From Synergistetes bacterium ADurb.Bin155 (GTDB lineage: Bacteria; Synergistota; Synergistia; Synergistales; Thermovirgaceae), in contig MWDE01000007.1 in NCBI GenBank assembly GCA_002070395.1, positions 1-64,000 of the forward strand: DNA of 64,000 nucleotides, written 5' to 3'. Positions 1 through 64,000 of this stretch are shown piece after piece. Positions within the stretch are counted from its first letter, which is position 1. The number at the start of each line of letters is the position of its first letter. The translations under genes were made by a program, and so were the position numbers. Below the pieces are notes generated by a model. That model saw nothing but the letters and a program-made list of their open reading frames with translations. It did no database searches and was not told the origin of the DNA.

Positions 1-58
1 ATTCCCGCCCCTCGGCTTTTTTACGGGATCGGATCAATTAAAAGGGGCGACCCGGACC

Positions 59-1066
59 TTATTCAGCCAGTGAATGGAGACGGACCTCGGTGTAAAGCTC
101 TTCGCCGAGGAGGTCCTTCATTTTGGGCCACACTTCCCTGCGGACCTTGTCGGCGCAGGCTTTGAGTTCCTCGCTGGTCAGCATGACGATCTCCCAGCCG
201 AAATCCTTCCTCAGGATCTCCCGGTAATCCTCGTCCTCGGTCTCGACCTGGTCCCAGCGCATGGCGGAGGCCTCGTTGGCGGCTTGCTGCATGATCGCCT
301 GGATGTCTCCCGGGAGCTGGTCCCAGGCACCCTTGTTTATGACGATCCAGTGCTGCTCGAAGTAGTCATTGTACTGGATCCAGACCTTGTTGACGTCGCG
401 GAAGGACCAGGCCTGGAAGGGAGGCCCGCCCATCTGCCCGTCGACGATGCCCGTCTGGATGCCGCTGTAGACCTCGGCGTAGGGGATCGGAGTCGAGATG
501 TAGCCCAGCGCTCCGTAGGTCATGGAGCAGGCTGCCAGGGGCATGACCCGGACCTTCATGTTCTTGGGGACGTTGGGGTCGCCGGGGGACGGGGGCATGG
601 ACCTCAGGGAGACGCCTGCCATCCCGATGGGGTATACCGCGAGAGGCTGGATGCCGTGGTCGAGCCATAGACCCTTTATGAGCCCGAAGGCCCAACCGCC
701 GGAAGCGTAGGCCTGCTTGGCTTCTCCGATGTCGTTGACGACGAAGGGCATGTAGTAGGCGAAGTTCAGCCTCGGGTCGTACTGGGCGTTGGCGATCTGG
801 AAGCCCATCTCGACGACGCCGCGGGAGATGAGTTCGAAGGTCTCCGTCCAGTCACCGAGCTGGTTGGCGGGGAAAATGTTTATCTTGACCTGGCCCTTGG
901 TCCTCTCGAAAACCTGGTCGGCGAACCAGTGGCCCGTCTTGTCGTAATCGGTGTCCGCCGGGTGGGGGTGACCCATCTTGAAGGTCCACTTCGGTGCCGC
1001 CGCCGCGGCGGTCCCCAACGAAAGCACCAGGGCCGCCACGAGCGCTAACGCTAACACTCTTCTCAT
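59..1066 (-). CDS. dctP: TRAP transporter solute-binding protein DctP
   Basis: Periplasmic substrate-binding subunit of a TRAP transporter, 335 aa. The start at 1066 is preferred over an in-frame start at 1132 because GGAGGTG lies just upstream and translation then opens with a clean signal peptide (MRRVLALALVAALVL, then an Ala-rich cleavage region). The mature part has the DctP-family body, including a conserved stretch near residues 185-235 (KVRVMP, then IPYAEVYSGIQTGIVDGQ), the usual Arg-bearing ligand region for a carboxylate. It is the last gene of ortA-ortB-alr-dctQ-dctM-dctP. The ligand is unknown; an amino acid or 2-oxo acid linked to the Ort reactions is an inference from context. 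Codon use matches the neighbours. Confidence 0.9.
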   Translation of the reverse strand: MRRVLALALVAALVLSLGTAAAAAPKWTFKMGHPHPADTDYDKTGHWFADQVFERTKGQVKINIFPANQLGDWTETFELISRGVVEMGFQIANAQYDPRLNFAYYMPFVVNDIGEAKQAYASGGWAFGLIKGLWLDHGIQPLAVYPIGMAGVSLRSMPPSPGDPNVPKNMKVRVMPLAACSMTYGALGYISTPIPYAEVYSGIQTGIVDGQMGGPPFQAWSFRDVNKVWIQYNDYFEQHWIVINKGAWDQLPGDIQAIMQQAANEASAMRWDQVETEDEDYREILRKDFGWEIVMLTSEELKACADKVRREVWPKMKDLLGEELYTEVRLHSLAE

Positions 1067-1092
1067 CTTGAGCACCTCCTCGAAGGATACAG

Positions 1093-1114
1093 GAAAAGGT
1101 TTTAAAGCCTTTTC
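1093..1114 (-). other. Hairpin in the dctM-dctP intergenic gap
   Basis: In the 152-base gap between dctM and dctP, GAAAAGG and CCTTTTC form a 7-bp stem with an 8-base A/T-rich loop, ending about 27 bases before the dctP start. There is no long T-run after it, so it is more likely an mRNA-processing or stability element than a terminator. Such hairpins could let the binding protein be made in excess over the permease, which is inference. Confidence 0.4.
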
Positions 1115-1218
1115 GCTCTGCTTGCCTCTCACTCTTCAGCTCCTTCAAGCCGGACGCCTGCTCTGCCGGGCACTGCCACCCCCCTTCGCGTTCCGTTTGT
1201 GAAAAAAGCCTTACATCC

Positions 1219-2520
1219 TCACTGGACCCCCATCACCAGTCTCGGGAGCCACATGGAAAGGCCCGGGATGTAGGTCGTCAGCAGGATCACCGGCACCTGG
1301 GCGAATATCATGAACTTCAGCGCCGGTTTGAAGTACTCGTCTATCGAAGCGCCGCCGATCCTGCCGGCCAGGTAAAGGATCGGCGCGCAGGGCGGCGTGA
1401 CGTTGCCCAACCCGAGGTTGGTCCCCATGATGGCGGCAAAGTGAACAGGATGGACCCCTATGGCGACCATCAGCGGGAGGAGGAGCGGAGCCGAGAGCAT
1501 GGTGCCGCTGAAGTCGTCCATCAGCATCCCTATGATCAGAAGGAAGACGTTCACCAGCAGGAGCAGGACCATTTTGTTTTCGGAGATGGTCATCATGAAG
1601 TCGGCCAGTTGCTGCGGTATGCGCTGCATGGTGTAGACCTTCGCCAGGATGGACACGAAGAAGAGCATCAGGACGCAGACCCCCGTCGTGGTCGAAGAGT
1701 CCACCAGCGCGCGCCCCAGCACCTTGGGGGTCAATTCCCTATGGACCAGGAAACCCACCAGTATCCCGTAAAAGACGGCGATGGCCGCCGATTCGGTGGG
1801 AGTCGTTATCCCGCCGTAGATGCCGCCCAGGATGATCACCGGCATGAGCAGGCTCCAGATGCCCCGCTTCGTGGCCCTGCCTATGAGCTGGATCTTCTGG
1901 GTGAAGGGTACCTGGGGTTCGACCCGGACGGTCTCTATCTTCTTCACCTCGAACCAGTTGACGACGCACATCAAAAAGGTGGTCAGGATCCCCGGGATGA
2001 CCGTCGCCAGGAAGCAGGCCGCCACCGACTGCTGGGTGACCCAGGCGTAGAGGATCATCGGGACGCTGGGCGGTATCAGCTGGCCCAGCACCGAAGCGCA
2101 CCCCACCAGGGCCACCGAGTAATACCGGGGGTACCCGAGCTTCTCGAGGCGGGGGATCATGATCCCACCGATACAGGCGACGGCCGAGGAGCAGGTCCCC
2201 GATATGGCCCCGAAGATCGCGCAGGCTACGATGGTGGCCGCCCCCATGCCGCCCCTCATGCGTCCCAGGAAAGCCTGGGCAAAGTCGGTGAGGCGCTCGG
2301 CTATGCCTGAGGAGGACATGAGAGTACCCGCCATGATGAAGAAAGGGACCGAGAGGAGCGTCAGCGAGTTGAGGGCGTAATAGCCGCCGGGTAGAAGGAA
2401 GGAGAAACTGAAATTGTAGACGATTCCCATGTATATGGCCGCGGTCATGAAGCAGAAGGGGACGGGCAGCCCCGCGACGATCAGGCTGATCAGGATGACA
2501 AGGTTGATAGCTATAACCAT
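1219..2520 (-). CDS. dctM: TRAP transporter large permease DctM
   Basis: Large membrane subunit of the TRAP transporter, 433 aa, the usual DctM length, with about a dozen hydrophobic segments. Family stretches seen are the N-terminal PFFIMAGTLM and the mid-protein GIITP-like ITTPTESAA. The in-frame extension upstream of 2520 is polar and Pro-rich and lacks family character; starting at MVIAINLVILI puts a transmembrane helix first, with a G-rich ribosome-binding site upstream. It lies 22 bases after dctQ in the ort/alr/TRAP operon and carries the sodium-coupled transport function. Confidence 0.92.
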   Translation of the reverse strand: MVIAINLVILISLIVAGLPVPFCFMTAAIYMGIVYNFSFSFLLPGGYYALNSLTLLSVPFFIMAGTLMSSSGIAERLTDFAQAFLGRMRGGMGAATIVACAIFGAISGTCSSAVACIGGIMIPRLEKLGYPRYYSVALVGCASVLGQLIPPSVPMILYAWVTQQSVAACFLATVIPGILTTFLMCVVNWFEVKKIETVRVEPQVPFTQKIQLIGRATKRGIWSLLMPVIILGGIYGGITTPTESAAIAVFYGILVGFLVHRELTPKVLGRALVDSSTTTGVCVLMLFFVSILAKVYTMQRIPQQLADFMMTISENKMVLLLLVNVFLLIIGMLMDDFSGTMLSAPLLLPLMVAIGVHPVHFAAIMGTNLGLGNVTPPCAPILYLAGRIGGASIDEYFKPALKFMIFAQVPVILLTTYIPGLSMWLPRLVMGVQ

Positions 2521-2542
2521 TTTTGACCACCCCCGCTTTTCT

Positions 2543-3121
2543 TCAGTCGCCGCCCCGGTCGGCAGGGCAAATGGCCGGGGCGTCCACGGGCCGGCAGGTA
2601 TCGTCGCCGGGCGTATCAAGGGGGACCTTCCCGACGGCCTGGAGGAAATGATCGGCCAGTTCCACGCAGAAATAAAAGAACATCAGTATGGCTCCCACGA
2701 AGATGCTGACCTGGGAGTAGATCATGGGGATCATGAGCGTGGGTGAGAGCTGCCTCTTGGTGTAGCCCCATACGGTATAGCCCCAGCCCCAGTAGATCAT
2801 CATCGCGGTCAAGATCACGCAGGCGGCGGAGATCACCACCTTGACCCATATCAGTTTCCTGGGGTCCTTGATAGCGGCCTGCATAAGGTCCGCCTTTATA
2901 TGGGACCTGTCGGCGGTGCCCCAGGAGGCTCCCATGAAATAAAGCCAGAAGCCCACCATGGTGGCCAGCTCTTCGACGCCCATCAGGGGCTTGACAAAGA
3001 CGTACCTGAGGAGGACCTGTATGAGTACCAGGGCGAGTATGCCTATGGAGGTGACGATCATTATGATCTTCTGCAGGGTGCCGAGGATCCTCCAGAATTT
3101 CGTGTCCATTATCGCCAGCAC
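2543..3121 (-). CDS. dctQ: TRAP transporter small permease DctQ
   Basis: Small membrane subunit, 192 aa, with four transmembrane segments and the DctQ signature around residues 35-70 (QVLLRYVF, then GVEELATMVGFWLYFMGASW). A GTG start at 3121 is used because GGGAGG sits 9 bases upstream; an ATG four codons later is too far from it. The C-terminal 25 residues are polar and unlike the family, so the extreme tail may be free to drift. It lies 67 bases downstream of alr and 22 bases upstream of dctM. Confidence 0.88.
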   Translation of the reverse strand: MLAIMDTKFWRILGTLQKIIMIVTSIGILALVLIQVLLRYVFVKPLMGVEELATMVGFWLYFMGASWGTADRSHIKADLMQAAIKDPRKLIWVKVVISAACVILTAMMIYWGWGYTVWGYTKRQLSPTLMIPMIYSQVSIFVGAILMFFYFCVELADHFLQAVGKVPLDTPGDDTCRPVDAPAICPADRGGD

Positions 3122-3188
3122 GGGCCGGTCCCTCCCTTCGTGAGCGATTTAAACAAGGAAGTATGTAAAAGGATATCACATAGCTCGT

Positions 3189-4331
3189 TCACAAGTTCAG
3201 CTCCTGGGAGCCTCTGTCGATGTAGACCCTGGGTACCCTTTTGCTGATCAGCGACGGCGGGACGCAGGCCAGGGTCCCGATCTTTCCGGAGAGCTCCTCC
3301 AGGGTGATCTCCTCCCCGCCCTGCCTGCCTATGAGGACCACCTCGTCGCCCACGGACGCCTCGGGCACGGCCGTCACATTCACCATCACCTGGTCCATGC
3401 AGATGCGTCCCACGACGGGACACCGGACGCCCCCGACGAGCACATCCGCCCCCTTGTTCCATAATTCCCTGAAATAGCCGTCGGCGTAACCCACGGGCAA
3501 TTGGGCGATGCGTTCATACCCAGCCGTCACGTAATCGAGCCCGTAACTGACCCCCGTCCCCGGGGGGAGTTCGCGGATCAGGCCGATAGCGGTCTTGAAC
3601 TCGAAGCAGGGTTTGACGGCGATGGAGCGCTTTACCTCGAGCGAAGGGTACATGCCCGCGATGATCTGGCCGGGCCTGACGGCGTCGAGGGCCATCTCGG
3701 GGACCTCCAGGGTGGCCGCCGAGTTGCAGCAGTGGCGGACCCGGAAGGTTATCCCCCTGGCGGAGAGTTCATCCAGGTCGCCCAGGAAGCGCCGGTATTG
3801 TTCCCAGGTATAGGTGAGATCCCCCGAGTCGGCGAGGGCGAAGTGTGTGAAGACGCCTTCGGCCTCAACGCCCGGAAGGGCGGCGATATCCTCGACGGCC
3901 GCAAGGACTTGGTCGGTGGTGAAACCGATGCGCCCCAGGCCGGTGTCGATCTTGATATGCACCAGGGCTTTTTTGCCCTGCCTCACCGCCTCCGCCGAGA
4001 GGGCCCTGGCCATCGTCGGGTCGGTAATGGCCGCCCGGATCCCCAGGCGTACGTATTCCCCCGCGACGGAATAGGGGGAGGTACCCAGGACGAGGACGGG
4101 GCTCGTTATCCCCCCATCCCTCAACTCGATGGCCTCGTCGGGGGTCGCCACGGCGAAAAAGTCCGCACCGGCCCCCCGAAGCGCCCAGGCCGCCTGGACG
4201 GCGCCCAGGTTATAGGCGTTGGCCTTCACCACCGCTATCACCCGGGCGCCCTTGACGTGCTCCTTTATGAGCCTGTAGTTGTAACGGAGATTATCGAGAC
4301 TTACTTCCATCCTCGTGGGCCGCCATCCCAT
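3189..4331 (-). CDS. alr: Alanine racemase
   Basis: PLP-dependent fold-type III racemase, 380 aa, the normal length. The PLP lysine is in VVKANAYN (about residue 35), the second catalytic tyrosine in GVSYGLDY (about 257), and the C-terminal Arg/Cys-Met-Asp region is VGRICMDQVMV. It follows ortB by 42 bases. OrtAB releases D-alanine, so a racemase converting D- to L-alanine for transamination is a logical partner. This degradative role is inferred; a cell-wall D-Ala supply role is also possible. The start at 4331 has GGGAAGGA 7 bases upstream. Confidence 0.9.
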   Translation of the reverse strand: MGWRPTRMEVSLDNLRYNYRLIKEHVKGARVIAVVKANAYNLGAVQAAWALRGAGADFFAVATPDEAIELRDGGITSPVLVLGTSPYSVAGEYVRLGIRAAITDPTMARALSAEAVRQGKKALVHIKIDTGLGRIGFTTDQVLAAVEDIAALPGVEAEGVFTHFALADSGDLTYTWEQYRRFLGDLDELSARGITFRVRHCCNSAATLEVPEMALDAVRPGQIIAGMYPSLEVKRSIAVKPCFEFKTAIGLIRELPPGTGVSYGLDYVTAGYERIAQLPVGYADGYFRELWNKGADVLVGGVRCPVVGRICMDQVMVNVTAVPEASVGDEVVLIGRQGGEEITLEELSGKIGTLACVPPSLISKRVPRVYIDRGSQELNL

Positions 4332-4373
4332 CGGGACATCCTTCCCTTCTTTTTCAAAGTCGGGGCAAAGCCC

Positions 4374-5807
4374 CTAACCCAAGGCAGAGAACCTCACTCC
4401 CTCCGCCGCCAGGAGTTCCAGCGCTCTTCCCCTGTCGAGCCTGGCGTCCTCGCAAAGGAAGTCGAGATCGACCTCTGAAATTACCCTGTCCTCACCGAGG
4501 CTCTTGCAGGCATTCTTGATATAGGAACCCCGCAGCCTGTCCAGGTCCACCTCGGCGGCGGCCACCTGCCCGGGCTCCAGGGGGATCACTATGCTCTCCC
4601 CGGGCCTTTCCATCGATGGGTCCCCCCGGAAGACCTCAACGCCCATTTTCCTCGCAAAGTCGATCTGCGCGTAGGGATGCTTGCCCGCGCCGGTGTACTC
4701 CGTCTCGTTGACGACGATCACCCCATCCTCCCCCATGGTGCGGGCCAGGGAGAAGGCCGCCGCGAGGGAGGTGTTCCCGGCGGGCCCCCTTTCGAGGCCC
4801 TCCAGTTGTGCCAGAGCTTCCGTCATGTAGAAGACCGACCCCTGGGTGACCGTCACGTACCGATCCAGGTAGCGGAGCACCCTGGCGGCGTTCCTGGGGA
4901 CATCGGAGCGGTCGGGCTGGACGGCAAAGGGAATGCCGAACCCCGTATGCCCCGTGGTGAAGGACTTACGGTTGAAATCCCTGTCGGAGGCCATGTGGAG
5001 CCCCTCGAGGTTGACGCTGGCGCCGATGATCATTGTTTCGGGGCTTCCGGCCTTCAGCACACCCCTGGCGGTCCCTGTGGTGAGACCTCCCCCGGCGTGG
5101 GTGCTGACGATGGCGTCGGGCGGCCGCCCCGCCATTTCCCTGGCCTGTTCCACGATCTCCACGCCGAGGGTCTCGATGCCGGCGATGGAAAAGGGAGTGT
5201 AAAGGGAGGCGTTGAAAAAGCCCGTTTCCTCCAGGACCAGCAGGAAGACGTAAAAAAGCTCGGGCCCGACGGAGAGCTGGAGCACCTCGGCACCGTAAGC
5301 CTCGCAGGCGCGCCCCTTCTCGGCTATTTCCGGCTGCTCGAAACCCCGGCTGTCGAATACTTCCTGGACTATAATACAGGGGAGGTTTTCCCTCGCGGCC
5401 TGGCTGGCCACGGCGGACCCATAGTTTCCGCTGGTGGCGGCCACGACCCCGGGGTAGCCCTTCTCCAGTGCACGGTGGACCGAGAGGGAGGCCCTTCGGT
5501 CCTTGAAGGAGCGGGCGGGGTTGTTGGCCTCGTCCTTGACGAAGATCCTGGCCCCCCTGCCGGGTTCGGAGATCCTCCTGGCCAGGGCGGTGAGGTTCTT
5601 CAGTTCCAGGAGAGGGGTATCGCCGACGTTGGATCCCTTCTGGATCTTTTTTACTTCGTCGAGGGTGTAGCCGGTCTCTTCCATCATGCCTTCGTAGTCG
5701 AAGGCCAGCCTGCCGGTGGCGAAGGACCCGTAATCGATGCCCACGGAGCGCCTCATGATCTCGCCCCGTCGGGCCATAACGGAGGAATAATCCTTAGGTC
5801 TTTTCAC
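4374..5807 (-). CDS. ortB: 2-amino-4-oxopentanoate thiolase, PLP (beta) subunit OrtB
   Basis: PLP fold-type II enzyme of 477 aa. OrtB with OrtA performs the CoA-dependent cleavage of 2-amino-4-oxopentanoate to acetyl-CoA and D-alanine, the last step of oxidative ornithine fermentation in clostridia. Seen here: the SVGIDY N-terminal stretch of the family, the PLP lysine in ARSFKDRRAS (about residue 103), the ATSGNYGSAVAS loop, the Gly-rich THAGGGLTTGTARG phosphate loop and a conserved GLERGPAGNTSLAAAF segment. The GTG start overlaps the ortA stop region by 14 bases, implying translational coupling. The earlier pathway genes (ornithine racemase, oraS/oraE, ord) are not in the window. Confidence 0.88.
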   Translation of the reverse strand: MKRPKDYSSVMARRGEIMRRSVGIDYGSFATGRLAFDYEGMMEETGYTLDEVKKIQKGSNVGDTPLLELKNLTALARRISEPGRGARIFVKDEANNPARSFKDRRASLSVHRALEKGYPGVVAATSGNYGSAVASQAARENLPCIIVQEVFDSRGFEQPEIAEKGRACEAYGAEVLQLSVGPELFYVFLLVLEETGFFNASLYTPFSIAGIETLGVEIVEQAREMAGRPPDAIVSTHAGGGLTTGTARGVLKAGSPETMIIGASVNLEGLHMASDRDFNRKSFTTGHTGFGIPFAVQPDRSDVPRNAARVLRYLDRYVTVTQGSVFYMTEALAQLEGLERGPAGNTSLAAAFSLARTMGEDGVIVVNETEYTGAGKHPYAQIDFARKMGVEVFRGDPSMERPGESIVIPLEPGQVAAAEVDLDRLRGSYIKNACKSLGEDRVISEVDLDFLCEDARLDRGRALELLAAEGVRFSALG

Positions 5808-6114
5808 GTTCGATCACTTCCCCGGAGAGGATCTTCCTCAATTCCGGACCCACCGACCTGAGTTCCGGCGGCGGCGGTCCGAAACCGATATCGTAGGCCG
5901 GCTCCAGGCCGACCAGCCTCCCCCTCAGCCTGCGGCCCGCCGGGGTCTCCACGGTGACCTCCTCTCCAGGCTCGGCGAAAGCATCCACGAGGGTCCCTCT
6001 TACGGTCATCTCCAGCGGCACCGCCGCCGTGTCACCCGGGACCTGGGGGGCCCTTTCGCCGATCCCGAGGATCACCCGGTGGATCTGTACCCTGTCTCCT
6101 TTTTCGACCTTGAT
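5794..6114 (-). CDS. ortA: 2-amino-4-oxopentanoate thiolase alpha subunit OrtA (abnormal start)
   Basis: Small non-PLP partner of OrtB, about 106 aa as drawn. The core GERAPQVPGDT, then VPLEMTVRGTL and the Pro-rich PPPPEL region are family features. The nearest standard start in frame is GTG at 6075, but OrtA homology clearly continues upstream (KGDRVQIHRVIL). In that frame the reading runs back to a TGA with only an ATC (6114) as possible start. A good ATG with GGAGGGGGTG lies at 6121 but is out of frame by one base, at a CCC run. Either an ATC start is used or one base is extra here. First gene of the operon, with a near-consensus promoter upstream. Confidence 0.8.
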   Translation of the reverse strand: MKVEKGDRVQIHRVILGIGERAPQVPGDTAAVPLEMTVRGTLVDAFAEPGEEVTVETPAGRRLRGRLVGLEPAYDIGFGPPPPELRSVGPELRKILSGEVIEREKT

Positions 6115-6172
6115 GGGACATCACCCCCTCCAGGAGATGAGGTTTTTCTGAAGGCTGAATACTGCGAATAGT

Positions 6173-6201
6173 TTGAAGTAATTAAATCATGGAACTAATA
6201 T
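6173..6201 (+). promoter_or_regulatory. Promoter of the D-cysteine desulfhydrase gene
   Basis: TTGAAG (6173-6178), 17-base spacer, TAATAT (6196-6201). It faces away from, and overlaps the -10 of, the ort-operon promoter. Confidence 0.65.
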
Positions 6202-6228
6202 ATTATATATGCCCTTCGCTTGTGTCAA
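6200..6228 (-). promoter_or_regulatory. Promoter of the ortA-ortB-alr-dctQMP operon
   Basis: Reading the minus strand, TTGACA (6223-6228) is followed by a 17-base spacer and TAATAT (6200-6205), a near-perfect housekeeping sigma promoter in an A/T-rich patch. Its -10 box overlaps that of the plus-strand promoter for the D-cysteine desulfhydrase gene, so the two cannot easily be occupied together. Confidence 0.75.
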
Positions 6229-6284
6229 AAAGATAAACCCATTACAAACCCCTTGACGGGCCCGGAAGGAGGACTTGAAAGGAA

Positions 6285-7274
6285 TTGAAAAAATTTGCCG
6301 AAAAACTCGACCTGGCTATCCTTCCCACACCGATACACCCCGCCGGCAGGCTTTCCTCCCTGCTTGGGAGCGGGAAAGTGCTGCTGAAAAGGGATGACTT
6401 GACCGGCATCGCCCTTTCGGGGAACAAAGTGAGGAAGCTGGAATACTGCGCCGCCGACGCCCTGGCCCGCGGCGCCGACGTGCTCATAACCTGCGGGGGG
6501 CCCCAGTCAAACCACGCAAGGGCCACCGCGGCCGTGGCGGCCAAACTCGGCCTGGGGTGCCACCTGGTCCTCAACGGGAGCCCCGGCGCGCCCCCCGACG
6601 GCAACCTGTTCCTGGATCTCCTCTTCGGCGCCAGGGTGACCTTCGCACCCGTCCCCGACCTCAGGGATCAGGACGAGACCATGGAAGAGGTCGCCGGGGA
6701 GTACCGATCACGGGGACTGAGGCCTTACACGATACCCCTGGGTGCGTCCGATGCGCTGGGGTCGCTGGGTTACGTCGACGCCATGGGGGAGATCGCCGAA
6801 CAGGTCGGCCGGTCGGGTCCGGCCCCGGACCGGATCGTCTTCTCCTGTGGCTCCGGCGGGACCCTTGCGGGGATCGTGGCCGGATGCCTTGTCCACGGGC
6901 TGGACTGCAAGGTGACGGCCATGAGCGTGGCCTTCCCCGGATCCTGGGTTGACGGAAAGGTAGCGGAAGTCTTTTCTGCCCTCCGCGAAAGGTACATACC
7001 CGGCCTGCCCGATCACCACGGCAAGTACGAAGTCGTCGACGGGTACATCGGCGAGGGCTACGGGAAGGCCTCCCCCGATCTTATCGACTTCATCAAGGAG
7101 GCGGCTTCCCTCGAGGCCGTCCTTTTGGACCCGACCTACACGGGGAAAGCCCTGTTCGGGCTGAAAAAGGAGATCGAGAGGGGCGGCATCAGCGCTGACG
7201 AACGGATCCTTTTCATCCACACCGGCGGGGTCTTCGGCCTGTTCCCCTTCAGGGACAGGTTCCGCATGGAATGA
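6285..7274 (+). CDS. D-cysteine desulfhydrase / ACC-deaminase family PLP enzyme
   Basis: Fold-type II PLP enzyme, 329 aa, most likely breaking D-cysteine to pyruvate, sulfide and ammonia. The PLP lysine is in LSGNKVRKLEY (about residue 50), followed by ITCGGPQSNHARA, the substrate-binding loop typical of D-cysteine desulfhydrase and ACC deaminase; the phosphate loop is CGSGGTLAGI and the C-terminus has FIHTGGVFGLF. Starts at TTG with GGAAGGAGG 8-9 bases upstream. It is divergent from the ort operon. Members of this family also act on other D-amino acids or cyclopropane substrates, so the exact substrate is uncertain. A terminator hairpin lies about 50 bases downstream. Confidence 0.8.
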   Translation: MKKFAEKLDLAILPTPIHPAGRLSSLLGSGKVLLKRDDLTGIALSGNKVRKLEYCAADALARGADVLITCGGPQSNHARATAAVAAKLGLGCHLVLNGSPGAPPDGNLFLDLLFGARVTFAPVPDLRDQDETMEEVAGEYRSRGLRPYTIPLGASDALGSLGYVDAMGEIAEQVGRSGPAPDRIVFSCGSGGTLAGIVAGCLVHGLDCKVTAMSVAFPGSWVDGKVAEVFSALRERYIPGLPDHHGKYEVVDGYIGEGYGKASPDLIDFIKEAASLEAVLLDPTYTGKALFGLKKEIERGGISADERILFIHTGGVFGLFPFRDRFRME

Positions 7275-7311
7275 GGGGGCGGTAAGCGGCGGGCCAGGCT
7301 TTCAAGGATGG

Positions 7312-7344
7312 AATAAAAAGGCGCCGGGGCGCGATGACCCCGGC
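7312..7344 (-). terminator. Intrinsic terminator of the encapsulin operon
   Basis: On the minus strand a GCCGGGG/CCCCGGC stem (7323-7344) is followed by a CTTTTTATT tract. It sits between the convergent D-cysteine desulfhydrase and encapsulin genes. Confidence 0.75.
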
Positions 7345-7393
7345 ACCTCGCTTCCGCCTGTAGCGCTGCCTTGTATCAGGCCGGCGCGGTCCT

Positions 7394-8194
7394 TTACAGG
7401 GCCAGCGGGACCACGGCCTTGGGCTCGATGACCCTGAAGGAGAAGGATTCGGCCATGAAGAGCTGGACCTTGTCGCCCGTGGAGCATTCGAAGCCTATGG
7501 AGAAATCCTGTCCCAGGGTGAGTTCGAAGTCGCCTCCCCTGGCGGAGACCAGGAAGCCGCCCTCCAGTTCCGGCGCGAGGATGATCCCGCCGTCGAAAAG
7601 GGAGGTGATCCTCTTCCTGAGGGGGTAGCCCTCGCCGGCGACATCGACGGCCTTCCAGAGCTGCGGCCCGGCGACGAGGGCGTAGGGGCCCTCGATAGAA
7701 CTCTTCTGGAAGAACACCAGCCCCTCGGAGACCCCGGCCATGATGCTCCTGGGGTTTTCGATGGTGACAGGGATCTGGTGGTCCTGCCCCGCCTGGGCCA
7801 GCCCGACGATGCAGCCGGGCTCAAAACCGTTGTAGAGGGCGTTTTCTTCGAAGGAAGCGATCTTTTCAGCGGCCCTTATCAGTGAATCCAGTTCGAGGTC
7901 CTTGACCCCCCGGGCCACGTTATCGAGTTCCCAGGTGTCCATTTCGAAGAAGGAGCGGGTCTCCACCAGGGGCTGAACGACGTGGACCCCCCAGCGCACT
8001 TCTTCCCTGTCCTCGCTGGCGGAGACATCGAGCCTGCCCGTGGAGACCACGGCGTGGTCCCACCCGAAGGGCCCCAGCACGTCCACGAACTTCCTGCCGG
8101 AAAGCCTGCTCTTAAGGACCTTGATCGCCTGTTCGTCTATCTCCTGCCAGGCGGCATCGCTTATGGGGGATATGGAACGCTTCAGGATGTCCAT
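7394..8194 (-). CDS. Family 1 encapsulin shell protein
   Basis: Capsid-like HK97-fold protein (linocin/CFP29 family), 266 aa, that assembles into a protein nanocompartment. Recognisable features are the N-terminal MDILKRSISPISDAAWQEID helix (which lines the shell interior and binds cargo), GRKFVDVLGPFGWD, the E-loop region with FFEMDTWELDNV, and ENALYNG. It ends FRVIEPKAVVPL, the usual C-terminus. It lies 28 bases downstream of a ferritin-like cargo gene, which identifies the compartment as an iron-storage type. A strong RBS (AAAGGGAGG) precedes the start, and a terminator follows the gene. Confidence 0.95.
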   Translation of the reverse strand: MDILKRSISPISDAAWQEIDEQAIKVLKSRLSGRKFVDVLGPFGWDHAVVSTGRLDVSASEDREEVRWGVHVVQPLVETRSFFEMDTWELDNVARGVKDLELDSLIRAAEKIASFEENALYNGFEPGCIVGLAQAGQDHQIPVTIENPRSIMAGVSEGLVFFQKSSIEGPYALVAGPQLWKAVDVAGEGYPLRKRITSLFDGGIILAPELEGGFLVSARGGDFELTLGQDFSIGFECSTGDKVQLFMAESFSFRVIEPKAVVPLAL

Positions 8195-8222
8195 CCTTTT
8201 TCCCTCCTTTCCCTTTCGTAGC

Positions 8223-8585
8223 CTATCCCTTGAGGCTTCCTATGCCCAGGCTGCCGCCGGAGGAGGATCTCTTGGGAGCCTGTTCCCCGGCGACGGCCGC
8301 TTCCTCCACTTCCGTGATGGGAGCCTCGGTGAAAAGGAAAGTCCTCAAGGCGTGGTCGAAGGCCGGCATTTTCCTCCGGAGCCATTCGAGCATCATCGCC
8401 GCGTGCTCGATCTCCTCATCCCTGTTGTGAACGACTATGTCCCTGATGGTGCTGTCCTTGGTGGTGACGGCCCGCTGGTGGTACCAGTCGATGGCCTCGA
8501 TCTCCTCCTTGAGGCTGTTCAAGGCCCTGCTGATGTCCCTGTCCTCGGCGGCCAGTTCCTCGACCGGTTCGTGGTAGCCGGACAT
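8223..8585 (-). CDS. Encapsulated ferritin-like protein (EncFtn cargo)
   Basis: 120-aa two-helix ferritin-like ferroxidase packaged inside encapsulin. The helices carry the metal ligands EAIDWYHQRAV and RDEEIEHAAMMLEWL (ExxH/ExxEH pattern), close to EncFtn proteins whose dimers form the di-iron centre. After residue 95 comes a low-complexity linker and a C-terminal tail GSLGIGSLKG, matching the LGIxxL encapsulin targeting peptide. RBS AAAGGAGG precedes the start. It is co-transcribed with the shell gene. Expected role: oxidise Fe(II) and store it in the shell, protecting an anaerobe from iron and oxygen stress. Confidence 0.93.
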   Translation of the reverse strand: MSGYHEPVEELAAEDRDISRALNSLKEEIEAIDWYHQRAVTTKDSTIRDIVVHNRDEEIEHAAMMLEWLRRKMPAFDHALRTFLFTEAPITEVEEAAVAGEQAPKRSSSGGSLGIGSLKG

Positions 8586-8891
8586 TCTCGTATCCTCCTT
8601 TCGGGATCCAGGTTGTAAGGGGGTCCTCGGCCGGGCCCCCGTCTTTCACCGGGTAACATGGTACCATCACGGCCCCGGCGGCACAACATCCGTTCAGGGC
8701 CCTCAAACCCGGGGGTCGGATCCGAACCGGAGCGCTTGAGCGCCCCACCGGGAGGGCCGCTCCCTCCCCACTTTTCGCCCGATCCAGCGGCATCCTGCAC
8801 CGGCAGCCCCGGCCTTCATCTTCGCCGCACCCGCAACGGGGCGGGTTTCCTGTTATCATGCTAGTGTATCCTGGGATGGAAGGTGAGAAGA
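8586..8891 (+). other. Intergenic region with no gene found
   Basis: About 300 GC-rich bases between the divergent encapsulin operon and the aminotransferase gene. It must hold both promoters. TTGTGC and TACCAT can be aligned 17 bases apart on the minus strand near 8656-8690, but the match is poor. Short frames here lack ribosome-binding sites and family features. Confidence 0.3.
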
Positions 8892-9992
8892 ATGAAGTGG
8901 AAAGAGAAAATGCCGGCGCCCGTGAGGGACAAGACCTTCGCCGAGTACGGTTCTTCCAGGGAGGAGAGGCCTGTCCTGGTGGACTGCGCCCTGGGGACCA
9001 ACCCGCTGGGCTCCCCCCCCTGGGCTAAGGAGATTATGAGATCGGGAGACCTTCCGGATCCGGGCGGCTATCCCGGCGACGACCTCCCCCTGAGGAAGGC
9101 CCTTTCCGACGCCTGGAACGGTGCCTTCTCCCCCGACGAGATCGTCACCGGCACGGGTTCCATCGGCCTGATCATAAGCTTGGCCGGGGCCTTTTGCGCA
9201 CCGGGGGCCGAGGTCCTGGGGATCGCACCCCAGTTCCCCGACGGGCCCATGCACTTCCAGTTCGCCGGGGCCTCCTACCGGTACCTGACGCTCACGCCCC
9301 CGGAGTTCGACCTGGATATTTCCAGCCTCCTGGGAGAGATGTCCGGCGATGAATCCATAGTATATGTCGATCGCCCCCACAACCCCACGGGGCAGGTCCC
9401 TCCCCTGGCCGAGATGGCCCTCCTGGCCGAGGAGTGCCTGAAAATGGGCTCGCTCCTGGTCGTCGACGAGGCCTACGGCGATTTCCTCCCGCCCGGGGAG
9501 TCGGCCCTAAACCTGGTCTCGCCCTCGGTGGTGGTCCTCCGCTCCTTCTCCAAGGGCCGCGGCCTGGCCGGGCTGCGCGCCGGCTACTGCGTGATCCGCG
9601 ACGAGGAGGCCCGGAAGTACGTCCGGAAGGTGGCCCCTCCCTTCTCGGTCGGCTCCCTGGCGATGGAGATGGCCAGGGCGTCCCTCCTCGACGCCGATTA
9701 TGTCGCCCGCTCGAGGGAGACCGTGAGGGAGGTAAAGGCCAGGATCCTCCAGGTCCTGGAGGGGACCAGGGGCATCACCATAGCAAGGACGGGACCGGAA
9801 GTGCCCATCCTCCTTGCGACCTGGGGGGAGGGGTCGCTGGACCTCTACGAGACCCTGATGGAACAGGGCATCAGGACCGAGCCGGGGACCTGCTTCCCGG
9901 GCCTCGGCCCCGAGAGCGTCCGGCTGAGGGTCCCGGCTCTTAAAGAACTGGAGACTTTTGAAAGACTCTGGAAGAGGACCTTTGAAGAATAA
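8892..9992 (+). CDS. Class I/II aminotransferase, HisC-like
   Basis: PLP fold-type I aminotransferase, 366 aa. Motifs: DCALGTNPLGSP near the N-terminus, GTGSIGLI PLP-phosphate contact, DRPHNPTGQV, DEAYGDF and the PLP lysine in LRSFSKGRGLAGLRAGY. This resembles histidinol-phosphate, aromatic or threonine-phosphate (CobD-type) enzymes; the substrate cannot be fixed by eye. An ATG at 8892 with GGAAGGTG 7 bases before it is better than the GTG at 8883. The downstream neighbour is a permease under a Phe/Tyr leader peptide, so an aromatic amino acid substrate is an attractive guess. Confidence 0.75.
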   Translation: MKWKEKMPAPVRDKTFAEYGSSREERPVLVDCALGTNPLGSPPWAKEIMRSGDLPDPGGYPGDDLPLRKALSDAWNGAFSPDEIVTGTGSIGLIISLAGAFCAPGAEVLGIAPQFPDGPMHFQFAGASYRYLTLTPPEFDLDISSLLGEMSGDESIVYVDRPHNPTGQVPPLAEMALLAEECLKMGSLLVVDEAYGDFLPPGESALNLVSPSVVVLRSFSKGRGLAGLRAGYCVIRDEEARKYVRKVAPPFSVGSLAMEMARASLLDADYVARSRETVREVKARILQVLEGTRGITIARTGPEVPILLATWGEGSLDLYETLMEQGIRTEPGTCFPGLGPESVRLRVPALKELETFERLWKRTFEE

Positions 9993-10017
9993 AGGCTGGC
10001 CGGACCTGGTACGGCGT

Positions 10018-10044
10018 TTGACAAGTGCGGGTCGCTGGTATAGA
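10018..10044 (+). promoter_or_regulatory. Promoter of leader/permease operon 1
   Basis: TTGACA (10018-10023), 15 bases, then TGG-TATAGA with the -10 at 10039-10044. The same TTGACA-N15-TATAG(A/G) arrangement, with an extended TGG before the -10, precedes the other two leader modules, which supports it despite the short spacer. Confidence 0.65.
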
Positions 10045-10100
10045 CTCCCATAGAATACTTCGTTTTTTAATAATCGATCGCCTCGGAGGGAGGGTGACCC

Positions 10101-10187
10101 GTGCGGAGAATGAATGACTTTTTCGGCTGCTATTTTTACGGCTATTTCTTTTACTTCGCCTTGGGGTCCCCCTCCTGGCGCGGTTGA
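10101..10187 (+). CDS. Leader peptide 1, Phe/Tyr-rich (28 codons)
   Basis: A 28-codon frame with a strong RBS (GGAGGGAGG) 7 bases before a GTG start. Codons 7-19 contain six Phe and four Tyr (FF at 7-8, then YFYGYFFYF at 11-19), then the constant tail LGSPSWRG and TGA. It has the same length as leaders 2 and 3, and shares the last nine codons with them apart from one position (Ser for Phe at codon 23). An intrinsic terminator starts 28 bases after the stop. Such runs of one kind of codon before a terminator are the hallmark of ribosome-mediated transcription attenuation, here predicted to sense charged tRNA-Phe/tRNA-Tyr. Not likely a functional protein in itself. Confidence 0.82.
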   Translation: MRRMNDFFGCYFYGYFFYFALGSPSWRG

Positions 10188-10252
10188 GCCGTACTCTTCC
10201 GCAACGAACCGGGAAAAAGGGACCCCTTCAAAAGGGGTCCCTTTCTTTTTTT
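10163..10252 (+). promoter_or_regulatory. Attenuator 1: antiterminator segment and intrinsic terminator
   Basis: An 11-bp perfect stem AAAGGGACCCC/GGGGTCCCTTT (10216-10226 and 10234-10244) with a 7-base loop is followed by C and seven to eight T. GGGGTCCC also occurs inside the leader-peptide frame at 10163-10170, an exact copy of the terminator's 3' arm, so it could pair with the 5' arm and prevent termination. A small CGGTT/AACCG stem lies between. The choice between folds would depend on where the leader ribosome stalls. The terminator is certain by eye; the switching is inferred. Confidence 0.78.
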
Positions 10253-10358
10253 GGGGGTGATGTCAAGGGACATCTTGAGAGAAAGACACCGGCGGGCATT
10301 ATAGGGCCGCCCTGCAACGGGGCGGGCAGACAACCAGACACAGGAGGTGTCGAACGAA

Positions 10359-11501
10359 ATGAGCGACCCCGTTGTGAACCGGGGTTTTTTCGGCAAAATG
10401 ATGGGTTCTTCCTTCTACAAGAAGTTCATCCTTCCCGGCCTTATTTCCCAGTCCGTCGTCATCGCCGGGGGTTACGGCACAGGTCGTGAACTCGTCGAGT
10501 ACTTCGGGAATTTCGGCAGCCTCGGCGGCATTCTTGGCATGGTGCTGGTAACCACGGTCCTGTGGGCCATCGTCTACGCCGTGAGTTTTGAGTTCGCCCG
10601 GACCTTCAAGGTTTACGACTACCGGAGCTTTTTCAAGGAACTCATAGGACCCGGCTGGATGCTCTACGAGGTCTGCTACATAATCCTCCTCCTCATCATC
10701 CTCGGCGTCGTCGGAGCCACTTCGGGGAGCGTCTTCAAGCAAGCCTTCGGGCTGCCGCCCCTGGTGGGGGCCGGCCTCTTCCTGGCGGGCGTTGCCACGC
10801 TGACCTTCTTCGGCAGCTACGTCATCGAGGTCGCCCTCTCGTGGTGGTCCTTCGTCCTCTACGCAGTCTTCCTGATCTTCCTCTTCGTGGGGCTCTCCAA
10901 GGTGGGGGGACAGATAAGCGCGAACCTGGCTTCCGGTGATATCCGGGAAGGCTGGGCCCTGGGAGGGTTCAAATACGCCTTCTACAACCTGGCCACTCTT
11001 TCGGCCGTCCTTTTCGCACTCCGCTCAATAGAGACCAGGAAGGAAGCCTTCATATCGGGGGCGATGGCGTCGATCCTGACGATCCTCCCGGGCTTCTTCC
11101 TCTACCTTGTCCTGATGGGCTTCTACCCCGGCATCCTCGAGGTGGAGCTGCCAACTTACACCATCCTGGCCCAGATAGCCCCCTGGCTCCTGCCGATCTT
11201 CCTGGTGGTCCTTTTCGGGACGATGATCGAGACGGCCGCCGGGTTCATCCACTCCGTCAACGAGAGGCTCAACTCGTGGATGGTGGACCGCAAGGGCAAG
11301 GAGCTCTCCAATGCCGGCCGCGGTCTTGTCGGCGGAGCGATGGCCCTCATCGGTCTCGGCGTCGCCTCCTTCGGCCTCATCGGCCTCATCGCCAGGGGCT
11401 ACGGAACCATCAGCTGGGCCTTCTTCCTCTTCCACGGCGTGGCCCTCTTCACGATCGGCCTGTACAAGATGAACAAGAAGAAGCCCGGGAGCGCTGCCTG
11501 A
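10359..11501 (+). CDS. YkvI-type multi-span permease, copy 1 (predicted aromatic amino acid transporter)
   Basis: Integral membrane protein of 380 aa with about ten hydrophobic segments, of the uncharacterised YkvI family (COG3949), a probable LeuT-fold transporter. Conserved N-terminal stretch FILPGLISQSVVIAGGYGTG is the first helix. ATG at 10359 is used; AGGAGGTG lies 10-11 bases upstream, whereas the GTG at 10347 is inside that RBS. It is about 85% identical by eye to the protein at 17391, and 125 bases (10395-10519) are identical in both. Expression is under the Phe/Tyr leader, so transport of an aromatic amino acid or related peptide/keto acid is inferred, not shown. Followed by a terminator. 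Confidence 0.8.
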   Translation: MSDPVVNRGFFGKMMGSSFYKKFILPGLISQSVVIAGGYGTGRELVEYFGNFGSLGGILGMVLVTTVLWAIVYAVSFEFARTFKVYDYRSFFKELIGPGWMLYEVCYIILLLIILGVVGATSGSVFKQAFGLPPLVGAGLFLAGVATLTFFGSYVIEVALSWWSFVLYAVFLIFLFVGLSKVGGQISANLASGDIREGWALGGFKYAFYNLATLSAVLFALRSIETRKEAFISGAMASILTILPGFFLYLVLMGFYPGILEVELPTYTILAQIAPWLLPIFLVVLFGTMIETAAGFIHSVNERLNSWMVDRKGKELSNAGRGLVGGAMALIGLGVASFGLIGLIARGYGTISWAFFLFHGVALFTIGLYKMNKKKPGSAA

Positions 11502-11562
11502 AACCCCGGGATGAGGCAACGGCCCAGGAGTTTATGGGGCTGGAACTAAGAGGAATAGCTTC

Positions 11563-11596
11563 GGAAGCGGCCCGGCGACCTGTCCGGGCCGTTTCC
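11563..11596 (+). terminator. Terminator after permease operon 1
   Basis: CGGCCCGG/CCGGGCCG stem (11568-11575, 11584-11591) then GTTTCCCTTT. A 32-base block including the hairpin is identical to 19981-20012 at the end of operon 3. Confidence 0.7.
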
Positions 11597-11672
11597 CTTT
11601 CTCTGCACCATCGGTGCCGCGTTCTTGCCGTCCCCATCACCCTTGTCCGGCGACACTCGTTCCCGAAAATCC

Positions 11673-11712
11673 TTGACACGGTCGTGTTTTAAGGAGATTG
11701 TACTTAGTACAA
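11673..11712 (+). promoter_or_regulatory. Putative promoter with palindromic operator before the Mrr-type gene
   Basis: TTGACA (11673-11678) is followed 17 bases later by a weak -10 (GATTGT, 11696-11701). Overlapping that -10 is a perfect inverted repeat TTGTAC-TTA-GTACAA (11698-11712), the form expected of an operator. A repressor bound here would block the promoter; which protein binds is unknown. The promoter lies 120 bases upstream of the gene start, and a second start site nearer the gene is possible. Confidence 0.45.
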
Positions 11713-11831
11713 AAGGAAACAATAAGTATGTCAAAGGCAAGGTCTTCTACTACCCTTGCAAATCGTAATTATTATGCACTGTAAGAGATCACCACCTCGT
11801 TGTGTGACTTTGGGGAGGAGGTTCTCAATTT

Positions 11832-12881
11832 ATGCATGTTCGTGATGCCGCCATTAAAGTCCTGCAGGAAGCCGGCCACCCTCTTCATGCCGATGAGATT
11901 GCCGAGATGATCCTGAGCAAGGGCCTATGGAAAACTACGGGAAAAACTCCGGCAGCCACAGTGGGTGCGCGACTCTATTCGGACATCAAGAAGAAGGGAG
12001 CCGCGTCGGTCTTCGTTAAGGTTTCTCCCAATACTTTTGCTCTTCGTGATCCCTCCATGGCAACAACCAACAGTAGGTCAGCACCGACACGCGCCGAGCA
12101 AATACCAAAACCGCCACCTGTTAATTCGGGACTCTCTTTCACCGAAAGTGCTCAGAAGGTACTCGAGGAATTCGGTGGCAAGAAACCTATGCACTACAAG
12201 GAGATCACCGAAAAGGCTCTCGAAAAAGGATGGTTGATAACTAGCGGAAAAACGCCGGAAGCCTCCCTGTTATCCCAGGTTACCACCGAGATAAAGCGCC
12301 ACCAGAAACGCGGTTTACGCCCTCGCTTCGTCCACCACGGCCATGGTTATCTGGGCCTGAGCCAACGGATGGGGCGCGGTCTCGCGTTCCAGATCGAACA
12401 ACACAACCATCAGATCCGGAAGGCCCTGCGCGAGAAGTTGCTGGCCATGAAGCCCGAAGAATTCGAGGAACTGATTTCACGCTTGTTAACTGAGATGGGT
12501 TTCGAGATGGTCGAGGTGACTAAGCTCAGCAGTGACGGCGGCATCGATGTCCGGGGAATCCTGGTGGTCGGAGACGTGGTCCGCATCAAGATGGCCGTCC
12601 AGGCTAAAAAGTGGAAGCTCAAGAACAACGTCCTGGCCCCTGTGATCCAGCAGGTACGTGGCAGCCTAGGAGCGCACGAACAGGGCCTGATCATCACCAC
12701 CAGTGACTTTAGTGCCGGAGCCATCAAGGAAGCGTCTCTGCCCGACAAGACTCCCATAGCCCTGATGAACGGAGAACAACTCGTATTGTTGCTGATGGAA
12801 CATGGCATCGGTGTTCACCGCTCTACGCCGGATCTGTTCGAGATCGATGAGGATGCGTTGGCAACCATGAGAGGACAATAG
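11832..12881 (+). CDS. Type IV restriction endonuclease-like: two HARE-HTH domains plus Mrr nuclease
   Basis: 349 aa. Two related HARE-type winged-helix domains (about residues 1-72 and 98-175; each has the pattern A..VL...G.PLH..EI...L..G.W...GKTP) are joined to an Mrr-like PD-(D/E)XK nuclease domain (about 200-330). Nuclease residues are visible in SSDGGIDVRG and VQAKKWK, the Asp and Gln-x-Lys of Mrr_cat. HARE-HTH domains are thought to read modified DNA, so cleavage of modified foreign DNA is the likely task. Base composition is more A/T-rich than its neighbours and it interrupts a series of amino-acid transport operons, suggesting horizontal gain. RBS GGGGAGGAGG about 10 bases before the ATG. 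Confidence 0.82.
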   Translation: MHVRDAAIKVLQEAGHPLHADEIAEMILSKGLWKTTGKTPAATVGARLYSDIKKKGAASVFVKVSPNTFALRDPSMATTNSRSAPTRAEQIPKPPPVNSGLSFTESAQKVLEEFGGKKPMHYKEITEKALEKGWLITSGKTPEASLLSQVTTEIKRHQKRGLRPRFVHHGHGYLGLSQRMGRGLAFQIEQHNHQIRKALREKLLAMKPEEFEELISRLLTEMGFEMVEVTKLSSDGGIDVRGILVVGDVVRIKMAVQAKKWKLKNNVLAPVIQQVRGSLGAHEQGLIITTSDFSAGAIKEASLPDKTPIALMNGEQLVLLLMEHGIGVHRSTPDLFEIDEDALATMRGQ

Positions 12882-12897
12882 CAACGAAGACTCGGAC

Positions 12898-13050
12898 ATG
12901 CATCCCAAACCTGAAAGGATCGTAATAGAAGCCTTTCGATCAGAGATCAAAACCATTGGCATGATAAAAGAGAATCCTGGTGACAGCCACATTTTTTGGC
13001 TGAAACCTTTTGATTATCTACGGACAGGGAAAATGTCATGGGTAAAGTAA
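12898..13050 (+). CDS. Small open frame downstream of the Mrr-type gene
   Basis: A 50-codon frame (MHPKPERIVIEAFRSEIK at the start, GKMSWVK at the end) with the same A/T-rich composition as the preceding nuclease gene but no convincing RBS. It may be a remnant of DNA acquired along with that gene rather than an expressed protein. No family recognised. The rest of the gap up to the next leader contains the palindrome CCCCTTAAGGGG near 13074 and nothing else identifiable. Confidence 0.25.
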   Translation: MHPKPERIVIEAFRSEIKTIGMIKENPGDSHIFWLKPFDYLRTGKMSWVK

Positions 13051-13152
13051 TTTAGCAAGTCAGGTACGAGGTCCCCTTAAGGGGTGGATATTATCCTTTT
13101 CCTTCCGGAAGGGGGCCTCGTCGCCGTCCGGTCACAAATTGTCCCTTTCCAC

Positions 13153-13179
13153 TTGACAAGGCCGGGACATTGGTATAGG
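13153..13179 (+). promoter_or_regulatory. Promoter of leader/symporter operon 2
   Basis: TTGACA (13153-13158), 15 bases, TTGG-TATAGG (-10 at 13174-13179). Same spacing and extended -10 as modules 1 and 3. Confidence 0.65.
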
Positions 13180-13233
13180 CTTCCCGAAACGTCAAGCCTT
13201 TCATAATGCATATTTTCTGAAGGAGGGAACCCG

Positions 13234-13320
13234 ATGGGCGTAGAGAACGGCTGCTTCGGCCGACTTATGAGCATTATTATTCTCCTTAACGCCTTGGGGT
13301 TCCCCTCCTGGCGCGGTTGA
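13234..13320 (+). CDS. Leader peptide 2, Ile/Leu-rich (28 codons)
   Basis: 28 codons beginning ATG after a strong AAGGAGGG site 6-7 bases upstream. Codons 14-18 are Ile-Ile-Ile-Leu-Leu, with Leu at 11 and 21; the tail LGFPSWRG and TGA match leader 3 exactly and leader 1 except for one codon. Upstream sequence and the first 11 codons are nearly identical to leader 3. The Ile/Leu run before a terminator predicts attenuation in response to charged tRNA-Ile/tRNA-Leu. Confidence 0.82.
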   Translation: MGVENGCFGRLMSIIILLNALGFPSWRG

Positions 13321-13382
13321 ACTGTACCCTTCCGCGAAAAACCGGGATAGAGGGACCCCCAAAAGGGGTCCCTCTTTTTTTT
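13296..13382 (+). promoter_or_regulatory. Attenuator 2: antiterminator segment and intrinsic terminator
   Basis: Perfect 11-bp stem AGAGGGACCCC/GGGGTCCCTCT (13349-13359, 13365-13375), 5-base loop, eight T. Note the covariation with modules 1 and 3 (AGA/TCT in place of AAA/TTT), which preserves pairing. The leader-encoded GGGGTTCCCC (13296-13305) can pair with the 5' arm with one bulged T. Confidence 0.76.
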
Positions 13383-13484
13383 GGAGGTGATGACCAAGGG
13401 AAAGCATGGGGGATGGGACCGGGAATAGAGAGAACCGCCCTCATCAAGAAGCGCCGGAGGGCAGAGAAAAAGGAGGGAGTACTT

Positions 13485-13808
13485 TTGGAGAAACGGGAGT
13501 ATTACAGCAGGGATTACGATTTCGCCGAGATCGAGATGGACCCGAGGTTCCTCCAATGCCGGAAGGAAATGTTCATTTCCTTTTCAACCTGGCTGGCCTT
13601 TACCGCCATTTCCCTTGCGGTAGCCTACGGACTTGGGAAAGGCCCCGTGGAGGAGTACAAGTACATCCTGGGGCTCCCGCAATGGTGGTTCGCCGTAATA
13701 GTCGTCTCCGTGGTCTTTACGTTCATCGTCATTTTCCTTTCCCTTTTCGTTTTCCAGGACATGGAACTGTCCGATGTCGCCGAGACCGGCGAGAAGAAAA
13801 AAGGCTAA
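13485..13808 (+). CDS. Small YhdT-like membrane subunit paired with an SSS symporter
   Basis: 107-aa protein with two hydrophobic helices (about residues 30-50 and 68-92) and charged ends. A TTG at 13485 is preferred because AAGGAGGG lies 9 bases upstream; an ATG at 13413 has no spaced RBS. It sits 31 bases before a sodium:solute symporter gene, the same order as yhdT-panF in enterobacteria, and resembles DUF997/YhdT proteins in size and topology. Function of such partners is not well known; stabilising or modulating the symporter is the usual guess. Confidence 0.65.
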   Translation: MEKREYYSRDYDFAEIEMDPRFLQCRKEMFISFSTWLAFTAISLAVAYGLGKGPVEEYKYILGLPQWWFAVIVVSVVFTFIVIFLSLFVFQDMELSDVAETGEKKKG

Positions 13809-13839
13809 AAACCTTAGTAACAGGAAGAGGTGACATGGC

Positions 13840-15342
13840 ATGGAATGGGAGTTATCTTCAGCAACCCGTACGGTGATCCTCATAACCTTCATCGTTTATT
13901 CGATAGCCCTCCTCGTGGTGGGCTTTTATTCAAAGCGTAGGATGGACAAGACCGCCCTGGACAAGTTCGTGGAGGAGTTCTATACCGGCGGGCGGGGTAT
14001 GGGATCCCTGGTCATCGCCCTCATGATCGCGGCGGGGTTATGCAGCGCCGGTACTTTTCTCGGGGGCCCCGGCCTGGGATACAGCGTGGGTTTGACGTGG
14101 GTCATGGTGCTTTTCGCCCAGAATTTCATGAATTTCTATATCCTCGGCGAGATCGGGAAAAAAGTGGGCATCGTGGCCCGCCGGATAAACGCCCAGTCCT
14201 ACCTTGATCTTTTCGTCTACCGGTACAACCACAACAAGATGGTGGGTCTGATCGGCGTCGCAGGCATCGTGGTCTTCCTGGGCAGTTATGTAGTGGCGCA
14301 GTTCGTCGGCGGCGCCCGCCTCTTCGAGTCGATGACGGGACAACCCTACTGGCTCGGGCTCACTATCTTCGCCCTGGTGGTGCTGTTCTACGCGGCCTTC
14401 GGGGGCATAAGGGGCGTTTCAGCGGCGATCGTGATCCAGGGGCTCGTTATGACCGCTGCGGTGCTGGCGCTCTTCATCGGAGGCCTCCGGTTCCTCCTCC
14501 CCTTGGAATCGTCGGTGAGGAGCATCGCGGAAATGAATCCGGCGCTGGTAACCCCATGGACCTGGGCGCCCGGTTACCAGTTCTCCATGTGGGTGGTTTT
14601 CGGGCTCGTGATGATCGGGCTGCCCCACGGAGCCATGGGGTGCCTCGTCTACAAGGACACGAAGGCCATGCACCGAGCCATCGTGATCGGCACCATCTTC
14701 GTGGTCCTGTGGACCTTCGCCCTGGTCTGGATGGGGCACATGACGAAAGCCGTCTTCCCGAACCTCGCCGTGCCGGATCACGCCATCCCCACCCTGGCCA
14801 TGAGGGTTTTGCCGCCCTGGCTGGCGGGTATCACCCTGGCGGGGGTGGCCGGAGCGATACAGTCGACCATAGGGGCGATGGTCATAGTCATCAGTTCGAC
14901 CCTCGTAAAGGACGCCTACCAGGCCTATATCAACCCCAAGGCTGATCCGGCCAAGCTGAAGAAGGTCACGATCTGGTCCACCGTGGCGATTTGCATCGCG
15001 ATCTTCCTCGGCGCCCTGTTCCCGCCGCCGGCCCTGGAGTGGATAGTGGTCTTCGCCGTCGGGGGGTTGGCCTCGGCCTTCTTCTGGCCGCTGATCCTCG
15101 GCCTTTACTGGATGAAGGCCAACGAGCACGGAGCGGCCGCCGGGATGGCCGGAGGCATGGCGACCTACATCATAGGCGCAGGGAAGTACCTCCCCATCAC
15201 TTTCGGCATGAACGCCATCATGGTCTCGCTGGTAGTCTCCCTGGCACTGACCGTAGGCGTAAGCCTCATGACCCCGAAGACGCCTAAGGGGATCATCATG
15301 ACCTGGTTCGGGAGGGAATACCCGAAAAAAGTACCGGCCTGA
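13840..15342 (+). CDS. Sodium:solute symporter (SSS family, PanF-like)
   Basis: 500-aa membrane protein with 12-13 transmembrane helices and the LeuT-fold SSS signature. Helix 1 region FYTGGRGMGSLVIALMIAAG and the FGGIRGVSAAIVIQG segment are typical of sodium:solute symporters. Closest in look to pantothenate/amino-acid SSS members. It lies in an operon with a YhdT-like subunit and D-aminoacylase under an Ile/Leu leader peptide, so the cargo may be an N-acyl- or D-amino acid, or a branched-chain amino acid, rather than pantothenate. RBS AGGAAGAGGTG before the ATG. Confidence 0.85.
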   Translation: MEWELSSATRTVILITFIVYSIALLVVGFYSKRRMDKTALDKFVEEFYTGGRGMGSLVIALMIAAGLCSAGTFLGGPGLGYSVGLTWVMVLFAQNFMNFYILGEIGKKVGIVARRINAQSYLDLFVYRYNHNKMVGLIGVAGIVVFLGSYVVAQFVGGARLFESMTGQPYWLGLTIFALVVLFYAAFGGIRGVSAAIVIQGLVMTAAVLALFIGGLRFLLPLESSVRSIAEMNPALVTPWTWAPGYQFSMWVVFGLVMIGLPHGAMGCLVYKDTKAMHRAIVIGTIFVVLWTFALVWMGHMTKAVFPNLAVPDHAIPTLAMRVLPPWLAGITLAGVAGAIQSTIGAMVIVISSTLVKDAYQAYINPKADPAKLKKVTIWSTVAICIAIFLGALFPPPALEWIVVFAVGGLASAFFWPLILGLYWMKANEHGAAAGMAGGMATYIIGAGKYLPITFGMNAIMVSLVVSLALTVGVSLMTPKTPKGIIMTWFGREYPKKVPA

Positions 15343-15395
15343 GCCGGACGGTGAAGCCATCGCCCAGGCCATTCAAGCAAGGAGGTTAGTCGTGA

Positions 15396-16997
15396 ATGTA
15401 TGATCTGCTGGTGAAAAATGCAAAGTTGTACGACGGTTGCGGCGGCCCCTGGTTCAAGGGAGGCCTCGCCGTCAAGGACGGCAGGATCGCCTCGATCGGG
15501 AAAATGAAGAACGCCGAGGCCCGCACTGTCATCGATGCCGAGGGAAAGGCCCTTTCGCCGGGCTTCATCGATGCCCACACCCATCTCGATTTCGTCTGCG
15601 CTTCGGTCAACGACACGGCGAGCAAGGTCACCCAGGGGGTTACCACCGAGATCGCGGGCAACTGCGGGCTCTCGCTCATTCCGGTGAGGCCCGAGACCAT
15701 CGAGGAGCTCAAGCGGTACCTGGCCCCCTTCATCCCCCAGGACGTGAACCTTTCCTGGAAGTGGAGGTCCCTGGGGGACTGGTTCGACTGCGTCGATGAA
15801 AGGGGCAACTCGACCAACGTGGCCTCCCTGGTCGGACACGGGACCCTCCGGATCTACGCCATGGGTTTCGCCGACAGGAAGCCCAGCGGGCAAGAGATGG
15901 CCGAGATGAAGAGGGCCCTGGCCCAGACCATGGAAGAGGGCGCCCTGGGGCTTTCGACGGGGTTGATCTACCCGCCCGGGTGTTACTCAGATACGGATGA
16001 ACTCAGTGAACTTTGCGAGGTCGTAGCGGAACACGGCGGCCTTTACGTGACCCACATGCGCAACGAGGGCCCTGAACTGCTGCAGTCCGTCGAGGAGGCC
16101 CTGGAGATCGGGAGGAGAAGCGGCTGCCCGGTGCATATTTCCCATCACAAGTCGTCGGGTAGGCAGAATTACGGGCTGGTGTCACGATCGCTGCAGATGA
16201 TGGAGGACGCCCGGGCGGAGGGGATTGACGTCACTTGCGATGTCTACCCCTACACGGCGGGGTCCACCCTCATAAGCAGCCTGCTCCCCAAGTGGGTCCA
16301 CGAGGGCGGCGTCGGGCGCATGCTTGAGAGGCTGAAGGACCCCGCGTCCAGGCGGAGGATCGCCGACGAACTGGACCGGGTCATCCCGGGCTGGGAAAAC
16401 CTGGCGAAGGGTTGCGGCTGGGAGAACATCCTCATCTGTTCCTGCGAGAAGGAACCATCCTACGAAGGGAAGACCGTCACGGAGATCGCCGACGGGAGAG
16501 GAACCTCACCGGAGGAGGCACTCTTCGACGTGATCCTGGAGACCGAGGGTAAGGCCACCATCGCGCTCTTCATGATGGATGAGAAGGATTGCTCGACGGT
16601 CCTCGCCCACCCGCTCTCCATGGTGGGCTCCGACGGGTTCGCCAGTTCTTTCAGCGGGGTCCTTTCCAAGGGCAAGCCCCACCCCCGTTCCTTTGGAACC
16701 TTCCCCCGCGTCCTGGGCAAGTACGTCAGGGAAGAGGGTCTCATGTCCCTGGAAAGAGCCATCTGGAAAATGACGGGCTTCGCGGCCCAGCGGTTCGGCC
16801 TTAAGGACCGGGGTTTCCTGAGGGAAGGGATGGCCGCCGACCTGGTCGTTTTCGATCCCCTCGAGATCATCGACAACGCGACCTACAAAGAGCCCCGTCA
16901 ACAGGCCGAGGGTATCGATTACGTGGTCCTGGGCGGCGAGGTCGTCGTGGATCACAAGGTGTATAACGGGAAAACCCTTGGGAGATCCCTGAGGTGA
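15396..16997 (+). CDS. D-aminoacylase (N-acyl-D-amino-acid deacylase)
   Basis: Amidohydrolase-superfamily enzyme of 533 aa releasing D-amino acids from N-acyl-D-amino acids. Metal and catalytic residues are visible: DAHTHLDF (HxH), the Cys ligand in GNCGLS, His in THMRNEG and HISHHKSSG, and Asp in VGSDGF. C-terminal beta domain ends GMAADLVVFDP. RBS AAGGAGG. Third gene of the Ile/Leu-leader operon, after the SSS symporter. Together they suggest import of an acylated D-amino acid, deacylation and entry to fermentation. Whether it prefers hydrophobic D-amino acids, as the leader codons would suggest, cannot be judged from sequence. Confidence 0.88.
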   Translation: MYDLLVKNAKLYDGCGGPWFKGGLAVKDGRIASIGKMKNAEARTVIDAEGKALSPGFIDAHTHLDFVCASVNDTASKVTQGVTTEIAGNCGLSLIPVRPETIEELKRYLAPFIPQDVNLSWKWRSLGDWFDCVDERGNSTNVASLVGHGTLRIYAMGFADRKPSGQEMAEMKRALAQTMEEGALGLSTGLIYPPGCYSDTDELSELCEVVAEHGGLYVTHMRNEGPELLQSVEEALEIGRRSGCPVHISHHKSSGRQNYGLVSRSLQMMEDARAEGIDVTCDVYPYTAGSTLISSLLPKWVHEGGVGRMLERLKDPASRRRIADELDRVIPGWENLAKGCGWENILICSCEKEPSYEGKTVTEIADGRGTSPEEALFDVILETEGKATIALFMMDEKDCSTVLAHPLSMVGSDGFASSFSGVLSKGKPHPRSFGTFPRVLGKYVREEGLMSLERAIWKMTGFAAQRFGLKDRGFLREGMAADLVVFDPLEIIDNATYKEPRQQAEGIDYVVLGGEVVVDHKVYNGKTLGRSLR

Positions 16998-17056
16998 CCC
17001 GGTACCGCTTTTTCCGCCGACTTCCCTTGCCCGTCGCATGAGTTGGATTAGAGCTA

Positions 17057-17083
17057 TTGACAAGGGAACGCCGCTGGTATAGA
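17057..17083 (+). promoter_or_regulatory. Promoter of leader/permease operon 3
   Basis: TTGACA (17057-17062), 15 bases, CTGG-TATAGA (-10 at 17078-17083). Same layout as modules 1 and 2. Confidence 0.65.
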
Positions 17084-17137
17084 GTGCGCTGAAGGCAACA
17101 CATTTCATAATGCATATTTTCTAAAGGAGGGAACCCG

Positions 17138-17224
17138 GTGGGTGTAGAGAACGGCTCCTTCGGCCGACTTGTAAACATTATTATTCTCCTTTCCGCCTTG
17201 GGGTTCCCCTCCTGGCGCGGTTGA
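17138..17224 (+). CDS. Leader peptide 3, Ile/Leu-rich (28 codons)
   Basis: 28 codons from a GTG 7 bases after AAAGGAGGG. Codons 11-18 read L-V-N-I-I-I-L-L, followed by LGFPSWRG and TGA at positions 21-29. It differs from leader 2 only at codons 1, 2, 7, 12, 13 and 19, and only two of these changes are silent or conservative starts, while the Ile/Leu run and tail are kept. Predicted to sense charged tRNA-Ile/Leu. Confidence 0.82.
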   Translation: MGVENGSFGRLVNIIILLSALGFPSWRG

Positions 17225-17288
17225 GCCGTACTCTTCCGCAACGAACCGGGATAAAGGGACCCCTTCAAAAGGGGTCCCTTTCTTTTTT
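17200..17288 (+). promoter_or_regulatory. Attenuator 3: antiterminator segment and intrinsic terminator
   Basis: Perfect 11-bp stem AAAGGGACCCC/GGGGTCCCTTT (17253-17263, 17271-17281), 7-base loop, C then six T. Leader-encoded GGGGTTCCCC at 17200-17209 is the alternative partner of the 5' arm. The segment from the leader stop to the terminator is nearly identical to module 1. Confidence 0.78.
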
Positions 17289-17390
17289 CCAAAGGGGAGG
17301 TGACGCCGCGGGAAACGAAAAGAGTCGGGGAGTCGGAAAGCACCCGCCCCAAGAAACGGGAAAAGCAAGACACAGGAGGTGTCGAGTGTA

Positions 17391-18533
17391 ATGAGAGGTC
17401 AAGAAAGTGAACGTGGGTTTTTCAGTAAAATGATGGGTTCTTCCTTCTACAAGAAGTTCATCCTTCCCGGCCTTATTTCCCAGTCCGTCGTCATCGCCGG
17501 GGGTTACGGCACAGGTCGTGAACTCGTCGAGTACTTCGGGAATTTCGGCAGTCTCGGCGGGATCCTCGGCATGGCGCTGGTGACTACGACCCTGTGGGCC
17601 GTCGTCTACGCCGCCAGTTACGAATTCGCCAGGACCTTCAAGGTATACGACTACCGGGGTTTCTTCAAGGAACTCCTCGGGCCCGGCTGGATGCTCTATG
17701 AAGTGTGTTACCTCGTGCTCCTCCTTATTGTTCTCGGCGTCGTCGGGGCCGCCTCGGGGAGCATCTTCAAGCAAGCCTTCGGGCTGCCGCCACTGGTGGG
17801 GGCCGGTCTCTTCCTGGCGGGCGTCGTCACGCTGACCTTCTTCGGCAGCTACGTCATCGAGGTCGCCCTGTCGTGGTGGTCCTTCGTCCTCTACGCGGTC
17901 TTCCTGGTCTTCCTCTTTGTGGGGCTCTCCAAGGTAGGCGGCCAGATAAGCGCGAACCTGGTTTCCGGGGACATCCGGGAAGGCTGGGCCCTGGGAGGTT
18001 TCAAATATGCCTTTTATAACCTGGGCACCCTCCCGGCCGTACTTTTCGCACTAAATTACATCGAGACCAGGAGAGAGGCCATCATTTCGGGGATATTGAC
18101 AGCCATCCTCACCATCCTTCCGGGTTTCTTCCTCTACCTTGTCCTGATGGGCTTCTACCCCGGCATCCTCGAGGCGGAGCTGCCCGCCTACACCATCCTT
18201 TCACAGATCGCCCCCTGGCTCCTGCCGATCTTCCTGGTGGTCCTTTTCGGGACGATGATCGAGACGGCCGTCGGCTTCATTCACGCCGTCAACGAACGGG
18301 TCAACTCCTGGATGGTGGACCACAGGAACACGGAACTGACCAAGGCCAACCGCGGCCTTCTCGGGGGCGCCATGGGCCTTATCGGTCTCGGCGTGGCCTC
18401 CTTCGGCCTCATCGGCCTCATAGCCAAGGGTTACGGGACCATCAGCTGGGGCTTTTTCCTGCTCCACGGCGTGGCTCTCTTCACGATAGGTCTGTACAAG
18501 ATGAACAAAAAGGGCGGGAAGGCACCCGCCTGA
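17391..18533 (+). CDS. YkvI-type multi-span permease, copy 2 (predicted branched-chain substrate)
   Basis: 380-aa paralogue of the permease at 10359, about ten transmembrane segments, identical length. ATG at 17391 follows AGGAGGTG by 10-11 bases. Differences from copy 1 are mainly in loops and the last third; 125 bases near the 5' end are base-for-base identical. It is controlled by an Ile/Leu leader and followed after 28 bases by an isoleucine-2-epimerase-like gene, so a branched-chain amino acid (L or D) is the likely cargo. The pair of paralogues under two different leaders offers a natural test of leader/cargo agreement. Confidence 0.8.
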   Translation: MRGQESERGFFSKMMGSSFYKKFILPGLISQSVVIAGGYGTGRELVEYFGNFGSLGGILGMALVTTTLWAVVYAASYEFARTFKVYDYRGFFKELLGPGWMLYEVCYLVLLLIVLGVVGAASGSIFKQAFGLPPLVGAGLFLAGVVTLTFFGSYVIEVALSWWSFVLYAVFLVFLFVGLSKVGGQISANLVSGDIREGWALGGFKYAFYNLGTLPAVLFALNYIETRREAIISGILTAILTILPGFFLYLVLMGFYPGILEAELPAYTILSQIAPWLLPIFLVVLFGTMIETAVGFIHAVNERVNSWMVDHRNTELTKANRGLLGGAMGLIGLGVASFGLIGLIAKGYGTISWGFFLLHGVALFTIGLYKMNKKGGKAPA

Positions 18534-18561
18534 TCCAGCGGCGAGGGGAGGATGCCCGCAG

Positions 18562-19953
18562 ATGGATTGGAGATCTCTGGCCGGGTTGACCGGCAAGAAC
18601 ATCGAAAAAAGCTGCGCCGTCATTGAGGGTGAAGAGAAAGTGATACCCGGGGCCGTGTCGATTAAGTACTTCCCCATGGCCATCGAGAAGGCCCAGGGCT
18701 CCCTCGTCTGGGACGCCGACGGGAACAGGTATATCGACTTCCTGACCAGTGCCGCCGCCTACAACGCGGGCCACTGCCACCCGGCGGTGGTCGAGGCCGT
18801 CAAGGAGCAAGTGGAACGTCTCCAGAATTACACGATGGTCTATTTCTACAACGACCGGCCGGTCAGGCTGGCCGAACTCCTGATCACTACGACCCCAGGG
18901 GACGCACCCAAAAAGGCCGTTTTCGGCTTCTCCGGGTCCGACGGCGTCGACGCCGCCATCAGGGCCGGACGCTCTTTCACGGGACGGAGAAAGATCCTCA
19001 GCTTCAAGGGATCCTACCACGGCATGACCACGGCCGCTCTTTCGGTGACGGGAATCGTCAGCGACGAGACCAAAAAGGACGTCTGCCTTGACCCCCACGT
19101 GATCTTCGCCGAGTATCCCGATCCCTACCGCAATTCCTGGGGGATCGACGGCTACGCCGACCCCGCCGCCCTTTCGGGCAAGGCCATGGAGTCCATCGCG
19201 GCACTCCTGGAAAGGCATCGCGGCGATGTGGCGGCCGTCCTGATCGAACCCGCCCAGGGTGACGGGGGGATGATCTTCCCCCCGGGGGAATTCATGACCC
19301 GGCTCAGGGGGGTCACGGAAAGGGAAGGGATCGTGCTCATCGATGAAGAGGTCCAGACCGGAATGGGCCGCAGCGGACGATGGTGGGCCATCGAACACTT
19401 CGGCGTGGTCCCCGACCTCATCGTCACCGCCAAGTCGCTGGGCGGCGGGCTCCCCATTTCGGCCGTCGTGGGCAGAGCCGAGATCCTCGACGCTGTCCCC
19501 GCGCCGCTGTTCGCCTACACCCACGCAGGCCACGCCGTCAGTTGCGCTTCGGCGGAGGCCATGATCAAGGTCGTGCGTGACGAAGGACTCGCCGCCGCGG
19601 CGGTGGAAAAGGGACAGGTCATCGCCGACTGGTTCAGGTCAAGGGCCGGGCGGTACCCCTTCATCGGGGACATTCGGCAGAGAGGGCTGCTTATGGGTGT
19701 CGAGGTGGTATCGGACAGGGAAAAGAGAACGCCCGACAAGGCCATGGCAATGAAGATATCCTGGGCCGCCTGGGAGAGGGGCCTCATAATGATCACCTTC
19801 GGGAAGGACGGCAACGTGCTGCGGCTGGCCCCGCCGCTCAACATACCCGACGAACTCCTCCAGGAAGCCCTGGGGATAATGGATGCCTCCCTCGAGGACG
19901 CGGCGTCAGGGAAAGTGCCCGCAGCCATCCTGCCGCTCCTCAAGGGCTGGTAG
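18562..19953 (+). CDS. Class III aminotransferase family, isoleucine 2-epimerase-like
   Basis: 463-aa PLP enzyme of the class III (omega/GABA aminotransferase) fold. Visible: SGSDGVDAAI (PLP phosphate site), SFKGSYHG, IEPAQGDGGM, DEEVQTGMGRSG and the PLP lysine in TAKSLGGGLPISAV. Several stretches, IGDIRQRGLLMGVE and the end SGKVPAAILPLLKGW, recall lactobacillar isoleucine 2-epimerase (a racemase of branched-chain amino acids) more than GABA aminotransferase, from memory of that sequence. Its place in an Ile/Leu-controlled operon with a permease agrees. GABA or other omega-transamination remains possible. RBS GGGGAGG 10 bases before the ATG. Confidence 0.72.
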   Translation: MDWRSLAGLTGKNIEKSCAVIEGEEKVIPGAVSIKYFPMAIEKAQGSLVWDADGNRYIDFLTSAAAYNAGHCHPAVVEAVKEQVERLQNYTMVYFYNDRPVRLAELLITTTPGDAPKKAVFGFSGSDGVDAAIRAGRSFTGRRKILSFKGSYHGMTTAALSVTGIVSDETKKDVCLDPHVIFAEYPDPYRNSWGIDGYADPAALSGKAMESIAALLERHRGDVAAVLIEPAQGDGGMIFPPGEFMTRLRGVTEREGIVLIDEEVQTGMGRSGRWWAIEHFGVVPDLIVTAKSLGGGLPISAVVGRAEILDAVPAPLFAYTHAGHAVSCASAEAMIKVVRDEGLAAAAVEKGQVIADWFRSRAGRYPFIGDIRQRGLLMGVEVVSDREKRTPDKAMAMKISWAAWERGLIMITFGKDGNVLRLAPPLNIPDELLQEALGIMDASLEDAASGKVPAAILPLLKGW

Positions 19954-19980
19954 CAACAACCCAACTCCTTCTTCTCCATG

Positions 19981-20013
19981 GGAAGCGGCCCGGCGACCTG
20001 TCCGGGCCGTTTT
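19981..20013 (+). terminator. Terminator of permease/epimerase operon 3
   Basis: CGGCCCGG/CCGGGCCG stem (19986-19993, 20002-20009) followed by TTTT. Identical over 32 bases to the terminator at 11563. Confidence 0.75.
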
Positions 20014-20835
20014 CTATCTCTCCACCCCGCCGATGCCGGAGAGGAACTCTTTCAGCCCCTTCCGGTAGGCCTCGCCGGTCAGGATGAAGCCCCCGTTGTG
20101 GTCGCCCTTTATCTCGAGAAAGGCCTTGGGCCCGGTGACCGCTTCGTAAAGCTTCATCCCCTGGGAAAAGGGGATGATCTCGTCGTCCGGGCTGTGGACC
20201 ACCAGAACCGGGCATCGGATGCCGCCAAGGATGCTCTCCGTGGGGTACTCGCTTTTCAGGAGGCGGCGGACCGGGAAGAAGCGGGCGACTTTCTTCGCCA
20301 TATCAGCGAGAGAGGTAAAACTCGACTCCAGCACCAGGGCCCCCGGGAACTTCTCCAGCGAGACCCGCGCCGCGACGGCCCCCCCGAGGGACCTTCCGAA
20401 GACTACCACGCGATCGCGGGTGTAGCCCCTTTCCACTAAAAAATCAAAAGCCGCTCTTCCGTCCCGGTAGAGACCCTCCTCGAAGGGGCGGCCCTCGCTC
20501 TTGCCGTAACCCCGGTAGTCGAAGATGAGGACATCCAGCCCCAGGTTGTGGAATATCATGATCGATTCGAGCCTGTGGGAGATGTTACCCGCGTTGCCGT
20601 GGAAAAAAAGAAGGGCTCGTCCGGAGGGGTCCGCCGCGGGTATGAACCAGCCGTGCAGGTGCACCCCGTCGGAGGCCTCGAAGGAAATGTTTTCAAAACC
20701 GAGGCCGATCCGCGAGGGGGTGGCGGTGATCTCACCCCAGGGCTGGTAGATCATCTTGTCCTGCAGCAGGAATATCCCCCCGCAAAAGACCCCGTAAATA
20801 ATAACGATCCATAAGACGACCTTGGGCAGATTCAT
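20014..20835 (-). CDS. Membrane-anchored alpha/beta hydrolase (Bem46-like)
   Basis: 273 aa. An N-terminal helix (about residues 5-25) anchors the protein; the catalytic domain has the oxyanion stretch FFHGNAGNIS, the nucleophile elbow FGRSLGGAV (GxSxG), an Asp in HSPDDEIIPF and a late His in GDHNGGF. This is the BEM46/YqiA-type serine hydrolase family of unknown substrate. The start at 20835 shares ATGA with the stop of the upstream membrane-protein gene, so the two are translationally coupled. A longer in-frame extension upstream lacks family features and is ignored. Confidence 0.82.
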   Translation of the reverse strand: MNLPKVVLWIVIIYGVFCGGIFLLQDKMIYQPWGEITATPSRIGLGFENISFEASDGVHLHGWFIPAADPSGRALLFFHGNAGNISHRLESIMIFHNLGLDVLIFDYRGYGKSEGRPFEEGLYRDGRAAFDFLVERGYTRDRVVVFGRSLGGAVAARVSLEKFPGALVLESSFTSLADMAKKVARFFPVRRLLKSEYPTESILGGIRCPVLVVHSPDDEIIPFSQGMKLYEAVTGPKAFLEIKGDHNGGFILTGEAYRKGLKEFLSGIGGVER

Positions 20836-21452
20836 GGCAACGAGGCCAGGTCCCGGTAAACCATGGCGTGGGCCAGGAAGGTCACTGGCACGGTGATCAG
20901 CAGCCCGAGGCCGAGGGGTACGGCCCCAAGGATATTCAAACCGACGATGGAAAGCAGCAAAAGGAAAAGTTCCAGCCCAAGGCCCCGGGTCATCGCCCAA
21001 GCGGCCTTGAAGGCGTCGATGGGCCCCATCCCCCCGTCAATGATCAGGTAGGGCGTGAACTGGAACCGGATGGCTATGTAGACACCGGGTACCACAAGAA
21101 GGACTACCCCCACGCTGACGAGGGAGAAAAAAAGAAAGGTCCCGACAATGAAAGGGATGAACAGGGGCTTCATCCGCTTCAACCGCTCCATATCAAAGGC
21201 GCCCCTGTCCAGGAAGGAGAGGCTGACCACGATGATGACCATGGCGGCCAGGGACCTGAGGGCCCAGAGGGTGACCTCCAGCAAAAGCCTCGAAGGATCC
21301 GCCCCGCCCGGCGGTAACCCACCCAGAAGGGCCCCAAGGATCGCCAGGGGGATGCCCAGTATCATCAGCAGGACCATGAAGAAAAGGGTATTTCGCCTGA
21401 AGGTCCTCCAGCCAAAGGACAGGGAGTCCCTGATCCGAACTCTGCCGGTCAT
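20832..21452 (-). CDS. Multi-span membrane protein (DUF975/glycerophosphodiesterase-membrane-domain type)
   Basis: 206 aa with about six hydrophobic segments. N-terminal IRDSLSFGWRTFRRN followed by long helices and the segment VPGVYIAIRFQFTPYLIID, then AWAMTRG, resembles the DUF975 / YciC-like family of membrane proteins with no assigned reaction. ATG at 21452 is favoured by GGGGGAGG 5 bases upstream. It overlaps the next gene by four bases and follows buk by 44 bases, so it may be part of the butyrate kinase transcript. Confidence 0.6.
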   Translation of the reverse strand: MTGRVRIRDSLSFGWRTFRRNTLFFMVLLMILGIPLAILGALLGGLPPGGADPSRLLLEVTLWALRSLAAMVIIVVSLSFLDRGAFDMERLKRMKPLFIPFIVGTFLFFSLVSVGVVLLVVPGVYIAIRFQFTPYLIIDGGMGPIDAFKAAWAMTRGLGLELFLLLLSIVGLNILGAVPLGLGLLITVPVTFLAHAMVYRDLASLP

Positions 21453-21496
21453 GTCAACCTCCCCCGGGCGAAAGGACCGCCCCTTCAAAAATTTCT

Positions 21497-22579
21497 CTAG
21501 GCCCTCGCGTACACTCGGGCCTCCTCTTGTCCGCCCATCACCCTGAGAGCCCCTTCCGCCAGCGCTCTCATCTCGTCCTCACCGGGGAAAAGCAGGATGG
21601 GGGCGATGAAGGAGACCCTCCCCGAGACCGCCTTGACGAAGGCCTCGCTGAAGGCCAGCCCCCCGGTCAGGACCACCGCGTCCACCTCTCCCGAGAGGAC
21701 GGCGGCCCGGCAGCAGATCTCGCGGGCGACCTGGTAGGCCATCGCCTCGAAGACAAGCCGCGCCTTTCCATCGCCGCCGGCCATCCTTTTCTCGACCTCC
21801 CGGAGGTCGTTGGTGCTGAGATGAGCCACCAGCCCTCCCCCACCCACCATTTTCTTCATCAGGTCTTCGAGCTTTATGCCCGTGGAGAAAACAAACCTGA
21901 CCAGTTCCCCCGCCGGCAGGGAGCCCGCCCTCTCGGGGGCGAAGGGTCCCTCGCCGTCGAGGGCGTTGTTGACATCGATGACCCTCCCGCCGCGGTGAGC
22001 CCCCACGGATATGCCTCCCCCCATGTGGGCCACGATGAGGTCGGCTTCATCGTAGGGCTTGCCGAGTTCACTCGAGGCCCTCCGGGCGACGGCCTTCTGG
22101 TTCAGCGCGTGGAAGACGGACCGCCTCTCGATCTCGGGGATCCCCGATAGGCGGACCTCCTCGATGAGCTCATCCACTACGACAGGGTCGACAATGAAGG
22201 CGGGGCGGCCGCCGGCCTCGTCGGCTATCCTCTTCGCCAGGGGCCCCCCCAGGTTGCTCGCGTGGGAGCCGTAGCAGCAGCTCCTGAGGTCCTCGAGCAT
22301 CTCGTCGCCGACCTCGTAGGTCCCGCCGGGGATGGGGCGGAGAAGACCTCCCCTCCCCACCACGGCGTCGAGTTCCGCTGTCTTCGTACCCCTCTCCCCC
22401 AGCGCCCTGTGGATCTCATCCAGCCTGAACTGCTCCTGGGCGGGGATACTGGGGAACTCCCTGATCCGGCCCGCGTCGTACCTCTGGGTATCGGACCAGA
22501 CCTCCTCCGGACCCCTGAAGAGCGCCACCTTGGTGCTGGTGGAGCCAGGGTTGATGGCAAGGATGGCGGGGCGCTTCAT
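21497..22579 (-). CDS. buk: Butyrate (branched-chain fatty acid) kinase, copy 1
   Basis: ASKHA-fold acyl kinase, 360 aa, making ATP from butyryl- or branched acyl-phosphate. Motifs: AINPGSTSTKVAL phosphate-1 loop, VGRGGLLRPIPGGTYEV, HASNLGGPLA, VAHMGGGISVGAHRGGRVIDVNNA shortened at its core, and VLTGGLAFS. It follows ptb copy 1 by 18 bases. With isoleucine/leucine/valine degradation elsewhere in the window, isobutyryl-, isovaleryl- or 2-methylbutyryl-phosphate are plausible substrates. Confidence 0.92.
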   Translation of the reverse strand: MKRPAILAINPGSTSTKVALFRGPEEVWSDTQRYDAGRIREFPSIPAQEQFRLDEIHRALGERGTKTAELDAVVGRGGLLRPIPGGTYEVGDEMLEDLRSCCYGSHASNLGGPLAKRIADEAGGRPAFIVDPVVVDELIEEVRLSGIPEIERRSVFHALNQKAVARRASSELGKPYDEADLIVAHMGGGISVGAHRGGRVIDVNNALDGEGPFAPERAGSLPAGELVRFVFSTGIKLEDLMKKMVGGGGLVAHLSTNDLREVEKRMAGGDGKARLVFEAMAYQVAREICCRAAVLSGEVDAVVLTGGLAFSEAFVKAVSGRVSFIAPILLFPGEDEMRALAEGALRVMGGQEEARVYARA

Positions 22580-22597
22580 CCTCGGTCCCGGCAGGAA

Positions 22598-23518
22598 CTA
22601 CCTGTCCTGGTAAGCCGCCAGCACGACGGCCGAGGCTATCGAGAGAAGCTTCGTCTCCGGCGAATCGGACCTGCTGGTGAGCACCACGGGGGCCTTCGCC
22701 CCGAGGACCAGGCCGGCGGTCTTGTTATCGGCGAAATAGACGATAGCCTTGGCCAGCATGTTGCCCGCCTCGATATCGGGGACGTGGAGGATGTCAGCCT
22801 TGCCCGCCACCTCGGAGACTATCCCCTTGTGCTTGGCCGACTCCTCGCTTATGGCGTTGTCCAGCGCCAGGGGGCCGTCGATGACGCAACCCTTGATCTG
22901 CCCCCGGCGGTTCATCTGGGTCAGGGCCGCTGCGTCGATGGTGCAGGGCATATCCTGGTTGACCACCTCGACGGCGGCCAGGGCCGCCACCTTGGGCGTG
23001 TCGATGCCGAAGGCGTGGGCCAGGTTGACTGTGTTGTTTATCAGGTTGACCTTCGTCTGGAAATCCGGAGCTATATTGAAGGCCGGGTCGCAGATGAAGA
23101 AGACCCTGTCGTAACCCTTAACCTGGTGGAGGTAGACATGGGAGAGGGTCCCGCCGCTACGGAGCCCGACCTCCTTGTTCAGGACGCCCCTCAAAAAGTT
23201 GGCCGTGGAGATCATGCCCTTCATGAGGATATCGGCCTTGCCGGAGGAGACCAGCTTGACGGCCTCGATCCCTATCTCTCCCTGCCCGCCCTTTACGTCC
23301 ACCACCTGGTAGTTCGAAAGGTCTATGCCCATCGGGTCAGTAACTTTCTTCAACTTGTCGGCATCACCGACCAGGAAGGCGTCGGCCACTCCCTCCTTGC
23401 GGGCGTTTTCGACGGCCTCCATGACGTCGGGATCCTCGGCGAGGGCCACGGCTATTTTCTTGGGGCCCACTTCCTTGGCAAAGGCGAGCAGCTCGACCAG
23501 CGATGTGATCCTTTTCAT
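22598..23518 (-). CDS. ptb: Phosphate butyryltransferase, copy 1
   Basis: 306-aa phosphate acyltransferase converting acyl-CoA plus phosphate to acyl-phosphate. Characteristic stretches: ADILMKGMISTANFLRGVLNKE, GLRSGGTLSHVYL, AALAAVEVVNQDMPCTIDAA, DGPLALDNAIS and VPDIEAGNMLAKA. Strong RBS AAGGAGG before the ATG and its own promoter in the 93-base gap upstream, so ptb1-buk1 may be transcribed independently of the second pair. Confidence 0.93.
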   Translation of the reverse strand: MKRITSLVELLAFAKEVGPKKIAVALAEDPDVMEAVENARKEGVADAFLVGDADKLKKVTDPMGIDLSNYQVVDVKGGQGEIGIEAVKLVSSGKADILMKGMISTANFLRGVLNKEVGLRSGGTLSHVYLHQVKGYDRVFFICDPAFNIAPDFQTKVNLINNTVNLAHAFGIDTPKVAALAAVEVVNQDMPCTIDAAALTQMNRRGQIKGCVIDGPLALDNAISEESAKHKGIVSEVAGKADILHVPDIEAGNMLAKAIVYFADNKTAGLVLGAKAPVVLTSRSDSPETKLLSIASAVVLAAYQDR

Positions 23519-23553
23519 CGATGAAACCTCCTTGATTTATTATTTCTGATATA

Positions 23554-23582
23554 TATTTAACATTAAACGATCGATGGTTCAA
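23554..23582 (-). promoter_or_regulatory. Promoter of ptb1-buk1
   Basis: On the minus strand TTGAAC (23577-23582), 17-base spacer, TAAATA (23554-23559), in the only A/T-rich stretch of this region and 36 bases before the ptb1 start. Confidence 0.55.
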
Positions 23583-23611
23583 GGAACGGGGGAGAAAAGG
23601 TCCCCCCGGCC

Positions 23612-24517
23612 TCACGCCTTCGACAGCACGGCCCCGAAGGCGATGGATAGCAGCTTGGTCTCGGCATTGTCGAAACGGCTGGTCATCACGATGGGCTTAC
23701 GGGCGCCGACGACGACGCCGGCTCCCCTACCGCCCGACATGTAGAGCATGACCTTGCCCATGAGGTTGCCGGCCTCGATGTCGGGGACCAGGAGGATGTC
23801 GGCCCGCCCGGCCACCTCGGACACGATGCCCTTGTGCCTCGCGGCCTCTTCGCTCACGGCGTTGTCGAGGGCGAGGGGACCGTCGACGAGGCACCCCTTT
23901 ATCTGACCCCTCCGGTTCATCTGGGTCAGCACCGCCGCGTCGACGGTGCAGGGCATGTCCTGGTTGACCGTCTCGACGGCGGCCAGGGCCGCGACCCTGG
24001 GGCACTCGACGCCGAGCTTGTGGTAGCATTCCACGGCGTTCTCGATTATCGCCTTCTTCGCCTCCAGGTCGGGGTACATCGACATGCCCCCGTCGGTCAG
24101 GCAGAAGACCCTCCCCATCCTGGGGATCTGGAAGAGGAAGACGTGGGAGAGGAGGGAACCGGAACGGAGCCCCCACTCCTTGTTCAGGACGGCCTTCAGC
24201 AGCGTGGCGGTCTTGACGTTGCCCTTCATCAGCAGGTCCGCCTCACCCGAGGAAACGGCCTTCACGGCCAGTTCCGCGGCCCTGCCCTCGTCGGCCTCCT
24301 GCACGACGGGCCAGGAGGAGGTATCAATGGAAAACTCCGAGGCGACCTTTTCTATCCTCTCCCTGTCCCCGAAGAGTATGGGCAAGGCGACGCCCTTCTC
24401 CCGGGCCTCGGCAACGGCCTCGAGGATATCCTCCCCGTGGGGCGCGGCCACCGCCAGGACCACGGCCTTGCCGGACCGGCTTCGTTCAACCAGGAAATCG
24501 AGCGTTTCAAACGGCAT
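23612..24517 (-). CDS. ptb: Phosphate butyryltransferase, copy 2
   Basis: 301 aa with the same signature segments as copy 1 (ADLLMKGNVKTATLLKAVLNK, AALAAVETVNQDMPCTVDAA, DGPLALDNAVS, VPDIEAGNLMGKV) but only moderate identity overall, so this is an older duplication or separate gain. It lies 4 bases after the stop of buk copy 2, the reverse of the usual ptb-buk order, and appears co-transcribed with it. Confidence 0.92.
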   Translation of the reverse strand: MPFETLDFLVERSRSGKAVVLAVAAPHGEDILEAVAEAREKGVALPILFGDRERIEKVASEFSIDTSSWPVVQEADEGRAAELAVKAVSSGEADLLMKGNVKTATLLKAVLNKEWGLRSGSLLSHVFLFQIPRMGRVFCLTDGGMSMYPDLEAKKAIIENAVECYHKLGVECPRVAALAAVETVNQDMPCTVDAAVLTQMNRRGQIKGCLVDGPLALDNAVSEEAARHKGIVSEVAGRADILLVPDIEAGNLMGKVMLYMSGGRGAGVVVGARKPIVMTSRFDNAETKLLSIAFGAVLSKA

Positions 24518-24521
24518 CCTT

Positions 24522-25610
24522 TCATGCCCTCCCCGTCAGGTTCTCGCTATAGACCAGGGCTTCTTCCTCGCCCGAGAGGACCCTCAGGGCCCCCTGGGCG
24601 AGAGCCCTCATCTCGTCTTCGCCCGGGTAGACCAGCACCGGGGCTATCCACTGGACCCTCGATGTGACCAGTTCGACAAAGCCCACGTCGCGGGCGATGC
24701 CCCCGGTGAGGATCACGGCGTCGACTTCGCCGGAAAGGGTCGCCGCGAAGGAGGCTATTTCCTTGGCCACCTGGAGCGCCATGGCCCTGAAGACAAGGCC
24801 GGCCCACTCTTCCCCCGCCTCGACCCTGGCGTCGACCTCCCTCATATCGCTCGTGCCGAGGTAGGCCTTCAGGCCGCCGTCGCCCACGAGCCGCCTTCGA
24901 AGGCTTGCCATGGTGTAGTCGCCGCTGTAGCAGAGGCGGGCCAGGTCCCCCGCGGGGAGGCCTCCCGCTCTCTCGGGGGAGAAGGGGCCGAACTCGTTGG
25001 CGTTGTTGAGGTCCACCATCCTACCATGGCGGTGGGCGCATACCGTTATGCCCCCGCCCAGATGGGCGACCAGGCAATCGAGCTCGTCCCAGGGCCTCTC
25101 AAGGTCCCTGGCAGCCATCCTTACAGCCGCCTTGATATTGAGGGCGTGCCCGAGGGACCTCTTGGGCAATTCCGGCAAACCCGTCAGCCGGGAAAGGTCG
25201 TCCAATTCGTCCACGGCGACGGGGTCGACGATGAAGGAGGGGATCCCCCTGGGTTCGGCGATGGCTTCGGCGATGATCCCTCCAAGGTTTGAGGCGTGCT
25301 CCCAGGGCTTGCCCCGCCAGAGGTCGCGCAAGACGTCCTCATCAACTCTGTAGGTTCCGCCGGGTATGGGTTCGAGAAGCCCCCCCCGCCCGACCACGGC
25401 GTCGAGGGCGTCGAGGTCGCTCCCATTGGCCCTGGCGGCCTCCTCGATGGTCTCCATTCTGAATTGGTACTGGTCCGCCAGCTTAGGGAAGGAGGATATC
25501 ACCGCCGGGTCGTGATCCACCGTAACCTGCCATCGCCGCTCTTCGCCCGAGAACCAGGCTATCTTGGTGCTCGTCGAGCCGGGGTTGACAGCGAGTATTT
25601 CCGGGTTCAT
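24522..25610 (-). CDS. buk: Butyrate (branched-chain fatty acid) kinase, copy 2
   Basis: 362-aa acyl kinase: AVNPGSTSTKIAW, VVGRGGLLEPIPGGTYRV, HASNLGGIIAEA, VAHLGGGITVCAHRHGRMVD shortened at its core, ILTGGIARDVG. ATG at 25610 is used because the upstream in-frame extension is not family-like and runs into the divergent promoter region. It forms the first gene of buk2-ptb2, then ptb1-buk1, giving a mirrored order on one strand. A different acyl specificity from copy 1 is likely but not visible. Confidence 0.92.
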   Translation of the reverse strand: MNPEILAVNPGSTSTKIAWFSGEERRWQVTVDHDPAVISSFPKLADQYQFRMETIEEAARANGSDLDALDAVVGRGGLLEPIPGGTYRVDEDVLRDLWRGKPWEHASNLGGIIAEAIAEPRGIPSFIVDPVAVDELDDLSRLTGLPELPKRSLGHALNIKAAVRMAARDLERPWDELDCLVAHLGGGITVCAHRHGRMVDLNNANEFGPFSPERAGGLPAGDLARLCYSGDYTMASLRRRLVGDGGLKAYLGTSDMREVDARVEAGEEWAGLVFRAMALQVAKEIASFAATLSGEVDAVILTGGIARDVGFVELVTSRVQWIAPVLVYPGEDEMRALAQGALRVLSGEEEALVYSENLTGRA

Positions 25611-25746
25611 CGCTTCGAGCTCCGCCTCCTTTGAAGGGGTTCTAGGCCGTTCATGGGAATTATACACTTCTTCAATCCCTGAAACCCGGCCGGATGGAGT
25701 ATACTGTTCCCCGTCCCAAAAGACAAAACCCGGGGGGTCCACCTTC

Positions 25747-26574
25747 ATGGCCATCTGCTACACCGACGGTGTCTTCGTACAATCCGGCGAGGCCTCGCTG
25801 CCCCTTTCCGACTTCGCCTTCCAGAGGGGTGTCGCCGTGTTCGAGACCATCAGGACCTACGGCGGGAGGCCCATGGCCCTCACCCCCCACCTGGAAAGGC
25901 TCGCCGCCTCCGCTGCCGGGTCGAGGATCGCCATGCCCATACCCATCGAGGAGATGAAGACCATTATAAAGGAGGGCATCAGGCTAGTCGGCGGCGAGGT
26001 CAGCGTCCGGCCCTACATCACCGGCGGCGACACCCTGGACCGCGAGCGCGGCTTCACCAGGCCCCGCCTTTTCATACTCTTCGAACCCCTGGTCCCCTTC
26101 CCCGAAGAGAATTACCGGGAGGGCGTCGCCCTTTACCCCGACGATTCGTCGAGGCCCCTGGCCGGCATAAAAAGCGTCAACTACCTGGAAAGCTACCTCC
26201 CCCTCGCCGGGGACCACGAAGCGGTGGAGGTCCTCTACTGCCCGGGAGGGGAAATAACCGAATCCTCCCACAGCAACGCCTTCATGCTCCTCAGGGGGAA
26301 GATCCTTACCGCCCCCGTGGAGAGGGTCCTGCCCGGGACCATGAGGGGGATGGCCCTCGAGGTCGCCGGGGAAGCGGGCTTCCCCGTCGAGGAGAGGTGC
26401 CCCTTGACCGTCGAACTCCCCCTCTGCGAGGAGTTCTTCATCACCGGCAGCGTGAAGGAGATCCTCCCCGTCGTCAGGGTGGGGAGGACGATCATCGGCG
26501 GCGGCAAGCCGGGGCCGGTCTCATCGCACCTGAGGAGGCTTTACCGCCAGGACCTGGACCGCTGGCTGGAGTAA
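25747..26574 (+). CDS. Class IV aminotransferase (D-amino acid / branched-chain type)
   Basis: 275 aa PLP fold-type IV protein. N-terminal YTDGVFV...PLSDFAFQRGVAVFETIRTY, PLP lysine in AGIKSVNYLESYL (about residue 143), then GGEITESSHSNAFML, and FITGSVKEILPV near the end. These fit D-alanine aminotransferase, branched-chain aminotransferase or aminodeoxychorismate lyase. The neighbourhood of D-amino acid enzymes and acyl kinases favours a D-amino acid or branched-chain aminotransferase. It is divergent from buk2 with a 136-base shared gap; an upstream extension of this frame overlaps buk2 and is rejected. The ribosome-binding site is weak (GGGGGGTCC). Confidence 0.8.
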   Translation: MAICYTDGVFVQSGEASLPLSDFAFQRGVAVFETIRTYGGRPMALTPHLERLAASAAGSRIAMPIPIEEMKTIIKEGIRLVGGEVSVRPYITGGDTLDRERGFTRPRLFILFEPLVPFPEENYREGVALYPDDSSRPLAGIKSVNYLESYLPLAGDHEAVEVLYCPGGEITESSHSNAFMLLRGKILTAPVERVLPGTMRGMALEVAGEAGFPVEERCPLTVELPLCEEFFITGSVKEILPVVRVGRTIIGGGKPGPVSSHLRRLYRQDLDRWLE

Positions 26575-26578
26575 GGAC

Positions 26579-26842
26579 CGTGAATCGGGAATCGTTGGTC
26601 GTGAATCGGGAAAGCCGGATCTTGTATCACCGGGATACCCTGTTATAAACCGAGTATTTTTTGAACCCTTACGATCTGGACCTGGTTGTAACTCGCTGAG
26701 GCCGGATCTTACAACAAGGACTCGCTCCGTCGTTGAAAAACTCCGGTGGAAATAACCCGGTTCTCTTTTTTTCTTCACCGTCGATCCCTTACGTTTTTTG
26801 CCCTTTGGTTCACGGCTCACGATCTTTGATTTACGATTTTGC
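26579..26842 (+). repeat. Intergenic repeat region with CGTGAATCGGGA units
   Basis: CGTGAATCGGGA occurs twice 21 bases apart (26579-26590, 26600-26611). At the other end of the gap, 26812-26842 read on the minus strand gives degenerate versions (CGTAAATCAAAGATCGTGAG, then CCGTGAAC). The 230 bases between hold no gene; they include A/T-rich stretches and short inverted segments. The outer arrays point inward, as in an old repetitive element. The last codons of the sirtuin gene (VNQRS) lie inside the right-hand array. Confidence 0.4.
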
Positions 26843-27542
26843 CTATCTCCTCCAGGGTCGCCACTATATCTGCATGGATCACAGCGTCGGCCAGGGGGTC
26901 CAGCCTGGTGGACGTCATGTTGATGATGAAAAGTTTTGCCCCCGCCCTCTTCGCCAGCATGGGGTAGGCGTTGGCCGGCGATACCTCCAGGGAGGAACCC
27001 AGGACAAGAAAGGAGGAGGCCGCCCCGGAGAGGTCTTCGGCGGCCTCCATGGGGCCTTCGGGGAGCATCTCCCCGAAAAGGACCACCCCGGGCCTCAGGG
27101 GACCCCCGCAGTCGGGGCAGTCGTCCCGCTCGAGGAAAAGGCCGCTGTCGAAGGTCGACCGGCAGCGGCCGCAGCTGACCTTCCTGAGGTTACCGTGGAG
27201 TTCATGGACTTCCCTGGAACCCGCCGCCTGGTGAAGCCCGTCGACGTTCTGGGTGATGACGCCCTTCAGGAGCCCGCTGGACTCCCAATCCGCCAGCACC
27301 CGGTGCCCCCGGTTGGGCTCGACGCCCTGGAGCATCCTGATCCTGTGCCGGTAGAACTCCACGAATTCGTCGCGGTTATTCTCCATGGCGAAGACGGAGG
27401 CGAGGAGCCGCGGGTCCTTATGCCTCCACAAACCGTCGGCGCCCCTGAAATCGGGAAGCCCCGAAGCCGTACTCATGCCCGCCCCCGATAGGACGACGAG
27501 GCCGCCGGAGGCGATACTTTCAGCGATGAGGTCCAGGTCCAT
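26817..27542 (-). CDS. cobB: NAD-dependent protein deacylase (sirtuin, CobB/Sir2)
   Basis: 241 aa Sir2-family enzyme that removes acyl groups from lysines using NAD. Present: GAGMSTASGLPDFRG (NAD loop), ITQNVDGLHQAAG, catalytic His in LHGNL, the zinc cysteines CGRC and CPDC, and LGSSLEVSPAN. In an organism making acyl-phosphates through Ptb, reversal of non-enzymatic acylation is a sensible role (inference). The C-terminal five residues are encoded in a repeat array. A start at 27542 fits the family length. Confidence 0.93.
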   Translation of the reverse strand: MDLDLIAESIASGGLVVLSGAGMSTASGLPDFRGADGLWRHKDPRLLASVFAMENNRDEFVEFYRHRIRMLQGVEPNRGHRVLADWESSGLLKGVITQNVDGLHQAAGSREVHELHGNLRKVSCGRCRSTFDSGLFLERDDCPDCGGPLRPGVVLFGEMLPEGPMEAAEDLSGAASSFLVLGSSLEVSPANAYPMLAKRAGAKLFIINMTSTRLDPLADAVIHADIVATLEEIGKIVNQRS

Positions 27543-27558
27543 ATCGCTCGCTCCCTTC

Positions 27559-28416
27559 TCAGATATTCCTGGCCCTGAAGACGAGCGCCACCCCCGATAG
27601 GATCACCACCATGGCGGCCAGCGAGATGAACGAAACAGACTCCCCCGCGAAGAGTGCCCCCAGCATCGTAGCGGTGATGGGGTTGACGAGGGTGTAACTC
27701 GTCGCCAGGGCCGGCCTCACCGTCATGAGCAAGTAACGGTAGAGGGTGAACCCTATGATCGAGGAAAAGACCACCAGGTGGAATATGCCCATCGATGCCC
27801 TCGCCGTCGGCGGCCAGGAGACCTTCTCTCCGATCAGGGCGGAGACGACGAGCATGAGGACCCCGCCCGCTATCATCTCCGTGGCCGAGGCTATGGGTTT
27901 ATCAAGGCTTTTGAAGCGGTTGTTGAGGACCGACCCGAGGGACCAGATGACCGAGGCCGCGAGGATCACCACAGCGCCCATGGGGTTGCCGCTGATGCCC
28001 TTGTCGAAGTTGAGAAGGGCCACGCCGACGATCCCTATCCCGAGGCCGATCCACTCCATGGGAAGGGGCATCTTGTCCCAGATGCCCGCGAAGAGCACCG
28101 TCCACAGGGGGGTGCTGGCCAGCAGCGTAGCCGAAAGTCCGGAGGCCACCCACTGCTGCCCTACGCAGAGAAGCCCGGTGCCGCCCAGGAACAGCATGGC
28201 CCCCACGATGAAGGAATCGATCCACCCCCGGAGGCCCAGGCCCTCGTCGCCCTTCAGGCGGAGGAAGGCATAAAGAAAGATCCCCGCCGGCAGGAACCTG
28301 AAGGCGTTGAGCATGAAGGGCGGGAAACTTTCAAGGCAAAAACGGTTGGCCAGAAAAACGGAACCCCACACAGCGTAGAGGATGATCATGAGGATGAGGA
28401 TCTTGTGCCTTGCCAT
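27559..28416 (-). CDS. EamA/DMT-family transporter
   Basis: 285 aa, ten transmembrane segments in two EamA repeats (about residues 6-130 and 145-283). Features: WGSVFLANRF, LNAFRFLPAGIFL, GLLCVGQQWVASGLSATLLASTPLW shortened in each half, and SYTLVNPITATMLGALFAGE near the end. EamA proteins usually export amino acids or metabolites; the cargo is unknown. ATG at 28416 has AAGG 7-8 bases upstream. It lies 16 bases before cobB on the same strand. Confidence 0.85.
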   Translation of the reverse strand: MARHKILILMIILYAVWGSVFLANRFCLESFPPFMLNAFRFLPAGIFLYAFLRLKGDEGLGLRGWIDSFIVGAMLFLGGTGLLCVGQQWVASGLSATLLASTPLWTVLFAGIWDKMPLPMEWIGLGIGIVGVALLNFDKGISGNPMGAVVILAASVIWSLGSVLNNRFKSLDKPIASATEMIAGGVLMLVVSALIGEKVSWPPTARASMGIFHLVVFSSIIGFTLYRYLLMTVRPALATSYTLVNPITATMLGALFAGESVSFISLAAMVVILSGVALVFRARNI

Positions 28417-28521
28417 GGCGCTACCTTGTCCCACGGCGAACCCCCCCGGGAGATGGTCTCGGGTTTCCCCGACCCTCCCATTGTAACGCCTCGGGAAGGC
28501 GCTACCACCCCCGGGGTGAGG

Positions 28522-29091
28522 CTACCGCCGGCCGCCTTCGTCCCTCACGGCCGGCCTCAGCCTCGCCCCGACCCTCGAAGCCAGGGCTGCGGTGCCGGCC
28601 ATCTTGAGGATATCACCGGCGATGAAAGGGATCACGCCGTACTCCAAAACCTGCCCCAGGGTCGCCTCCTTGCCCGCGAGGTAGTTGAGGTTCAGGAAAA
28701 GCACGAAGCCCCCCGCGGCGTAGATCACCACCGTACCGGCGAGGCACGCCGCCAGGTACAGCAGGAAGGAGGGTTTCTCCGACCTTTCCGATATGAAGCC
28801 GATGACCCATGCGCCGGCGATGAAGCCCAGCAGGTATCCGAAGGTGGGGTGCAGGATGTACTGGGGCCCCCCGCCGCCTGAGAAAACGGGAAGGCCCACC
28901 AGCCCCATGCCGAGGTAGAGGGCCTGGGCCAAGGCCCCGGCCCGCGACCCGAGGAGCGTGCCCGACAGGAACACGAAGAGGGTCTGCAGCGTGATAGGCA
29001 CCGGCGGGAAGGGTATCCTGATGAAGGCTCCCACCGCGGTCAGGACCGCGAAGAGGGCCGACAGGGTCATGGTCCTGACGGGAAAGCGCAC
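28522..29091 (-). CDS. bioY: Biotin transporter substrate-binding subunit BioY
   Basis: 189-aa S component of an ECF biotin transporter, six hydrophobic helices. Family stretches: AVGAFIRIPFPPVPITLQTLF, GSRAGALAQALYLGMGLVGLP and HPTFGYLLGFIAGAWVIGF, shortened here, fit BioY closely. The GTG start at 29091 has AAGGAGG 6 bases upstream; longer frames upstream are rejected. Immediately upstream is a perfect inverted repeat TGTCAACC/GGTTGACA, probably a BirA-type biotin operator. The ECF ATPase/T subunits are not nearby, so it may work alone or with a shared module. Confidence 0.92.
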   Translation of the reverse strand: MRFPVRTMTLSALFAVLTAVGAFIRIPFPPVPITLQTLFVFLSGTLLGSRAGALAQALYLGMGLVGLPVFSGGGGPQYILHPTFGYLLGFIAGAWVIGFISERSEKPSFLLYLAACLAGTVVIYAAGGFVLFLNLNYLAGKEATLGQVLEYGVIPFIAGDILKMAGTAALASRVGARLRPAVRDEGGRR

Positions 29092-29103
29092 GATCCACCT
29101 CCT

Positions 29104-29131
29104 TGTCAACCTATAATTTAACTGGTTGACA
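29104..29131 (-). promoter_or_regulatory. Inverted repeat before bioY, probable biotin-repressor operator
   Basis: TGTCAACC (29104-29111), 12 bases of A/T-rich sequence, GGTTGACA (29124-29131). Half-sites match the BirA pattern TGT(A/T/C)AACC...GGTT(T/A/G)ACA, though the spacer is a little shorter than the usual 14-16. It overlaps the likely -10 region and ends 12 bases before the start codon. Confidence 0.55.
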
Positions 29132-29392
29132 TAGCATGGAGAGATCTTACAGCCGGCGGGGACAAATGACAAGGAAGGAGGCCGAACCTGGTAAGGTCGC
29201 TTGGGTCTCTTCGTGAAGAAGCGAAGGGCTTTCACTTGGACCCTTGTATGAAGCAACAGGGGAAGAACCCGCACCATGGGTGAAAAGGGCCGGGCGCCAT
29301 TCCATTTTCGCGCCGGTAAGGGTAATAATAAGGACACGGCCAGCGTCACGGACGCCCCTGGCGAGGCCGGCGAGAAAGGGGAGCGTAACGCC

Positions 29393-30064
29393 ATGATCAC
29401 CGCGTCGGCGGCTTTTGGAACGAGTTACCCGGGGACCTTTTTCGGGTTTATGGTCATCGAGGGCATCCTGAACGACCCGGGAAACCCGGCCTTCGAAGAA
29501 AAAAAAGCGGCGCTGGAGGAGGAACTCCGCCGTCGGCACCGGGGAAAAACCCGGAAGGACCTCTCCCGGGAGGACCCTTTCCAGGGCTACGAAAGGTACT
29601 TCCGTAAATTTGGCCAGGGCTACCCGGTGCTCCACCAGGTGGAGACGGTAGCCCTCAAGGGGAAACCCCTCTCATCGCCGTCGCCCCTCGTGGCCGCCGC
29701 CTTCATGGCGGAACTGGGGAACGGCCTTCTCACGGCCGGGTATGACCTGGACAAGGTGTCCCTCCCTCTCCTCCTGGATATCTCCAAGGGCGGGGAAACT
29801 TACCGGGCCATGGGCGGGAGACCCCGGAGCCTCCCGAAGGGCGATATGTTCCTATTGGACCGGGAGGGCGTCCTCTCGAGCATCATCTATGGGCCCGATG
29901 CCAGGAGCTACATCACCCCGGGAACGACCCGCGCCCTCTTTTCGGTCTACGGGGTGCCTTCAGTCCCTGCCGGGCGGATAAGGGCGCACCTGGAGGAGAT
30001 CGGGGAACTCGTCGCCCTGCTGAGCCCGGGGGCCCTCCGCAAAGAACCGGTCATCCTGGGTTAG
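29393..30064 (+). CDS. Free-standing B3/B4 (PheT-editing-domain) protein, copy A
   Basis: 223 aa. The B3/B4 domain of phenylalanyl-tRNA synthetase beta chain is recognisable: YERYFRKFGQGYPVLHQVET, LKGKPL, PLVAAAFMAEL and GYDLDKV. In PheRS this domain hydrolyses mischarged Tyr-tRNA-Phe; free-standing versions are widespread but little studied and may edit tRNAs in trans or modify amino acids. ATG at 29393 follows GGGGAGCG by 9 bases; the upstream extension is basic and unlike the family. Two more B3/B4 proteins occur at 30079 and 39164. Confidence 0.68.
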   Translation: MITASAAFGTSYPGTFFGFMVIEGILNDPGNPAFEEKKAALEEELRRRHRGKTRKDLSREDPFQGYERYFRKFGQGYPVLHQVETVALKGKPLSSPSPLVAAAFMAELGNGLLTAGYDLDKVSLPLLLDISKGGETYRAMGGRPRSLPKGDMFLLDREGVLSSIIYGPDARSYITPGTTRALFSVYGVPSVPAGRIRAHLEEIGELVALLSPGALRKEPVILG

Positions 30065-30078
30065 AGGCGTCACGCCCC

Positions 30079-30783
30079 TCATTCCGGCAGGTCGACCCGC
30101 CTGCAGTCGGCGTCGAGCCAAAAAGTCGCGGTCCTAGCCCCCAGGTTTTCCCAGACCGCTCCATTAATGAAGCCGAGGGCCTTCCGCAGTTCCTCATCCC
30201 TCTCGGGGGCGAGGCTTTCCATGCAAAGCAGTGCCCGCTTCGTTCGGCGGGTGAGCTTCGTCCTGTCGGCCTCGCGCCAGTTCCAGCACCGACAGATGGC
30301 CCCCGCGTCGTCCATGTAGGCGAACTCACCCTCCCGGGGAGGGTCCTCTTCCTCGGCGCCGAGGGGCAAAAAGTGCTCACCGCCCCGGGCCGCCGCCAGG
30401 CGGATGTCGCCCACGACCGCGTCCAGGTCCTCCGCCCCGCAGGGGAAGAGGTACTTGAGGGACGTCACGTTGTAAAGGTCCACCAGGGGATTTATCGACG
30501 GGGGACAGCTGTCCTTCACGGCCCTTTTCGCGAGCCCCTCCACGGAAGAGCGGTAACCCTTCGGGGCCCCGAAGGCTCGGTAGGCCTCCCGCCAGGGGAT
30601 GAAATAGGGACTCTTGCCGAAGGGCACTTCCCCGAGCCGAGCGGCGGCTTCCCGGCAGGCCAGCTCCAATATCCCCGCCCCGTTCCAGGGGACGTCGTTG
30701 TCCATATCCTCGATGACCAGCCCGCAGACCCGGGCCTGGGGGAAAAGGATGAAGATCTTCTTGTCTATCACGAACTCCCGCAT
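30079..30783 (-). CDS. Free-standing B3/B4 (PheT-editing-domain) protein, copy B
   Basis: 234 aa. Core pattern FIPWREAYRAFGAPKGYRSS, VEGLAKRAV, SINPLVDLYNVTSLKYLFPC and GAEDLDAVVGD is a clear B3/B4 domain. The second half has YMDDAGAICRCWNWREADRTK, the acidic/Cys-rich turn typical of these proteins. It is convergent with copy A, 14 bases apart, so they are tail to tail. Start at M (30783) follows GGGAGGGAG. Confidence 0.75.
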   Translation of the reverse strand: MREFVIDKKIFILFPQARVCGLVIEDMDNDVPWNGAGILELACREAAARLGEVPFGKSPYFIPWREAYRAFGAPKGYRSSVEGLAKRAVKDSCPPSINPLVDLYNVTSLKYLFPCGAEDLDAVVGDIRLAAARGGEHFLPLGAEEEDPPREGEFAYMDDAGAICRCWNWREADRTKLTRRTKRALLCMESLAPERDEELRKALGFINGAVWENLGARTATFWLDADCRRVDLPE

Positions 30784-30843
30784 CGCCTCGTTCTCCCTCC
30801 CGCGGATCGATGATCGCCCGTCATGCCGGGACGCCGGCACCGT

Positions 30844-31344
30844 TCATGCCGTACCTTGAAGCAATTTCTCCCTGACCCTTTGCAGGGTGGCCAGCTCCTC
30901 GGCAGACCCGGGCCGCCCCCGGTTCGCTCCGTCGGTCAGGTAGTAATACGGGTCGAGACGCGTCGACAGGGCCGCCGTCAGGAAAAAGTAGGCTGCGAGA
31001 AAGGTTGAGGGGGCCCAGAGACGGTTCCACAGCAGCCAGGACACCCAGGCGAGGCAGGACCACCGGAACCCGTTCAGGAAAAAGGAAAAGTGCTTTGACC
31101 CAAGGGGGTACTTTATCGCGAGGTGGTACTTTCGCAGGACCTCGATCTCTTCCGGACCCCAGGCAGAGGGGTCGGGCTCAGGCCTCCCGGTCCGGTCCGC
31201 GAAAAAAAGGTAGGCCGCGAAGACCGCCGCCACGGCCGCGAACACATAACCCGCCACGGCGGGGTCCTTCAACGACCAGGCTAAAAAACCGGCCGGAACG
31301 GCGAACCTCACCAGGTTTGCCAGCAGCACCGCCACCAACCTCAT
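30844..31344 (-). CDS. Predicted membrane protein of unknown function
   Basis: 166 aa with four hydrophobic segments (about residues 3-25, 29-50, 88-108 and 112-132) and a polar middle part, EIEVLRKYHLAIKYPLGSKH. No family recognised with certainty. It follows the MITE at 31356 by only 11 bases, so its original promoter may lie beyond or inside that element. Next gene on the same strand is B3/B4 copy B, 60 bases away. Confidence 0.6.
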   Translation of the reverse strand: MRLVAVLLANLVRFAVPAGFLAWSLKDPAVAGYVFAAVAAVFAAYLFFADRTGRPEPDPSAWGPEEIEVLRKYHLAIKYPLGSKHFSFFLNGFRWSCLAWVSWLLWNRLWAPSTFLAAYFFLTAALSTRLDPYYYLTDGANRGRPGSAEELATLQRVREKLLQGTA

Positions 31345-31355
31345 CCCTCCCAGTC

Positions 31356-31551
31356 GGGGTCAGGTCTACACTTTTGACTTCGCGGACTTATTCACTATCT
31401 TCCGCGCCTTTCGCCCCTTCGGGCTCCCTCTTCCCCATTATTATTACATCCCGGCGGGACCAGTCTACCCCAGGATCGCTTCCCGTGACCGGAACCGCCT
31501 CCCTTTTTCCGCCCAATTCCGCGGTTTAGTCAAAAGTGTAGACCTGACCCC
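31356..31551. mobile_element. MITE-like element 1 (196 bp)
   Basis: Perfect 24-base terminal inverted repeats beginning GGGGTCAGGTCTACACTTTT (31356-31379 and 31528-31551) bracket 148 bases with no coding capacity. A second element with the same ends but different interior lies at 34983-35123. No target duplication is obvious. The ends resemble those I recall beside IS200-like (Y1) transposase genes in other bacteria, so this is probably a non-autonomous relic mobilised in trans. Confidence 0.75.
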
Positions 31552-31561
31552 AAGGTGGGGG

Positions 31562-31834
31562 CTAACCGCCGCCGACTAGGGGGAAGACGGCCAGGTGGTC
31601 TCCTTTCTTCAAAGGGGCCGCCAGGCCGCCGATATGTTCGATATGCCTCCCGTTTAGGATCAGGATGAGTTGCAGCTCGCGCTCCGGCGTCTTGAGGACC
31701 TTTTCGCCGAAGCGCAAGCCATACCTTCCCGACAGGACCTCCAGGAGGTCCGCCACGGTACCTTCCGCTTCGACCTGCGTTTCCTTCTCCCTGACGATAC
31801 CTCGGACCATGCCGAAGAAGGAGACCCGTATCAT
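31562..31834 (-). CDS. MoaD/ThiS-family small sulfur-carrier protein
   Basis: 90-aa ubiquitin-like protein ending PLVGGG, with the di-glycine tail needed for thiocarboxylate formation. It begins 9 bases after the aldehyde:ferredoxin oxidoreductase gene, a common pairing, and probably supplies dithiolene sulfur for the tungstopterin cofactor of that enzyme. The family pattern KKGDHLAVFPLVGG is clear. Confidence 0.85.
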   Translation of the reverse strand: MIRVSFFGMVRGIVREKETQVEAEGTVADLLEVLSGRYGLRFGEKVLKTPERELQLILILNGRHIEHIGGLAAPLKKGDHLAVFPLVGGG

Positions 31835-31843
31835 ACCCTCCCC

Positions 31844-33640
31844 CTACCGGATCCCCAGTGCCGCCAGTTTTGAGGGCGTGGGAACGCCCTTCTCGTCCCA
31901 GCCCCGAAGCTTGTAGTACTCCGGTATCATTTCGCCGATGCGGCTCACCTTGCCCTTGGCAGGCCCATCGGGGATGGGTTCCTTGAGCAGCCTGACGGGC
32001 AGTGTATCGTCCTTCGCGGGGTCGAGCCCCTCCCTGAGGTTGAAGAGCCGCTCCAGGGTCCAGATCCTGTCCCCGGCCTCGAGGAGGCTGTCGGCGTCGA
32101 GGTCGAAGCCGGCCCCGTGCTTGAGCATGTCGGCGTAGTCACCAGCGCCGAGCGCGAAGGATGTGAAGAGACACATGCCCGAAGAGTCGATGGCGGCCGT
32201 CAGGTCGTGGAATATCTTACCCCACTGGGCCTTGCCCTCCGTCACCCAGGGGTCGAGTTTTTCGGGGATGCCCAGGACCTCGGGGGAAATGAGGTACCCC
32301 CTCACGTGGCAGGCCCCGCGGTTGCTCACCGCGTAGGTCAGGCCGATGCCCTGGATGCCCCGCGGGTCGTAGGCCGGGAGTTCCTGCTTCTTGACGGAGA
32401 TGGAGAACTCGGGGTGCACGTAGTATTCCCCCAGCCGGTAGCTGCCCTGGGCCATTCTCTCCCCGAGCCCCTCGACCTTGCCCATCTTCTCCGTCCAGTA
32501 GACCAGGGCATCGCCGGAGCCGAACTTCAGTTCCGGCCCCACGCCAAGGTCCTCCCTGGGGATGAACCCCTTCTCGTACAATTCCATCGCCGCCGAGATC
32601 GTGCCCCCGGCGCTGATCGTGTCCAGCCCCAGTTCGTTGCACAGGTAGTTGGCACGGATGATGGGCTCGAGGTCGTCGACGCCGCAGTTGCTGCCCAGCG
32701 CCCAGAGGGTCTCGTACTCGGGGCCTTCGCCCTTCTTGTCCTCCAGGGCTGTCTCCCTGCCGCACCCTATGGGGCAGGCGAAGCAGTTGGTCCTCCCCGT
32801 GAGGAAGGTCTCCGCCAGCCTCTCGCCGGAGTGTTTCTCGGCGCCTTCGTGTTGCGACGCCTGGAAGTTCTTGTAGGGGTAGCTGCCGAGCTGGTTGAGT
32901 ATGTTGACCAGTACCGCGGTGCCGTAGGTGGGCAAACCCTCGCCGGTGACCCCGTTCTCCTTGATCTTCTGCATGGCCGCCTTCAGGGTTTCCCTGAGCC
33001 CTTCGGGGTCGGCGGCCTTGAAGCTCCCGCTCCCCCGGACGACGACGGCTTTGAGGTTCTTCGAGCCCATCACGGCGCCCACGCCGCTCCGGCCCGCCGC
33101 CCGGTGCTTTTCGTTGACGATGCAGGCTATGGGGGATAGCTTCTCCCCGGCGGGGCCGATGCAGGCCACCCTCGCCTTGGGGTCACCCACTTCCTTCAGC
33201 AACGCGTCGGTGGTCTCGTGGGTATCCTTGCCCCAGAGCGAAGAGGCGTCGCGCAGTTCGGCCTTGTCGTCGTTGATCCACAGGTAGACGGGCTTCTTGG
33301 CCTTCCCCTCCACGAGGATCATCATGTAGCCCGCCCTTGCCATTTCCGCCCCCCAGTAGCCCCCGGAGTTGCTCGAGGCTATGAAACCTGTCAGGGGGCT
33401 CTTGGTGATCACCATGTACCTCCCGCCGGTGGGGACATTGGAACCCGTCAGCGGACCCGTGGCGAAGATGAGCTTGTTCCCCTCTGAGAGGGGGTCCGTC
33501 CCCGGTTTCAGCTCCTCGTAGAGCAGCTTGGTCCCGTACCCGCGACCGCCGATGTACTGCTTGACCCAATCGGGGTTCAGCGGTTCCTGTTTGACCGTTC
33601 CCGCGGAAAGGTCAACCCTCAAAAGACGTTTCTCTTGCAT
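31844..33640 (-). CDS. aor: Tungsten aldehyde:ferredoxin oxidoreductase
   Basis: 598-aa AOR-family enzyme oxidising aldehydes to carboxylates with ferredoxin, normal length. N-terminal RVDLSAGTVKQEPL, YIGGRGYGTKLLY, FATGPLTGSNVPTGGRYMV shortened here, and AGRSGVGAVMGSKNLKAVVV region bind tungstopterin. The [4Fe-4S] ligands are NCFACPIGCGRE (Cx2Cx3C) and a distal Cys in SGMCLFTSF. ATG at 33640 follows GGGAGGGAGAC. In an amino-acid fermenter it would oxidise aldehydes produced from 2-oxo acids. Clustered with MoaD and a radical SAM maturase. Confidence 0.92.
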   Translation of the reverse strand: MQEKRLLRVDLSAGTVKQEPLNPDWVKQYIGGRGYGTKLLYEELKPGTDPLSEGNKLIFATGPLTGSNVPTGGRYMVITKSPLTGFIASSNSGGYWGAEMARAGYMMILVEGKAKKPVYLWINDDKAELRDASSLWGKDTHETTDALLKEVGDPKARVACIGPAGEKLSPIACIVNEKHRAAGRSGVGAVMGSKNLKAVVVRGSGSFKAADPEGLRETLKAAMQKIKENGVTGEGLPTYGTAVLVNILNQLGSYPYKNFQASQHEGAEKHSGERLAETFLTGRTNCFACPIGCGRETALEDKKGEGPEYETLWALGSNCGVDDLEPIIRANYLCNELGLDTISAGGTISAAMELYEKGFIPREDLGVGPELKFGSGDALVYWTEKMGKVEGLGERMAQGSYRLGEYYVHPEFSISVKKQELPAYDPRGIQGIGLTYAVSNRGACHVRGYLISPEVLGIPEKLDPWVTEGKAQWGKIFHDLTAAIDSSGMCLFTSFALGAGDYADMLKHGAGFDLDADSLLEAGDRIWTLERLFNLREGLDPAKDDTLPVRLLKEPIPDGPAKGKVSRIGEMIPEYYKLRGWDEKGVPTPSKLAALGIR

Positions 33641-33786
33641 GTCTCTCCCTCCTTTTCTCTTTTTGCGATAACCTTGCCGTCCCACGGTAAAGAACTCTCG
33701 AGGCTCTCTATTCTTCGCTCAGGAAGTCAGCCTGGATACTTCGAAGGACCCGTCGTTCACCTCCTTTTCCCCTACCGGGTGATCTT

Positions 33787-34884
33787 CTAGGGGCACCGGA
33801 TAAGGTTCCGATCCCACAGGCAGTCGCTGCAAGCCGGGGAGTTACCCCAGCAGTCGCTCTCGGTGGTCTTGGCGTACTCGCAGGACCTGAGGAGGTTGCA
33901 GTCAAGGCAGGAGGCGTAGAGGGCCCTCCTCAGCCTCCACCTGAAGGAAACGTAACCCGGGTCGTCCCAGACCTCCGCCAGTCCTTGCCTTTTCAGGTCG
34001 CCGAAGAACCAGGGGATCACTTCCTTCTCCCTCCCGAGGACGATCTCCCTGTAGCCATGGCACAATCTGAGGCAGGGGGCCACGAGGCCGTCCCACCTTA
34101 TGAAGCAGGACTCGGACCTCACAAAGTTGCAGTGCCGCTCGGTGGACAGGGAGAACCTCGGAAGTTCGGGCTTGATCCCGGCGTACTGGAATTGGGTGTA
34201 GAGTTTCGAACGCACCGTCACTTCCTCTTCGAGGGTGAGGGGATAGAGCCGGTTGGCATCGGCCTCCATATCGGTGGGGAGCAGGTTGCTCACGGAGACG
34301 GCGCTGACGCCCTTGCCTTTCAGGGATCGCACGATACCAGGGATAAGGGGGAAGTTCGACCGGGTGACCACCAGGGCGATGCGGATCTCGCAGGCGTTGG
34401 AACCGGCATGCTTCCTGGCCTCCCGGAGCTCCTCCACCGCCTTCGACAGGATCTCCAGGCTGCTCACCCTCCCCGGCCACGGGACATCGTCGGCCTCGAC
34501 GGAGAGGTCGATGATGTCGGCCCCCACGGCCACAAGGGCCCTGGCGGTGGCCCCGTCGAGCAGGGTGGCGTTGGTCGTTATCCTCACACGGCGGCCGCCG
34601 GATTTGAGGATGCCGACGGCCTCGATGAGCCTGGGGTGGCAGAAGGGTTCTCCCATACCGAGGAAGTGGACCGTTTCAAGGAGGGGGAATTCGGCGAGGT
34701 CCGAGGCAACCCGGAGGAACAGGCCCCAGTCCATATCGCCCTGGGGCTCCGTCCAGGATTCCCGGAAGCACATGGGGCAGTTGAGATTGCACCTGGTACT
34801 GAACTCAAGGTAGACCTTGCGGAGCCGTCGGTCCTTGGGAATGACGATCCGGCTCTCGTCAAGATCGAGAATAACGCTACCCAT
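33787..34884 (-). CDS. Radical SAM/SPASM protein, probable tungsten-oxidoreductase maturase
   Basis: 365 aa. Radical SAM cluster motif STRCNLNCPMCFR (Cx3Cx2C, about residues 30-43), GMGEPFCHPRL, TTNATLL. The C-terminal half has SPASM-type cysteines: CFIRWDGLVAPCLRLCHGY and a Cys-rich tail, SCLDCNLLRSCEY then CWGNSPACSDCLW. Proteins of this build accompany AOR genes and have been named tungsten cofactor oxidoreductase radical SAM maturases; the chemistry is unknown. It lies 146 bases upstream of aor on the same strand. Start chosen at 34884; an upstream ATG would add 15-18 non-family residues. Confidence 0.75.
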   Translation of the reverse strand: MGSVILDLDESRIVIPKDRRLRKVYLEFSTRCNLNCPMCFRESWTEPQGDMDWGLFLRVASDLAEFPLLETVHFLGMGEPFCHPRLIEAVGILKSGGRRVRITTNATLLDGATARALVAVGADIIDLSVEADDVPWPGRVSSLEILSKAVEELREARKHAGSNACEIRIALVVTRSNFPLIPGIVRSLKGKGVSAVSVSNLLPTDMEADANRLYPLTLEEEVTVRSKLYTQFQYAGIKPELPRFSLSTERHCNFVRSESCFIRWDGLVAPCLRLCHGYREIVLGREKEVIPWFFGDLKRQGLAEVWDDPGYVSFRWRLRRALYASCLDCNLLRSCEYAKTTESDCWGNSPACSDCLWDRNLIRCP

Positions 34885-34982
34885 TGTCACGGACCCCCCT
34901 TGGGGGCCGTCGATCCCGACAGCCCGCATCCCTGACAATGACTGTTTTATTATCAGATTAAAGCATCTCTACGTCAAGGAGC

Positions 34983-35123
34983 GGGGTCAGGTCTACACTT
35001 TTGACTAAATGCTGAACCCTGAGGAAAAGGCAGGAAAAGGCAGGCCCGAGAGCAAAGGACGCTCTTTGTCTAAGTGGATTTTGCCACGGTCGTGTAAAAA
35101 GTCAAAAGTGTAGACCTGACCCC
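34983..35123. mobile_element. MITE-like element 2 (141 bp), inserted at the 3' end of tdh
   Basis: Same 24-base inverted ends as element 1 (34983-35006, 35100-35123), interior of 93 unrelated bases that include a tandem AGGAAAAGGC and an AGAGC/GCTCT hairpin. The right end overlaps the last codons of the threonine dehydrogenase gene and provides its stop codon. Confidence 0.78.
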
Positions 35124-36073
35124 GCAGTTGGACCCCGCTTTTGGATCTTCTCGAGCATGTCGGTTGTCATGGCGTCCAGGTCGTACTTCGGGGCGAAGCC
35201 CCATTCGGCCCTGGCGGCCGAGCAGTCCAGGGAACGAGGCCACGACGCGGCGATGGCCTGCCTCACGGGGTCGACGGCGTAGTCGATCTCGAAGGAGGGG
35301 ATACGTTTCCTTATCGAGGCCGCCACCTGCCCCGGCTCGAAGCTCATGGCCGATACGTTGTAGGCGTTGCGGTGGACCAGTTTCGACGGCTCGGCCTCCA
35401 TCAGCCGGACGACCGCCTCGAGGGCGTCGGGCATGTACATCATGTCCATGAAGGTCCCCGGGGCTATGTAGCTGGTGTAGCGGCCCTGGGAGACGGCCTC
35501 GTAGTAGATGTGGACGGCGTAGTCCGTGGTGCCGCCGCCGGGCGGGGCTTCGTAGGAGATGAGACCGGGGAAGCGCAGCCCCCTGGTGTCGAGGCCGTAC
35601 TTCAGGTGATAGTAGTCGCAGAGAAGTTCACCCGTGACCTTGGCGACGCCGTAGATCGTGGTGGGCCGCTGGATCGTCACCTGGGGCGTGCCGTCGGGCG
35701 GCGTGGAGGGGCCGAAGGCCGCGATGGAGCTGGGGAAGAAGAAGGCAGCCCCCCGCTCCCGGGCGCACTCCAGGGCGGCGAAGCACCCGCCGGCGTTGAC
35801 GTCCCACGACCCCTGCGGGTCGGCCTCGGCCCTGGCCGACAGGACCCCGGCGAGGTGTATCACGGCGTCGACCCCGAAGGAGCCCATCAGCCCCGAGAAG
35901 GCCCTCCCGTCGCGGACCTCCAGGATCTCGAAGGGCCCCCCCTCCGAGACCGGCCCCGGCACCCTGCGCCTGGCCGTGGCCAGGACGTTTTCGGCACCGT
36001 ACCGCTCCCGCAGGTAGGGTACCAGTTCCGCGCCTATCTGCCCGTTGGAACCGGTGACGAGGATCCGTTTCAC
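35102..36073 (-). CDS. L-threonine 3-dehydrogenase, short-chain (epimerase-like) type
   Basis: 323-aa extended SDR oxidising L-threonine to 2-amino-3-oxobutyrate with NAD. Rossmann motif [13 protein letters not shown], catalytic Tyr-Lys in [13 protein letters not shown], and [20 protein letters not shown], characteristic of the non-zinc bacterial TDH. ATGA overlap with the kbl stop gives coupled translation. The final residues AGSGLHF and stop are encoded by the end of a MITE, so the natural C-terminus has been replaced, though the core looks complete. Confidence 0.87.
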
Positions 36074-37257
36074 GGCAGGATACCCATCCCCCGGCCCACC
36101 TCGACGAAGCGCTCCACGGCGAAGCGGAGGTCTTCCTTCGTGTGGGCCGCCGAGACCATGCAGCGGATCCTGGCGGTCCCCCTCGGGACGGTGGGGAAGA
36201 CGATGGCCGTCGCAAAGACGCCCTTTTTGAAGAGTTCGGCGCTGAAGGTTTTGGCGTCGGAGGCCTCGCCGATGATGACGGGCGTTATGGGTGTCTCACT
36301 GTGACCCGTGTCGAAGCCCGCGGCCGAGAGCTCCCTCTTCAGGAAGTCGCCGTTCTCCCTGAGCCGGTTGACCCGTGCCTCGCTCTCCTCCAGTATATCC
36401 ACCGAGGCGAGGTTGGCCGCCACGTCGGGGATGGTGAGGGCGCTGCTGAAGAGGTTCGGCCGGGCCTTCTGGCGGATGTAGTCGATGAGGGTGGCGCTCC
36501 CGGCGATCATGCCGCCCATGACCCCGAAGGCCTTGGACATGGTGCCCACCTCCACGTCCACCCTGCCGTGAAGGCCGAAGTGGTCGGCGATGCCTCGGCC
36601 CCCCCTGCCGAGTACGCCCTCCCCGTGGGCGTCGTCGACGACGACGATGACGCCGAAGGCTTCGCACAGTTCGACTATCTCCGGCAGTTTGGCTATGTCG
36701 CCGTCCATGGAGAAGACCCCGTCGGTGACGAGGAGGTGCCTGCCGGGGTTGCCCCGGTGCTCCCGGAGCTTGGCCTCGAGGTCCGCCAGGTCGGAGTGCC
36801 CGTACCGCACCACCCGGGCCTTGGTGAGGCGGCAGGCGTCGATGATGGAGGCGTGGTTCAGGGAGTCGCTGTAGATGGTGTCCTCCGCCGCGGGGACGAG
36901 GGTGGGTATGACGGCCAGGTTGGCGCAGAACCCCGACTGGAGCACGATGGCCGCCTCGGCCCCCTTGAACTTGGCCAGGCGCCTCTCCAGCTCTATGTGG
37001 GGCGTCATGGTCCCGGCGATGGTCCTCACGGCCCCGGGTCCCACGCCCCACTTGTCCACGTACTCCTTGACCCTGCCCACCACCTTCGGGTCGTTGCACA
37101 GCCCCAGGTAGTTGTTGGAGCAGAGGTTCAGGTGGTCTTTGCCCGCTATCCGGACCCACGCCCCCTGGGGGCTTTCTATAGTGCGGATCGTCCCGTAGAG
37201 GCCGTCGCGCTTCATGGCCTCCAGCTCGTCGGTGAGGAACTGCATCGGTACCGCCAC
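36070..37257 (-). CDS. kbl: Glycine C-acetyltransferase (2-amino-3-ketobutyrate CoA ligase)
   Basis: 395-aa PLP fold-type I enzyme cleaving 2-amino-3-oxobutyrate with CoA to glycine and acetyl-CoA. Motifs: [40 protein letters not shown] and the PLP lysine in [14 protein letters not shown]. With TDH it completes threonine degradation. A GTG at 37257 has GGGAG 8 bases upstream; the ATG at 37245 is an alternative that fits the family start MQFLTDEL. Divergent from a GntR gene likely to control it. Confidence 0.92.
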
Positions 37258-37426
37258 GGCTATCACTCCCGCTTCCGTATTTGGCCCTTGCCGGGACCAG
37301 TATGCTTTTCACCCGGGGGAAGTGTCAACGAGGTATAGTTTGAAGGGCGGTTCGTATAATCGGCGGTCGGGATAATATAATATTCCCAGGTCCCCCCCGA
37401 GGGGGAAAGCGGGGAGGTCTTCACCG

Positions 37427-38122
37427 ATGGATGACTGGACCCTAAAGGAACTGGCCGGAAGGATGAGCGGCGACACCAGCGCGCCCCACCACATAGCGGC
37501 GGTGCTGCGGGACGCCATCTACCGGGGCGTGCTCGAGGAGGGGGGGCCGCTCCACCAGGCCCGGATCGCCCAGAGCCTGGGCGTGAGCCCCATCCCGCTG
37601 AGGGAGGCGTTGAGGCTGCTCGAGACGGAGGGACTCGTGGAGTTCCGGGGGTACCGGGGGGCCTTCGTGACGGAGCTCTCCCTGGAGGAGGCCCGGGAGC
37701 TCTACGAGATGGTGGCCGCCCTGGAGACCAGCCTGATGAGGACAGCCTTCCCGGGGATCACCCGCAAGATAATCCAGGACGCCGGCGAGGTCCTCGACCG
37801 GATGGAAAAGGAAGAGGACTGCATCCGCTGGCGGGACCAGAATTTCCTCTTCCACACCCTTTTCTACGAGCCGGCCGACCGACCGCTGACCCTCGACATG
37901 GTCTCGAGGCTCAGGCAGAAGACGGACCGCACGATCAGGACCCACCTGGGCTCGATGAGGGACGAGTCCCAGCGACAGCACCGGGAGATCCTGGCGGCGG
38001 TGACGGCCGGCGACCTCGAGAGGTCCGTGGCCGCCCTGGCCCACCACCTGGCCTACACCTCCAGCGACCTGCAATCCTGGATGAGGGACGAACAGTCTAG
38101 GAAGAAAAGGCCGGAGCCTTGA
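37427..38122 (+). CDS. GntR-family (FadR/FCD type) transcription regulator
   Basis: 231 aa. Winged helix at residues 18-80 (LRDAIYRGVLEEGGPLHQ, then LGVSPIPLREALRLLETEGLV) and an FCD ligand domain from about 88 (ARELYEMVAALETSLM). Such regulators respond to small carboxylates or amino acids. It is transcribed away from kbl-tdh across a 169-base gap holding an A/T-rich near-palindrome (AATAT-A-ATATT near 37370-37384) that could be its operator. Control of threonine degradation is the simplest guess. Confidence 0.85.
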   Translation: MDDWTLKELAGRMSGDTSAPHHIAAVLRDAIYRGVLEEGGPLHQARIAQSLGVSPIPLREALRLLETEGLVEFRGYRGAFVTELSLEEARELYEMVAALETSLMRTAFPGITRKIIQDAGEVLDRMEKEEDCIRWRDQNFLFHTLFYEPADRPLTLDMVSRLRQKTDRTIRTHLGSMRDESQRQHREILAAVTAGDLERSVAALAHHLAYTSSDLQSWMRDEQSRKKRPEP

Positions 38123-38131
38123 AGGCCCCGC

Positions 38132-39082
38132 TCAAGGGGTGAAGCCGAGCGCCTCGGGCCGGCGCAGGGCCTTGTGCTTCAGGACGGGAACGCCCAGTTC
38201 GCCGGCGAGCCTCCGGCACTGGTCCCTGAAAGCGCCCTTTATCCCCTCGTGGTAGACCACGGCGTCGATGCCTCCCCTGATACTTGACGCGACGGAGCGC
38301 AGTTTTTCGTAACCCCCTTCCGAGGCGTAGTCCCCGGTGACGATCCACTGGTTAGGGAGTATGTGGGATACGCCGAAGGGGAAGTCGCCCAGGGCCGCCT
38401 CGGAGAAGGACCTTTCGAAGTGGACCCCGCCCACGCACAGGACCCGGTACAGGCGTTGGGAACCCGAAAAGGGCTTCACCAGGCTCCTGGCCATCACTCC
38501 CACCGCCCGCGGGTCCTCCCAACTGGCGGGGGTGCTACCCACCTCGATGTCGAGCATGGGGACGGGGAACCCGTCCATCAGCCGGGGGTCCTGTCCCTTG
38601 AAAGTCCCCGTCCAGTGGGTGGCCTCGGTCACCACGCTGAAGTCATCGACTTCCGCCCGGGCCCTCTCGTCCTCCAGGGCGCGGAGGAGATTCCTCACGT
38701 AGGCCGGCTCGGCGGGGGGGAAGACTCCGGCGTTCACGTCGCCCACGGTGTGGACCGTCAGGACCCTGTCGGGGGCGTTGGCACCCTCGTGCCAGTTCAC
38801 CTCGGCCGCGAGGTCGACATCGAGGAAATGCTCCCTCAGGACGGGCAGGTATCGGCGGAAGTCGTAACTGACGAGGGTCTCCTGGCGCATAAAGAAGAAA
38901 CGGTCCCCCCGGCCGTCGACGTACTCCATGACGGGGTACCCGTCGACGGAGACCCCCGTCTCATCGGGGCGGTAAAGTTCCAGGACCTTCTCGAAGGCCT
39001 GCCTCGAGACGTGGTCGTAACCCTTGCCGACGCAGAAAAAGAAGAGGGCCTTTCTCCCCCCGGCGGTCTGTTCCTTTTTCAT
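38132..39082 (-). CDS. D-aminoacyl-tRNA deacylase, archaeal/plant DTD2 (GEK1) type
   Basis: 316 aa. DTD2-family pattern can be aligned by eye: NWHEGANAPDRVLTVHTVGD (compare H-S...LT-H-TGN of archaeal DtdA), TEATHWTGTF (EATHHGP), MLDIEVGSTPASWEDPRA (IEIGS...W...RA), CVGGVHFERSF (GGGHYAP) and GVSHILPN (GHILPK). The enzyme hydrolyses D-aminoacyl-tRNAs. It is longer at the N-terminus than archaeal forms and the THHGP motif is altered to THWTG. DTD2 is mainly archaeal and plant; a bacterial copy amid D-amino acid genes is notable. RBS GGGGGAGG 7 bases before ATG; a longer frame upstream is rejected. Confidence 0.75.
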   Translation of the reverse strand: MKKEQTAGGRKALFFFCVGKGYDHVSRQAFEKVLELYRPDETGVSVDGYPVMEYVDGRGDRFFFMRQETLVSYDFRRYLPVLREHFLDVDLAAEVNWHEGANAPDRVLTVHTVGDVNAGVFPPAEPAYVRNLLRALEDERARAEVDDFSVVTEATHWTGTFKGQDPRLMDGFPVPMLDIEVGSTPASWEDPRAVGVMARSLVKPFSGSQRLYRVLCVGGVHFERSFSEAALGDFPFGVSHILPNQWIVTGDYASEGGYEKLRSVASSIRGGIDAVVYHEGIKGAFRDQCRRLAGELGVPVLKHKALRRPEALGFTP

Positions 39083-39163
39083 TTCTTCGCCTCCCCCTGG
39101 AAGTGCTGTTATTATACAGGGCGTGAAAGAAGCCGCGGCTGTCGATGAAAGGAGATGCACCCC

Positions 39164-39874
39164 TTGCGATTCTGCATAGCACCCGAAGTCTTCGAGAAAT
39201 GGCCGGAGTACCGCCGTTGCACCGTGGTCGGCCGGGGACTGGAGAACGCCGAGGACGACCCCGCCCTGCTGGCCCTGCTCAGGGAGGCCGAGGCGGGCGT
39301 CAAAGCCGACCCCGCCCTCGAGGATTACAAGGAATACCCCCTGATCGCGTCCTGGCGCTCCGTCTTCAGGGAGATGGGGCTCAACCCCAACAAGTTCCCG
39401 CCATCCATCGCCAACCTCATCAGGCGGACCCGCTCCGGCAAGGACCTGCCCTTCATAAACAGGATCGTGGCGATCATGAACATCATAAGCCTGAAGTACC
39501 GCATCCCCTGCGGCGGCGACGACCTGTCGGGGCTGGCGGGGGACCTTCGGCTGGGGCCGGCGAGGGGCGACGAACCCTTCGCCCAGCTGGGCGACCCCGG
39601 GACGGTGGAGAACCCCGACCCGGGGGAGATCATCCTCCACGACACGGCGAAGGGGACGGTCTTCTGCCGAGGGTGGTGCTGGAAGAACGGCGACCCCAGC
39701 AAGATCACGGCCCTGACCAGCCACGTGGCGCTGCACCTGGACTTCCTGCCGCCCCTGGAGGTCGCAGCCCGCGAAAGAGCCGTCGAGGAGATCATGGGCC
39801 TCCTGGAGGGCCACTGCGGGGGGAGCATCACAACCCGGCTGATAGAACCGGGGAACCCCTGCTGCGAGATCTGA
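39164..39874 (+). CDS. Free-standing B3/B4 (PheT-editing-domain) protein, copy C
   Basis: 236 aa. B3/B4 features: LIASWRSVFREMGLNPNKFP, PSIANLIRRTRSGKDLPF, NIISLKYRIPCGGDDL, and a second half with TVFCRGWCWKNGDPSKIT. It closely follows the common stand-alone B3/B4 build. TTG at 39164 is used, since AAAGGAG is 9 bases upstream; the ATG at 39155 abuts that site. It is divergent from the DTD2-type deacylase gene with an 81-base gap, suggesting joint control of two tRNA-quality functions. Confidence 0.75.
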   Translation: MRFCIAPEVFEKWPEYRRCTVVGRGLENAEDDPALLALLREAEAGVKADPALEDYKEYPLIASWRSVFREMGLNPNKFPPSIANLIRRTRSGKDLPFINRIVAIMNIISLKYRIPCGGDDLSGLAGDLRLGPARGDEPFAQLGDPGTVENPDPGEIILHDTAKGTVFCRGWCWKNGDPSKITALTSHVALHLDFLPPLEVAARERAVEEIMGLLEGHCGGSITTRLIEPGNPCCEI

Positions 39875-39966
39875 CCGTCCTTCGGGGCGGAGGGGTTGAA
39901 CCACCCAAGGGGAAGGGCTTAAAATCCTTCCCGAAAATATCGCTTTCACGGTGAGGAGAGAGGTCT

Positions 39967-40926
39967 ATGGATCGTGCATCCAGGGTCGTGGTAGCCCTGG
40001 GGGGGAACGCCCTCCAGGAGGCGGGCGCGCCGCCGACGGCCGAAGCGCAGCTCGAGGTCGTGAGGAAGACCGCCGGTTTCCTGGCGGAAATAAGCACCAA
40101 GGGCTACGAGATGGCCATTGTCCACGGCAACGGGCCCCAGGTGGGGAGGATCGTCCTCTCCCAGGAGATCGCCTCCAGGGAGAACCCCCAAACCCCCGCC
40201 ATGCCCTTCGACGTCTGCGGGGCCATGAGCCAGGGTTACATCGGCTACCACATCCAGCAAGCCCTCAGCGAGGCCTTGAGGGATAGGGGCCGCGAAATAC
40301 CGGTGGTCACCCTCGTTACCCAGGTCGTCGTCGACCCCGGTGACCCCGCCTTCAGCAACCCCACGAAGCCCATAGGCCCCTTTTACACCGAGGACGAGGC
40401 CAAGGCGATCGCCGAAGAGAGGGGTTTCACCATGAAGGAGGACGCCGGCCGCGGCTGGCGCAGGGTCGTCCCGTCACCGGACCCCAAGAGGATCGTGGAG
40501 CTCTCCGCCGTGAAACGCCTCTGGGATACCTCCATTGTGATCACCGCCGGCGGCGGCGGCATCCCCGTCGTGGAGAAAGGTGACGGCTCACTCGCGGGCG
40601 TGGCCGCCGTGATCGACAAGGACCTAGCGGCGGGGCGGCTGGCCCAGGACATCGAAGCCGACATACTGCTCATCCTGACCGAGGTCGACAAGGTCTGCCT
40701 CAACTATAAAAAGCCGGGCCAGAGGTTCCTCGACGGCATGACCGTGTCCGAGGCGGAACGTTTCATGGAAGAGGGACACTTCGCCCCGGGGAGCATGCTC
40801 CCCAAGGTCCTGGCCTCGGTGAAGTTCGCGCGGAGTTCCCCCGGCAGGAAGGCCGTCATCACCTCGCTCTTCAAAGCCGTCGAAGCCCTGGAGGGGCGCG
40901 AGGGCACCGTCGTCACAATGGATTGA
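39967..40926 (+). CDS. arcC: Carbamate kinase
   Basis: 319 aa amino-acid-kinase-fold enzyme making ATP from carbamoyl phosphate and ADP. Motifs: VVALGGNALQEAGAPPTAEAQ shortened, VHGNGPQVG, ITAGGGGIPVVE, AVIDKDLAA and ILTEVDKVCLNY. ArcC usually accompanies arginine deiminase and ornithine carbamoyltransferase genes; neither is adjacent, so it stands alone here. It agrees with arginine/ornithine or purine fermentation. A strong terminator follows. Confidence 0.95.
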   Translation: MDRASRVVVALGGNALQEAGAPPTAEAQLEVVRKTAGFLAEISTKGYEMAIVHGNGPQVGRIVLSQEIASRENPQTPAMPFDVCGAMSQGYIGYHIQQALSEALRDRGREIPVVTLVTQVVVDPGDPAFSNPTKPIGPFYTEDEAKAIAEERGFTMKEDAGRGWRRVVPSPDPKRIVELSAVKRLWDTSIVITAGGGGIPVVEKGDGSLAGVAAVIDKDLAAGRLAQDIEADILLILTEVDKVCLNYKKPGQRFLDGMTVSEAERFMEEGHFAPGSMLPKVLASVKFARSSPGRKAVITSLFKAVEALEGREGTVVTMD

Positions 40927-40945
40927 AGTCCCCTTGGATGAGATT

Positions 40946-40979
40946 AGGCCCCGGGGTTATCCCCGGGGCCTCATTTTTT
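40946..40979 (+). terminator. Intrinsic terminator after carbamate kinase
   Basis: AGGCCCCGGGG/CCCCGGGGCCT stem (40946-40971) with TTAT loop followed by CATTTTTT. It separates the convergent arcC and DEAD-box helicase genes. Confidence 0.85.
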
Positions 40980-40989
40980 CTCTTTTCGA

Positions 40990-42696
40990 TCAGGCCGTTC
41001 TGCTCCCGGCGCGATCCCGGTCGCTCCAGGCCCTTCGCCTCCCCGAGGCGGCGATCCGGCTAAGGGCCGGTCCCGACAGCCTGTCGGGGTCCCGCCGGTA
41101 CTTTTCAAGGGCCGCGGGGAGCAGCTCCACCATGACGCCGTCCTTTTTGAGCACTATCTCGGCGATCTCACGGCTTTCCACATCCAGGGCCGAGCATACC
41201 GTCCTGAGGACCTTCCCGGCGTTCCAATCGGCGGCGTCCCTCACGGGGAGCCGGACGAGGGTCCCCCTTTTGCGCCCCAGGGGCTTGCGCTCCCTCCGAG
41301 CTGGGACGGCGCGGGGACTCCGGTGGGCCGCCTGCTCCCTCTCCCGGGCGAAGTCGTCCTTGAGGGAGTAGCCGGAGCGGATGTCCTTGGCCGCCAAGTC
41401 CAGGAAGGCCGCCACGAGGTCCACCGGGTCGGCCTTCTCGAGCAGGCTCACGGCCCATTCCCTCGTGCCGTCGTCGCCCCCGAGGGAGTCGCCCAGGACC
41501 AACTCCTCGTAACGGGCCCTCTGCATAGTCCTGATGGACTGGGCGTCCGGGACGGGCGACCAGCTCAGGGAGATCTTCGTGTCCCTCAAGAGGCCCTTCA
41601 GTTTGTGGGCCTCGGCCAGGGTGAGCACCAGGATATCCTGGCCTTCGTTGCCGGCCCTCCCGGTCCTTCCGCTGCGGTGCACGAAGGTCTCTGCGTCGGA
41701 GGGGAGGCCGAACTGGAAGACGTGCTCCACGTCGGGTATGTCCAGCCCCCTGGCGGCTACGTCGGTGGCTACCAGGTGGGAAACCCGGCCCGAGGCGAAC
41801 ATCGCCAGGGCGTGGTTCCTCTCCCTCTGGCTCATATCGCCGTGGAGGCAGCAGGAACTGAACCGCTCCCGGGCGAGCCTGTCGGCCACCTCGATGGTCT
41901 CAGCCCTGGTATGGCAGAACACGAGCCCCTTCGACGAGTTCTCCCAGAGCAGCGCGTTCACCAGGCCCTCCACCCTGCGGCCCTTCGGCGTCGTGTAGAC
42001 CCGGTGAACTATGTCCTCGTGCTGGGCGCCCTCTTCCACGAGGGATATCATCTCGGGGTCGGTGAGGTACCTCCTGGAAAGAGCCCTGACAGCCGGGGGC
42101 ATCGTGGCCGAGAAAAGCCAGGTCCTCTCCCTCGCCGGGGCGGCCTCGAGAATGGACTCCAGTTCCTCCCTGAAGCCCATGTCGAGCATGTGGTCGCCCT
42201 CGTCGAGGACCACGGTGCGGATGTGATCCATCTTGAGCGTCCCCCGGCGCACGTGGTCCAGCACCCGGCCCGGGGTCCCGATGATGAAGGCCGCCCCGTG
42301 CCTCAGCTCGCGGACCTGGGCCGCCATGTCCATCCCGCCCACCAGGGTGGCACAGGCGCATTCTATCCGCCGGGAGAGCCACGCCGCCTCGCGGGAGATC
42401 TGGAGGGCCAGTTCCCTCGTCGGGGAGATGATCAGCACTCCCGGCCTCGATGGATCGAGGTCCGGGTCATTCATGAGGGGAAGCAAAAAGGCGAGGGTCT
42501 TTCCCGAGCCCGTCCGGGCCCGGACGATCAGGTCCACGTCGAGGTCTTCCCGGCCGAGCACGGCCTCCTGGACCGGCATCGGTTCGGTGAAACCCTTCGC
42601 CTCGATGGCCTCGAGGAGCTCTTCCCGGAGGCCGAAACCCTCAAAACCCTTCCGGCCTTCCGGTACCATTGTTTCCAGTGTCGCGGTTTGTTCCAT
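40990..42696 (-). CDS. DEAD-box RNA helicase with DbpA-like RNA-binding tail
   Basis: 568 aa. Helicase motifs in order: ARTGSGKT, PTRELA, GTPGRVLDH, LDEGDHML (motif II is DEGD, not DEAD), SATMPP, HGDMSQRERN, VATDVAARGLDIPDV, HRSGRTGRAG. After about residue 480 a basic linker leads to a DbpA-type RNA-binding domain (GTLVRLPV, then ALDVESREIAEIVLKKDGVMVEL shortened). Likely acts in ribosome assembly or cold adaptation. ATG at 42696 has AGGAGG 11-12 bases upstream. Its leader contains an intrinsic terminator. Confidence 0.9.
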   Translation of the reverse strand: MEQTATLETMVPEGRKGFEGFGLREELLEAIEAKGFTEPMPVQEAVLGREDLDVDLIVRARTGSGKTLAFLLPLMNDPDLDPSRPGVLIISPTRELALQISREAAWLSRRIECACATLVGGMDMAAQVRELRHGAAFIIGTPGRVLDHVRRGTLKMDHIRTVVLDEGDHMLDMGFREELESILEAAPARERTWLFSATMPPAVRALSRRYLTDPEMISLVEEGAQHEDIVHRVYTTPKGRRVEGLVNALLWENSSKGLVFCHTRAETIEVADRLARERFSSCCLHGDMSQRERNHALAMFASGRVSHLVATDVAARGLDIPDVEHVFQFGLPSDAETFVHRSGRTGRAGNEGQDILVLTLAEAHKLKGLLRDTKISLSWSPVPDAQSIRTMQRARYEELVLGDSLGGDDGTREWAVSLLEKADPVDLVAAFLDLAAKDIRSGYSLKDDFAREREQAAHRSPRAVPARRERKPLGRKRGTLVRLPVRDAADWNAGKVLRTVCSALDVESREIAEIVLKKDGVMVELLPAALEKYRRDPDRLSGPALSRIAASGRRRAWSDRDRAGSRTA

Positions 42697-42732
42697 AAAA
42701 GCACGTTCCTCCTGTATTCGATAAAGGGACAC

Positions 42733-42759
42733 AAAAAAAGCGGCGCCCATGGGGGCGCC
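42733..42759 (-). terminator. Terminator in the leader of the DEAD-box helicase gene
   Basis: On the minus strand GGCGCCC/GGGCGCC (42742-42759) is followed by GCTTTTTTT. It lies downstream of the promoter at 42792-42819 and only 36 bases before the helicase start, so it would act as a conditional (attenuator) terminator as well as ending read-through from the MBL gene. Confidence 0.65.
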
Positions 42760-42791
42760 ACTTCGTGTAATCCCTTCACGGCAATGGGACA

Positions 42792-42819
42792 ATTATCGCC
42801 ATCGGCGGCGAAATGTCAA
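42792..42819 (-). promoter_or_regulatory. Promoter of the DEAD-box helicase gene
   Basis: On the minus strand TTGACA (42814-42819), 16 bases, GATAAT (42792-42797), just after the stop of the MBL-fold gene. Transcripts would start near 42785 and meet the terminator at 42759-42733. Confidence 0.65.
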
Positions 42820-42871
42820 GCGGTGCCGGGGGCCTTCACAAGGTACTACCCCGGAACCGCGCCGGGGTGCT

Positions 42872-43759
42872 TCATTTCGAGGTCCGGACCCAAAGCATCC
42901 GGCCCTTTTCAAAGAGGGGCTCGAGGGTGCCATCGTCGGCGAGATGTGAGAGGTGGGCCGACACGGTTATATGGGTGAGGACGTACTGGGCAGGGTTGAG
43001 GGAGAGGTCGAAGTGCACGGCCAGCACAGCGATGAGGTCCTCCCGGGAGGAGGGGACGGCGCAGGTCCCCAGGATCCTGTCGCGGACCTCATCGAGGGCA
43101 TCCCTGTTCCTCTTCACGAGGGGGCCGATGTCGCCGCGGGGCTCGGCATGGCTGGGCACGAAGAGGGCCGCCTCGGCCTTTTCCAGGTATTCGAGGGTTT
43201 TCAACTGGGAGGCCACGTCAAAGCAGACGGCCATGCCGTACTTGTCGAGTATGGCCGGCGGGAAAAGGCTGTCGGCGATGAAGAAGACGCCGTCGGGGGT
43301 CCTGAGGCCCACCATGTCGAGGAAATGCCCCGCCAGTGGCACCGCCTCAAGGCCCGTATCAAGCACCGGCCCCGACGAGAGAATGATGTCGGTGACCATC
43401 GAGGGCTGGGCCTTCAGGAACTTCCCGCTTATGGCGCCGAAACCCGCCGCCCCCCAGAGGAGGGCCGGTTCCAGCCAGGGCTCCTCGATGAAGACCGACT
43501 CGGCCCGCGTCGCGGCCACGCGGCAGCCCGTCCTCTTCTGGATGAGGGCGTTGCCCCCTATGTGGTCGGCGTTAGAGTGGGTGTTGACGATCAGGTCCAG
43601 GTTCCACCCCTTCCCCTCGAGGGCCTTCAGGATCTTCCTCCCCGCCGACTCGTCGTTCCCGCTGTCGATGAGGACCGCCCGGCCCTCCCCGGCGTAAACC
43701 CCCAGGTTGGTGGGGCCCGGTATGTACCAGCTGTCCCCCGACGCGTTCACCATGTCCAT
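42872..43759 (-). CDS. MBL-fold metallo-hydrolase
   Basis: 295 aa metallo-beta-lactamase-fold protein. First metal motif reads THSNADHIGG (residues about 60-69), where the usual HxHxDH has Asn in place of the second His; later ligands are GHFLDMVG and FIADSLF (Asp) and PSHAEP (His). The C-terminal 90 residues are helical, as in multi-domain MBL hydrolases. Substrate unknown. GGGGTGGTG precedes the start, 8 bases away. Confidence 0.8.
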   Translation of the reverse strand: MDMVNASGDSWYIPGPTNLGVYAGEGRAVLIDSGNDESAGRKILKALEGKGWNLDLIVNTHSNADHIGGNALIQKRTGCRVAATRAESVFIEEPWLEPALLWGAAGFGAISGKFLKAQPSMVTDIILSSGPVLDTGLEAVPLAGHFLDMVGLRTPDGVFFIADSLFPPAILDKYGMAVCFDVASQLKTLEYLEKAEAALFVPSHAEPRGDIGPLVKRNRDALDEVRDRILGTCAVPSSREDLIAVLAVHFDLSLNPAQYVLTHITVSAHLSHLADDGTLEPLFEKGRMLWVRTSK

Positions 43760-43842
43760 TGGTGCACCACCCCTCTTGCTGTTACTATAGGTTCGCCGCG
43801 GGAGAAGGACAACCTCTTCCCCGCGAAGAAAAGGAGGTACCC

Positions 43843-44718
43843 TTGACCGACCTCATCCTCATCGACGGCCACGCCCTGGCCTACAGGGCCTTTTTCGGCG
43901 TCAAGCGGCCCCTCCGCTCCCCCGAGGGCGTGCCGGTGAACGGCCTCTACGGCTTCGGGAGGGCCCTCATGGCCGTCGTCGAAAGATCCGGGGCGAGGGA
44001 GGGGGCCGTGGTCTTCGACTCGCCGGGGCCCAGCTTCCGAAAAAAGCTCTACCCCCCCTACAAGGCCAACCGCCCCGCGCCGCCGGAGGACTTCATCCCC
44101 CAGTTGCCCCTCATGATGGAGCTGGCCCGCTGCCTGGGGATAACGGTCGTGACCAGTCTCGCCTTCGAGGCCGACGACCTGATCGCCGCGGCCGCCGTCA
44201 GGGAGGCGGAGCGCGGCAAGGGAGTGATCATCGTCACGCCCGACAAGGACCTCTTCCAGACCCTGGGCGAGGGCGCCATAACCATCCTGCGCCCCGCCGG
44301 GGGCGATAGTTTTACCAGGGTGGACGCCTCCTCCTTCCGGGAGGCCTTCGGGTTTGAGCCGCGCCACATGGCGGAGTACCAGGCGCTGATGGGCGACCGG
44401 ACGGACAACATCCCCGGCGTCGCGGGGGTTGGGCCCGTCACCGCCGGGAGGCTGGTGAGATGTTTCGGCGACCTGGAGTCGCTCTACGAGGGGATCCGCT
44501 CCGTGAAGGGCTCCCTGAGGGACCGCCTTGAGAAGGGGCGGGAGGAGGCCTTCCTGAGCCGTGAGCTGGCCCGCCTCCGCCTGGACGCCCCCGTACCGGA
44601 GGACCTCTTCCTGGCAGAGCCCGACCGGGAAGGTTCGGCCTGCTTCTGCGAGGAAAAGGGGCTCGAGGAACTGGCATGGTCCTGCCGCGCCTTCAGCCCT
44701 TGCCCGACAGGGTGGTGA
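43843..44718 (+). CDS. 5'-3' exonuclease (FEN/PolA N-terminal type)
   Basis: 291 aa, corresponding to the 5'-3' exonuclease domain of DNA polymerase I without the polymerase. Conserved: LILIDGHALAYRAFF, VFDSPGPSFRKKLYPPYKANR shortened, EADDLIAA, TPDKDLFQ, GDRTDNIPGVAGVGPVTA. It would remove RNA primers or flaps. TTG at 43843 follows AAGGAGG by 7 bases. Stand-alone versions occur in several phyla; a separate polA is not visible here. It is followed by ygiQ after 6 bases. Confidence 0.9.
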   Translation: MTDLILIDGHALAYRAFFGVKRPLRSPEGVPVNGLYGFGRALMAVVERSGAREGAVVFDSPGPSFRKKLYPPYKANRPAPPEDFIPQLPLMMELARCLGITVVTSLAFEADDLIAAAAVREAERGKGVIIVTPDKDLFQTLGEGAITILRPAGGDSFTRVDASSFREAFGFEPRHMAEYQALMGDRTDNIPGVAGVGPVTAGRLVRCFGDLESLYEGIRSVKGSLRDRLEKGREEAFLSRELARLRLDAPVPEDLFLAEPDREGSACFCEEKGLEELAWSCRAFSPCPTGW

Positions 44719-44724
44719 TGGCCC

Positions 44725-46602
44725 GTGGCAGGCGGTAGCGTGGGCTTCCTTCCCGTCGACCGGGAGGACCTGGATCGCCTCGGCTGGGGCGAGGTGGACT
44801 TCGTCTTCATCACCGGCGACGCCTACGTCGACCACCCCAGTTTCGCCAACGCCGTCATACCCAGGGTCCTCGAGGCCCGGGGCTACCGGGTCGGCGTGAT
44901 CGCCCAGCCCGACTGGAGGAGCCTGGGGGACTTCCTGGCCCTCGGAAGGCCCCGCCTGGGCGCCCTGGTCTCGGCGGGCAACCTGGACTCCATGCTCTCC
45001 CACTTCACGGCGGCGAAAAAACCCCGCCGTGACGACCCCTACTCCCCCGGCGGCAAGGCCGGGAGAAGGCCCCAGAGGGCGACGGTGGTCTACTGCAACC
45101 GGGCCCGGGAGGCCTGGAAGGATATCCCCCTCATCATAGGCGGCGTCGAGGCCAGCCTAAGAAGGTTCGCCCACTACGACTTCTGGTCCGACAGCGTCAG
45201 GAGGTCCGTCCTCGTCGACGCCAAGGCGGACCTCCTCGTCTTCGGCATGGGGGAAAAACCGATCCTCGAGATCGCCGAGGCCCTTTCCAGGGGCGTGCCC
45301 GTGGGGATGATAAGGGATGTCCCGGGGACCTGCCGCCGGGCAAAGGGGACGGACCTCCCTCCGGGGGCTGTCGTCCTGCCCTCCTTCGAGGAGGTCTCCC
45401 GCGACCGCGCGGCCTTCGCCGAGGCCTTTCGGCTCCAGTACGGTGAACAGGACCCCTTCCAGGGGCGCCCCGTCGCCCAGGACCAGGGTGCCTGGTACGT
45501 CGTTCAGAACCCGCCGGCCATGCCCCTTTCCACGGAGGAGATGGACTGGGTCTATGAACTCCCCTACAGGAGGGAACCCCACCCCATGTACGATGACAGG
45601 GGGGGCGTCCCCGCCGTCGAGGAGGTCCGGTTCAGCATAACGGCCCACCGGGGCTGCTTCGGGAGTTGCTCCTTCTGTTCCATAACCTCCCACCAGGGGA
45701 GGGTGATCCAGGCCAGGAGCGACGCGTCCATCCTCAGGGAGGCCAAGACCCTGACGGGGCTGCCCGGTTTCAAGGGTTATATCCACGACGTGGGGGGACC
45801 CACGGCCAACTTCCACTCCCCCGCCTGCCCCGCCCAGCTTTCCCGGGGCTCCTGCCCCGACAGGGACTGCCTTTGGCCGGAGCCCTGCGCGGCCCTGGAA
45901 ACCGACCAAAAGGGCTATTTCGAACTTTTGAAGAAGATCCGCTCCCTCCCGGGGGTGAAGAAGGTCTTCGTGCGCTCCGGCATCCGCTACGACCACCTCC
46001 TGGCCGCCCGTGATCCGAAACTCATCGAGGACCTTTGCGAACACCACGTCAGCGGTCAGCTCAAGGTGGCCCCCGAGCACGTCTCGCCCAGGGTCCTGGC
46101 GCTGATGAGGAAACCCGGTAAGGAGGTCTTTCTGGAGTTCATGAGGGAATTCGACAGGGCCAACAGGAAGTCGGGAAAGGAGCAGTACCTGGTCCCCTAC
46201 CTGATGTCGAGCCATCCCGGCTCCACCCTGGCCGACGCCGTGGAACTGGCCCTGTTCCTGAAGGAGATCCGTTACCACCCCGAGCAGGTGCAGGATTTCA
46301 TCCCAACGCCGGGGACCCTTTCAACGTGCATGTTCTACACGGGCCTGGACCCCATGACCGGCGAAGAGGTCTACGTGCCCCGCTCGACCCACGAGAGGAA
46401 GCTCCAGAGGGCGCTGCTGCAGTACCGCTCGCCGGCCAACAGGAAACTGGTCGAGGAGGCCCTGGTCAAGGCGGGGAGGGAGGACCTCATCGGCACAGGC
46501 CCCCACTGCCTGGTCGGACCCATGGGCCGCGGGGGCAGGCGGAAGGGGCGCTCCGGCAAAGCGGGGCGGACCCGGCTCAGTCGCGGGGGCGGAAAACGAT
46601 GA
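44725..46602 (+). CDS. ygiQ: YgiQ-family radical SAM protein
   Basis: 625 aa. N-terminal YgiQ domain (FLPVDREDLDRLGW, ITGDAYVDHPSF) and a radical SAM core with HRGCFGSCSFCSI (Cx3Cx2C, about residues 310-322), followed by GPTANFHSPAC and VAPEHVSPRVL. The C-terminus is a basic Gly/Arg tail. Function of the family is unknown. GTG start 6 bases after the exonuclease stop implies coupling. The last 26 bases overlap the convergent usp gene. Confidence 0.9.
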   Translation: MAGGSVGFLPVDREDLDRLGWGEVDFVFITGDAYVDHPSFANAVIPRVLEARGYRVGVIAQPDWRSLGDFLALGRPRLGALVSAGNLDSMLSHFTAAKKPRRDDPYSPGGKAGRRPQRATVVYCNRAREAWKDIPLIIGGVEASLRRFAHYDFWSDSVRRSVLVDAKADLLVFGMGEKPILEIAEALSRGVPVGMIRDVPGTCRRAKGTDLPPGAVVLPSFEEVSRDRAAFAEAFRLQYGEQDPFQGRPVAQDQGAWYVVQNPPAMPLSTEEMDWVYELPYRREPHPMYDDRGGVPAVEEVRFSITAHRGCFGSCSFCSITSHQGRVIQARSDASILREAKTLTGLPGFKGYIHDVGGPTANFHSPACPAQLSRGSCPDRDCLWPEPCAALETDQKGYFELLKKIRSLPGVKKVFVRSGIRYDHLLAARDPKLIEDLCEHHVSGQLKVAPEHVSPRVLALMRKPGKEVFLEFMREFDRANRKSGKEQYLVPYLMSSHPGSTLADAVELALFLKEIRYHPEQVQDFIPTPGTLSTCMFYTGLDPMTGEEVYVPRSTHERKLQRALLQYRSPANRKLVEEALVKAGREDLIGTGPHCLVGPMGRGGRRKGRSGKAGRTRLSRGGGKR

Positions 46603-47026
46603 CCGTGCAGGGTGCGTGCTCCACCACCCTGGCGGCCACGCTGCCTATGAAGAACCTCTCCAGGCTCCCCATGCCCCTGTGGCCTATGAAGATGGAGCGA
46701 TAGGGGTACTCCTCCGCCTGGCGGATTATCTCCCCCGAAGGGCTCCCGTAGGGGAAGACCATGGAGACCTCGACCTTCTCGGCTCCGGCCTCCTCCCGCT
46801 CCTTGAGCACCATGGCCTCCAGGGCCTTCCTGGTGGCCTTGGCGTGCTCCTCCTCGATCGTGGTGGGGATGGGCATCCCCGGGAAAAGCGCGGCGGGGTA
46901 GGGCTGGAAGACGTAGATGAAGTCGAGCCCCTGGAGCTTTTCCTTCCTGGCCCGCTCAAAGGCGAACCTCACCAGCGGTTTCGTTATGTCGCTTCCGTCG
47001 ATGGCCACAAGCGCCTTGCGCATCAT
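46577..47026 (-). CDS. Universal stress protein (UspA family)
   Basis: 149 aa. ALVAIDGSDITKPL N-terminus and the ATP-binding GHRGMGSLERFFIGSVA (G-x2-G-x9-G-S), which marks the nucleotide-binding branch of the family. RBS GGAGGTGATC precedes the ATG. It overlaps the 3' end of ygiQ on the opposite strand, so the transcripts are antisense to each other over their ends. Confidence 0.92.
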   Translation of the reverse strand: MMRKALVAIDGSDITKPLVRFAFERARKEKLQGLDFIYVFQPYPAALFPGMPIPTTIEEEHAKATRKALEAMVLKEREEAGAEKVEVSMVFPYGSPSGEIIRQAEEYPYRSIFIGHRGMGSLERFFIGSVAARVVEHAPCTVIVFRPRD

Positions 47027-47059
47027 CGATCACCTCCATGATAGACCCCGGATCTTCGA

Positions 47060-48973
47060 TCAGGATCCGGGAAAGCGAAAACCCTTCTCCCTGAAAAGCC
47101 TCAGGCAGGCGTCGGCCACCTGGGGGTCATAGAGGCGCCCCTTGTTGGTCTCTATCTCCTCCAGGGCGGCTTCCACCCCCAGGGAGGCCCTGTAAGGACG
47201 ATGGGAGGACATGGCCTCCACCACGTCGGCCACGGCGAGGACCTTGGCCTCGAGCATGATCCGGTCCCCCTTGAGTCCCCTCGGGTAACCGGAGCCGTCC
47301 ATCCTCTCATGGTGCTGCAGGATCATGTCGGCCAGGCGCCAGGGGAGCTCGATGTTCTTCATTATCTCGTAGCCCACCTCGGGGTGGGTCCTGATCAGGG
47401 CGAATTCCACCTCGCCAAGGGTGCCGGGCTTGCTCAGTATCTCCGTCGGTATGTTTATCTTGCCCACGTCGTGGACCAGCCCCGCCATCCTGATGGAATT
47501 GACGGTCTCCTTGTCGAGCCACAGCTCCTTGGCGATGGCTTCGGAAAGGGCCGAGACATTCCTCTGGTGACCGGCGGTATAGGGGTCACGGGTCTCGGCG
47601 GCCATGGCGAGGACGTCGATGGTCTGTTCCCAGGCGCGGCTCATGCTCTCGAGGCTTTTTTCGGCATGCTCACGGCTTTCGATGAGGGCCTTCCTTGCCT
47701 CCTTCGCTGCCGATATGTCCCTGTATATGACGTAAGCGCCGACGAGCCCCCCCTCCAGAGTGACGGGCACGGAGATCAGGGAGACATCGACGAGGGTGCC
47801 GCTCTTCTTCCGCCTCACCGTCTCTTCCTGTAAGGCGTTGCCCTTGTCGGTCCTTCTGTCCATTTCAATCCCTTCCTGGAGCAGGTCCCCGGGCACTATC
47901 ATTTCGTTCAGGGTCCTGCCCTCGGCCTCGTCGCGGCGGTAACCGAAGAGCCTGGTGAAGCCTCTGTTGACCCGCAGGATACTGTTGTCCTCCGTGCTTT
48001 GCAGCACCAGGGCATCGGGCGATTCCTCGAAGAGCTTCTCGAAGAGGACCTTTTCCCTGGAAAGATCGGCCCTGCTCTTCAGGAGTTCCCTGGAGCGGGC
48101 CAGGACCTTCCGCCGCAGCATCAGGTTCGTGAAGAGGACACCCAGCACGGTCGCCAGGGACGCCCCCACGAACCAGGGGAACCACCGCGGGATGACGCTC
48201 ATGACGCTCCTCTCGGAGAGCCAGTTCTGGATAGACCTGTTGAGGGGGGAATCGGGGATGGGCCTCCACTTGGTGAGGTGAAAATCGAGGATCTGCAGTA
48301 CCGTCACGCTGAGGCCCTTGGGGGCGGCGAAGCGCAGCTCCCGAGGCTCCAGGAAGATGTTGGTCCGGTCGACCCGGTGCTCCGCCTCGTTGGTCAGCCC
48401 GAAGAGGCGGCTCACGAGCCCGGCCTCGGCCTTGTAGCCTTCGATGGCCTTGAACACATCTGGGTAATCATCCACCTCGAGGTAGGAGCAGGTTATCCCG
48501 AAGCGCGCCGCGAGGCTCTTAAAGGCTTCCCCGTAGGTGTCCCTTTTGACCACGGCGACCTTCATGCCATCCAGGTCAGGGATGGAGGTGGGGTTCATGT
48601 CACGGCGGGAGTAGAAGACCCCCCAGTTTGAGACGACGGCCTCGCGGGTGAAGTCGAAGAGCTGTTCCCTCTGCTCAGTCCAGGCCACGGCCGCCATGAT
48701 GTCCAGCTCGCGGCGCTCGAGCCTTTCAAGCCCTTCGGCAAAGGATCCTTCCACCCATTCCATCGTCCAACTGTTCTCAGCGGCCACCGCGTTGAGGACA
48801 TCGGCGAAGAGGCCCTTCACGACACCGTCGTCGTCCCGGAAGACCAGGGGCGCGTTCTGGTAGAAACCCACCTTGACGTGGTGGAGCGCCTGGGCGGGGG
48901 CTGAAAAGAGGAGAAGTCCCAGGGCGGTGGCCGCCATGCAGCGGGTCAGGAGTTTCCTCGTCAGCACTTGCAC
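47060..48973 (-). CDS. Periplasmic-sensor PAS HD-GYP protein (predicted c-di-GMP phosphodiesterase)
   Basis: About 637 aa. Signal peptide, then an SBP_bac_3 periplasmic amino-acid-binding domain (about residues 33-245: VKVGFYQNAPLVF, LDIMAAVAWTEQRE, LDGMKVAVVKRDTYGE), a transmembrane helix (FVGASLATVLGVLFTNLML), a PAS domain (LFEESPDALVLQS), and HD-GYP at the C-terminus with HDVGK, HPEVGYEI and HHERMDGSGYPRGL. It likely senses an amino acid or similar solute and degrades c-di-GMP. The first GTG (48982) lies in the RBS; GTG at 48973 is a better start, with exact choice uncertain. Confidence 0.88.
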   Translation of the reverse strand: MQVLTRKLLTRCMAATALGLLLFSAPAQALHHVKVGFYQNAPLVFRDDDGVVKGLFADVLNAVAAENSWTMEWVEGSFAEGLERLERRELDIMAAVAWTEQREQLFDFTREAVVSNWGVFYSRRDMNPTSIPDLDGMKVAVVKRDTYGEAFKSLAARFGITCSYLEVDDYPDVFKAIEGYKAEAGLVSRLFGLTNEAEHRVDRTNIFLEPRELRFAAPKGLSVTVLQILDFHLTKWRPIPDSPLNRSIQNWLSERSVMSVIPRWFPWFVGASLATVLGVLFTNLMLRRKVLARSRELLKSRADLSREKVLFEKLFEESPDALVLQSTEDNSILRVNRGFTRLFGYRRDEAEGRTLNEMIVPGDLLQEGIEMDRRTDKGNALQEETVRRKKSGTLVDVSLISVPVTLEGGLVGAYVIYRDISAAKEARKALIESREHAEKSLESMSRAWEQTIDVLAMAAETRDPYTAGHQRNVSALSEAIAKELWLDKETVNSIRMAGLVHDVGKINIPTEILSKPGTLGEVEFALIRTHPEVGYEIMKNIELPWRLADMILQHHERMDGSGYPRGLKGDRIMLEAKVLAVADVVEAMSSHRPYRASLGVEAALEEIETNKGRLYDPQVADACLRLFREKGFRFPGS

Positions 48974-49094
48974 GCGGCGCACCCCCTTTTATAGCCCTCA
49001 AGGATCCCCGATGGGAGCGGGAGATTGTATTATTTATGAAGGCATACGAAGTGATTTTATCATGCCCCAGGGGCGAGGGCAAACGAGATCATTA

Positions 49095-50303
49095 TTAAAT
49101 CGTCCCTTCGTCGGGGGGCGCCTCGGCCCCATCCTCCGCGAGGGGATCCTCCAGCGGAGCCGCCTCCAGGCCGCTCAGTTTCCGGATTTCCTCCAGCCTC
49201 TCCAGGGGGCGGTCCAGACCCCTCCGGCGGGTGGTCACGAGGTTCTCGTAATCGTCACGGGCCCCTTCGATCTGCTTCCCCAGGTGTTCCAGCCTTTTCA
49301 GGAACTCCTTCCACTGCTTGCTGAAGGCCCCGAAGAGCGCCAGCAGTTCCTTGGAGGTCTGCTCCAGGGTGAAGTTGTCCACGGCCTGCCTTATCACGGC
49401 GAGCACGGCGTAAAGGGTGACGGGCGAGCAGAAGATCACCTTCTGCCGGAGCCCGTCGTCGATCATGCCAGGCTCCTGTTCGTGGATGAAGGAATAGACC
49501 TGCTCGTTGGGAATGAAGAGGAGGGCGTAGTCGAGGGTGTTCTGCCCCGGGTCGATGTAGTCCCTGGAGGCTACCTCCTTGATCCTCTCCCTCACATCCC
49601 TCAGGAAGGAACGGCGGCACTGCCCCCTCTCGACGTCGTTCGAGGCGCCGAGCCAGGCGAGGTAGTTGGCGAAGGGGAACTTGACATCCATATTGAGCGT
49701 GAGCCCCTTGGGCAGGAAGAAGGTGAAATCGGGCTTCCTGCCCGACCCGGCAAGGACCTTCTGCCTGGCGTAGTTGAGCCCCTCGACGAAACCGGCGAGG
49801 CGGAGGATATCCTCGGCCATCCGCTCACCCCACTGCCCCCTGGCCTGGGAGCTGGAAAGGGCCTCCTTGAGCGTCCCCGTGGTGGTGTTCAGTTCGGCGG
49901 TCTTCTTGCTCACCTCCCTCAAGCGATCGGCCAGCTCGCCGAACTTGGACTCCCGGTCCTTCTCCAGGTCGCGCACAAGGCTGGAGACGGCTTCCAGCTT
50001 CGCCGTCATCTCCTCGAGGCGGCGGTCGATGAGCTCCTTCTTCCCCTCCAGTTCCCGGCTGCTGAGGTCTCTCTCCGCGTCGAAACGGGACTTGGCCAGC
50101 TTCAGGAATTCCTCCGTCGACCTCGAGAGGGCCTCCAGGGAGAGGTCGCCGAAGGCGGCCTTGATGTGCTCCGTGATGTCCTCGACCCGGTCCCTGGCGG
50201 CGCGGGCATAGATGGCCCTCAGGGAAAGGACCACCACAACGGCAAGGGAAAACCCGGCGAGGAAAACGGCCGCCAGGGGGTAGAGGTTCGTGATCGGGCC
50301 CAT
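49095..50303 (-). CDS. rmuC: RmuC-family DNA recombination protein
   Basis: 402 aa. N-terminal membrane helix (LYPLAAVFLAGFSLAVVVVL), coiled coil (about residues 70-140), and the RmuC nuclease-like domain: GQWGERMAEDILRLAGFVEG, PDFTFFLPKG, MDVKFPFANYLAW, DYALLFIPNEQVYSFI, VIFCSPVTLYAVL. Thought to limit DNA inversion. ATG at 50303 is used. Confidence 0.93.
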   Translation of the reverse strand: MGPITNLYPLAAVFLAGFSLAVVVVLSLRAIYARAARDRVEDITEHIKAAFGDLSLEALSRSTEEFLKLAKSRFDAERDLSSRELEGKKELIDRRLEEMTAKLEAVSSLVRDLEKDRESKFGELADRLREVSKKTAELNTTTGTLKEALSSSQARGQWGERMAEDILRLAGFVEGLNYARQKVLAGSGRKPDFTFFLPKGLTLNMDVKFPFANYLAWLGASNDVERGQCRRSFLRDVRERIKEVASRDYIDPGQNTLDYALLFIPNEQVYSFIHEQEPGMIDDGLRQKVIFCSPVTLYAVLAVIRQAVDNFTLEQTSKELLALFGAFSKQWKEFLKRLEHLGKQIEGARDDYENLVTTRRRGLDRPLERLEEIRKLSGLEAAPLEDPLAEDGAEAPPDEGTI

Positions 50304-50440
50304 GGCATCATCCCCATCCTTTCCCACCGATTATATACGTCCCCGCGTCATCGCGGGCATCCCGCCCTTGTCGCCCCGTCTTTCCGTCGTGGTAGAATGT
50401 TCTAGCCCCCACCCGGGCATACCCTCCCGGAGGTGATCGA

Positions 50441-52555
50441 TTGTCCCTCCCCGGTGAAAACCGAAGGACGGCCTGCGGCGGCCTCGAGGACCATTTCCGC
50501 CTCCTCGTGGAGAACTCCCCGGAAGGCATGGTCATCTGCGACGAAGACGACAGGATCATCTTCGCCAATTCCCGTTTTTGCGACATCTTCGGTTGGGAGG
50601 CGGCCGAAGTGACTGGGAAGGGGATCGGCGAGATCACGGCCGGGGCGCCGAGCCCCCCCTCCCATGCTTTCCTCGTGCCCTCCACGGTTTTCCCCACACC
50701 CTGCTTGATCACCGACGCCGTAAGAGTGAAAAGGGACGGTACCGAGATAAAGGTCTCCATCCTGATCGGGCCCATCCACGAGGAAGGGCGCCCGGTGGGG
50801 ACCTACGGGATATATTGGGACGCGGGGCGCCGGGAGGAAGTGGAAAGGGCCCTCCGGGAGAGCGAACAGCGATTCCTGAATATCGTGGAAGACCAGGACG
50901 AGTTCATAATCCGCTTCAAGCCCGACGGGACCCTGACCTTCGCGAACACCTCCTACTGCAGGCGCTTCGGCAAGGACCCGGGCAAGATCCTGGGGCTGAA
51001 CGTCTTCGACCACGTGGACCAGGAGGAGACAAGCCGCCTGCACCGGGAATTCTTCGAAAAACTGACCCCCGAGAACCCTACGAACACCGACGAATCGTGG
51101 TCCCTCCTCCCCGACGGCAGCGTTGGGCTCGAGCAGTGGCACAATCGGGGCGTCTTCGACGAAGAGGGGCGCCTCGTGGCGATACAGTGCGTGGGGAGGG
51201 ACATCACCGCCCAGAAGGAGGCCGAGCAATCCCTCCGGAAGAGCGAGAGGCGCTACGCCGCCATCGTCGAGAGCCAGGTGGAGATGGTCTGCCGTTTCTC
51301 CGACAGTGGGGAGATCACCTTCGCCAACGACGCTTTTTGCCATTTTTTCGGGCTGGACAGAGACCGCATCGTTTCGCACCGCCTCTTCGAGATAATGGGG
51401 GACGCCGAGGCCTCGAGATTCCTGGCTGAACCGAACGGCCAGTCCACCTCGGGCCAGGGGCCCTTCTTCGAGCAAATTCTCGACCTCCCCCAGGGGGGGA
51501 AGCGCTGGCTGAGATGGACCAGGAGGGGCATCCTCGATGAAAAGGGCGACCTCATCGAGGTCCAGGCCGTGGGCCGCGATGTGACCATCCTCAAGAGGAC
51601 CGAGGAGGAACTGAGGCAACTGAACTCCATCCTCCGCTCCGTCAGGGGGGTAAATCGGCTCATCAGCCACCACCACGACAGCGAGAAGCTTGTCCAGGAG
51701 ATCTGCGCCCACCTGGTGGAAACCAGGGGCTACCGCAACGCCTGGATCGGGATCCTGGGCAAGGGAGGAACCCTACAGTCTGTATCGGAAGCGGGGGTGA
51801 CGGCCGACGGCAAACACCTGTCGGAGAGGAGAAGGCACGGCATGCTCAACGAATGGGGACTTTCGGCCCTCAAGGAACCGGGGATACACCTGAAACGGGG
51901 CACCATGGCCATGACCGAAAGCCCTCTCCTGGATAGCTACGAAGAGGGGGGCATCATGACCACCAGGCTGGAATACGCAAAAAAGACCTACGGCCTGATA
52001 TCGGTCTCCCTCCCCGGCGACGCCCACTTCGACCCCGAGGAGCAGACCCTCTTCTCGGAACTGGCCGAGGATATATCCTTCGCCCTCCACGCCATCGAGA
52101 CCGAAAAGGACCGTCAGAGGAAGGCCGCCAACCTCGAGGAAAAGGCCCGGCAGCTCGAACTCCTGGTCGCCGAACACTCTTCGGGGCTCTGGGAGTGGGA
52201 TGTGAGCGAGGGGAGGGTCGTCATGAACGCCGCCTACGAGACCATGCTGGGCTACTCCCCCGGCGAGATGGGGCAGTCCCTGGAGGACTGGAAGCGGCAG
52301 ATCCACCCCGACGACCAGGCCGGTGTGGCCGACCTGCTGAGAAGGGTCCTCTCCGGGAAGGACGGCGACGATATCTACGAGATCGAGTTCAGGATGCTGA
52401 AAAAGGATGGTTCCTGGCTGCCCCTCCGGAGCCGGGGGTTCGTGGTCCGCAGAGATAAAAACGGCAGGGCCGCCAAGATGGTCGGCATCCATACGCCGGC
52501 GGGGGAAGCCCTTCAAAAACAAAGGAGGAGGAGAGGACATGAGGCGAAAGGATAA
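50441..52555 (+). CDS. Multi-PAS/GAF sensor protein without an output domain
   Basis: 704 aa. Three PAS domains (about residues 18-130, 143-262, 268-390; each with the N-E-x2-F/FANxxFC and VGRDIT/VGRDVT exit motifs), a GAF domain (about 405-560, VQEICAHLVETRGYRNAWIGI shortened), and a fourth PAS (about 575-690, SGLWEWDVSEGRVVMN). It then stops after a basic tail, [13 protein letters not shown], with no kinase, GGDEF, EAL or DNA-binding domain. TTG start with GGAGGTGATC upstream. It overlaps the next gene by 17 bases. It may signal through a partner or be an output-less adaptor. Confidence 0.8.
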   Translation: MSLPGENRRTACGGLEDHFRLLVENSPEGMVICDEDDRIIFANSRFCDIFGWEAAEVTGKGIGEITAGAPSPPSHAFLVPSTVFPTPCLITDAVRVKRDGTEIKVSILIGPIHEEGRPVGTYGIYWDAGRREEVERALRESEQRFLNIVEDQDEFIIRFKPDGTLTFANTSYCRRFGKDPGKILGLNVFDHVDQEETSRLHREFFEKLTPENPTNTDESWSLLPDGSVGLEQWHNRGVFDEEGRLVAIQCVGRDITAQKEAEQSLRKSERRYAAIVESQVEMVCRFSDSGEITFANDAFCHFFGLDRDRIVSHRLFEIMGDAEASRFLAEPNGQSTSGQGPFFEQILDLPQGGKRWLRWTRRGILDEKGDLIEVQAVGRDVTILKRTEEELRQLNSILRSVRGVNRLISHHHDSEKLVQEICAHLVETRGYRNAWIGILGKGGTLQSVSEAGVTADGKHLSERRRHGMLNEWGLSALKEPGIHLKRGTMAMTESPLLDSYEEGGIMTTRLEYAKKTYGLISVSLPGDAHFDPEEQTLFSELAEDISFALHAIETEKDRQRKAANLEEKARQLELLVAEHSSGLWEWDVSEGRVVMNAAYETMLGYSPGEMGQSLEDWKRQIHPDDQAGVADLLRRVLSGKDGDDIYEIEFRMLKKDGSWLPLRSRGFVVRRDKNGRAAKMVGIHTPAGEALQKQRRRRGHEAKG

Positions 52556-53003
52556 GGAGATCACCGACGAGGCCCAGATCAGGGGGATCCTCGAAAGGGG
52601 CAAGGTCTGCCGGGTGGCCTTTTTCGACGAGGAGTACCCCTACATGGTCCCCCTCTGCTTCGGTTTCGACGGGAAGGCCCTCTACTTCCACGGCTTCAAC
52701 GGTGGGAAGAAGATCGATTGCCTGCATAAGAACCCAAAGGTCTGCTTCGAGGTCGACGAGGACATCGAAGTCGTCCAGGACCCCGACCCCTGCGAGTGGA
52801 CCATGAAATACAGGAGCGTCGTCGGTTTCGGCACCGCCGTCTTCCTGGAAGGGACCGTTGAAAAAAGGGAGGGGCTGAACCACGTGGTGAGGCAGTACGC
52901 AGGCCGCGAGCTTCCCTTTCCCGACCAGGCCATGGCGTCAGTCGCCGTCGTCAGGATCGACATAGAGTCCATGACAGGCCGCCGGAACGGGTACACCCTA
53001 TGA
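52539..53003 (+). CDS. Pyridoxamine-5'-phosphate-oxidase-like flavoprotein (NimA type)
   Basis: 154 aa split-barrel FMN-binding protein: [53 protein letters not shown] shortened, VCFEVD. Resembles the NimA/5-nitroimidazole reductase group, but substrates of most members are unknown. AAAGGAGGAGG precedes the ATG; the start overlaps the end of the PAS gene. Confidence 0.85.
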
Positions 53004-53019
53004 AGACGGGCAGCCGGTG

Positions 53020-53637
53020 ATGCTCGGCCAGGCCGTAACCTGGATAGTCTCCACCATCGGGAGGATGGGCTACACCGGTGTGGTGGCCCTGATGTTCTTG
53101 GAGTCGTCCTTCGTCCCCTTCCCCAGCGAAGTGGTGGTCCCCCCCGCGGGTTACCTCGCGGCCAGGGGGGAGATGAACCTCTTCGCGGTCATCCTGGCCG
53201 GCATCGCCGGGAGCATCCTCGGGGCGATCTTCAACTACTGGATCTCCCTCACCTTCGGGCGCCCCTTCTTTGAAAGGTACGGCAAGTACTTCCTGGTCAG
53301 CGATAAGGCCCTGGAGCGGGCCGATTTGTACTTCGCGAGGCACGGCCACATCAGCACCTTCATCGGCAGACTCCTTCCCGGCATCCGCCAGCTGATATCG
53401 CTGCCGGCGGGGCTCACGAGGATGAACGTCCCCCTCTTCCTCTTCTATACAACCCTGGGGTCGGGCATCTGGGTGGTGATCCTCGCCTGGGTCGGGTTCT
53501 GGGTGGGCAACAACCAGGCCCTGGTGCACCGGTACATGCACACCGCCTCCTACGTCCTGGCGGCCTTCTGCGTGGCCCTGGCGGCCGGATACGTGTTCCA
53601 CTGCAGGAGGAAGAATAAAAAGATCGAAAAAACGTAA
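53020..53637 (+). CDS. DedA-family membrane protein
   Basis: 205 aa with about five hydrophobic segments. Family stretches: [62 protein letters not shown] (shortened) with the conserved Arg-Pro-Arg region, matching DedA proteins implicated in undecaprenyl-phosphate or lipid flipping. GTG at 53017 directly precedes the ATG used here. It is 16 bases after the flavoprotein gene. Confidence 0.88.
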
Positions 53638-53794
53638 AACTGAAGGACATCCGGGGATACCAGACCGTGTTCCGCAAATCCCAGCGGCACGGTTTTTCCC
53701 TCGCGACGCCCTTGGACCTCCCCTTCCACCCTTACTCGAGACGCCGTGCGTTATGGGCGGTTTTCACCTTCCCTGAAGCGGGTTCGTGAATTAT

Positions 53795-53823
53795 TTGACG
53801 ATTTTCTTTTTTCTGTGTATACT
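53795..53823 (+). promoter_or_regulatory. Promoter with a long leader before a 46-aa membrane protein
   Basis: TTGACG (53795-53800), 17 bases, TATACT (53818-53823). The 160 bases between the dedA stop and this promoter show nothing recognisable. Confidence 0.65.
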
Positions 53824-53829
53824 CCATAC

Positions 53830-54077
53830 ACAAGAAAAAGTGCCTCTGCCAACAACGATATAACCACCTATTCTCCGGGAAACACCGAGCGAGAAGCGAC
53901 AAGCCGCAACCCTTTGGTTTAGGCGCTTGACTTCCTGCCCGCCAGGCCGGCGGCCAGCAGGTTTTCTGTGTTCGGAGACAAGACGGCGACGGCTGAGATC
54001 CCGTCCCCGCCAAGCGGTCCCGTCGCCCAGGCGGGTCGCGAAAATCTGGGACCGAGCGGAAAGGAGGGGAACGCGAT
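53830..54077 (+). other. About 250-base structured 5' leader, unknown class
   Basis: No coding frame with an RBS until 54078. Several strong hairpins can be drawn, including GGCGACGG/CCGTCGCC near 53989-54032 and CCTGC/GCAGG enclosing GCCGGCGGC near 53934-53961. No consensus of a riboswitch I know fits. Length and structure suggest post-transcriptional control of the small protein that follows. Confidence 0.4.
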
Positions 54078-54218
54078 ATGAAGGGAAAGGCGATGCTTTT
54101 GATGGTCCTGATAGCCCTTGTGGTCGTCGGGGCCCTCGTGGTGATGAACAAGGGCAAGTCGGAGATCCCGCCGGCGGAGGAGGCTGCCGTGGTTGAGATG
54201 GAAAACTCAGGCTCCTAG
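54078..54218 (+). CDS. Small single-span membrane protein (46 aa)
   Basis: MKGKAMLLMVLIALVVVGAL opens a 46-residue protein: one transmembrane helix (about residues 5-23) and a short acidic tail, PPAEEAAVVEMEN. AAAGGAGGGG is 8-9 bases before the ATG, it has a clear promoter and leader, and a terminator follows 28 bases after the stop, so it is a complete single-gene unit. No family recognised; small membrane proteins like this often regulate larger membrane partners. Confidence 0.65.
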   Translation: MKGKAMLLMVLIALVVVGALVVMNKGKSEIPPAEEAAVVEMENSGS

Positions 54219-54246
54219 GCCACCCCGGCACGATACTGTTCGTCGC

Positions 54247-54277
54247 GGCCGTCCGCTTTTCGCGGGCGGCCTTTTTT
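54247..54277 (+). terminator. Terminator after the small membrane protein gene
   Basis: 10-bp stem GGCCGTCCGC/GCGGGCGGCC (54247-54256, 54262-54271) and six T. Confidence 0.85.
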
Positions 54278-54359
54278 GCCTGTTCCACCGGTACATGGTA
54301 CATTGTGCCGGTAACGCACCCAGCCAGGGAACCACCTGAAAAAGTGAGGAGCGGCAGCC

Positions 54360-57170
54360 ATGTCGATGAGAGATATTTTTCACGGGTCACCCTTCGGGGA
54401 GGGCGAACGCCCCAGGCGCGTACCCCCCTTGAAATTAAAAAAAGGTATCTGGATCATCCTGGGGGTGCTCCTCCTGCTGGCGGTGATAGTGCCGGCGACG
54501 GCCACCTTTTACACTGACCTGCTCTGGTTCCGCGAGAGGGGGCTCCTGCAGGTCTTCTGGACGAGGCTTCTCCCGCAGTGGGTGCTGTTCGCCGCGGCGG
54601 CCGCGGCGGCCTTCGTGATCTTTTCACTGAACTGGCTCAGGGCGCGCCGGTCCGCCATGAGGGAGATCGCCTTCGCGTCCCTGCCGGGAGAGGTCCTCGA
54701 CATACCCATGCGGGCCTCGGCCCTGGCGGTGGTGGCCATCGCCGCGGTCCTGGCCGTCATGAACGGCCTCACTGTCCGTTCGGGGTGGATGACGGTCCTC
54801 CAGTACCTGAACAGGACCCCCTTCGGCAAGAACGACCCCATCTTCGGCAGGGATGTAGCTTTCTACGTCTTCGATATCCCCTTCCTTTCGCTGCTCCAGG
54901 GCTGGCTCCTCAGCACCCTCGTCACCACCCTCATAGGGGTGGCCCTGATCACCGTCCTGGCAGTGCTGCCGAGGATGCGCGATGAGAACCGGTTCTACCT
55001 GCCCCCCTTCGCCCGGGGGCACCTTTCTGTACTGGGCGCCCTGGTGGTCGTCCTGTGGGGCGCCGGGCTCTGGCTCGAGCGTTTCCACATACTCCTCTCC
55101 CCCGAAGGGGTGGTGTTCGGGGCGGGTTACACCGACGTGCACGTCAAGCTCCTGGCCTTGAACATCATGGTGGGCCTTTCGCTGGTCGTCGCAGCCCTGC
55201 TGGTGGCCAACATTTTCAGGAGGACCTGGAGGCCCGCCATGGCGGGGGCCGTCCTCCTGGTGGGGGCCTCCCTGCTCTTGCGGGGGCTCCTCCCAGGCAT
55301 CGTCCAGAAGTACGTTGTCGAGCCCAACGAGTTCGCCAAGGAAAAGTCCTTCATCGAGTTCAACATCCGGGGGACCCTCGAGGCCTACGGGCTCGATGAC
55401 CAGGAGATAATCGACTTCCTCCCCGAGGACGCCGTCTCCGCCGAGGACATCCGCAACGAACCGGACACCATAAGGAATATAAGGCTCTGGGACTACCGGC
55501 CCATCCTCAGAGCCTTCAAGCAGCTCCAGGAAATAAGGACCTACTACGACTTCCCCGACGTGGACGTGGCCCGCTACACCTTCAACGGCTCCTACCGCCA
55601 GGTCATGCTGGCAGCGAGGGAGCTCGACCACGGGCAACTGCAGAACCAGACCTGGGTCAACCAGCACCTGGAGTTCACCCACGGATATGGCCTGGTGATG
55701 AACTTCGTCAACGAGGTGGACACCGCGGGGAAACCGACGCTGATCGTCAAGGACCTCCCCCCCCAGGCGACGGTCCCCCTGGAGGTCGACAGGCCCCAGA
55801 TCTACTTCGGCGAGAGGCGCATACCCTACTCGCTGGTACGTACGAACATCATGGAGTTCGACTACCCCATGGGTGACTCCAACGTTAGGACCACCTACGA
55901 GGGGACCGGCGGGGTGCCCATCGGAGGAGTCTTCAACAGGATAATGTTCGCCCTGCGCTTCAGGGACTCCCAGATCCTCTTCACCAACGCCATAACAGCC
56001 GAGAGCAGGATCCTGATGTACCGCAGCCTGAACGAGCGCCTCCAGAAGGTGGCCCCCTTCCTGCTCTACGACAGCGACCCCTACCTGGCCGTCGTCGACG
56101 GGAAACTCGTCTGGATCGTGGACGCCTACACTGCCACCGACCGTTACCCCTACTCGAACCCCGTCAGCCTCTCCGGGACGAGGCAGAAGATCAACTACGT
56201 CCGCAACAGCGTCAAGGCGGTGATCGACGCCTACGACGGAAGTATCGTGCTCTACGTCTACGACCCCGATGACCCCATCATAAGAACCTGGCAGGGCATA
56301 TTCCCGGCCCTATTCACCCCGGCCGACGAAGCCCCCGCCCAACTCAGCACCCAGATCCGGTATCCCATGGGGCTCTTCCTGATCCAGAGCGAGATATACC
56401 GGACCTACCACATGAGCGACCCCAACACCTATTACAACAAGGAGGACGTCTGGAGGCTGTCGACCCAGGCGTCGACGGGTGACATAAACGCCTACTACCT
56501 GATCATGCGCCTCGTGGGCGAGGAGAAGGCCGAATTCGCCCTCATCGCCCCCTTCATGCCCGTGGGCAGGGACAACATGATCGCCTGGATGGCGGGCCGC
56601 TCCGACCCGCCCAACTACGGGCAGCTCCTGGTCTACCAGTTCCCTAAGCAGAAGCTCATCTTCGGCCCCTCCCAGGTGGCCGCCCTGATCGACCAGGACC
56701 CCGAGATCGCGGCCCAGCTCTCCCTTTGGACCCAGCGGGGCTCCGATGTCATCCGGGGCGACATCATGGTCATCCCGCTGGGCGATTCCCTCCTCTATGT
56801 GCAGCCCCTGTACCTCAGGGCCGAGAACAGCGACCTGCCGGAACTCAAGCGGGTCATCGTCTCCTCCGGCGGGAAGGTGGCCTGGGGCGGGACGGTCGAT
56901 GAGGCCATCACCACGCTGCTGCTCCGGCTCCACGGCGAGGCTCCCCCCGAGGTGAGCCACCCCGCGGCGGAAGAGGAAAGACCCGCGCCGCGGCGGCCGG
57001 CCGCCGAAGAAAAGAGCGTCGGCGGGCTTGCCCGACAGGCGAGGGAGCACTTCGACGAGGCCCAGGAGGCCGCCCGGCGGGGCGACTGGGCGAGGTACGG
57101 CCGGGAACTGGAAAAACTCCAGGCGGCCCTGGAGGCGCTGCTGGAGGAGACGGAACGGGGACAGCGATGA
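54360..57170 (+). CDS. UPF0182 family large membrane protein
   Basis: 936 aa of the UPF0182/COG1615 family. N-terminal 330 residues contain about seven transmembrane helices (GIWIILGVLLLLAVIV; FYTDLLWFRERGLLQVFWTR shortened); the rest is a large extracytoplasmic domain with ATFNGSYRQ-like YTFNGSYRQVMLAARE, WVNQHLEFTHGYG, YFGERRIPYSLV and YPMGLFLIQSEIYRTYHMSD shortened. The C-terminal 70 residues are a charged, helical, Pro-linked tail (REHFDEAQEAARRGDW). Function unknown throughout the family. Confidence 0.92.
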   Translation: MSMRDIFHGSPFGEGERPRRVPPLKLKKGIWIILGVLLLLAVIVPATATFYTDLLWFRERGLLQVFWTRLLPQWVLFAAAAAAAFVIFSLNWLRARRSAMREIAFASLPGEVLDIPMRASALAVVAIAAVLAVMNGLTVRSGWMTVLQYLNRTPFGKNDPIFGRDVAFYVFDIPFLSLLQGWLLSTLVTTLIGVALITVLAVLPRMRDENRFYLPPFARGHLSVLGALVVVLWGAGLWLERFHILLSPEGVVFGAGYTDVHVKLLALNIMVGLSLVVAALLVANIFRRTWRPAMAGAVLLVGASLLLRGLLPGIVQKYVVEPNEFAKEKSFIEFNIRGTLEAYGLDDQEIIDFLPEDAVSAEDIRNEPDTIRNIRLWDYRPILRAFKQLQEIRTYYDFPDVDVARYTFNGSYRQVMLAARELDHGQLQNQTWVNQHLEFTHGYGLVMNFVNEVDTAGKPTLIVKDLPPQATVPLEVDRPQIYFGERRIPYSLVRTNIMEFDYPMGDSNVRTTYEGTGGVPIGGVFNRIMFALRFRDSQILFTNAITAESRILMYRSLNERLQKVAPFLLYDSDPYLAVVDGKLVWIVDAYTATDRYPYSNPVSLSGTRQKINYVRNSVKAVIDAYDGSIVLYVYDPDDPIIRTWQGIFPALFTPADEAPAQLSTQIRYPMGLFLIQSEIYRTYHMSDPNTYYNKEDVWRLSTQASTGDINAYYLIMRLVGEEKAEFALIAPFMPVGRDNMIAWMAGRSDPPNYGQLLVYQFPKQKLIFGPSQVAALIDQDPEIAAQLSLWTQRGSDVIRGDIMVIPLGDSLLYVQPLYLRAENSDLPELKRVIVSSGGKVAWGGTVDEAITTLLLRLHGEAPPEVSHPAAEEERPAPRRPAAEEKSVGGLARQAREHFDEAQEAARRGDWARYGRELEKLQAALEALLEETERGQR

Positions 57171-57286
57171 CCTCTTCCCCTGGCCTTAGCCGGGGGGGGG
57201 AGGCCGTGGGATCGGGCGATAAAATTTCAAGCGGCGGGGCGGGGGAAAGAATACCCCTGCCATGGGGAGTATTTCCTTCCCGGCTA

Positions 57287-57315
57287 TTGACTTGGGCTGG
57301 CCTTATATCTAATCT
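57287..57315 (+). promoter_or_regulatory. Promoter of the small secreted protein gene
   Basis: TTGACT (57287-57292), 17 bases, TAATCT (57310-57315), 40 bases before the start codon. Confidence 0.55.
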
Positions 57316-57354
57316 TTCAGACAGTAGCACTCTATCCGGGAAGGAGGGCATACC

Positions 57355-57774
57355 ATGAGAAAGCTGTCCTGCTTGGTCTTCATGTTTGTTGTCCTGTTTT
57401 TGGCTTTCCCCGCTGCCGCTGACGTGGTCGACATTTCGGGTCCATGGGTCCTGGAGTTCCCCCAGGGCCAGGGGCTTGTAGTTTTAACGCCGACGAGCGA
57501 TAACCCCCCCAATTACACTGGACATGTTGAGATACCTTCCGCCGACTTTGCAGGGGGCAAGCAGCCCTTCGGTGTCAAGATGCTGACCGCCCCAAACTAT
57601 GTCACCCCGGGCCAGGACATAACCTTCCAGCCCACCACGGGAGGGGGCGGGATTTCGTTCTTCATGATGAACTTCAGCGGTCCCGGCAACGGGATAGCCT
57701 GGATAATCACTCACGGCGGCGCCAGTAATTACCAAATACAACTATCCAACGAGAAAGCCTTGGCCCACCGGTAG
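57355..57774 (+). CDS. Small secreted protein of unknown function
   Basis: 139 aa with a clear signal peptide (MRKLSCLVFMFVVLFLAFPA, cleavage after AAA/AD). The mature part is short, Gly/Pro/Asn-rich and beta-like: DISGPWVLEFPQGQG, TGHVEIPSADF, FQPTTGGGGISFFMMNFSG. It resembles small lipocalin-like or avidin-like barrels in rhythm but no family can be named. RBS AAGGAGG; own promoter and terminator, so a single-gene unit. Confidence 0.7.
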   Translation: MRKLSCLVFMFVVLFLAFPAAADVVDISGPWVLEFPQGQGLVVLTPTSDNPPNYTGHVEIPSADFAGGKQPFGVKMLTAPNYVTPGQDITFQPTTGGGGISFFMMNFSGPGNGIAWIITHGGASNYQIQLSNEKALAHR

Positions 57775-57807
57775 GACCTTCGATCCACCCACACCCTGCA
57801 ATAGGTA

Positions 57808-57848
57808 AGGGGTCGGCCCTTTCAAAAGGCCGACCCCTGTTTTTTTTA
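57808..57848 (+). terminator. Terminator of the small secreted protein gene
   Basis: 11-bp stem AGGGGTCGGCC/GGCCGACCCCT (57808-57818, 57828-57838) followed by G and eight T. Beyond it, up to 57987, nothing is recognised. Confidence 0.88.
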
Positions 57849-57987
57849 CCCCGTCAGGCACGCAGGGCCTGATCAGTGCCCTTTTTACAGCGAACGCCGG
57901 GGGTGAAGTCCATCCACCAGGACCCCGATGCTCCGACATCGCCCCCCCTGGCGTCAAACCTGTAGATCCGCGTGGGGGATAACGAGA

Positions 57988-58431
57988 TCAGAGCTTGCCC
58001 CAGATCTTGTAGGTGAAAGAGTAGCCTTCGCTTTCGGCCGCTTCCTTCACCGCCGAACGCACTCTTTTGTAATCGAAGGTGTAGTCGTACTTCTTGCCGA
58101 AGAGGCTCGCCTGCTGGTCGACGACACCCTCCAGCCCCTCGGTGCTCGAAGACACCTTGCTCTTCCTGAAGGAAAGCCCCGGCCCCGGATCGTCGAGCCC
58201 GCCGGCGCCCAGTCCGGACTTCGACTCCTTGAGCATCTCGGTGAAAGTGACCTCCTTGCTGCCCTCATCCACCTTGAACTTCGCTGTGTAGGTCAGTTTC
58301 TGTTTGCTCATGAAGGCTTTCCTTTCGGCGATGACGCTGTCGAGGCAGAAGACCTCCTTTTTGTCCACGAAGGTTCCAGGGACATCCTTGATCTTTTCGG
58401 CTACCCTTTGAAGAACCTTTTCCCTGCTCAT
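57988..58431 (-). CDS. Hypothetical cytoplasmic protein
   Basis: 147 aa, charged, no signal peptide or membrane segment. Notable parts: REKVLQRVAEKIKDVPGTF at the start, a Gly-rich middle (GAGGLDDPGPGL) and an aromatic end, YDYTFDYKRV then YSFTYKIWGK. No family recognised. A good promoter (58482-58510) lies upstream and the start is well placed, so it is probably real and transcribed alone. Confidence 0.6.
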   Translation of the reverse strand: MSREKVLQRVAEKIKDVPGTFVDKKEVFCLDSVIAERKAFMSKQKLTYTAKFKVDEGSKEVTFTEMLKESKSGLGAGGLDDPGPGLSFRKSKVSSSTEGLEGVVDQQASLFGKKYDYTFDYKRVRSAVKEAAESEGYSFTYKIWGKL

Positions 58432-58481
58432 GGCACTCCACCCCTCCCTCGAAGGACCGACCTGGAAATTTTGTAATAGGG

Positions 58482-58510
58482 ATTATACCCTTGTTTCTTT
58501 ACCTGGACAA
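58482..58510 (-). promoter_or_regulatory. Promoter of the hypothetical protein gene at 57988
   Basis: On the minus strand TTGTCC (58505-58510), 17 bases, perfect TATAAT (58482-58487). Confidence 0.65.
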
Positions 58511-58637
58511 TGATTTCTTACACTAAAGCTACCACCTGCGAGGGCCCCAGGGGCGGCTTTTCGGCCTATTCTCTCGCTGGTAGCCTGGCAGTGTATACTC
58601 TCTTCCGAGGCCGGTAACAGGCGTATTCACCGTTCCA

Positions 58638-58666
58638 TTGACCGAAAATTGAAAAAATTATAAAAT
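58638..58666 (+). promoter_or_regulatory. Promoter of the GGDEF protein gene
   Basis: TTGACC (58638-58643), 17-base A-rich spacer, TAAAAT (58661-58666), 44 bases before the start codon. Confidence 0.6.
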
Positions 58667-58709
58667 AACGGCGCACCACCCCTGTGAAAAAGAGAGGGGC
58701 GGCGGTGGG

Positions 58710-60425
58710 ATGGCGGTAAAGCTCATTATCTTCATCTCCCTGGTGTTGCAGCTCGCGGCGGCGATCGTGGCCTGCAGGCTCCTCCCCGTATCCCGGCGGC
58801 ATCCGGGCCTTTATTTGTTCATCGCGGCCGTGGCCCTGATCCTGGGCCGACGGTTCATCAGCTTTTTCCATGCCCTCTCGGGCGCCGACCCCGCCGGCTA
58901 CCCCCTGGTCTTTGAGTCCACGGCGCTTGCGGTGTCGCTGCTGCTCCTTCTGGCGGCGGTCTGGTCGGTGCCCCTCATCCGGCAATATATAACCGACAGT
59001 AACGAACTCTTCCAGAAGCACTCGAACATCTGCCAGGTCATCCACGACCTGGCCGTCCCCGCCTTCGTCCTGGGAAAGGACCACACCGTGACCCACTGGA
59101 ACAAAGCCTGCGAGAACCTGACCGGCATCGCCGCCGGGGACATGGTGGGCTCAAAAGACGCCTGGAAGGCCTTCTACCACGAAGCGAGACCCCTCCTGGC
59201 GGACCTGATCCTGGATGAGGTCGCGCCGGAGGAGTACGCCAGGCACTACAGCGACGCCCCCCGTCCGTCGATCACCCTGGAAGGCGGGTGGGAGGTGGAG
59301 GCCTTCCTCCCGGCCCTCGGCGAGGGCCGATGGATCTCCTTCGCGGCGAGCCCTCTTCGCAACCTCGAAGGGGCCATCTGCGGCGCCATTGAGACCTTCC
59401 AGGACACCACCCCCCAGAAGACGGCCGGCCTTGTCCTTTCCAGGAGCGCCTCGGGACTCCGGACGCTTCACGAGATCACCAGGGAGATCTCGGGTGAGAA
59501 AACGTTGCCCGACCTTCTCGATCTGACCGTCAGGCTGCTCAGGGAAAAGATGCACATCTCGAACGTAACCATCCTGGAAAACGCGGCCGAAAAGAGGGAA
59601 AAGGACGTGAGACTGCGCCTCAAGGCTTCCAGCGGGCTCGATGCCGCCGCCATGGAGAGGCTCACCGAAAACCTGCAGCGATCGGGCCGGGGGCTCAGCA
59701 CGAGGGCGGCCTTGTCCAGGAAGGTCCTGGTCACCGCCGACGTCTCAAAGTCCCCGGATTACGTCCCCTTTTTCGAGGGGAGCATTTCGGAGATCGACGT
59801 ACCGATCCTCGACGGTGAAAGAGTCCTGGGCGTCGTCACCGTGGAGGGCTACGCTCCCTTCGACTCCCAGGACGAGGAGTTCCTGACGATCCTCTCCGGG
59901 CACCTGGCCTCGCTATGGAAATCCCTTGAACTGGTGGCCGAGGTCGAGAGCCTGGCCCTGACGGACCAACTGACGGGCCTCCCGAACCGTCGCGCCCTCT
60001 TCCAGAGGCTCGACAGCGAGGAAAAAAGGCTCAACCGGTACGGCGGAAAGATGTCCATCGTCATGATGGATATGACCGGTTTCAAGGAGGTCAACGACAC
60101 CTACGGGCACCTGATGGGCGATGCCACCCTGCAGGCCGCGTCGCTTTGCGTCAGAGACAGCCTCAGGGAGTCGGACTTCGTGGCCCGCTTCGGCGGCGAC
60201 GAGTTCGTCGTCCTTATGCCCGAGACGGGAGCGGAAGAGGCCGCCGCGGCGACAAAGAGGATCTCGGAAAAGCTGGTGGAAGTCCGAGTCAGCGGCATAC
60301 CGCTTAAGCTGACGGCCCATTTCGGCCTTTCCCGTTACCCCGAGGACGGGAAGAAGCTGGCCGCCGTCCTGAAAAAGGCCGACGACAGGATGTGCGAGGA
60401 AAAAACGCCCCCTGGGAACAACTAG
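58710..60425 (+). CDS. Membrane PAS-GAF-GGDEF diguanylate cyclase
   Basis: 571 aa. Three N-terminal transmembrane helices (to about residue 92), a PAS domain (about 108-235, HDLAVPAFVLGKDHTVTHWN shortened), a GAF domain (about 250-400) and a GGDEF domain (about 410-565). The active motif is FVARFGGDEFVVL, intact, and RESD five residues before it is an RxxD inhibitory site, so it should synthesise c-di-GMP with product inhibition. Its stop overlaps the convergent NlpC/P60 gene by four bases. Confidence 0.9.
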   Translation: MAVKLIIFISLVLQLAAAIVACRLLPVSRRHPGLYLFIAAVALILGRRFISFFHALSGADPAGYPLVFESTALAVSLLLLLAAVWSVPLIRQYITDSNELFQKHSNICQVIHDLAVPAFVLGKDHTVTHWNKACENLTGIAAGDMVGSKDAWKAFYHEARPLLADLILDEVAPEEYARHYSDAPRPSITLEGGWEVEAFLPALGEGRWISFAASPLRNLEGAICGAIETFQDTTPQKTAGLVLSRSASGLRTLHEITREISGEKTLPDLLDLTVRLLREKMHISNVTILENAAEKREKDVRLRLKASSGLDAAAMERLTENLQRSGRGLSTRAALSRKVLVTADVSKSPDYVPFFEGSISEIDVPILDGERVLGVVTVEGYAPFDSQDEEFLTILSGHLASLWKSLELVAEVESLALTDQLTGLPNRRALFQRLDSEEKRLNRYGGKMSIVMMDMTGFKEVNDTYGHLMGDATLQAASLCVRDSLRESDFVARFGGDEFVVLMPETGAEEAAAATKRISEKLVEVRVSGIPLKLTAHFGLSRYPEDGKKLAAVLKKADDRMCEEKTPPGNN

Positions 60426-61768
60426 CGGGAGGGTACGAGGAAGGTCATTCCCAGGAGCCTTTCGGCCAGGTCGCCTCGCCGGGGGTCAAGATTCGCCGCG
60501 TCCCTGCCGGGCCGGAGCGTCGTTATGACCGCTGAACCAACGATATGGCGCCCTTCCTTCCCGTCGCGGAGCGTCCTCACGCCCCACATCGAGTGGAAAA
60601 CCCAGGGCTCACCACGGTAGGTCCCCAGGTAGAGCATGATATGCCCGGGCACTGCCAGCAGGGTCGCGAAGGGCACCCCTTCCAGGGCCAGCCTCTCCTC
60701 TTTTTCCCGGCCCGGGACCTCGCCGAAGGGGACGAAGGGGTAAGCCTTGGCCTGGGCCGCCGAATTACGGGGGAGCCAGACGCCGAAGGCGGTGAAGAGG
60801 TCCCTCAGGCTCCCCGAACAGTCCCGGTTCCCCCCCAAGTCGCCCCACCCGTAGGGTTTGCCGAGCATCCTGTCGATGACCATCGCCAGGTTCCACTCCG
60901 TCAGGGGCAAAGGCCCGTCGGAGGCCTGCCCCGGGGAAAGGAGGGCCTCGACCTGGACGGCTTGGCCCTGCTCATCCCTCACCGGTACCGCAATGACCAG
61001 GGGCCCGCCCTTGCCGCCCCCCACTACGGGGAGCACCGCGCCCACCCGGGCGGTGAAGCGGTAGATGCCCCCCGAATCTCTAAGGGCGACATCGTCGTCG
61101 ATCACGAAGGCAAGGGGCATACCCTGCCATTTCTTCGCCAATTCTTCGCTCATGAAGGCGATATCCCTCGAGTCGACCCACCCCGAGGCGTAACCCGTCT
61201 CGACGAAAGCCCAGGCCCCGTCGGCGGAATAGTGCCCCACGAAGAGGGGCTCGCCGGCCTTCACTCTTGAATTCTGGAGGTAGTCGAAGGGGTAACCTTC
61301 TCCTGCGCGGGAAGGGTCCTCGAAGAAGGGCCTCGAGGTCGGCAGGGCCCTGAGGTCGGTGTCGACACAGGCCACGGCCTTCCGGCTCACCGAGCCCCAT
61401 TTGTCCAGGTCGCAGAGGATATGGAGGGAACGCACCCACTCCCTCGAGTGGGGCCTGAGGTTCTCTCCCCAAGGTTCGCTCTCCTTCCACCGTTCCCAGG
61501 CCCACAGGGATTCACCGGGCTCGACCACGGGGGCGCTCCTGCCCCAGGGAGAGAAGTAGTTTTTCCTGAAAAGGTCCGCCATCTCTTTTTGCGCGGCCTC
61601 GTCGATCATGGGGGCCCCGAAATCCTTCCCCACGAAGCGGAAGGCCGTCCTTGGCGCCTCGAGGGCCGCTACGGGAAAGGGAAGCGATAAAAGCAGCAAC
61701 AGGAGGAGGAGGGCCGCCGCGGAGAGCGGGGACCGGCGCTTGCCGGCCGGCGCTGGAAGGGTCTTCAT
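60422..61768 (-). CDS. Secreted SH3/NlpC-P60 peptidoglycan hydrolase
   Basis: About 448 aa. Basic-hydrophobic signal sequence (AAALLLLLLLLSLPFPVAA), an SH3-like middle part (VETGYASGWVDSRDIAFMS), and a C-terminal NlpC/P60 cysteine peptidase: GWGDLGGNRDCSGSLRDLF holds the catalytic Cys, PGHIMLYLG the His. Family members cut peptidoglycan cross-bridges, often after D-gamma-glutamyl residues. ATG at 61768 is chosen for RBS spacing; ATG at 61777 is also possible. Confidence 0.85.
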   Translation of the reverse strand: MKTLPAPAGKRRSPLSAAALLLLLLLLSLPFPVAALEAPRTAFRFVGKDFGAPMIDEAAQKEMADLFRKNYFSPWGRSAPVVEPGESLWAWERWKESEPWGENLRPHSREWVRSLHILCDLDKWGSVSRKAVACVDTDLRALPTSRPFFEDPSRAGEGYPFDYLQNSRVKAGEPLFVGHYSADGAWAFVETGYASGWVDSRDIAFMSEELAKKWQGMPLAFVIDDDVALRDSGGIYRFTARVGAVLPVVGGGKGGPLVIAVPVRDEQGQAVQVEALLSPGQASDGPLPLTEWNLAMVIDRMLGKPYGWGDLGGNRDCSGSLRDLFTAFGVWLPRNSAAQAKAYPFVPFGEVPGREKEERLALEGVPFATLLAVPGHIMLYLGTYRGEPWVFHSMWGVRTLRDGKEGRHIVGSAVITTLRPGRDAANLDPRRGDLAERLLGMTFLVPSR

Positions 61769-61843
61769 TTGTCCCATCACTCCCTCGGAGGAGGTTTCCC
61801 CCTTTGACGACCTTTCTGATATCTTTGAAGGGGGGGTGACGGC

Positions 61844-62392
61844 TTGGACAACCGGAGCATGGTGACGAGGTTCCTCGACGTGATAGAGGGGGACATCCTG
61901 CCCCTCACCGAGGGTGCGGTGCCCAGGGGGCACAACATTTTCGGTGCCGCCGTGCTTCGGGCCCGCGACTTATCCCTGGTGGTCGCGGCCACGAACGAAA
62001 GGGGCGCCGACCCCACCCTTCACGGGGAAATGGCGGCTATCCGGGCCTTTTTCAGGGACAAGGGGCACCCCGACCCCGCCGACACTGTCTTTTTGGCCAC
62101 CCACGAGCCCTGTTCCATGTGCCTTTCCGCCCTCGCCTGGTCAGGGTTCCGGAAGATCTACTTCCTCTTCACCTACGAGGAGACCCGCGACGACTTCAGG
62201 ATGGGCGACGATCTGCGGATCCTGGCCGAGGTCTTTTCGACGACGGTACCCTCGAGGAAGAACTCCTATTTCGAACTGGTCCCCCTACGGGGCATGATAG
62301 CCTCGCTGACCGAGCCGGAGCCCCTCCTGGAGAGGGTCGCCGGGCTCAAGGGGACCTACAAGGCTCTTTCCGAAAAAGTCCTTACCGCCTAA
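61844..62392 (+). CDS. Cytidine/deoxycytidylate-deaminase-fold nucleoside deaminase
   Basis: 182 aa zinc deaminase: zinc ligands and catalytic Glu in LHGEMAAIRAF and HEPCSMCLSALAWSG. FGAAVLRARDLSLVVAATNER shortened precedes them. This places it in the guanine/tRNA-adenosine deaminase-like group; exact substrate unknown, and the longer C-terminal half is not typical of TadA. TTG start with GGGGGGGTG upstream. Its stop overlaps the convergent ferritin-like gene. Confidence 0.82.
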   Translation: MDNRSMVTRFLDVIEGDILPLTEGAVPRGHNIFGAAVLRARDLSLVVAATNERGADPTLHGEMAAIRAFFRDKGHPDPADTVFLATHEPCSMCLSALAWSGFRKIYFLFTYEETRDDFRMGDDLRILAEVFSTTVPSRKNSYFELVPLRGMIASLTEPEPLLERVAGLKGTYKALSEKVLTA

Positions 62393-62898
62393 AAGGGCTC
62401 GAACCCCATCTCGCTCATGAACTCCCGCTGCAGCACCCGGTACTGTTCGTCGATGTACTCCTGGTGCCCGCTCTCCCACTCGGAGAGCATCTCGAGGACC
62501 CTGCGGCCCTCGGGGTCGTCCATGGTGCGGGCGGCGTTGTTGTAGAAGTTCCTGAAATCGGTCTCGATGGCGAGGGCCATCCTCAGAACGCTGAAATCGG
62601 AGGACATCTCACCCAGGGGCGGCTCGACGGCTGTGCCGACCCTCTTTTCCAGGATGATGCCGCCGGCCTTTTCCATCTCCTCGACGGGCAGAGCCGCGTC
62701 GGCCCACTTTCCCGTCTCGCCCAGGCTGACCTTGTGCTGCTTCAGGAAATCGTAGTGCCCCTTCTCCCACTCGGCCAGGTTCGCCAGGAGGCTCCTGGTG
62801 TCGGCCCTGCTCACCTTCTGCAGCGAGTCGAGGTAGAAATCCCTGGCCTCGAGCTCCATCCTCATGGCGAAATCCACGATCCGCTCCGCCTTTTTCAT
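62389..62898 (-). CDS. Ferritin-like (rubrerythrin-type) diiron protein
   Basis: 169 aa with two repeated helix pairs carrying E...ExxH ligands: ELEARDFYLDSL with EWEKGHYDFL, and AIETDFRNFYNNA with EWESGHQEYID. No rubredoxin domain. Likely an iron- or peroxide-handling protein. ATG at 62898 follows GGGGGTG by 7-8 bases. No encapsulin-targeting tail is present, so it is not an obvious cargo of the shell at 7394. Confidence 0.82.
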   Translation of the reverse strand: MKKAERIVDFAMRMELEARDFYLDSLQKVSRADTRSLLANLAEWEKGHYDFLKQHKVSLGETGKWADAALPVEEMEKAGGIILEKRVGTAVEPPLGEMSSDFSVLRMALAIETDFRNFYNNAARTMDDPEGRRVLEMLSEWESGHQEYIDEQYRVLQREFMSEMGFEPF

Positions 62899-62991
62899 TT
62901 GCCGCACCCCCGACATGATATTGTGCCAGTCTTTTGATTCTATCAGTAAGGAAGGGGGTAAAAAGCGCGGCGGCCTTTGGATAATGGATAC

Positions 62992-63024
62992 AAAAAAGCG
63001 GCCCCCGACCTCATCGGGAGCCGC
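62992..63024 (-). terminator. Terminator of selD
   Basis: On the minus strand GCGGCTCCCGA/TCGGGGGCCGC (62998-63024, one mismatch) followed by six T. Confidence 0.8.
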
Positions 63025-63037
63025 CCTGGTCCGGTCC

Positions 63038-64000
63038 TTACCAAATCCTTATTCTTTCAGGCCCTTCGACAAAAACACCGATCTTAGCCGCATGGGGGAA
63101 CCCGGCTTCATGGCATGCCTCGAGGAACCGCCCTGCGGCCCCCTCGCTCACGGCCAGCAGGAGCCCACCCGAGGTCTGGGCGTCGAAAAGCAGGGCCGGA
63201 AGGGCCCCGGGCATCTTTTCCAGGCCCTCTACCCTCGGGGCGTATAGTTCCATGTTTCGATTGGAGCCGCCGGGGATAAAGCCCATCTCGGCCTTCTCGA
63301 GCGCCCCGGGCAGCAGGGGCAGTTCGCCGGGGGAGAGCCTCGCCTCCAGGCTTCCATCGGAGAGCATGTCCAGGAGGTGCCCCGCCAGGCTGAAACCCGT
63401 CACGTCGGTGCAGGCGTGGACCTCCGCCAACAGTTCCCCGGGCAGCCTCGCCGGAAGGTCGTTGAGGGCGCGCATGGACCTGACGGCGGCCTCCGTCTCC
63501 CCGGGGTCGGCCGCCCCGGCCTTTATGGCCGTCGCTACCAGGCCCGTGCCCAGGGGCTTTGTGAGGATGAGCGCGTCGCCGGGGCGGACTCCCGTGACCT
63601 TCCACATCTTCGCGGCGTCGACCTCGCCGAAGACCGCGAGGCCGTACTTGGGCTCTCCGTCGTCGACGCTGTGGCCGCCGGCGAGGACGGCCCCAGCCGC
63701 GTTAACCCTCTCCTGACCGCCCTTGAGGATCTCCGACAGCACCTCCAGCGGTTCGCAGGTGACGGGGAAGCCGACGATGTTCAGGGCCACCAGCGGCCTA
63801 CCGCCCATGGCGTAGACATCGCTCAGCGCGTTGGCGGCGGCGATCTGGCCGTAAGTGAAGGGGTCGTCCACCACGGGAGTTATGAAATCGAGGGTCATGA
63901 TGGCCGTCCTCTTCCCGTCGATCATCCAGGTGGCGGCGTCCTCGCCCTTGTCCCAACTGGTGAACAGGAACCCGTTCTCCTGGGGGGGAAGCGCCTTCAG
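63038..64000 (-). CDS. selD: Selenide, water dikinase SelD (5' part beyond window)
   Basis: 320 residues are visible and the frame is open to the window edge. PPQENGFLFTSWDKGEDAAT, then VDDPFTYGQIAAANALSDVYAMGG, TDVTGFSLAGH and FDAQTSGGLLLAV are SelD signatures. It makes selenophosphate for selenocysteine and tRNA selenation. The N-terminal Cys/Sec active-site loop lies outside the window, so its form cannot be read. It implies selenoproteins elsewhere in the genome, common in amino-acid fermenters. Confidence 0.95.
   Translation of the reverse strand: MKALPPQENGFLFTSWDKGEDAATWMIDGKRTAIMTLDFITPVVDDPFTYGQIAAANALSDVYAMGGRPLVALNIVGFPVTCEPLEVLSEILKGGQERVNAAGAVLAGGHSVDDGEPKYGLAVFGEVDAAKMWKVTGVRPGDALILTKPLGTGLVATAIKAGAADPGETEAAVRSMRALNDLPARLPGELLAEVHACTDVTGFSLAGHLLDMLSDGSLEARLSPGELPLLPGALEKAEMGFIPGGSNRNMELYAPRVEGLEKMPGALPALLFDAQTSGGLLLAVSEGAAGRFLEACHEAGFPHAAKIGVFVEGPERIRIW

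Follow-up and report, generated by a model that had tools for sequence, protein, structure and literature searches.

The window, by which we mean the whole stretch of 64,000 nucleotides that was analysed, contains three operons headed by closely similar leader modules, and raises the question of what these modules sense and why they share a constant tail. The three modules claimed by the initial annotation were located where it had placed them, and the promoter, the ribosome-binding site (RBS), the reading frame of 28 codons and the U-tailed terminator were confirmed for each. The tail CCCTCCTGGCGCGGTTGA has exact matches at 10170, 13303 and 17207 on the + strand and at no other site in the window. 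The leader peptides of copies 1, 2 and 3 (VRRMNDFFGCYFYGYFFYFALGSPSWRG, MGVENGCFGRLMSIIILLNALGFPSWRG and VGVENGSFGRLVNIIILLSALGFPSWRG, each followed by a stop codon) share the end LG(F/S)PSWRG-stop, and their start codons (GTG, ATG and GTG, respectively) were assigned from the position of the RBS only. A strong Shine-Dalgarno sequence lies upstream of every leader frame (3/3 copies), promoters of the form TTGACA-N15-TATAG(A/G) begin at 10018, 13153 and 17057, and about 28-31 nt past the leader stop lies a GC-rich stem (11-13 bp) followed by a T-run. The elements of the modules are the following:

10018..10044, + strand: copy 1 promoter, -35 TTGACA, 15-nt spacer, -10 TATAGA (from sequence; same spacing in relatives)
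10101..10187, + strand: copy 1 leader ORF, 28 codons, with Phe/Tyr sensor codons 7-19
10163..10183, + strand: copy 1 antiterminator 5' strands, within the ORF tail: P1 GGGGTCCC, P2 TCCTGG, P3 GCGG (from folding and swap tests)
10199..10226, + strand: copy 1 antiterminator 3' strands: P3 CCGC, P2 CCGGGA, P1 GGGACCCC, which doubles as the 5' arm of the terminator (from folding)
10216..10251, + strand: copy 1 intrinsic terminator, stem AAAGGGACCCCTT/AAGGGGTCCCTTT and T-run (from sequence)
13153..13179, + strand: copy 2 promoter, TTGACA-N15-TATAGG (from sequence)
13234..13320, + strand: copy 2 leader ORF, 28 codons, with Ile/Leu sensor codons 14-18 (ATT ATT ATT CTC CTT)
13349..13383, + strand: copy 2 terminator and T-run
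17057..17083, + strand: copy 3 promoter, TTGACA-N15-TATAGA (from sequence)
17138..17224, + strand: copy 3 leader ORF, 28 codons, with Ile/Leu sensor codons 14-18 (ATT ATT ATT CTC CTT)
17253..17288, + strand: copy 3 terminator and T-run

In copy 1, Phe and Tyr account for 10 of codons 7-19, versus 8.3% in the genes of the window. This cluster is not a matter of chance, since its binomial probability against window gene composition is about 3e-9, before correction for choosing the stretch. The stretch ATTATTATT of copies 2 and 3 uses the Ile codon ATT, which is rare here (5.3 per 1000 codons). Two features by which attenuators are recognised are therefore present in these modules: a cluster of codons for the relevant amino acid in a short, RBS-bearing leader ORF, and an intrinsic terminator between the leader and the first gene. 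An imperfect inverted repeat, ACGAGGTCCCCTT ... AAGGGGGCCTCGT, occupies positions 13067-13125 of the window, immediately 5' of the copy 2 promoter.

The genes around the modules are arranged as follows:

8883..9992, + strand: class I/II aminotransferase (CobD/HisC-like), which precedes copy 1 and marks the ancestral locus
10347..11501, + strand: T1, the target of copy 1, a 384-aa polytopic membrane protein, probably a carrier
13485..13808, + strand: DUF997 (YhdT-like) protein, first gene of the copy 2 operon
13840..15342, + strand: SSS symporter of the copy 2 operon, with panF as best curated match
15396..16997, + strand: Amidohydro_3 protein of the copy 2 operon, read as of the N-acyl-D-amino-acid deacylase type
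17379..18533, + strand: T3, the target of copy 3, a 384-aa membrane protein 86% identical to T1
18562..19953, + strand: class-III PLP enzyme

The downstream genes had been taken for amino-acid-type transporters. An amino-acid type was not borne out for the SSS-family carrier of copy 2, which among curated families best matches panF, the symporter for sodium and pantothenate (382 bits, cut-off 328), and the 384-aa membrane proteins of copies 1 and 3 have no match in Pfam, NCBIfam or PDB. T1 and T3 contain at least 8 hydrophobic segments, and structure prediction of this carrier reached a pLDDT of 37. The nearest solved relative of the class-III PLP enzyme encoded after T3 is 9wrf (572 bits), an amino-acid racemase of broad specificity, and T1 and T3 might belong to a new family of carriers associated with such a racemase. 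No close homologue of the amidohydrolase was found except in genome G002. The window also encodes an Mrr-type restriction endonuclease with HARE-HTH domains (11832-12881), located after the copy 1 operon and ahead of copy 2.

What could such modules do? We consider it very probable that each is a ribosome-mediated transcription attenuator, with a Phe/Tyr sensor in copy 1, Ile/Leu sensors in copies 2 and 3, and a constant RNA switch extending from the tail to the terminator. RNA polymerase would begin at the TTGACA/TATAG promoter and the leader would be translated by a ribosome which, when the cognate tRNA is charged, would reach the stop codon and cover the last eight codons, so that the terminator hairpin forms and transcription stops. 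When the cognate tRNA is scarce, the ribosome would stall in the sensor, at codons 11-19 in copy 1 or 14-18 in copies 2 and 3, and leave the tail RNA free; P3 and P2 would then pair with the spacer and P1 with the terminator's 5' arm, allowing read-through. Specificity would be set by the sensor codons, with the RNA from tail to terminator as a constant switch, and the same switch with other sensors would be used throughout the Synergistota. The frames, the terminators, the mutually exclusive pairing with its co-adaptation, the match between sensors and genes, and the distribution are established at the level of sequence, and from them we infer stalling, read-through and the physiological response of the attenuators.

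Folding calculations agree with this arrangement. In nearly all members folded, of the PSWRG class and of other classes, the last codons of the ORF capture most of the terminator's 5' arm as long as the 3' arm has yet to be transcribed; the exceptions to the three-helix antiterminator are the leaders of G032, which has no cognate codons, and G018. When the leader frame is masked together with the 9 nt that directly follow its stop, the terminator forms. A third recognised feature of attenuators, an antiterminator that excludes the terminator and is itself covered once a ribosome reaches the stop codon, was thus found by computation. At equilibrium the terminator is more stable than the antiterminator, and antitermination must therefore be kinetic. 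The cognate codons end at least 3 codons before the pairing strand in 60/64 leaders, a spacing that fits because the footprint of a ribosome stalled at these codons must not extend into that strand.

The constant tail LGxPSWRG had been described in terms of its peptide. Its conservation was borne out, but its nucleotides make up the 5' strand of the predicted three-helix antiterminator, and the tail is best explained as pairing RNA rather than as a peptide. This was examined by swap tests, in which each tail with its own downstream strand was compared with tails exchanged between loci. Over 22 loci, own pairs reached -16.5 versus -10.6 kcal/mol for swapped pairs (z -7.9, 0/20,000), and over 61 model-found loci -15.8 versus -9.1 (z -15). 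The difference persisted within ilv loci alone (z -7.4) and within met loci (P 0.003); it was weak within leuA alone (P 0.05) and metY alone (P 0.18), and marginal within the near-identical PSWRG subfamily (P 0.05). A count of pairs in that subfamily revealed no two-sided changes, the sequences hardly varying; since they are too alike for covariation, this count is uninformative, and swap tests were used. In the subfamily, the pairing is supported instead by single compensations, GCAGGT/ACCTGC in G008 and CTCCTG/CAGGAG in G009.

The most serious alternative is that regulation resides in the C-terminal peptide itself, GxPSWRG or GxPPG, acting as a motif for nascent-chain arrest or polyproline pausing. 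The tail is conserved, PPG is known to be translated slowly, and arrest peptides are located close to the stop codon. Against this, the co-adaptation of the tail with its downstream strand in the swap tests is a property of the RNA, and several members have changed the peptide. In G030/G031, TGG has become TAG, placing the stop three codons earlier, and the now untranslated CGCGG...CCGC is kept; in G008, GGT has become AGG (Gly28 to Arg) with a matching change in the partner (ACCTGC); and G007 has R replaced by C in its tail. Most other classes have the tail RNA GGGTYCCC-TCCYGG, a near-identical RNA (GGGTYCCCTCCYGG) that is one C shorter and is read as GxPPG instead of GxPSW, such that nearly the same RNA encodes PSW or PPG through a difference of 1 nt in length, and PP is absent from many members. 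We accordingly regard a regulatory peptide as improbable, although an additional peptide effect, such as pausing at PPG, may exist. The leaders were also compared with nascent-chain arrest peptides as a class and set apart from them, conservation of the C-terminal residues independent of the RNA not being observed.

The attenuator reading also implies that sensor codons should go with downstream genes. The proposal of a modular family with exchanged sensor codons was supported by further copies, by a covariance model and by a strong correlation between sensor codons and downstream gene. When each gene group was counted once per genus (44 genus-level cases), the cognate fraction of the sensor was 0.47, versus 0.20 +/- 0.03 with shuffled labels (0/20,000). 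Inspection of 61 hits of model R2 (see below) revealed leaders with sensors that match the next gene. Ile/Leu/Val sensors precede ilvN-ilvC and Leu sensors precede leuA or leuC; Met runs (e.g. SMMMC) are found before metY, metQ and metN (L241, L257, L258, L259, L262, L267, L272, L277), Thr sensors before homoserine dehydrogenase (hom) and aspartokinase, Phe/Tyr sensors before paaK-like CoA ligases, and Phe/Tyr/Trp sensors before the carrier of the window.

Several leaders have less usual neighbours. In six genomes of the family, an AddB-like PD-(D/E)XK nuclease gene follows an Ile/Leu/Val leader at a distance of about 300-400 nt (L152:342-499, in the own genome, C8; L264, L091, L171, L082 and L083), which would represent a DNA-repair operon behind a branched-chain attenuator. 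In genus g12, orphan attenuators (L087:2077, L088:1747 and L157) have a leader ending in LVLVLIIISGPPSGGFGT-stop; the gene that comes next is convergent, and no target is evident on the strand of the attenuator. Ile/Leu/Val leaders also occur in L223 and L224, where the next large + strand frame encodes a PAS-HD domain protein (checked in L223).

Further copies were found in related genomes, and a covariance model recovers them. Within the family to which the window belongs, the strict tail occurs at seven more sites in five genomes, every leader being exactly 28 codons long, and covariance model R1, searched over 188 Synergistota genomes, adds the diverged pair G030/G031 from another family; R1 matches below about 25 bits were mostly plain terminators and were left out of the counts. 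Among 84,980 bacterial and archaeal species, the strict pattern retrieved 28 stretches, of which the five from Synergistota are real and the remainder is about the number that chance predicts from the information in the pattern. The strict PSWRG form is thus confined to two Synergistota families. For model R2, ten members contributed their tail and terminator and nothing else, sensor codons and genes being left out; this model matched (E 1e-3 or better, Infernal E-values being rough after a short calibration) in 123/188 Synergistota genomes and 54/63 genera, with up to 14 matches per genome, and in 0/22 whole genomes of other phyla. The own genome has at least 5 members, namely the three window copies, one before leuA and one before the AddB-like gene. 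In other families, leaders with sensors such as WFYYF, WFIYF and WYSYFF likewise stand before orthologues of the window's carrier, and for several such orthologues no leader was seen. Spread by duplication in this lineage, as initially suggested, thus describes the three window copies and the strict PSWRG tail, a local expansion, but not the class, which is phylum-wide.

These data bear on the two remaining alternatives. Leaders that are recent duplicates of a promoter-terminator cassette devoid of regulatory meaning, with tail identity reflecting recency, would fit the near-identical tails of the window, which are partly homogenised within genomes; such a history is very unlikely in view of the sensor-gene match over 44 genus-level cases, the pairing kept between diverged loci and the occurrence in 54 of 63 genera. 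Control of the terminator by a riboswitch or T-box-like element instead of leader translation is hardly credible either, for although T-boxes and SAM riboswitches do occur in Synergistota and T-boxes are present elsewhere in this genome, these loci gave no Rfam match above cut-off, including T-box RF00230, and none above the gathering score for the Rfam leader families (e.g. Leu, His, Phe, Thr and Trp leader), and the RBS and codon-run composition make sense only with translation.

Genomes with a single copy have the order aminotransferase, leader, 384-aa membrane protein and class III PLP enzyme, with mixed sensors (NYGIILY, FIYEITRYY, FIYGIIRYY or FIYGIILY). The window and G002 have two duplicate leader-carrier units, and the DUF997/SSS-symporter/amidohydrolase operon, which carries its own leader copy, lies between the duplicates. 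The duplicates divide the sensors, copy 1 having Phe/Tyr only and copy 3 Ile/Leu only. By this comparison, the two carriers, which share 86% identity, go back to a single ancestral locus whose mixed Ile/Tyr sensor has since been split, and copies 1 and 3 are a case of sensor subfunctionalisation at the sequence level; the substrates of the carriers may have been divided likewise after duplication. Common descent of all members is likely, rather than convergence on the same geometry. On balance, we lean towards a single ancestral cassette that underwent phylum-wide duplication and capture and reached at least six specificities (Ile/Leu/Val, Leu, Met, Thr, Phe/Tyr and Trp) by sensor changes alone, including methionine and the Ile/Tyr subfunctionalisation of the window.

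A sequence model recognises the switch across most genera in the phylum, and the sensor can be read from the codons, so that the evolution of regulatory specificity becomes directly testable through sensor swaps, duplication and subfunctionalisation. Sensor codons may also predict the amino acid tied to genes of unassigned function, such as the window's carrier, and methionine joins the amino acids apparently sensed by leader-peptide attenuation. The mechanism class is old, and for a phylum-wide, sensor-swapped class with Met members we found neither an Rfam model nor a description; a literature search for leader attenuators of Synergistota or methionine-codon leaders found none, which is weak evidence as subscription journals were mostly uncovered.

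Ribosome-mediated transcription attenuation is a textbook mechanism, classically represented by leader peptides of the trp, his, phe, thr, ilv and leu operons of Proteobacteria. Attenuators are usually described per operon, with little sequence common between amino acids. Leader-peptide attenuators are documented in Actinobacteria for trp, ilvB and leuS (PMC1262725), and the same 2005 comparative study names S-box riboswitches as the RNA-level control of methionine, with no Met attenuator among those listed (PMC1262725). The His leader attenuators of Firmicutes likewise lie outside Proteobacteria and Actinobacteria, with sensing systems that switch between paralogues, but they concern a single amino acid and, in the parts of these reports consulted, no tail shared across amino acids is described (PMC2965389, PMC9413887). 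The ilvB-II motif of Corynebacterium is also an RNA motif, made up largely of a uORF rich in Ile/Leu/Val and accompanied by a terminator, but it is mostly 15-17 codons long and restricted to ilv, and the sections consulted describe no exchange of sensors (PMC10272879). Like classical attenuators, the modules reported here combine runs of cognate codons in a leader ORF, an exclusive choice between antiterminator and terminator, and a predicted control by ribosome position. Unlike them, they have the 5' strand of the antiterminator within the last codons of the ORF, one recurring RNA element is common to loci that would sense different amino acids, and their targets include Met genes, a carrier and catabolic genes.
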